This document shows positions 1 through 22,400 of a stretch of DNA of 22,400 bases, piece after piece; positions within the stretch are counted from its first letter, which is position 1; the number at the start of each line of letters is the position of its first letter. The stretch is from a virus, in IMG/VR virus record IMGVR_UViG_3300042006_000036, positions 1 through 22,400 of that record, one strand, 5' to 3'. A program made the translations under genes and the position numbers. Under the pieces are notes generated by a model. That model had not been told where the DNA came from, ran no database searches, and saw only the letters and a list, made by a program, of their open reading frames with translations.

Positions 1-308
1 TAGGCGGGCTGCTCTGGCTTCGCAAGTTCCTATCTAAAGACGCGACCGATCGGGCCATGGATAACGCCGATATCGGTACGCTGCGCCGGCTCAATGAGCT
101 GCTGAACCAAGAGCGCTCAGCCCGTAAAGAAGCCGAGGCCCGCGCCGATCAGTTCGCGAAAGAGCGGAACGATCTCGCCGCGGCAGTTGGCAGGATGGAA
201 GGGAAGATTGAAGCCCTCACCAGCCAGGTCGGGCAACTCACCGAGCGCGTCACGCTGCAGAGCGAAGAGATCCACCGCCTGCGCACCAAGCTTGGAGGTA
301 TCGCCTGA
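1..308 (+). CDS. Partial membrane/coiled-coil phage protein, 5' end outside window
   Basis: The reading frame is open to the left edge: the first full codon is at position 3 and the visible part begins GGLLWLRKFLSKD before an internal Met at 57. The true start therefore lies upstream and the ATG at 57 is probably internal. The visible N-terminus looks like the end of a transmembrane helix followed by a basic stretch. The rest (about 80 residues) is a charged heptad-rich coiled coil (LNELLNQERSARKEAEARAD and onward). I do not recognise a specific family. A single helix plus coiled coil next to the packaging genes is common in Pseudomonas phages, and a holin or lysis-accessory role is possible but unproven. 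Its stop overlaps the next start by one base (TGATG), so the two are probably translationally coupled. Confidence 0.7.
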   Translation, partial: GGLLWLRKFLSKDATDRAMDNADIGTLRRLNELLNQERSARKEAEARADQFAKERNDLAAAVGRMEGKIEALTSQVGQLTERVTLQSEEIHRLRTKLGGIA

Positions 309-625
309 TGGACAGATGCGCACTGGAATTCATTGCTCGCAGGTGGTGGAGGCGGGCTGAGGTCTGGGCCATTGCCGTGCTGCTGGTTGGTGGTGGTGCT
401 GTGCTTGGCTACCAGGTCAGCTACTGGTCGCTCGCAGATAAGCAGGGCAAGCAGGTCGAAGACATTCGAAAGGCCTATGACACAGCCATGGAAGAGCGGG
501 ACAAGCGCCTCGAAGAGCTGACCCGAAAGACTGGGACGGCCGCCGACAAGGCCACCAAGGCCGCAACCACTGCTGCCCAGGCAGCAGACAAGGCGGATGA
601 AGCTCTCAACCGAGTGAATCAGTAA
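308..625 (+). CDS. Small membrane protein with C-terminal coiled coil
   Basis: This 105-residue protein has a basic N-terminus (ARRWWRR), one hydrophobic segment at about residues 18-38 (VWAIAVLLVGGGAVLGY), then a charged helical region and an Ala/Lys-rich tail (about residues 75-105) with regular heptads. The predicted form is a single-pass inner-membrane protein with a long helical domain. Its start overlaps the upstream stop by one base and its own stop overlaps the next start the same way. No enzyme motif is visible. No other holin candidate is seen next to the endolysin at the far end of the window, so this gene and its upstream neighbour are the best candidates for the membrane part of lysis. 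That is inference only. Confidence 0.75.
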   Translation: MDRCALEFIARRWWRRAEVWAIAVLLVGGGAVLGYQVSYWSLADKQGKQVEDIRKAYDTAMEERDKRLEELTRKTGTAADKATKAATTAAQAADKADEALNRVNQ

Positions 626-840
626 TGGCAGCTACCAGCACATTTCATCATTACAACGATGGCCGTGGCCGTCGGCGTGTGTACGTCAACGGCTACGAGG
701 TATCGCACGTCAAGTGGTGCGACACCGACAAAGGTGTAGCCGTCTATTGCCCACTACCTTTGCGGCTTAAGCGGCCAGGCTCTGATGAGGTCTATACCAG
801 GCGCTTGCGTGGTGTAGTCACAGTAGAAAGGATGGACTGA
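625..840 (+). CDS. Small conserved phage protein, function unknown
   Basis: This 71-residue soluble protein has a predicted beta-rich pattern (RRRVYVNGYEVSHVKWCDTD, then GVAVYCPLPL and a basic RRLRGVVTVERMD end). Short 'RVYVNG' proteins of this kind occur in Pseudomonas phage genomes near the terminase genes, but I know of no assigned function. The gene sits in a chain of genes that overlap by exactly one base (TAATG at its start, TGATG at its end), which supports it being real despite its size. No signal peptide or membrane segment is visible. Confidence 0.65.
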   Translation: MAATSTFHHYNDGRGRRRVYVNGYEVSHVKWCDTDKGVAVYCPLPLRLKRPGSDEVYTRRLRGVVTVERMD

Positions 841-1040
841 TGGCTTGCAGTGGATGCGCCGCCAGGCGCGAATGGTTCAACAAGATGACGAGGCTGGCAT
901 ATGAGCGAGCAGGAAAACTATTCAGACCAGATCAAGAAGGTGAGTCCGCAGAAGGGCGACCTGTTGGTGGTGACGAGCCCGCATCCCCTGACGTTGGAGC
1001 AGCGGAAAAGGATGTCGGAGAGCCTGTCACCCCTGGTTGA
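840..1040 (+). CDS. Small Cys-motif phage protein
   Basis: The 66-residue product begins MACSGCAARREWFNKM, a Cys-x2-Cys motif followed by a basic helix. Short proteins with this N-terminus are common in Pseudomonas phages just upstream of the HNH/terminase genes. Its ATG overlaps the upstream stop by one base (TGATG), the same coupling used by the two genes before it. From base 901 onward it shares DNA with the next gene in another frame for 140 bases. Its C-terminal half is acidic and Pro/Gly-rich, as expected of a region shaped by the overlapping frame. The CxxC might bind a metal, but two cysteines alone would not form a full site in a monomer. Function unknown. Confidence 0.55.
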   Translation: MACSGCAARREWFNKMTRLAYERAGKLFRPDQEGESAEGRPVGGDEPASPDVGAAEKDVGEPVTPG

Positions 1041-1260
1041 TCGACTGGGTGTTCAGATGCTTGTGCTTGATGGTGGTGCGACTGCTCAGTTGCAGCCCGG
1101 TATGCAAGGCCTGCTGGATGAGCAGAAGAAGCAGACAGCGATCCTCGAGCGGATGGCCGAGCAGCAAAGCCTGTTGATCCAGGCGCTGGCAGAGGATCAG
1201 GGCGAGCAAGACCCTGATGCTCGCCCGCTGACGTACATGGATGGCACCCCGTGCCGCTGA
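901..1260 (+). CDS. Conserved phage protein upstream of HNH gene
   Basis: This 119-residue protein starts MSEQENYSDQIKKV. The ATG at 901 has a GAGG at 890-893 with 7-base spacing. Residues about 15-65 look like a compact alpha/beta unit (GDLLVVTSPHPLTLEQRKRM, then LGVQMLVLDGGATAQL). Residues 70-105 form a Gln/Glu-rich helix (LLDEQKKQTAILERMAEQQS) likely to be a coiled coil. I associate this type of protein with Pseudomonas siphophage packaging regions but know of no experimental function. It overlaps the Cys-motif gene by 140 bases in a different frame and the HNH gene by 10 bases at its end. Confidence 0.7.
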   Translation: MSEQENYSDQIKKVSPQKGDLLVVTSPHPLTLEQRKRMSESLSPLVDRLGVQMLVLDGGATAQLQPGMQGLLDEQKKQTAILERMAEQQSLLIQALAEDQGEQDPDARPLTYMDGTPCR

Positions 1261-1625
1261 GACCGCAGAAGCCGTGCAATGCCCAGGGCTGCAACACCCT
1301 GACCCGTAACCCTCGGTACTGTGATGATCACGCTCACCTACTCAAGAGCTCGACCTGGGCGAAGCCCCGAGAGAGCAGCACCAAGCGCCACTACAACTAT
1401 AAGTGGCAGCAGGCCCGGGCTGGTTGGCTGGCCAAGCATCCGCTGTGCAGATGCTGCGAGCAGGGAGGCAAGGTGGTCGCGGCGACGGATGTTGACCACA
1501 TCATCCCGCACAAAGGTGACATGACCCTGTTCTGGGATCGTGACAACTGGCAGAGCCTGTGTGGTCCGTGCCACTCCAGCAAAACGGCCTCCGAGGACGG
1601 TGGTTTCGGCAATTCCCGGCGCTGA
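1251..1625 (+). CDS. HNH endonuclease (packaging-associated)
   Basis: The product is 124 residues with a GTG start, MPLRPQKPCN onward. The HNH fold is clear: D82-H83 in DVDHIIPHKGD, N99 in WDRDNWQSLC and H108 in CGPCHSSK. The Cys cluster CRCC (66-69) with C104-x2-C107 probably forms the structural zinc site. A second Cys/His cluster lies in the N-terminus (C9, C14, C24, H27). HNH proteins next to terminase genes are known in HK97 (gp74) and many cos phages, where they stimulate cleavage at cos by the terminase. The position immediately before the candidate cos region and TerS fits that role. The GTG has no strong Shine-Dalgarno and overlaps the upstream gene by 10 bases, so translation is probably coupled. 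Confidence 0.9.
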   Translation: MPLRPQKPCNAQGCNTLTRNPRYCDDHAHLLKSSTWAKPRESSTKRHYNYKWQQARAGWLAKHPLCRCCEQGGKVVAATDVDHIIPHKGDMTLFWDRDNWQSLCGPCHSSKTASEDGGFGNSRR

Positions 1626-1784
1626 AAACAGAAAAATGGCCGAAAAGCAGTGGAAAACGACCAAATGAGAACGATTTGCGCAGAAAGGGAGGGGGAGGGT
1701 CGAAAGTCTGGGCCTTTTCGCTTCTAGACCGCGCCCTCAATCGTTTTTTTACACCCGCGAAATTAAAAATTCAGGAGTTGCGCG
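1626..1784 (+). other. Candidate cos/packaging-start region (G-rich motif 1687-1712)
   Basis: This is the only sizeable non-coding gap before the capsid genes, and it lies between the HNH gene and the small terminase gene, where cos lies in many phages of this type. It contains a strongly purine/G-rich tract at 1687-1700 running into GGTCGAAAGTCTGGG (1698-1712), with AT-rich sequence at 1740-1770 before the TerS Shine-Dalgarno (AGGAG, 1773-1777). The motif resembles G-rich cos cores I remember from HNH-containing cos phages, but I cannot identify the nick positions or overhang length. The alternative is a plain leader region. Confidence 0.45.
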
Positions 1785-2270
1785 ATGGGAGGCACCGCCA
1801 CGGTCGCCGGCCGTGGTCGCAAACCCAAGCCAACGGCCAAAAAAGCGCTCGCCGGAAACCCAGGCAAGCGCGCGCTGAACACAGCCGAGCCGCAGTTTTC
1901 AAAGATCACCCAGATCGATCCGCCCGAGTGGTTCACCCCTCGGGCCGCCACCATGTGGAACATGATTGTCCCTGAGCTGCTGCGCGAGAACGTGGTGGCT
2001 ATCACGGACCTGCACAACGTCGAGGCCTTCTGTAGCGCCTACGACAACTGGCGGCTGGCCCAAGAGTCGATCCAGCAGCATGGCATCGTCGTTACCGGTG
2101 CCACCGGTGGCCCGATGAAGAACCCCGCACTTACCGCCGCCAATGAAACGATGCGCCAGATGGTTACGTTCGGTTCGATGCTGGGCTTGGACCCGGCGAG
2201 CCGCACACGGCTGATCGGCGGCAACAAGGAGAAAGAAACCAACGAATTTGCCAACCTGCTGAGAACCTGA
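1785..2270 (+). CDS. terS: Terminase small subunit, P27 family
   Basis: The 161-residue protein opens with a basic glycine-rich tail ([19 protein letters not shown]), followed by the P27-type sequence with [20 protein letters not shown], a Tyr-rich helix ([15 protein letters not shown]) and the conserved GGPMKNPAL and [11 protein letters not shown] segments. This family forms a ring that recognises the packaging site and hands DNA to the large subunit. The length is typical. The ATG has a good AGGAG seven bases upstream, after the 159-base gap that probably holds cos. The gene ends with a one-base overlap (TGATG) into the large subunit gene, so the two are probably made together. Confidence 0.92.
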
Positions 2271-3997
2271 TGACCAAATCTGCCCATCCCAATGTCGACA
2301 AGGCGACGGCGTGGGGTCGGTCATTGCTTCGCGGTAACGTCCCGGCGTGCCGTTATATCCACCAGGCGGTGCAGCGTCACTTCGACGACCTGGCCGCCAG
2401 TCGCAAGCGTGGGTTCAAATACAAGTTCGACGCTGCCAAAGCTGAGAAGAAGCTCAGGCTGATCCAGCTTCTGCCACACACGAAAGGCGAGTGGGCATTC
2501 AAGCGTCAGCTGATTAGCCTTGAGCCCTGGCAGTTGTTCGGCCTGGCCGTCACGTTTGGTTGGGTCAAAAAGAAAGGCGGCCACCGTCGGTTCCGTGAAA
2601 GCTACTGGGAAGTGCCACGAAAGAACGGCAAATCCGTTGTCGCAGGCGGCGTGGGCATCAGCATGTTCGTTGCCGACGGCGAGTTCGGCGCCGAAGTGTA
2701 TGCCGGTGCGACCACCGAGAAGCAGGCGTGGGAGGTATTCCGCCCGGCCAAGTTGATGGTGAGCAAGTCGCCCATGCTGATTCAGGCCGCGGGCATCGAG
2801 GTCAACGCCTCGAACATGAACATCCCATCCGACTTCAGCCGCTTCGAACCACTCATTGGCAACCCAGGGGACGGCGCTTCACCCAGCTGCGCGATCGTCG
2901 ACGAATACCACGAACACCCAACGTCGGCCCAATACGACACCATGCTCACCGGTATGGGGGCACGCAGGCAGCCGCTGATGTTTATCATCACCACCGCCGG
3001 CGCCGATATCGAAGGCCCTTGCTACGACAAGCGCCGTCAGGTCGTTGAGATGCTGGCCGGCACCGTGCCTGACGAAGAGTTGTTCGGCTGGATATGGACG
3101 CTCGACGAAGGCGACGACTGGACCGATCCGAAGATGCTCGCCAAGGCCAACCCGAACCACGGCGTCTCGGTGTTCCAAGAGTACTTGGAGAGCCAGCAAG
3201 CCAGGGCGATACGTTCGGCGCGGTTCGCAAACACCTTCAAAACGAAGCACTTAAACCTTTGGGTGAGTGCAAAGTCCGGCTTCTTCAACATGGAAGACTG
3301 GAGATCCTGTGAAGACACCACGCTCACGCTCGAGCAGTTCGAGGGGCAGGAGTGGATCGCTGGTTTCGACTTGGCCCGCAAGCTGGACATGAACTCAAGG
3401 GCGCGCCTGTTTTGGCGAGTGATTGACGGGAAGATCCACTACTACAGTGTCGCGCCAAAGTTCTGGGTGCCCTATGACACCGCTTACGACAGCGACAACA
3501 AGCGCATGTCCGAACGGTTCCAAGCTTGGATCAATTCCAAGCATCTGGAAATCACCGATGGCGCCGAGATCGATTACCGCGAAATCTTCGAAGACACAAA
3601 GGAAGCCAATCACCAGGCGCCGGTCCGCGAGTGCCCGATTGACCCGCACGGCGCAACGGGCCTCAGCCACGATCTTGATGACGAAGGCTTCAGCCCGATC
3701 ACGATCACGCAGAACTACACCAACATGTCCGATCCCATGAAGGAGCTCGAGGCGGCCATCACCGCCGGCAGGTTCCATCACGATGGTCACCCGATCATGA
3801 CCTGGTGTATCGCCAACGTGATAGGCAAGAACATGCCTGGCAATGACGATGTCGTGCGGCCAATAAAGCAGGGTGACGACAACAAGATCGACGGCGCCGT
3901 GGCGCTGATCATGGCAGTGGGCAGAGTGCTCATTCTTGCCAACGACAACAGCGGCAACCTCAGCGACTACTTCGCGCAACCCATCATCATTGGATAA
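2270..3997 (+). CDS. terL: Terminase large subunit
   Basis: This is the 575-residue packaging motor and nuclease. An N-terminal ATPase domain holds a variant Walker A at about residues 115-122 (PRKNGKSV), a Walker B with catalytic Glu at about 207-211 ([10 protein letters not shown]) and a coupling motif ([10 protein letters not shown]) near 240. The C-terminal RNase H-like nuclease has acidic residues at about 366 ([13 protein letters not shown]), about 457 ([10 protein letters not shown]) and about 544 ([14 protein letters not shown]). This layout matches the Terminase_1/HK97 gp2 group in motifs and length. ATP hydrolysis drives DNA into the prohead at the portal, and the nuclease cuts the concatemer, here probably with the HNH protein's help. 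Confidence 0.96.
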
Positions 3998-4008
3998 TCG
4001 GAAGAACC

Positions 4009-4173
4009 ATGGATACAGGCCTGATCGTATTTATTCTGACGGCCGTGGTCGGACTGTGCCTGCTAGTTGGCGGCGTGTTTATTCTCGTCGGCGCCGGCTG
4101 GGCTTGTATCTCGGCCGCGGGCGCCTTACTGGTCGTGGCGGGCTTCATCCGCAAGGGGCTGACCAGTGAGTAA
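4009..4173 (+). CDS. Small two-helix membrane protein between TerL and portal
   Basis: This short gene codes for 54 residues beginning MDTGLIVFILTAVVGLCLL and ending FIRKGLTSE. Almost the whole chain is hydrophobic and forms two likely transmembrane helices (about residues 4-26 and 28-46) with a short basic C-terminus. The ATG follows a GGAAG (4000-4004) with a short spacing of four bases. The stop lies eight bases inside the portal gene (portal GTG at 4166), so it is probably coupled to portal translation. Tiny membrane proteins at this position occur in other Pseudomonas siphophages, but I know of no function. Candidates are docking of packaging to the membrane, a holin-like protein, or superinfection interference. 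Confidence 0.65.
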   Translation: MDTGLIVFILTAVVGLCLLVGGVFILVGAGWACISAAGALLVVAGFIRKGLTSE

Positions 4174-5503
4174 ACCTCTCAAAGCAGTGCTTCGTCAGGC
4201 CATGGTGAAGTCGGCCCAGCCTGGCATGGTCAAGTCTTCGCTGGCTGGCTGGGTTGGTAAGCGCATCGGGCTGGGTGACGGCGCCTTCTGGAACGGCTAC
4301 TACGGCGCCGATTCAGCATCCGGGAAGTCAGTCAGTCAGCAGACCGCGTTGCAGCTCTCCACAGTCTGGGCTTGTGTCCGGCTGATCGCCGAGACGCTTG
4401 CCACGTTGCCTATCGCGCTCTACGAAACCAAGAACGGCGCGCCGGTGGTGGCCAGCGCTCACCCCGTGCACCGGGTTATCAGCGTGCAGCCCAATGCGGA
4501 TCAGACCCCGGTCGAGTTCTGGGAGTGCGTGGTGGCCAGCCTGCTGCTTGGCGGCAATGGGTTTGTGCTGCCGCATCGCGTGCGTGGTGAGATTTCAAGC
4601 CTGGAGTTCCTGCTCCCGCAAACCGTATCCCCGCCGCGGCGACTGCCGACAGGCGAAGTGCAATACCGATACACGGATGCAGATGGCAAGCAGCAGACCA
4701 TCAATGACGACGAGATGATGCACATCCGTGGCTTCGGGACAGATCCGCTGTGCGGGCTGAGTCCGATTGCCATGGGCCGCAACATCTTCGGTGCCGCTAT
4801 GGCAGCTGATGAGTCAGCCGGGAAGATGTTTGCCAACGGCATGAAGCTGGGCGGTGTGCTCTCCACGGATCTGATCCTGAACCCGAAGCAGCGTGAAGAC
4901 ATTCGCGAGGACATGGCTGCAAAATTCGCGGGCGCAGTGAACACCGGCAAGACGATGGTGCTTGAGGCTGGCATGAAATATCAGCAGGTCTCGATGACGC
5001 CTGAAGACGCACAGATGCTGCAAACCCGGGCATTCAACGTCGAGGAAATTTGCCGCTGGTTCCGCGTACCGCCGCACATGGTTGGCCATACGCAGAACAA
5101 CACCAGCTGGGGCACCGGTATGGAGCAGCAGATGATTGGGTTTCTGACCTTCTCACTGCTGCCCTGGATGAAGCGCATCGAGCAGAGCATCAACCGATGG
5201 CTGCTTCGTCCTGATGAACGACGAACCTTCTACGCCAAGTTCAACCCTGAAGGATTGCTGCGTGCAGACAGCGCGGCCCGGGCGGCCTTTTACAGTTCCA
5301 TGACTCAGAACGGGATCTATACGCGTGACGACTGCCGGCTCAAGGAAAACCTTGAACCGATGGGCGGCAACGCGGCCAAGTTGACCGTGCAATCGAACAT
5401 GCTGCCCATCGATCAGCTGGGTGCCGGCGTCGACGACGGGCAGAAGGCCAGGTCTTCCTTGCTGGACTGGCTCAATGACACACCGAAAGGGAACCCCCAA
5501 TGA
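4166..5503 (+). CDS. Portal protein, HK97 family
   Basis: The 445-residue protein has the HK97 portal layout: a variable N-terminus, then SVSQQTALQLSTVWACVRLI with AETLATLPIALYE (stem/clip entry), MHIRGFGTDPLCGLSPI and FANGMKLGGVLSTD in the wing. The family signature EICRWFRVPPHMVG, followed by NTSWGTGMEQQMIGFL and a helix LLPWMKRIEQSINRWLL, marks the crown side. Twelve copies form the ring at one capsid vertex through which TerL pumps DNA. The GTG start has AAGGGG at 4153-4158 with good spacing and overlaps the small membrane gene by eight bases. It ends in an ATGA overlap with the protease gene. Confidence 0.95.
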   Translation: MSKPLKAVLRQAMVKSAQPGMVKSSLAGWVGKRIGLGDGAFWNGYYGADSASGKSVSQQTALQLSTVWACVRLIAETLATLPIALYETKNGAPVVASAHPVHRVISVQPNADQTPVEFWECVVASLLLGGNGFVLPHRVRGEISSLEFLLPQTVSPPRRLPTGEVQYRYTDADGKQQTINDDEMMHIRGFGTDPLCGLSPIAMGRNIFGAAMAADESAGKMFANGMKLGGVLSTDLILNPKQREDIREDMAAKFAGAVNTGKTMVLEAGMKYQQVSMTPEDAQMLQTRAFNVEEICRWFRVPPHMVGHTQNNTSWGTGMEQQMIGFLTFSLLPWMKRIEQSINRWLLRPDERRTFYAKFNPEGLLRADSAARAAFYSSMTQNGIYTRDDCRLKENLEPMGGNAAKLTVQSNMLPIDQLGAGVDDGQKARSSLLDWLNDTPKGNPQ

Positions 5504-6201
5504 AGCACAAAGCGCGGCCTATGCAGGTACGGTCCTTCGACTACGACGTCAAGGCCGTGAGCGAAGAGGGCATCTTCACCGGCTACGGGTCGGTGTTTGG
5601 TGTCGTCGACAGTTACAACGAGGTGGTGGCGCCTGGGGCGTTCCTGGAAAGCCTGGCTGAGGCAAAGTCCAAGGGGCGCTCATTCCCGGTGCTGTGGCAG
5701 CACAACACTGGCGAGCCGATCGGCAGCTGGGACACCGAGCAGCTTAAGGAAGATGAGCGGGGCCTGATCGGCGCTGGCGAACTCTGGCTCGACGATGCGC
5801 CATATGCACGGATCGCCTATCGCGGCATGAAGGCCCGAGCCATCACCGGCTTGTCCATCGGCTACTACGTCCGCGAGTCGAGCCGAGACGAGAAGACCGG
5901 CATCCGCACACTGACCAAATTGGACTTGGTCGAGATTTCCATCGTGACCGTGCCGGCCAACGATGAGGCCCGCACCGACGTCATCAAGTCGAAGCTGGCC
6001 CATGGCGGCCTGCCGAGCCTTCCCGAATTTGAGCAGCTCCTGCGCGAGGCAGGCTTCTCGAAAACTCAGTCCGCGGTGATTGCCAATCGCGGCCTGAAGC
6101 ACATGCTCCGGAGCGAGTCCGAGGGCGACCAGGCTGAAACCCAAATTGCCAAGGCGCTGCATGAGCAGTTGAGCCAAGGCCTGACCCTCCCAACGTTCTG
6201 A
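5500..6201 (+). CDS. HK97-family prohead protease
   Basis: The 233-residue serine protease belongs to the U35 family. The herpes-assemblin-like fold carries His68 in LWQHNTGEPIGSW and Ser119 in GLSIGYYVRES, the expected spacing for the His/Ser pair. VEISIVTVPANDEART near residue 147 is the conserved closing strand. It enters the prohead, cuts the capsid protein's N-terminal scaffold domain and then digests itself. The C-terminal 60 residues (PEFEQLLREAGFSKTQ onward) are the usual 'EAGFS' tail. The start overlaps the portal stop (ATGA), and the capsid gene follows after a short 10-base gap. Confidence 0.95.
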   Translation: MKHKARPMQVRSFDYDVKAVSEEGIFTGYGSVFGVVDSYNEVVAPGAFLESLAEAKSKGRSFPVLWQHNTGEPIGSWDTEQLKEDERGLIGAGELWLDDAPYARIAYRGMKARAITGLSIGYYVRESSRDEKTGIRTLTKLDLVEISIVTVPANDEARTDVIKSKLAHGGLPSLPEFEQLLREAGFSKTQSAVIANRGLKHMLRSESEGDQAETQIAKALHEQLSQGLTLPTF

Positions 6202-6211
6202 GGAAGTACAA

Positions 6212-7459
6212 ATGCATAACTCGATGAGCAATTCTGCTCGCTCCGAATCCCGTCAGATGGAGCGCAAAGAGCGCGCTGACGATCAGATCGAGCTGAAGGA
6301 TGTGATGGCCGCGCTGAGCAAGCGCGATCAGGACATCAAAGCGTTCGCCGAAAAGGCGGGCGAAGAAATCAAGAGCCACGGCAAGATCCTGGACGACACC
6401 AAGACCATTCTCGATGGTCTGGTCAAATCAGGTCTGGGCCTGCAGGACCGCCTGAACGATGTCGAGCAAAAGCTCGCACGTCGCACCGGTGCGGGTGAAG
6501 AATCCGTGAAGTCCGTCGGCGAGCAGTTCACCGATGGTGAAGACTTCAAAGGGCTGGCCGAGAAAGGCCGTGGCATTGCGCGCATGCGCCTCAAGGCTGT
6601 CACCAGCATCACCAGCGGCACTACTGGCACTGGCGGCGTAGGCGTAGCGATCCAGCCAACTCGCGTGCCCGGAATCATCACTGGCCCGGAGCGTCCTTTC
6701 ACTATTCGCGACCTGATCATGCCAGGCCGTACCAGCTCCAACGCCATCGAATACGTCCGCGAATCTGGCTACCAGAACATGGCCGCGCCGGTGGGTGAGA
6801 CTTTGGCCAAGCCGCAGTCCGATCTGTCGTTCGAGTTGATCACCACCACGGTGAAAACCATCGCGCATTGGTTCCGTGCGTCGAAGCAGGTGCTGGCGGA
6901 TATCCCGCTGCTGCAAAGCTACATCGATGGTCGTGCGATCTATGGCCTGAAGTACGTCGAGGAAAACCAGATCCTCGCCGGCGACGGTACTGGCCAGAAC
7001 CTGCTCGGGCTGATTCCGCAGGCTACCGCGTTCGACAACGCCCTGCGCGCCGCAGGCGACACCAAGATCGACACCCTGCGTCGCGCCATCCTGCAGGTGC
7101 GTATTGCCGAGTACCGTGCCAGCGCCATCGCGCTCAACCCGATCGACTGGGCCGACATGGAACTGGCCAAGGACAGCACCGGTAGCTACATCTGGGTCAA
7201 CGTCCAGGATGGCGGGCAGCCACGTATGTGGCGTCTACCCGTCATCGATACCAACGCCGTTCCGGCTGGCGGTTTCCTGGTCGGCGCTTTCAACATCGCC
7301 GCTCAGGTTTTCGACCGCGAAGATGCAAACGTCGAAGTGTCGACCGAAGACGCGGACAACTTCACCAAGAACATGGTGACCATCCGCGCTGAAGAGCGTC
7401 TGGCTCTGGCCGTTTACCGGCCGCAGTCGTTCGTTTTCGGCCAATTCACCGCAGCGTAA
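6212..7459 (+). CDS. Major capsid protein, HK97 gp5 fold
   Basis: The 415-residue protein has a charged helical N-terminal delta (scaffold) domain of about 100 residues followed by the HK97 fold. KSVGEQF at residues 100-106 closely resembles the HK97 processing site, so cleavage between K100 and S101 by the upstream protease is likely (inference). Downstream are GVGVAIQPTRVPGIITG (N-arm), an E-loop region with GETLAKPQSDLSFE, the spine segment AHWFRASKQVLADIPLLQSYI, and GTGQNLLGL plus IALNPIDWADM in the A-domain. Whether Lys and Asn residues crosslink as in HK97 cannot be judged. Translation starts at ATG 6212 behind AGGAAG (6201-6206), a strong site suited to the most abundant virion protein. 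Confidence 0.95.
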   Translation: MHNSMSNSARSESRQMERKERADDQIELKDVMAALSKRDQDIKAFAEKAGEEIKSHGKILDDTKTILDGLVKSGLGLQDRLNDVEQKLARRTGAGEESVKSVGEQFTDGEDFKGLAEKGRGIARMRLKAVTSITSGTTGTGGVGVAIQPTRVPGIITGPERPFTIRDLIMPGRTSSNAIEYVRESGYQNMAAPVGETLAKPQSDLSFELITTTVKTIAHWFRASKQVLADIPLLQSYIDGRAIYGLKYVEENQILAGDGTGQNLLGLIPQATAFDNALRAAGDTKIDTLRRAILQVRIAEYRASAIALNPIDWADMELAKDSTGSYIWVNVQDGGQPRMWRLPVIDTNAVPAGGFLVGAFNIAAQVFDREDANVEVSTEDADNFTKNMVTIRAEERLALAVYRPQSFVFGQFTAA

Positions 7460-7476
7460 TTCAGCTGCGCCAAGTC

Positions 7477-7513
7477 AGGAGCATGCCCGGGTAACCGGGC
7501 ATGATCGGCAATG
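7477..7513 (+). promoter_or_regulatory. Structured ribosome binding site: hairpin between SD and start codon
   Basis: AGGAG (7477-7481) is directly followed by a perfect 9-bp inverted repeat, CATGCCCGG (7482-7490) and CCGGGCATG (7495-7503), closed by the loop GTAA, a GNRA-type tetraloop. Seven bases after the stem lies the ATG at 7511. In linear sequence the Shine-Dalgarno is 29 bases from the ATG, but with the hairpin folded the effective spacing is about seven. Phage T4 gene 38 is the established example of such a bridge. There is no T run, so it is not a terminator. It could also be an mRNA processing or stability element after the capsid gene. Confidence 0.6.
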
Positions 7514-7747
7514 GACGAGATCACCGTAAAAACCGTGAAGGGCTTCGACAACGGCGGCAAATTCGTTCAGCCCGGGTCGAGCATCACTGTAACCACCGCC
7601 CGCGCCAGCGATCTGCTAGGCAACGGGCTGATCGAGGACTTCAAAGTGAAATCTGCGCAAGTCACTGAAAACAAGAAGGCACCCGAGCCAAACAACAAGT
7701 CGGCGCCGAAGCCCAAGGTTCAGGCAGCGAAAGAAAAGGCCGAATAA
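7511..7747 (+). CDS. Small capsid-linked protein with Lys/Pro/Ala tail
   Basis: This is a 78-residue protein. Residues 1-45 (MDEITVKTVKGFDNGGKFVQ, then PGSSITVTTARASDLLGNGL) resemble the short beta-rich domains often encoded just after major capsid genes, with the 'G-x-x-hydrophobic-x-PG' turn and 'A-x-x-L-x-x-x-G' helix. Residues 46-78 are a disordered Lys/Pro/Ala-rich tail (NKKAPEPNNKSAPKPK) that could bind DNA or the capsid interior. It lies between the capsid and head-tail connector genes. Its start appears to depend on the hairpin described at 7477-7513, since no other Shine-Dalgarno is near. Function unknown; capsid accessory or head-completion roles are plausible. Confidence 0.75.
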   Translation: MDEITVKTVKGFDNGGKFVQPGSSITVTTARASDLLGNGLIEDFKVKSAQVTENKKAPEPNNKSAPKPKVQAAKEKAE

Positions 7748-7749
7748 TC

Positions 7750-8226
7750 ATGAGCGTGATCGACATCGAACTGGCCATGAAGCACCTGCTCGCGGAACCT
7801 GAGGACCAGGACCTGGTGCAGTCGCAATTGGACGGCGCCGAAGAGGCTGCTCAGCAGTTCCTTCAGCGCCGGTTCTTTGCCGATCAGGCCGCTGTGGATC
7901 TTGCAAAGTCCACCACTCTTCAGCGAACCCAAGCGGCGCGCGCCATTTACCGCGCTGCGCTGGTTGTAGCCGATGACCCTGAAAACTCAGAAGACCGGTG
8001 CAGGCTGCGTGAACGTGCTCGCCAGGCCCTGGCGGATACCTTCGAGGCAATCGACATGGACGAGTACGGGATTGTGATCAACAAGGGCATTGAGGCGGCT
8101 TGCCTGCTCAAGCTCGGCCACCTATTTGCGAACAGGGAGGAGGTGGTGACGGGCACTATTGCTACTGAGCTTCCGCTGACCAGCAAGGCGTTGCTGATGC
8201 CTTACCGCATCCGGATGGGTGTGTAA
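7750..8226 (+). CDS. Head-tail connector protein, gp6-like
   Basis: The 158-residue, mainly helical protein begins MSVIDIELAMKHLLAEPEDQ, with ADDPENSEDRCRLRERARQA in the middle and ending LPLTSKALLMPYRIRMGV. This pattern (DIELAKxHLR, then a long helix pair and a P-Y-R C-terminus) is that of the HK97 gp6-type connector that binds under the portal as a ring. The insertion of about 35 residues in the middle (residues 55-100) makes it longer than the shortest members. It is the first of four tightly packed head-to-tail genes and ends with a one-base overlap into the next. Confidence 0.85.
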   Translation: MSVIDIELAMKHLLAEPEDQDLVQSQLDGAEEAAQQFLQRRFFADQAAVDLAKSTTLQRTQAARAIYRAALVVADDPENSEDRCRLRERARQALADTFEAIDMDEYGIVINKGIEAACLLKLGHLFANREEVVTGTIATELPLTSKALLMPYRIRMGV

Positions 8227-8567
8227 TGCGCGCCGGCAAGTTGCGGCACCGCATTGATATCCAGAGACCGGTGGTCGAGCGCGACCCAGAAGATAACACC
8301 GAGTTGCCGGTACGATGGGAAACGGTCTGGGAGCGCTGCCCCGCCTCGGTTGAGCCATTGAGCGCCAGAGAGTTCTTGGCTGCGCAGGCTACGCAATCCG
8401 AGGTGACCGCCAAGATCGTGGTTCGGTACCGCCCGGGCTTGCTGCCCACGATGCGTATCATCCATCGCGGCGAGATTTACAACATCGCCGGCGCTTTGCC
8501 GGACAACGTTTCGGGCCTTGAATATTTGACGCTGCCGGTCAGCAAGGGCGTGAACGATGGTCGATGA
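8226..8567 (+). CDS. Head closure / head-tail adaptor, SPP1 gp16-HK97 gp7 type
   Basis: This 113-residue beta-barrel protein opens MRAGKLRHRIDIQRPVVERD, the signature of the phage head-tail joining family, followed by WETVWERCPASVEPLSAREF and VTAKIVVRYRPGLLPTMRII. The C-terminal strand pair is IHRGEIYNIAGALPDNVSGL. It forms the ring that closes the head channel and receives the tail. Length and motif order are normal. It starts in a one-base overlap with the connector gene and overlaps the following gene by 11 bases. Confidence 0.92.
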   Translation: MRAGKLRHRIDIQRPVVERDPEDNTELPVRWETVWERCPASVEPLSAREFLAAQATQSEVTAKIVVRYRPGLLPTMRIIHRGEIYNIAGALPDNVSGLEYLTLPVSKGVNDGR

Positions 8568-9042
8568 AGTGAAGTTCAGCTTGATCGGTGTAGACAGCCT
8601 GCTCGGAAAGCTGGCTACCGTGAACGATGAGGTCAAGCGCAAGACCGGTCGCACCGCGCTTCGGCGCGCTGCCGAGATGGTCGCCAACAACTTCAAAGAG
8701 GGCGCCCGGCGATGGGATGATCCGGACACAGGGCGATCCATCGCAGACAACATCGTCCTTCGATGGAACGGGCGGCTGTTTCGCCGTACTGGCGACTTGG
8801 GGTTTCGCGTTGGCGTGCTGCACGGCGCAGTGCTGGTTAAGAATGGCAGCACTGAGAAAAGCGCCCCGACACCGCATTGGCGTCTGCTTGAGTTTGGTAC
8901 CGAGCATATCGCTGCTGATCCTGTTGCGCGCCCAGCCCTTGAGGACCATATCGGCGAAATCACCAATGAGTTTGCTACCCAGTTCGAGAAATCCTTGGAC
9001 AGGGCCATTCGTCGTGAAGCGAAGTTAAGGAGCAGCAGCTGA
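8557..9042 (+). CDS. HK97 gp10-like tail completion/morphogenesis protein
   Basis: The 161-residue protein begins MVDEVKFSLIGVDSLLGKLA, with the family's long helix (VKRKTGRTALRRAAEMVANN), a basic segment (FKEGARRWDDPDTGRS) and the conserved HWRLLEFGTEHIAADPVARP near residues 108-127. The Glu-Phe-Gly-Thr turn followed by an aromatic/Pro stretch is characteristic of the HK97-gp10 family, which acts in joining or completing the tail. The gene overlaps its upstream neighbour by 11 bases and its downstream neighbour by one base (TGATG). Confidence 0.92.
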   Translation: MVDEVKFSLIGVDSLLGKLATVNDEVKRKTGRTALRRAAEMVANNFKEGARRWDDPDTGRSIADNIVLRWNGRLFRRTGDLGFRVGVLHGAVLVKNGSTEKSAPTPHWRLLEFGTEHIAADPVARPALEDHIGEITNEFATQFEKSLDRAIRREAKLRSSS

Positions 9043-9407
9043 TGTTTGCACCAATCAACGCCGTGTGCGCCCTGGATGCTGGAGTGATCGCAGTACTTGG
9101 ATCAGCACCGCAGCGTCTCTATCCGTTCGGTGATGCGCCGCAAGATGGGCAAAAGCCTTATGCGGTTTGGCAGACCATCGGAGGTGATTCGGAGAACTAC
9201 CTGGCGGGGCGCCCAGACATCGACGGCTATACGCTACAGGTCGACGTGTACGCCACGACCGGTAAGGACGCACGGGCCGCGGCCAAGGCCGTCAGAGACG
9301 CTATTGAACTGAACGCCTACATTATCCGCTGGGGTGGTGAGAGCCGCGACCCTGCAACAAAGAATTACCGGTACAGCTTCGACGTGAGCTGGCTCGTTCC
9401 TCGATAA
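9042..9407 (+). CDS. Tail terminator, DUF3168 family
   Basis: The 121-residue protein matches DUF3168: an N-terminal helix ([16 protein letters not shown]), then [40 protein letters not shown] and the closing strand [14 protein letters not shown]. The family includes tail terminators related to lambda gpU that cap the tail tube and bind the head connector. It is the last gene of the head/neck block: a rho-independent terminator lies 19 bases after its stop. AAGGAG at 9027-9032 gives the ATG a Shine-Dalgarno with nine-base spacing. Confidence 0.9.
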
Positions 9408-9426
9408 CGCTGCAACCCAAACCAAT

Positions 9427-9448
9427 CCCGCCGAGTGCGGGTTTTTTT
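9427..9448 (+). terminator. Rho-independent terminator between neck and tail genes
   Basis: A 5-bp GC stem, CCCGC (9427-9431) with GCGGG (9437-9441) around loop CGAGT, is followed directly by seven T (9442-9448). It lies in the 64-base gap between the tail terminator gene and the major tail protein gene, in the direction of late transcription. The stem is short, so termination is probably partial, which would adjust head versus tail expression or require antitermination for the tail block. It is followed by a leader with TGGAG before the ATG, a layout repeated at 17925 and 20823. Confidence 0.8.
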
Positions 9449-9471
9449 ATGCCCGACATTTGGAGAACGCC

Positions 9472-10200
9472 ATGTCGATCCTTTCCCAAGGAACCCAGAT
9501 TTACGCCGCGGTACCCAGTGCAGGTAATCCATCTGTCTTCGAGGTTATAGAGATCGAGTGCGCTACGGCATTCAGTCCCGGCGGAAACCCAGCTGACCAG
9601 ATCGAAACAACCTGCCTGAGCGAAACGGTTCGCAGCTATATGCGCGGACTTCGTACTCCAGGCCAGGCAACACTAACTCTGAATGCAGATCCTCGGAATG
9701 CATCGCACGTACGACTGCACCAGCTTTCCGAAGACGACTCTATCGAGAGCGTCCGCTGGGTTGTTGGCTGGTCTGATGGAAAAGGCATTGCCCCCACCAT
9801 TGGCACTACGGGCTCTCTCGCGGCCATCAGCGTTTTGTCTGGCGGTACTGGCTATACCACGGCGCCGACCGTGGCTATCACAGGCGGCGGCGGTACAGGC
9901 GCTACGGCAACGGCGACCGTCGCCGGAGGGTCGGTTACCGGCATCAGCGTCACATCGCCGGGCACCGGTTACACCAGTGCACCAACCGTCGCGCTCACAG
10001 GCGGCGCCGGCTCTGGGGCTACAGCTACTGCGGAACTTGGTGATGGTGATGATTTTGTTCTTCCGCCAACCCGAACATGGTTTGTTTTCGACGGGTACGT
10101 ATCCGACTTCCCGTTCGACTTTGCGGCAAACACTGTTGTGACCAGCGCAGCGACGATTCAGCGCTCTGGCGGTTCGGCCTGGATCCGTAAGACCACTTAA
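9472..10200 (+). CDS. Major tail tube protein with inserted glycine-rich repeats
   Basis: The start chosen is the ATG at 9472, six bases behind GGAG (9462-9465), giving 242 residues from [18 protein letters not shown]. The N-terminal 115 residues and the last 45 ([20 protein letters not shown] and onward) make up a tail-tube fold: [20 protein letters not shown] and TLTLNADP are typical of lambda gpV/HK97-type tail tubes. Residues about 119-195 are a tandem repeat of about 39 residues with GYTxAPTVAxTGG cores, inserted before the last strands. This insert probably projects from the tube surface as decoration. The gene begins the tail block just after a terminator. Confidence 0.88.
9826..10041 (+). 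repeat. Tandem 39-residue repeat inside the major tail gene
   Basis: Two in-frame units with a period of 117 bases start at 9826 and 9943. Both encode the pattern I-S-V-x-S-x-G-T-G-Y-T-x-A-P-T-V-A-(I/L)-T-G-G-(G/A)-G-(T/S)-G-A-T-A-T-A. The second unit is cut short after ATATAEL. The DNA copies differ at many third positions, so this is an old duplication under protein-level selection and not recent slippage. Such glycine/threonine repeats occur in many virion proteins as add-on beta domains. Confidence 0.85.
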
Positions 10201-10209
10201 GGAAAAATC

Positions 10210-10635
10210 ATGCAGCTCAATATCGAAAGCCTCAAGGGGTTTGGTGCCTTCACCGGCGCACCTGTGAAAAAAACGATCAAATGGGAGCAGGGAGGCAAGT
10301 CTCTAAAGGGCGATGTCTTCGTGCGCCCACTGGGATACCGAGCCGCCGTCAGCGACCTGATTGCATCAGCCGGGATGCAGGACGGCATTGCTGGACGAAT
10401 AGCGGCCAGCATCTGCGATGAGTCAGGTGCTCCAGTTTTCACCGTTGCGGATATCACTGGCGATGCAGACCCTGATCGTGGCTCGCTCGATCGCAACCTC
10501 ACCACGGCATTACTTACAGCCATCGGCGAGGTGAACAACCTGGGAAAGACCCAGCCCTCAGCGACTTCGACGAAGTCTGGCACGAGCTCGCGATCACGCT
10601 CTCCTGCACGATCGCGGAAGCCCAAGAGCGATTGA
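10210..10635 (+). CDS. Tail assembly chaperone gpG-like (zero-frame product)
   Basis: The 141-residue product starts MQLNIESLKGFGAFTGAPVK, with GGKSLKGDVFVRPLGYRAAV and a helical core DGIAGRIAASICDESGAPVF ending LTTALLTAIGEVNNLGK. After the slippery site at 10542-10548 the zero frame encodes a low-complexity Ser/Arg/Lys tail (TKSGTSSRSRSPARSRKPKS), the usual sign that another frame carries the conserved sequence. By analogy with lambda gpG, it coats the tape measure protein before tube assembly. AAGGA overlapping the upstream stop (10199-10203) gives a good Shine-Dalgarno for ATG 10210. Confidence 0.88.
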   Translation: MQLNIESLKGFGAFTGAPVKKTIKWEQGGKSLKGDVFVRPLGYRAAVSDLIASAGMQDGIAGRIAASICDESGAPVFTVADITGDADPDRGSLDRNLTTALLTAIGEVNNLGKTQPSATSTKSGTSSRSRSPARSRKPKSD

Positions 10636-10844
10636 GCCTTCCGGAGTTCAGGCGCTGGGTTGAGTACAGGCGAAAGCGTGGCTCGCTCAATTGGGGGATG
10701 CGCATGGAGCGTGGCTGTGCGCTTCTATCCACGCTCTATGCAAATACCCACGCGGACAAAGCCCGCTACACAATTTACGACTTTATGCCGCACGAGTCGG
10801 AGCCTGAACTGACATTGGAAGAGGCCCTTGAAATTTGGGCCTGA
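10210..10844 (+). CDS. Tail assembly chaperone gpGT, made by -1 frameshift
   Basis: Zero-frame residues 1-113 end at K (codon 10546-10548). After a -1 slip on GGGAAAG, reading continues from 10548 as DPALSDFDEVWHELAITLSC and on through LSLPEFRRWVEYRRKRGSLN to a stop at 10844. The fusion is 211 residues. The -1 frame is open and clearly conserved in type (gpT-like: L-x-L-P-E-F-x-x-W, then R-x-G-x-L-N and a C-terminal ARYTIYDFMPHE). It has no credible start of its own: the only nearby one is a TTG at 10632. In lambda gpGT recruits tube subunits to the tape measure, and the low frameshift rate sets the G:GT ratio. Confidence 0.9.
10542..10577 (+). promoter_or_regulatory. Programmed -1 ribosomal frameshift signal
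   Basis: GGGAAAG at 10542-10548 is in the correct phase (zero frame CTG GGA AAG), so both tRNAs can re-pair on GGG AAA. It is the same heptamer used at the lambda G/T junction. A 6-bp inverted repeat, GACTTC (10563-10568) with GAAGTC (10572-10577) and a 3-base loop, starts 14 bases after it. It could be a weak stimulator, though this spacing is longer than typical. Confidence 0.88.
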
Positions 10845-10884
10845 GTGTATCGATCAACGGAAATGGGAAACGCTGGGGTAGCCA

Positions 10885-13872
10885 ATGGCTTCGACACTCG
10901 GAACGCTGACGCTCGACCTGATTGCCAGGATTGGTGGCTTCACAGGTCCTATGGACAAGGCCGCGGCCGCGGCGCGCAAATCCGGCAAGGCCATTGCGGA
11001 ATCGGCTGATGTCGCCGCTCTTGCTTGGGAGGCGCTAGGCCAGGTGGCTGCGGGCGCCCTAGCCGGACTTTCGGTAGGAGCTATATTTACAGCGTTTATT
11101 GCTGAGACTAAAGCTGCTGAGCAGGAGCAGGCACAGTTGGCAGCAGTGCTTAGATCTACTGGCGAGGCGGCGGGGTTTAGTCGCAGTCAACTAAACGACA
11201 TGGCCGGCGCTTTGGAAAAAGCGACCACATATTCCGGCGGTGACATCAATAAGGCGCAGACAGCTCTTCTTGCATTCACTGGAGTGGTCGGTGATCAGTT
11301 TCCCCGCGCCCTGCAAGCAGCAGCCGATATGGCTGCTCGAACAGGGGTAACTGTGCAGCAGGCGGCAGAGACTATTGGCCGCGCGCTCGACGTTCCCTCT
11401 GAGGGGCTCAGCTCACTGAGCAAGCAAGGGTTTAGATTCACTGAAGAGCAGAAGAAACTCGCGGAGTCATTCGAATCTACCGGGGATGTTGCCAGCGCTC
11501 AGAACATCATCCTTAAATCTCTCGAGGAGTCATACGGAGGTGCCGCCGCCGCTGCGCGCGATACCTTCGGCGGCGCGCTAGATGGCTTGCGAAATGCTGT
11601 CTCTGGGCTGCTGACAGGCGAGGGTAGCCTGGATTCTGCAAAAGCTGCAATCGAAGGCTTGACTACTGTTCTCTCTGATCCAAAGGCCAAGACGGTCCTA
11701 AATCTGACGGCGCAGGCTGCCTCTGCATTGGCGGTTATTCTGGTGACTCGGCTTGCCGCCGGCGCCGTCGCAACGTCTGCTGCATTTGTCGTGGGCCAGG
11801 TTGAGGCCGTGCGGTATCAGCTGGCCCTCGCCCGTATGGCTGGTGTGGCGCCTGCCGCCGCCGCGGGCATTGTCAGCGTTGGTGTCGCAGCTCGTGGCGC
11901 CTCTGCTGCGATGGCTCTCCTTGGTGGACCTGCAGGTGTGGTGCTGCTCGCGGCAAGCGCGCTCGCGTACTTCGCATTAAGTGGCAATGACGCCGATGAC
12001 TCGGCGACCACGTTGTCTACTAAGGTTGATTTGCTAACTCAGTCATTTGAGGGCTTCACCAAGAACCAGGCCGCTGCCGCCCTACAGGAAATCAACAAGG
12101 ATCTTCTAGATGCGCAGTTGCGCGCCATTGACGCAGAAAGCGCCGTTAGCCAGTACCAGCGCCTGCTGCGCGAGCATCCAAATGATTCTCGGCAGCGCGA
12201 ATGGAATGAATCGCTGATCACTGCCCAGGGCGAACTCGATACAGCGCGCCAAAAAGTAGAATCGTTCGGTGATCAGATTAATATCCTTAACGGAATTTTG
12301 TCTGCAGCGCCTGTTATTGAGCAGTCAAAGGCCTATCGAGATCTTGCAAAGACGCTGGACGAGCAGATATTGCTAGCTGGAAAGAAGACGAACGCCGACA
12401 AGCTCTCTGCGCGCATTGGTGCCGGATTGGTGACGGGTCTCAAAGAGGGGGAGGGTGAGCTTCTTGTAGCTAAAGCAAAAACCTTAGATGCCAGCGAGGC
12501 GGCTGCTACGGCCGAGAAAAAGAGAGCTGAGTCGGCTAAGAGTGCAGCGAAGGCAGTCGTTAATGCCGAAAACGCTACGCGTAAGCGAGGCGAAGATGCC
12601 GTCACTGACTACCAGCGTCAGATCGCACTCATCAATACCACTGCTGACGCTAGAAAAAAGGCGACCGAGGTTTCCAAACTTCAATTTGAAATAGAGTCTG
12701 GAAAACTGGTGGGCATCAATGCCCAGCAGCAGGAGCGCTTGAAGAGCCTGGCCGCTGAGCTGGATAGTCTTCAGAAACTGAAGTTAGCCAACGAGGACGC
12801 GGCCAAGGCTCGTGCCTTTGGCGCGACATTGACCGAGGGAAATCAAACCGCACGCATGGGGTTTGAAATCGAGCTTTCAGGCGGTGGCAGTGGCGATAAG
12901 CTCAAGGAGCGCTTGAAGGCAGATCTCGCCATTCAGCAAGACTTCAACAAGCAACTCGCTGAGCTTCAGAAGCAATACAACGGCGGCGACATTAGCGAAG
13001 ATCTCTACAATCAGGAGACGGAGTTACTGCGTGAGGCCTTGGCCCAGCGTATGGAAATCCAGCAGGAATATTACGAACAGCAAGATGAAGCCCAAAACAA
13101 CTGGCTCGATGGCGTTGCATCTGCTTGGGAAAACTATCGCGATACCGCGATGGACTACCAGCAGCAGGCGGCGGACTTTACGGCCAGTACTTTGGATACG
13201 CTCACCGGGACTGTTGGCGACGGCATCGCATCAATGATTCTGGAGTCGGAGAGTCTTGGAGATGCGTTCGTTAATGTGGCGGCCACCATGGCCAAGAGCA
13301 TCATCAACGCCCTCGCACAAATGGCGGCGCAGTGGCTGGTTTATCAGGCAGTTCAGCTCGTTGCTGGAAAGGCGACTCAGGCCAGCGCATCCGTAGCTAT
13401 GGTCGCTAACGCACAAGCCACTGCGTTTCAAGCCTCTCTCGCTGCGTTTGCGAGTACTGCGGCAATACCAATTGTCGGTCCTCTCCTGGCTCCGGGCGCC
13501 GCGGCTGCAGCCGCTACTTTCGCAGCGCCTCTTGTTGCAGGCGTTTCGGCCGCCAGCCTCGCCGGCATGGCGCATGATGGTTTGGATTCCGTTCCTGAAA
13601 CTGGGACTTGGTTATTGGCGAAGGGGGAGCGGGTTACGACTGCTGAGACCAGCGCAAAACTAGACAGCACTCTTAGCAAGATTCAAGCAGGCCAGTCACG
13701 CAAAGGTGCAATTGCTCCTGTGGTGAACCTATACGAGGACGCCTCTAAGGCTGGGACATCCAGGGCAAATTCGGATGGTGGCGTGGATGTCTGGGTTGCA
13801 AACATACTGAGCGATGGCCCCGCCCATGATGCCCTTCAGCAGAAGTACGGATTACAGACGAGGGGCTCATGA
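10885..13872 (+). CDS. Tail tape measure protein
   Basis: The 995-residue product is the longest in the window, as usual for tape measures. The N-terminus (MASTLGTLTLDLIARIGGFT) precedes Ala-rich helices. Residues about 80-250 hold the tape-measure domain (SGGDINKAQTALLAFTGVVG, then ALDVPSEGLSSLSKQGFRFT). Residues about 260-370 contain several hydrophobic helices likely to insert into the host membrane. Residues 420-770 are long charged coiled coils, and the end has the lambda gpH-type motif DGLDSVPETGTWLLAKGERV. At about 0.15 nm per residue it predicts a tail near 150 nm. gpG and gpGT, encoded just upstream, should chaperone it. It ends in an ATGA overlap with the next gene. Confidence 0.93.
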   Translation: MASTLGTLTLDLIARIGGFTGPMDKAAAAARKSGKAIAESADVAALAWEALGQVAAGALAGLSVGAIFTAFIAETKAAEQEQAQLAAVLRSTGEAAGFSRSQLNDMAGALEKATTYSGGDINKAQTALLAFTGVVGDQFPRALQAAADMAARTGVTVQQAAETIGRALDVPSEGLSSLSKQGFRFTEEQKKLAESFESTGDVASAQNIILKSLEESYGGAAAAARDTFGGALDGLRNAVSGLLTGEGSLDSAKAAIEGLTTVLSDPKAKTVLNLTAQAASALAVILVTRLAAGAVATSAAFVVGQVEAVRYQLALARMAGVAPAAAAGIVSVGVAARGASAAMALLGGPAGVVLLAASALAYFALSGNDADDSATTLSTKVDLLTQSFEGFTKNQAAAALQEINKDLLDAQLRAIDAESAVSQYQRLLREHPNDSRQREWNESLITAQGELDTARQKVESFGDQINILNGILSAAPVIEQSKAYRDLAKTLDEQILLAGKKTNADKLSARIGAGLVTGLKEGEGELLVAKAKTLDASEAAATAEKKRAESAKSAAKAVVNAENATRKRGEDAVTDYQRQIALINTTADARKKATEVSKLQFEIESGKLVGINAQQQERLKSLAAELDSLQKLKLANEDAAKARAFGATLTEGNQTARMGFEIELSGGGSGDKLKERLKADLAIQQDFNKQLAELQKQYNGGDISEDLYNQETELLREALAQRMEIQQEYYEQQDEAQNNWLDGVASAWENYRDTAMDYQQQAADFTASTLDTLTGTVGDGIASMILESESLGDAFVNVAATMAKSIINALAQMAAQWLVYQAVQLVAGKATQASASVAMVANAQATAFQASLAAFASTAAIPIVGPLLAPGAAAAAATFAAPLVAGVSAASLAGMAHDGLDSVPETGTWLLAKGERVTTAETSAKLDSTLSKIQAGQSRKGAIAPVVNLYEDASKAGTSRANSDGGVDVWVANILSDGPAHDALQQKYGLQTRGS

Positions 13873-14321
13873 TCATTTACCCAAAGCAACTGTCATTGCC
13901 GCTCCATGATGGCTACAAGCTAGACACGATAAGCCCATTGATGAGGACAAGACTCGATAGTGGGCGGTCGCGCCAACGGAGGAAATTCACCAGTGTCCCT
14001 ACAGAGGTTTCGGTGAAGTGGATATTCAACGATAACCAGGCCTCGTTTTTTGAGGCGTGGTTTGCGAGAACTCTCGGTGATGGTGCGTTGTGGTTCCAGG
14101 CTACTTTGAAGACCCCTCTGGGGCTGAAGGATTATGTATGCCGTTTCACAGATATCTATGACGGGCCAGAGCTGATAGGGGTTGGTCATTGGGCGTACTC
14201 TGCAACGCTTGAGTTGCGCGATCGACCATTGATGGCGCCAGGTTGGGAAAGCTTCCCAGAACTCTGGTTCGGCAAGAACATCGTCGACCTGGCGATAAAC
14301 AGGGAGTGGCCCGAGGCATGA
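13869..14321 (+). CDS. Minor tail (distal tail/tip) protein, lambda gpM position
   Basis: The 150-residue protein begins MIIYPKQLSLPLHDGYKLDT, with VSVKWIFNDNQASFFEAWFA and WFQATLKTPLGLKDYVCRFT, and ends ELWFGKNIVDLAINREWPEA. The WxFxxxQxxxFxxW core is typical of the small distal-tail proteins encoded right after tape measure genes in HK97-like phages. By position it corresponds to lambda gpM/HK97 gp17, which joins the tail tube to the tip complex. Sequence similarity to gpM itself cannot be judged here. The start overlaps the tape measure stop (ATGA) and the stop overlaps the next start the same way. Confidence 0.8.
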   Translation: MIIYPKQLSLPLHDGYKLDTISPLMRTRLDSGRSRQRRKFTSVPTEVSVKWIFNDNQASFFEAWFARTLGDGALWFQATLKTPLGLKDYVCRFTDIYDGPELIGVGHWAYSATLELRDRPLMAPGWESFPELWFGKNIVDLAINREWPEA

Positions 14322-14803
14322 ATCCACTCGACGTTTGTTATGCATCGCCAGGTAGCGAGGTTCTGATCCCGACACTGGAAATATTCAGTATCCCCTGGGC
14401 CGAGCCAATCTTTATCTGTGCTGGTTTTGAAAATCAAACATGCGGCACAGAGGATGGCCGAGTGGTTACGTTTGAGGCGGGGGGCATTGATGTTGCCTAC
14501 CCGACAAAGGACAACACCGGGAGCCAAACCGTAACCTTTGCGATTGATGGAGTCACAGGCAGTGCGCAGGGCCTGATCCGTCAAGCCATGGACGCTGACG
14601 CCATCATCAGGGTAACCATGCGGCTGTACTTGAGCACTGACCTCAGTATGCCCTCTCAGAGGCCGTACTACCTTGTAACCAGCGGCGGAAGCTTCGAAGG
14701 CGCAACAATCCGTGTCGACGGTGGATACTTCAACCTCATCGACACGAACTTTAACCGCGAAACGTTCAACGCCCTCAACGCCCCCTGCATTAAGTACCTA
14801 TAA
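14318..14803 (+). CDS. DUF1833 tail tip protein, lambda gpL position
   Basis: The start chosen is ATG 14318 in an ATGA overlap with the gene before it. This gives 161 residues (MNPLDVCYASPGSEVLIPTL). A longer frame from a TTG at 14243 would overlap the previous gene by almost 80 bases and is unlikely. Features are ICAGFENQTCGTEDGRVVTF, GSQTVTFAIDGVTGSAQGLI and ATIRVDGGYFNLIDTNFNRE, in keeping with DUF1833. The gene order tape measure - M - L - K - J places it as the gpL equivalent in the baseplate-like tip. There are four cysteines (residues 7, 31, 38, 158), so a metal site is conceivable, though not shown. Confidence 0.82.
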   Translation: MNPLDVCYASPGSEVLIPTLEIFSIPWAEPIFICAGFENQTCGTEDGRVVTFEAGGIDVAYPTKDNTGSQTVTFAIDGVTGSAQGLIRQAMDADAIIRVTMRLYLSTDLSMPSQRPYYLVTSGGSFEGATIRVDGGYFNLIDTNFNRETFNALNAPCIKYL

Positions 14804-14805
14804 CC

Positions 14806-15213
14806 ATGCCATCACGATTCCTAACTGCCATCTACCAGGACGGCGGTCGCGAGCTGCCGTCCGTTGATTGCTGGGGACTGACGACGATAGCCAGGTCGGA
14901 GCTATACGGCCTGCCTGGGCTATCCAAGTTTGGAGAGGTGACGCGCCTGGGTATTCACGCCTTCCAGCGCTCCTACAGGTCAGAGGTGGGTAGGGCTCTT
15001 GAGCGTTGTGAGCCTTTCCCGGGAGCAATCGCCGCAGCAATGAAGGGTGATATCTGCGCCCACGTTGCCCTGGTGGTCCTCAAAGACGACCGCCTGCAGG
15101 TGCTGGAGATCAACCCCGGCAGCGGGGCCAGGATCATCCGGCTTCAAGAATTCAAAGATAACTACATGACGGTGGTGTTCTATCGTGATCGAGATCTATG
15201 CAAACAAGCTTGA
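14806..15213 (+). CDS. NlpC/P60-type tail tip peptidase, lambda gpK-like
   Basis: The 135-residue protein has the NlpC/P60 nucleophile in SVDCWGLTTIARSELYGLP (Cys22) and the catalytic His86 in GDICAHVALVV. The third polar position may be supplied around ILEINPGSG-like sequence at residues 100-106. These cysteine peptidases at the tail tip cut peptide crosslinks in peptidoglycan during entry. It lacks the N-terminal JAB-like domain of full-length lambda gpK and is only the NlpC/P60 part. The ATG at 14806 has no clear Shine-Dalgarno, and the gap to the upstream stop is two bases, so coupled re-initiation is likely. Confidence 0.85.
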   Translation: MPSRFLTAIYQDGGRELPSVDCWGLTTIARSELYGLPGLSKFGEVTRLGIHAFQRSYRSEVGRALERCEPFPGAIAAAMKGDICAHVALVVLKDDRLQVLEINPGSGARIIRLQEFKDNYMTVVFYRDRDLCKQA

Positions 15214-17908
15214 TCAAGACGTGCTGCGCGAGTACCAGGTAAGCGCAGAGACCACGGTTGAGCGGTGGCTGATCGATAACGTGAAGGGCTACGAGCGCCG
15301 CGACGTTCCTCCCATGAGCATTGCCATCAATGGATGCCTGACTAGCCAATCAGAGTGGGCTGACGCTCGCTTTGATGGTGGCGACCGGGTGCAGATCTGG
15401 ATAGAGCCAAAGGGTACAGACCCGATTTCTATCACCATCGCCGCCATTAAAGGCGTGCAAGCAGTGATGAAGCTCATCACGCCTAGGGTGAAGCTGCCAA
15501 AGACCGGTTCGCCGCAGCAGGGCAGCACGCTATCCAGTGCCAACGCAAAGGCCAACCAGGTTCGCTACGGCGACCCGGTGCGCGAGCTGTTCGGTGAGGA
15601 TGAGATTTTTCCTGACTATATAGTAGAGCCGCGCCGATACTTCAAAGGCCCGCGGGATGAGTGGCAGCACATGCTGTTGTGCATTACCCGTGGTGAGTGC
15701 CAGGTTAACCCGAGCGATATCAAGATCGGGAATACAGCCGTCATATCGCTGGGTGCAAACGCTACCGCACGGGTATACGGCCCTGGCGAAGACCTTAGCG
15801 ACGAGCCAGCCGCCAAGTGGTGGTACCAGGCACCTGAGGTGGGCGTAACCGCTACCGGTACGTCTGGCATCGAGCTGAAGACCACTGTCACGGTTCCACC
15901 GGTTCCAGGTGCCCAGGCTTATCAGTTCAACGGTGATTTGGTCGCCGTCCCAACTGGCGCCGGTGCATTCCCCGCTGGCTGGGCTGTTGGCATGATCCTG
16001 CGCATCGAGGTCATGTACCAATACATGGTCACTGCGGGCGGTGGCGCTGGTGGTCGTGATGTGATTTCCGGCCCGCTGGAGCAGCTTGGCGCCTTCCCTG
16101 GAATGCAGATCGAGGTGGTGGGGGCTAACGCTGGCCGCTATATCGTGAACGACTTCACGCTAGCGGCCGGCGGCGATCCGGCCCACATGACACTCAACAC
16201 CACCAGCGGCGCGCCGGTATCTGGCCTCTTGGCCGGCATTGGCTGGGCTTGCATTGGGTATGCTGGCCTTCGGTACCGCCTCACGGCGGCGAGTACGTCT
16301 CAGATTGCCGTAGACCGCCTGACTGACGCTGGCGTTACAGACAATGACTGGCCAGGATTTGACTTCATCGAAAGCAACTCAGCTGTTCTAAGGCTGGACA
16401 ATTCTAACCTTGAAGGCGACTGGGCTGGACCGTTTGCTCTGTGCCCACCAGGCCTCAAGGCAACCAAGCTCTCCTTCACAGTCCTGTTTCCAAGCGGGTT
16501 GGCAGGGGTAAACAACAAGGGCGACCTTGAGCCTTGGAGTGTCACCTACGAGTTTCAGTACCGGGATAGAACAACCGCAGGGGCCTGGGTTTCGTTCAGT
16601 GAAACGATCAGTGATCGAACTCTGGACCAGATCGGCTTCACGCGGGAGCTGACAACCGCGTCTGCTATTGAGCCAGAAGGCCGTATGCGCCGAATTGGCG
16701 CCAAGTCCACGCTGACCAACGTGCAGGACAATATCCAGTGGTACGACGTTCGGGCATTGCTTCCCAGCCCTACGAGTTACCCAGGCTGGACGATTCTGGC
16801 GCTATCGGCGGCCGGCGGCGGCAAGCTCTCAAGCCAAAGCGAGAACAAGGTTTCGGTCGTGGCCACGCGCAAGCTGCCGATCTTGGTAAATGGAGCCTGG
16901 ACGCCAGACAACCGCGTAACCCGTGATATCGCCCCAGCGTTCAACTACATCGCCAAGGCGCCCGGGTATCAGGACGCTGACATTGACACGGACGAACTTG
17001 CAGCGTTTGACGCAGTTTGCAAGGCCAGGGGTGACACCTTCAACCTGTCGATCGATTCGCTCATGACCGTCAAGGAAGCACTGAATACCGCGCTCGCCCC
17101 AGGCTTCGCAGAGTTCACCATCAGTCGCGGTCGCCTGCGCCCTGTGCGCGATCAGAAGCGGGAAGGCTTCGACACTGAGTACTTCCCGGCTGGCACGCAA
17201 GGTTATTCGGCCCAGAACATGAAGGGGCCGCTGCGTATCAGCTTCAAGTCGCCAGACCCAGGGTCAGAGCATGACGGCGTGGATGTTGAGTACAAGGATC
17301 GGCGCACCCGCCAAACCGAGACGGTTAAATGCCGCCTGCCTGGACAGCAAGGCCTGAAAGCCGAAAAGGTTCAAGCCTTGGGCATAGGTGACCGTGACCG
17401 GGCATATCGCTTGGGGATGCGCCGCGCAAGCGAAACCAGGTACCGCCGCTGGAGCTATTCGTTCGAAACCGAACTGGATGGCAACAACAGCGATTACATG
17501 GGCCTCGCCGGCGTTTCGGACGATACGCCCGGAAGAGGGCAGAGCGCCTTGCTGCTTGGAATATCCCTTGGCTCTGGCAGCTACATCCTCGAAAGCTCGG
17601 AAGCTTTCATATGGGAGCCAGGCGTAGCCCACACGGTAGGCATAAGGCGTCAAGACGGCACGCTCAGCGGGCCATGGACGGCCACAAGGATCGGCGATTA
17701 CCACCTGAGCATCCCGACGCTCGACTTCACCCCAGACACTAGTTGGGACAGGGAACCGCCTCACCTGCTGTTCGGCCCAGTAACCAGGGAATGCCACCGC
17801 GTCCTGATCAGCAAAGTAACCCCGAAAGGAAGCGAAAGCGTTTCGGTTCAAGGCTTCAACTATGACGACAGGGTTTACCTGTACGACAACGCGACTGCGC
17901 CCGACTAA
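15185..17908 (+). CDS. TipJ-family host specificity / tail tip protein, lambda gpJ-like
   Basis: The 907-residue protein starts with GTG inside the previous gene (29-base overlap). Residues 1-80 look like a small alpha/beta domain (MIEIYANKLDQDVLREYQVS, then DGGDRVQIWIEPKG) followed by a hydrophobic helix (ISITIAAIKGVQAVMKLI), reminiscent of a gpI-like part. Residues 110-200 carry the J signature (NQVRYGDPVRELFGEDEIFP and DEWQHMLLCITRGECQVNPS). The middle holds beta domains, and residues 600-760 include DIDTDELAAFDAVCKARGDT and GVDVEYKDRRTRQTET. It forms the central tip that contacts the host and organises the fibre. It is the last gene before a terminator, and the C-terminus is shorter than in lambda gpJ (1132 residues). 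Confidence 0.92.
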   Translation: MIEIYANKLDQDVLREYQVSAETTVERWLIDNVKGYERRDVPPMSIAINGCLTSQSEWADARFDGGDRVQIWIEPKGTDPISITIAAIKGVQAVMKLITPRVKLPKTGSPQQGSTLSSANAKANQVRYGDPVRELFGEDEIFPDYIVEPRRYFKGPRDEWQHMLLCITRGECQVNPSDIKIGNTAVISLGANATARVYGPGEDLSDEPAAKWWYQAPEVGVTATGTSGIELKTTVTVPPVPGAQAYQFNGDLVAVPTGAGAFPAGWAVGMILRIEVMYQYMVTAGGGAGGRDVISGPLEQLGAFPGMQIEVVGANAGRYIVNDFTLAAGGDPAHMTLNTTSGAPVSGLLAGIGWACIGYAGLRYRLTAASTSQIAVDRLTDAGVTDNDWPGFDFIESNSAVLRLDNSNLEGDWAGPFALCPPGLKATKLSFTVLFPSGLAGVNNKGDLEPWSVTYEFQYRDRTTAGAWVSFSETISDRTLDQIGFTRELTTASAIEPEGRMRRIGAKSTLTNVQDNIQWYDVRALLPSPTSYPGWTILALSAAGGGKLSSQSENKVSVVATRKLPILVNGAWTPDNRVTRDIAPAFNYIAKAPGYQDADIDTDELAAFDAVCKARGDTFNLSIDSLMTVKEALNTALAPGFAEFTISRGRLRPVRDQKREGFDTEYFPAGTQGYSAQNMKGPLRISFKSPDPGSEHDGVDVEYKDRRTRQTETVKCRLPGQQGLKAEKVQALGIGDRDRAYRLGMRRASETRYRRWSYSFETELDGNNSDYMGLAGVSDDTPGRGQSALLLGISLGSGSYILESSEAFIWEPGVAHTVGIRRQDGTLSGPWTATRIGDYHLSIPTLDFTPDTSWDREPPHLLFGPVTRECHRVLISKVTPKGSESVSVQGFNYDDRVYLYDNATAPD

Positions 17909-17924
17909 ATAACCAAAACCACAC

Positions 17925-17950
17925 AAGCCCGCCACTGCGCGGGCTTTTTT
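17925..17950 (+). terminator. Rho-independent terminator after the TipJ gene
   Basis: An 8-bp stem, AAGCCCGC (17925-17932) with GCGGGCTT (17939-17946) around a 6-base loop, runs into a T tract (17945-17950). It is 17 bases after the TipJ stop and 15 bases before the fibre start. It is near-identical to the element at 20823-20849. Confidence 0.88.
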
Positions 17951-17968
17951 GTGCCTGGAGAAAACATG
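17925..17968 (+). repeat. Terminator/leader cassette, copy A (upstream of fibre)
   Basis: The stem, T tract and following GCCTGGAGAAAAC-ATG form a unit that recurs at 20823-20867 (GCCTGGAGAAAAGC-ATG) and in a more diverged form at 9427-9474. The conserved part covers the terminator and the ribosome binding site and ends at the start codon. The genes that follow are unrelated to each other. Together copies A and B bracket the fibre and fibre-like genes. Confidence 0.75.
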
Positions 17969-19687
17969 CGAAATAACACGGGCAACCCTGTAGGGCCGGA
18001 CGGTTCTGGCGATCCAGAAGACCTATATGACAACAGTGGCATCATCGACCTCTTGGTGAACGGCCCTCTTGGCGAATACCTAAGCCGTCTCGGTGTCCCC
18101 CTGAAGTCGTGGCGCGGCATCATGAAACAGGTAACCGACTACCTCATTGCCCAAGGCTACGAGTCGGTCTATCTGGTTTACGGTGCAGGCGTGATAGTCC
18201 AACGCCAGACTCAGCTGATTCAACGCTCCGGCGAGTTGTACCGGGTCATGAATGCGGCGGACATCCCGCTGACCCTGACAGGCACATGGGCCACGGACCT
18301 GCCAAAACTTCAGGCGGTTGGTGATGCCGCCCTTAGATCTGCGCTGGCTGCGACGGACAGCAGCGTCCTTGTAGGGGGAGCCACAGCAAGCTCGATTGGC
18401 AAAATAGCCGGTGCTTTATCCGTAGATGCCGATGGCCGTGTGCGTACTACGAAAATAGCAGTAGGCACAAATCCGATGACGGGCTCTGCCGTCAGGGATG
18501 CTATCGGCGTTTACAGGAATCTCACAGGGGAAACAGACGCCCACGGCTTTGTCGAACACACAGTTATTGACGGGGTTACAGACTACGGGGGTTACGGGTC
18601 AGTAGATGTGACCACCATTCTTCGTGGCAGCAACAACCAGAATCACCTTTTCTCATATCAGAGTAGGCCGGAATATGCCGGTAGCGGGAATATTCAGCAT
18701 CTTGCCGATTTTCTTGCTCGCCCAGTTCATAGCGGAACCGGGGTAATTAACGAGAGAATCGGTATTGATGTCGGCGATTTAACTGTCACAAATGGCGGGA
18801 TAGTTGACCAGCAGATCGGCGTATATATACGCAACTTAACCTACGGCACCGCCAAGGTAGCCTTAAATATCGGCCAGTCTCAAGGGTTGGCTTTATATGC
18901 TCCAGGTGGCGCGAGAAGCTATCATGCTGGCCCCTTCCGGGTAGGTGTTGATGATGTATCTACCGTTCCTTTCAGCGTAGGCGTCGCAGGATCACCGAAT
19001 TTTTACATTCTGCCGCAGGCTGGATCAGCTACCGCAGGAGTTTCGGGTGATAGCTTTTTACGTCTTGCCACCAACGCAGTAACTCGTGTTGAGATCGGCA
19101 ATGCCGCTTCTCAGTCGGTACTGAGGCCTGGTGCGGATAACGCTCAGCCACTAGGCGATGCAACAAAGCGCTGGTCGGCAGTTTTTGCAGGTTCCGGCAC
19201 GATCAACACATCGGATGCCAGGGAGAAGACCGAGGTTCGTCAGCTCACCGCCGCCGAGATTGCCGCCGCCACGCAGCTAGCCAAAGAGATCGGTGCATTC
19301 CGCTTCCTGGCCGCCGTGGCGGAGAAGGGTGATGGTGCGCGTGAGCACATTGGTATGACTGTGCAGCGGGCAAAGGAAATCCTTGAGCAACATGGTCTAG
19401 ACCCATTCAGCTACAGCTTCATTTGCTACGACAAATGGGATAAGCAGGTGATCGAGCATGAGGCGCAGAAGCGCACACACCCAGCGGTTTACCGGAAAAC
19501 CATGACCGTGGACATGGGCGGCAATCCATTTAACGAACTGGTTACGGATGAATGGGAAGAGGTCACAGCCGAAGCCTGGACTGAGGTTTTGCAAGAAGCG
19601 GGCGACCGCTACAGCTTCCGTATGGACGGCCTTACCGCGTTCATTATTGCTGGTTTTGAGGCCCGCCTGTCTGCCCTTGAGGTCTGA
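17966..19687 (+). CDS. Tail fibre with C-terminal S74 intramolecular chaperone
   Basis: The start chosen is ATG 17966 behind GGAG with five-base spacing; an in-frame GTG at 17951 lies in the terminator tail. The 573-residue protein has an N-terminal virion-attachment region (DPEDLYDNSGIIDLLVNGPL, then LGVPLKSWRGIMKQV), a linker, and a beta-rich distal part at about 172-330 (TDAHGFVEHTVIDGVTDYGG, ARPVHSGTGVINERIGIDVG, GLALYAPGGARSYHAG). From about 400 follows an S74 chaperone with the Ser416/Lys421 dyad in NTSDAREKTEV. S74 domains help fibre trimers fold and then cut themselves off before the Ser. GC content drops relative to the tip genes. It probably determines adsorption. Confidence 0.9.
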   Translation: MRNNTGNPVGPDGSGDPEDLYDNSGIIDLLVNGPLGEYLSRLGVPLKSWRGIMKQVTDYLIAQGYESVYLVYGAGVIVQRQTQLIQRSGELYRVMNAADIPLTLTGTWATDLPKLQAVGDAALRSALAATDSSVLVGGATASSIGKIAGALSVDADGRVRTTKIAVGTNPMTGSAVRDAIGVYRNLTGETDAHGFVEHTVIDGVTDYGGYGSVDVTTILRGSNNQNHLFSYQSRPEYAGSGNIQHLADFLARPVHSGTGVINERIGIDVGDLTVTNGGIVDQQIGVYIRNLTYGTAKVALNIGQSQGLALYAPGGARSYHAGPFRVGVDDVSTVPFSVGVAGSPNFYILPQAGSATAGVSGDSFLRLATNAVTRVEIGNAASQSVLRPGADNAQPLGDATKRWSAVFAGSGTINTSDAREKTEVRQLTAAEIAAATQLAKEIGAFRFLAAVAEKGDGAREHIGMTVQRAKEILEQHGLDPFSYSFICYDKWDKQVIEHEAQKRTHPAVYRKTMTVDMGGNPFNELVTDEWEEVTAEAWTEVLQEAGDRYSFRMDGLTAFIIAGFEARLSALEV

Positions 19688-19715
19688 CACCGTATGCTCT
19701 GCGGGGCTAAGCACG

Positions 19716-19728
19716 TATAATCTGTGCA
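19716..19728 (+). promoter_or_regulatory. Putative sigma-70 promoter for the fibre-like gene
   Basis: A perfect TATAAT (19716-19721) lies in the 64-base gap after the fibre stop. The expected transcription start near 19728 gives a leader of about 24 bases before GTG 19752. No good -35 is present at 16-18 bases spacing (best is TATGCT at 19693), and a CTGACA at 19684-19689 is too far away. The promoter is therefore moderate or activator-dependent if real. Confidence 0.5.
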
Positions 19729-19751
19729 TAGCCTTTCAGACGGATTCTGAC

Positions 19752-20807
19752 GTGAGCAACACATTCAAGAGCCACAAACTTATAGCTGTCGCCGGCCTCG
19801 CAATGGGGCTTCTTTTTTCAGCTTCACCTAATGCAGATGTTTCCCAGCCAGTCAGCCGGTACCAGGTCGGCGAGGTTTTGGTGAAGGGCTCTGCGATGCG
19901 TGATGCCTTTATGGCTGCTAGGATTTTGCGCGGATCTACCGACGCCCACGGCTTCACAGACAACACCGTTCTGGATGAGGTAACAGACGCCGGCACGTAT
20001 GGCGCCTTTGATTCCGTGGTTCGCCTGCGCGGGCATAACGTGCAGGACCACGTCTACAGCTTCCAGGACAGGAACCGGTATGAGGGTTCAAATATCCTCA
20101 AGACCATGGGCGGCTTCATGTCTCGGCCCGTGCATTCAGGCACCGGCAAAATCCTTTTCCGTACTGGTATGGATATCGGTGACGTAGAGGTCGCAAGCCC
20201 TGGCCTGGTCGATCAGAACATTGGCCTGTTCATCCGCGATCAGCGTTCCGGCAACAACAACGCAGCGATCACGCTGGCTCAGTCAACCGGGCACACGCTC
20301 TATTCATCAGGCGCGGCACCCAGCTACCACAAGTCAAATATCGTTTTTGGGGCTGGAAGCGGCGCTGTAACCCCTGCGGACCTATCACAACTAGAAGGTG
20401 TGCGCGGTCTAAGTGACGCCGAGATAGCAGTAGCTTCGCGACTCCGGGAGCTTGTTAAGGCGTCTAGGCCAAAGCACGGAGGGCCTATTTATATCGGGCC
20501 GATTGCGCAAGATGTAATTGCAGCTTTTAAGGCGGAAGACCTGAGTGCTGATGACTACTCAGTAGTAAACCGAGAGGGCCAGGGGCTGGGGGTTAGACTC
20601 GATCAGTTGCTTGCGTTCATTTCCGCTCAGCCAGTAGTAGAGGGGTCGGCTCCTAAATATTACTGGCTTGCGCTTATATTCTTCATTGCCTTGGCGGCTA
20701 TTGTGATCGCCTGGCTTAATGGAAATATTCGTAAAAAGGGGGCGAAGATTTCAAGGATGGAAAAAGAAATCGCCTATATAAAAGACATGATCAAAAAATC
20801 CACATAA
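19752..20807 (+). CDS. Exported, membrane-anchored tail-fibre-like protein (moron candidate)
   Basis: The start chosen is GTG 19752, with GGA at 19742-19744; the frame reaches further up but only inside the fibre gene. The 351 residues comprise: a signal-peptide-like N-terminus (basic SNTFKSHK, hydrophobic LIAVAGLAMGLLFSA, then SPNA); residues about 46-200 paralogous to fibre residues 172-330 (TDAHGF, SRPVHSGTG and SYH motifs shared); an S74-like domain at about 200-298 (LSDAEIAVASRLRELVK, IGPIAQDVIAAF) with the catalytic Ser and Lys replaced by Ala209 and Leu214; a transmembrane helix at about 304-323 (YYWLALIFFIALAAIVIAWL); and a basic coiled-coil tail. The predicted topology puts the fibre domain in the periplasm with an inner-membrane anchor. 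It has its own -10 box and terminator, as morons do. The role is unknown; superinfection exclusion or host modification is possible. Confidence 0.8.
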   Translation: MSNTFKSHKLIAVAGLAMGLLFSASPNADVSQPVSRYQVGEVLVKGSAMRDAFMAARILRGSTDAHGFTDNTVLDEVTDAGTYGAFDSVVRLRGHNVQDHVYSFQDRNRYEGSNILKTMGGFMSRPVHSGTGKILFRTGMDIGDVEVASPGLVDQNIGLFIRDQRSGNNNAAITLAQSTGHTLYSSGAAPSYHKSNIVFGAGSGAVTPADLSQLEGVRGLSDAEIAVASRLRELVKASRPKHGGPIYIGPIAQDVIAAFKAEDLSADDYSVVNREGQGLGVRLDQLLAFISAQPVVEGSAPKYYWLALIFFIALAAIVIAWLNGNIRKKGAKISRMEKEIAYIKDMIKKST

Positions 20808-20822
20808 ACAATATTCCAATTA

Positions 20823-20867
20823 AAGGCCCGCCAAGCGCGGGCTTTTTTTCGCCTGGAGAAAAGCATG
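20823..20867 (+). repeat. Terminator/leader cassette, copy B (upstream of endolysin)
   Basis: This is a near-copy of 17925-17968: the same GCCCGC/GCGGGC stem, T tract and GCCTGGAGAAAA ribosome-binding leader ending at an ATG (20865). The two copies differ mainly in the loop and by one or two bases in the leader. They are in direct orientation about 2.9 kb apart. Confidence 0.75.
20826..20849 (+). terminator. Rho-independent terminator after the fibre-like gene
   Basis: GCCCGC (20826-20831) pairs with GCGGGC (20837-20842) around a 5-base loop, extended by a G-T and three A-T pairs, with seven T at 20843-20849. It begins 18 bases after the fibre-like gene and lies before the endolysin gene, so it would block transcription from the moron promoter into the lysis genes. 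Confidence 0.88.
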
Positions 20868-21290
20868 TCGACCACCGAAACCCGCGGGGTACGCAACAAC
20901 AACCCCGGCAACATCGACTACAACCCGGCCAACCAATGGCAGGGCCAGCTCAAGCCAGATCCGGCAATCGAAAAGCGGTTCGCCAGGTTCGACACCCCGG
21001 AGAATGGTATCCGCGCCCTGGGAAAGTTGCTGCTGACCTACCAGCGCAAGCATGGCCTGAAGACTGTGAAGGCGATCATCAGCCGGTGGGCGCCATCGGT
21101 GGAGAATGACACCGCCGCGTATGTGCGCGCCGTCGAGGCGAACACCGGAACCCGTCCGGGCTATGAAATCGACCTGACCCAACCCAAGGTCATGACAGGC
21201 TTCGTCAAGGCAATCATTCACCACGAGAACGCAGGCTATGCCTACCCTGATGCGGTGCTGGCTGAAGGCGTGCGGCGGGCGCTGGTATGA
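20865..21290 (+). CDS. Putative endolysin, 'RGVRNNNPGNI' family
   Basis: The 141-residue protein starts behind GGAG (20855-20858). The N-terminal RGVRNNNPGNIDYNPANQW and RFDTPENGIRALGKLLLTYQ with ISRWAPSVENDTAAYVRAV define a family found in many Pseudomonas and other proteobacterial phages, often annotated 'structural protein P5' after PRD1. The fold is thought to be lysozyme/transglycosylase-like. No signal peptide or membrane segment is visible, so if it is the endolysin it needs a holin. The position directly before Rz/Rz1 supports a lysis role. A virion-borne muramidase is the alternative. It ends in an ATGA overlap with Rz. Confidence 0.75.
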   Translation: MSTTETRGVRNNNPGNIDYNPANQWQGQLKPDPAIEKRFARFDTPENGIRALGKLLLTYQRKHGLKTVKAIISRWAPSVENDTAAYVRAVEANTGTRPGYEIDLTQPKVMTGFVKAIIHHENAGYAYPDAVLAEGVRRALV

Positions 21291-21811
21291 CGCCGGTACA
21301 GAAGCTGGCCGGCCTGGGGCTGGCAATCCTGCTGGCGCTGGCCATCGGGTTCGGCGGGGCGTGGCAAGTCCAAGACTGGCGCCTGGGCAAGAAGATGGCC
21401 GAGCGTATTGCGGAGCAGGGAGCCCGCCACCAGAAGGAATTGGATGCAATCACTGGCGAGGCCTGGCGTCAGCAGGCGGCCGAGCTGGATAAGCGCCTGG
21501 CCACCGAGGAAAAGCTCGCGCTCCAGGACCAACAACACACCAAGGAATTATCCGATGCCCAGCGCAACCAGGCTCGCCTGCGTGACCATCTTGCTACTGC
21601 TGATGTCCGGCTGTCAGTCCTCATTGAGGATTCAGCCAGTGGCTGCAACGTGCCTTCCACCCCCGGCGCCGTCGGCGTGGTTCATGCAGCCCGTCGAGCC
21701 CAACTTGACCCAGCGCATGCGCAACGAATTGTCGCCATCACCGACGCAGGGGACAACGCCATAATCGCCTTGCGTGCGTGCCAGGCGTACGTCAGGGCTA
21801 TTGCTCGCTGA
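21287..21811 (+). CDS. Rz: Rz-like inner-membrane spanin
   Basis: The 174-residue protein has an N-terminal membrane helix at about residues 7-27 (LAGLGLAILLALAIGFGGAW), then a long charged periplasmic coiled coil (LGKKMAERIAEQGARHQKEL, ELDKRLATEEKLALQDQQHT). The C-terminal part, with two Cys (residues about 119 and 164), is typical of phage lysis regulatory (LysB/Rz) proteins. With Rz1 it bridges inner and outer membranes and fuses them at the end of lysis. The ATG overlaps the endolysin stop. Its last 14 bases overlap the convergent SRAP gene. Confidence 0.88.
   Translation: MTPVQKLAGLGLAILLALAIGFGGAWQVQDWRLGKKMAERIAEQGARHQKELDAITGEAWRQQAAELDKRLATEEKLALQDQQHTKELSDAQRNQARLRDHLATADVRLSVLIEDSASGCNVPSTPGAVGVVHAARRAQLDPAHAQRIVAITDAGDNAIIALRACQAYVRAIAR
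21555..21764 (+). CDS. Rz1: Rz1-like outer-membrane lipoprotein spanin, nested in Rz
   Basis: This 69-residue gene lies wholly inside Rz in the +1 frame. It begins MPSATRLACVTILLLLMSGC, a lipoprotein signal with lipobox MSGC and acylated Cys20. The mature part is short and Pro-rich (PPPAPSAWFMQPVEP), as in Rz1 proteins. AAGGA at 21542-21546 gives an eight-base spacing to ATG 21555. The same frame stays open upstream to 21408, but that start would place the signal in mid-protein, so it is rejected. Confidence 0.85.
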   Translation: MPSATRLACVTILLLLMSGCQSSLRIQPVAATCLPPPAPSAWFMQPVEPNLTQRMRNELSPSPTQGTTP

Positions 21812-22400
21812 TCGGTTTAATCAGCTCGGGCCCCTTGTTTCTCACGTTGCCCACAGCCGTATCGACCTTGAACCACTCGAACACCTCGGACGGCTCGCCC
21901 TGGTGTAGCACCATCTGCTCGGCTCGCTCCTTGGGTGTGGCCGGGTCCAACCATTCCCGCGCCAGGTCTGGCGTCAGCACCACGGGCCGCCGGTCGTGAA
22001 TGTCCACCATGCCGCCGGCGCTGTCGGAGGTGATGATCACGAAGCCATCATGCTCGCCTGGGCCTTCATCAGCGTCAGGTAGCTGGCCAATGGCAGCGCA
22101 GAGTATCGGTGCACCATCCCTTCGGCGGATGAGGTAGGGCTGCTTCTTGGCCCCGCCTTCATCTACCCACTCAAACCAGTTGTCGATAGGCGTGATTGCT
22201 CGGTGAGGCCAGATCGCCCGGAAGAAAGGGCCATGGGCTACCTTCTCCACTCGGGCATTTATCGGCGCTGCCCGGTCTTTCGCCCAATGCGGCCGCCATC
22301 CCCAGCGAACTGGATCGGCGTGGAGCAAGTCGCCCTGCAGGTGCAGCAGCGCAACCGCGGTTGTCGGTGCGAGGTTGTACCGCTCAATCGGCTGATCGCC
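21798..22400 (-). CDS. SRAP (YedK/HMCES) abasic-site protein, N-terminus beyond window
   Basis: This minus-strand gene is open at the right edge. Reading from 22400 gives GDQPIERYNLAPTTAVALL, then VRWGWRPHWA, the SRAP N-terminal pattern, so the start (normally Met-Cys-Gly-Arg) is outside. Visible functional residues are Asn in NARVEK (DNA binding), Glu in NWFEW and His in DIHDRRPVVL. The catalytic Cys2 is not in view. SRAP proteins form a covalent bond with abasic sites in single-stranded DNA and protect them. Copies are found in several temperate phages as well as host chromosomes. It converges on the lysis genes and overlaps Rz by 14 bases, which suggests it belongs to the phage. Confidence 0.9.
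   Translation of the reverse strand, partial: GDQPIERYNLAPTTAVALLHLQGDLLHADPVRWGWRPHWAKDRAAPINARVEKVAHGPFFRAIWPHRAITPIDNWFEWVDEGGAKKQPYLIRRRDGAPILCAAIGQLPDADEGPGEHDGFVIITSDSAGGMVDIHDRRPVVLTPDLAREWLDPATPKERAEQMVLHQGEPSEVFEWFKVDTAVGNVRNKGPELIKPISEQ

Follow-up and report, generated by a model that had tools for sequence, protein, structure and literature searches.

A predicted exported copy of the tail-fibre tip encoded behind the fibre gene of a temperate siphophage: a possible receptor-directed superinfection exclusion protein

Results

Gene order and relatives of the locus

The 22.4-kb virus record analysed here over its full length, hereafter the window, belongs to a temperate siphophage with Pseudomonas relatives: its head genes match, in parts, those of Pseudomonas phages SC_8_H2H8_2017 and VW-6S at ~86% in megablast, and its tape-measure region is related to those of D3, PMG1 and PAJU2, Pseudomonas phages of the D3 type. 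At the right end, a J-like tail-tip gene (15185-17908, phrog_469) is followed by the tail-fibre gene, a gene for a copy of the fibre tip, a gene for an endolysin-like protein (20865-21290, + strand, phrog_873, E 2.4e-61), which flanks the slot behind the fibre and lies outside the unit described here, and Rz.

The fibre gene (17951-19687, + strand) encodes 578 residues that comprise a virion-anchoring N-terminus, a distal domain (residues 157-325; 18419-18925, + strand), a beta stalk and an S74 intramolecular chaperone of the active type (PF13884, E 9.9e-9) with the dyad S421/K426; its nearest solved relatives are 7y5s and 4uw8. We infer that the distal domain is the receptor binder from its position between the tail anchor and the stalk.

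Parts of the fibre-tip copy

The second gene (19752-20807, + strand) starts at GTG and encodes 351 residues, of which residues 25-193 align with residues 157-325 of the fibre at 46% identity over 169 aa (E 4e-45). The repetition of the distal domain proposed in an earlier note on this DNA thus stands, with its residue ranges (about 172-330 of the fibre and 46-200 of the copy) slightly shifted. The copy has neither the first 150, virion-anchoring residues of the fibre nor its stalk. It begins with a predicted signal peptide, MSNTFKSHKLIAVAGLAMGLLFSASPNA (19752-19835, + strand), with a predicted cut before DVS, identified from sequence features and a hydrophobic segment (residues 10-28, Kyte-Doolittle mean 1.58) preceded by a basic n-region. 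The distal-domain copy (residues 29-200; 19836-20351, + strand) leads into a degenerate S74 chaperone (residues 201-292; 20352-20627, + strand), a predicted C-terminal transmembrane (TM) helix (residues 304-322; 20661-20717, + strand; Kyte-Doolittle mean 2.57, summed biological-scale dG -3.7), which is helical in both AF2 models, and a basic helical tail, presumably cytoplasmic (residues 323-351; 20718-20804, + strand), the last 30 residues of the protein including 9 K/R and 3 D/E. Signal peptide and topology were called by sequence rules and hydropathy.

The S74-like end noted earlier is real and degenerate. The window copy (P0001) reaches 14.6 bits against PF13884, for which the cut-off is 22 bits, and two of the five S74-type family members described below match Peptidase_S74 (best E 2.3e-7). 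The full-length AF2 model was too poor for use in the fibre domain (pLDDT 52), and the S74 domain was modelled with a mean pLDDT of 73. With the latter, Foldseek returned the S74 chaperone of the T5 L-shaped fibre first (4uw8, probability 1.00, E 0.02) and then 3gud (probability 0.97), at E-values for the two of only 0.02-0.05. Judged from this model, the C-terminal domain of the copy has the S74 chaperone fold.

The S74 dyad consists of a Ser followed five residues on by a Lys, SDxxxK (PMC3742443, PMC10769870), and in a Bdellovibrio MAT protein a Ser-to-Ala change was found experimentally to block self-cleavage (PMC10769870). The copy has A209/L214 at the two catalytic positions, so its chaperone should stay attached, here tying the fibre domain to the membrane helix.

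PADLOC-DB profiles had no match in the five copies and NCBIfam gave nothing convincing for them; no profile library searched names the copy protein. A holin or spanin role, considered for its TM helix and its place before the endolysin, was unsupported: Rz comes after the endolysin, and a better holin candidate is the TM protein encoded near the terminase (window 308-625), a position like that of the annotated holin of VW-6S, which adjoins the terminase end.

Homologues in S74-type phages

The architecture recurs in four S74-type lineages. The copy in contig L001 is 89% identical to that of the window, and those in L007, L008 and L009, which represent three further lineages at 47-51% identity, are each encoded immediately downstream of an S74 fibre that has this distal domain too. 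Sequence rules and hydropathy predict a signal peptide in all five copies. The Ser/Lys dyad is likewise lost in all five (A/L, A/L, A/T, D/S and D/A), whereas SDxxxK is kept in every aligned fibre. The copies of the window, L001 and L007 have the TM helix and the basic tail, whereas those of L008 and L009 stop immediately behind the S74-like domain and have neither; a search for a TM remnant 3' of the L009 stop codon gave nothing convincing. With the signal peptide predicted in 5/5 and the TM helix missing in 2/5, the shared feature of the family is predicted export and not membrane anchoring. The signal peptide in the architecture first proposed is therefore supported, and the membrane anchor holds for the window without defining the family, being absent also from the GDSL-type copies described below. 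A search for homologues lacking both signal peptide and TM helix found none. No member (286-356 aa) has a cysteine at the predicted cleavage site, as a lipobox would have.

Phylogenetically, the copies form a single clade (UFBoot 88, SH-aLRT 97). They share 49-73% identity across lineages and only 36-46% with their own fibres, and the tree rules out a recent local duplication of each fibre. The copies thus do not track the sequence of the fibre beside them, and form a slower-evolving clade of their own.

Between the window and L001 copies, dN/dS is 0.17 overall and 0.07 in the fibre domain, and the first 30 codons, spanning the signal-peptide region, are identical in DNA. In the TM segment dN reaches 0.37 with dS saturated, and hydrophobicity is kept (2.57 vs 2.92). 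By these sequence comparisons, the copy of this pair is under purifying selection, with the hydrophobicity of its TM segment retained. Along the same pair, dS is 0 to 0.19 in the first 200 codons (19752-20351) and 0.86 to 1.9 in 20352-20804, a jump that points to a recombination joint inside the copy gene, between the fibre domain and the S74-TM part. In a wider search, genome contigs (with two pattern sets) and plasmids yielded no relative, and in the phage collection the sole hit was a distant one to S74.

Pairs of the GDSL type and mobility of the module

Three further contigs carry the same arrangement with another fold: the gene immediately after that of a GDSL/SGNH-type fibre encodes a copy of the distal domain of this fibre, with an apparent signal peptide (fibre plus copy at 8010-11539 in L012, 5629-9401 in L057 and 5803-9374 in L058). 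These copies are 39-42% identical to their own fibres over about 415 aa, have no TM anchor and all stop short of the last domain of the fibre. TND is replaced by TNN in two of them. Copies of the GDSL type are putative esterases. The L012 fibre has an anchor 67% identical to that of the window fibre but a GDSL/SGNH domain beyond it, and its copy, 17 bp behind the fibre gene, matches it at 42% over 418 aa of the GDSL domain (E 5e-98).

L057 is a podovirus-type contig, with phrog_684 and a terminase upstream and a different type of fibre N-terminus, and L058 is of the siphovirus type. At the DNA level the two contigs resemble each other nowhere but in the fibre receptor-binding domain (78%) and the copy (89%), which indicates that fibre tip and exported copy move as one module between virion types; the copy is here more conserved than the receptor-binding domain, as in the S74 type. 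Copy and fibre are of one class in 8/8 contigs, whether these are of siphoviruses (J-like phrog_469) or of podoviruses (phrog_684). The eight contigs amount to about six independent lineages, as the window and L001 are close overall and L057 and L058 in the module; part of this match could reflect descent and linkage.

An inverted repeat, ATGCGGG..CCCGCAT, spans the putative start codon of the GDSL-type copies (L057 8001-8035, L058 7980-8014, L012 10142-10176). Its L012 version, ATGCAGGG..CCCTGCAT, differs by a compensatory change, and it is possibly an operator or a hairpin that controls translation.

Expression unit and the slot behind the fibre

A TATAAT sequence at 19716-19721 (+ strand), the only one on the + strand of the window, lies 30 nt ahead of the start codon of the copy gene as a candidate -10 box. 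Similar boxes, TATGAT in L007 and TATCAT in L008 and L009, lie 28-30 nt ahead of the inferred starts there, that of L008 (TTG 9328) having been picked by comparison, with MAFFT favouring a slightly different register for L008 and L009. Upstream of the copy gene we found no full sigma-70 match and no clear -35 element, and the promoter is therefore a candidate only. Directly 3' of the gene, an intrinsic terminator can be read in the sequence (GCCCGC-CAAGC-GCGGGC-T7; 20826-20849, + strand), and similar terminators follow the copies in L007, L008 and L058. Leader RNA hairpins of the S74 type were no better than in shuffled sequences, except possibly in L009.

In the window, L001, L007 and L058 the copy gene sits within the late block, with the fibre gene on one side and the endolysin gene on the other, whereas in L008 and L009 no further gene lies between it and the integrase side. 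With a -10-like box and a terminator to itself, at the 3' end of the fibre gene, it fits a prophage-expressed moron, and it is absent from the relative MT121966. The sequence features thus agree with what had been described, a fibre-tip copy with an export signal and no virion anchor in a moron-like unit. Another terminator stands before the fibre gene, within the late block (window 17925-17946); two similar junctions of terminator and ribosome-binding site bound the island of fibre and copy, and may be exchange points.

Other phages fill the same slot differently or leave it empty. In L052 (7722-8894) and L017 (7655-8812), the gene directly 3' of the fibre encodes an Acyl_transf_3 protein, a putative O-antigen acetylase; the L052 fibre has the same distal domain as that of the window. 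Acyl_transf_3 enzymes include the O-antigen acetylases of converting phages. Oac of phage D3 is an example of a phage O-antigen acetylase (PMC11436027). The slot holds nothing in L014, which has another GDSL-type fibre, and no copy gene accompanies the unrelated fibres of L045 and of MT121966, the nearest relative in the head genes. The distal domain of the window fibre also occurs, together with an intact S74 domain, in the fibres of L050 (5413-7185), L051 (5200-7326) and L052 (5497-7338). These contigs belong to another phage group, their fibres have three distinct N-termini, and no exported copy was found in them. Since its occupants are exported copies or Acyl_transf_3 proteins and the copy goes with the fibre type, the slot seems to hold receptor-directed genes.

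Discussion

Proposed function

We consider the chances about even that the copy is an exported receptor-binding domain that masks or edits the receptor of the fibre, probably a glycan, from the periplasm, and acts in superinfection exclusion; possibly it also spares progeny from debris. Its signal-peptide sequence supports export, presumably by Sec. In the periplasm it would form a trimer, as the S74 remnant and the homology to the fibre suggest, and this remnant, still uncleaved, would be the trimerisation cap. In the three members with a TM helix, the helix and the positive-inside rule predict an inner-membrane anchor and a periplasmic fibre domain. The copy could there meet the receptor, or a precursor of it, during receptor synthesis. 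Were the receptor a glycan such as O-antigen, the periplasm would be the very site where undecaprenyl-linked chains are polymerised and ligated; alternatively, it may be an envelope protein in transit or membrane-stored pilin. Binding would mask or divert the receptor or disturb its assembly, and by analogy with Llp and phage O-antigen conversion, phages of the same specificity would then be unable to adsorb to the lysogen. After lysis, the copy could prevent the attachment of progeny to debris. In the GDSL type, each copy would target the receptor of the fibre beside it in a similar way, perhaps enzymatically. One observation suits this masking or editing role less well: a slower-evolving clade of its own would be harder to reconcile with it if the copy had to bind the exact ligand of the present fibre.

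Our confidence falls somewhat short of even for the broader proposal that there is a general class of such proteins, in which the receptor-binding domain that a phage copies and exports may be of any fold, the copy gene travels with the fibre gene as a two-gene module, and the copy acts inside the envelope to mask or edit the very receptor recognised by that fibre.

Alternative explanations

The late-block position between fibre and endolysin in the window, L001, L007 and L058 would also suit a protein that acts only towards the end of lytic growth, when fibre tips would fill the periplasm and, at lysis, cap the receptors on debris and so spare the new virions, and exclusion proteins like T5 Llp are described as acting also against adsorption to lysed cell fragments (PMC9586334). 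We regard protection of progeny as the main role as doubtful, however, given the -10-like box and terminator of the copy gene itself, the place beside the integrase side in L008 and L009, which is typical of prophage-expressed morons, and the inner-membrane anchor predicted for the window, L001 and L007, which would be odd in a protein acting on debris.

It is rather unlikely that the copy serves lysogenic conversion, as an exported glycan-binding or glycan-editing protein that alters surface polysaccharide or adhesion and excludes other phages only as a by-product. Cells do use exported phage-fibre folds, as in Bdellovibrio MAT proteins (PMC10769870) and Pantoea WceF (PMC7949094), and the slower evolution of the copies relative to the fibres would fit such a role; but the copy is always of the domain class of the neighbouring fibre and moves with it, and there is no sign of a route for outer-membrane display.

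The homologous domain, the S74 remnant and the position beside the fibre gene might instead suggest a minor fibre, a trimerisation helper or a partner in mixed trimers. Such a role in the virion or its assembly is improbable, since signal peptides are predicted in all S74-type members and apparent ones occur in the GDSL type, whereas fibres assemble in the cytoplasm, and since L014 and L045 have no copy gene. Of the activities suggested in the earlier note, both the formation of mixed trimers with the real fibre and the trapping of incoming fibres, which are outside the outer membrane, are unlikely because the predicted signals put the copy in the wrong compartment, the periplasm or inner membrane. 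Finally, the lost S74 cleavage site and missing stalk could be signs of a functionless, decaying duplicate of the fibre gene, which is very improbable given a dN/dS of 0.17 (0.07 in the fibre domain), signal-peptide codons identical in DNA between the window and L001, and, in eight contigs, intact open frames, conserved position and added export signals.

Relation to known systems

In T5, llp comes immediately after pb5, the receptor-binding-protein gene, and Llp acts at the periplasmic side to block the receptor (PMC9586334). Like Llp, and like Cor of T1 and phi80, the copy would be an exported phage protein, and it shares with llp the place behind a receptor-binding-protein gene; Llp and Cor, however, are small lipoproteins and no copies of a fibre domain, whereas the window copy combines a fibre domain with a dead S74 domain and has no lipobox. 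Phage D3, which uses LPS, modifies O-antigen to prevent superinfection (PMC11436027), and in phage O-antigen conversion generally, as by D3 Oac and P22 GtrABC, prophage genes change a glycan receptor and keep out phages with the same specificity (PMC11436027). These proteins are transferases or membrane enzymes, whereas the window type would export a binding domain and the GDSL type a putative esterase.

In structure, the copy shares the S74 fold with the T5 L-shaped fibre and with fibres and tailspikes of the endosialidase type, and differs from S74 fibres in lacking dyad, anchor and stalk and in the acquisition of a signal peptide, to which some members add a TM helix. A phage-derived S74/ICA domain with a single TM helix is also found in the eukaryotic membrane-bound transcription factor MYRF (PMC3742443), which, unlike the copy, keeps the Ser/Lys dyad, self-cleaves and carries a DNA-binding domain of the Ndt80 type; Pfam detected none of this type in the copies. 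Bdellovibrio MAT proteins resemble the copy in having a signal peptide, phage-fibre-like trimeric domains and, in some, S74 (PMC10769870), but they are cellular, surface-displayed and typically about 1,000 aa long, keep SDxxxK in the S74 types and have no cognate phage fibre adjoining. They are described as having a conserved N-terminal beta-rich domain of ~130 aa after the signal peptide; in the copy, the domain of the neighbouring fibre comes there. Pantoea WceF, a Tat-exported enzyme with a tailspike fold from an exopolysaccharide operon (PMC7949094), is a tailspike-like trimer exported by a signal peptide that acts on polysaccharide, as we suppose for the trimer and ligand of the copy; it differs in being a bacterial operon enzyme, a beta-helix hydrolase, and in its Tat signal. 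MYRF, MAT proteins and WceF show that every structural step can be achieved.

The view that no system of the same design has been described held up in a search of open-access literature, in which no exported copy of a receptor-binding domain was found, a coverage that makes this no proof of absence. We know of no precedent for the design, and the known exclusion proteins, to our knowledge, block or modify the receptor with folds unrelated to the fibre. By function, the copy would be a variant of receptor-directed superinfection exclusion, new in its design.

If the proposed function is correct, temperate phages put their own receptor-binding domain to a second use, exporting it as a decoy ligand, a simple way of matching exclusion to host range under fibre swaps, as the movement of two-gene modules suggests. 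It would also account for the slot downstream of fibre genes, in which other phages have acyltransferases, would be a MYRF-like use of S74 in bacteria with cleavage given up, and would offer soluble exported receptor-binding domains as tools. Should the general class exist, the neighbour of a fibre gene would reveal, and could serve to assay, the receptor specificity of phages whose receptor is not known.

Other reading frames at the right end

Two frames beyond the endolysin-like gene were also seen. One (window 21408-21764, + strand) overlaps Rz, contains an internal lipobox-like LLLMSGCQSS and is a probable embedded Rz1. The other is open on the - strand up to the end of the record (window 21798-22400) and encodes what we take to be an SRAP-like protein of the YedK/HMCES type; a nearly identical frame is present in L001.
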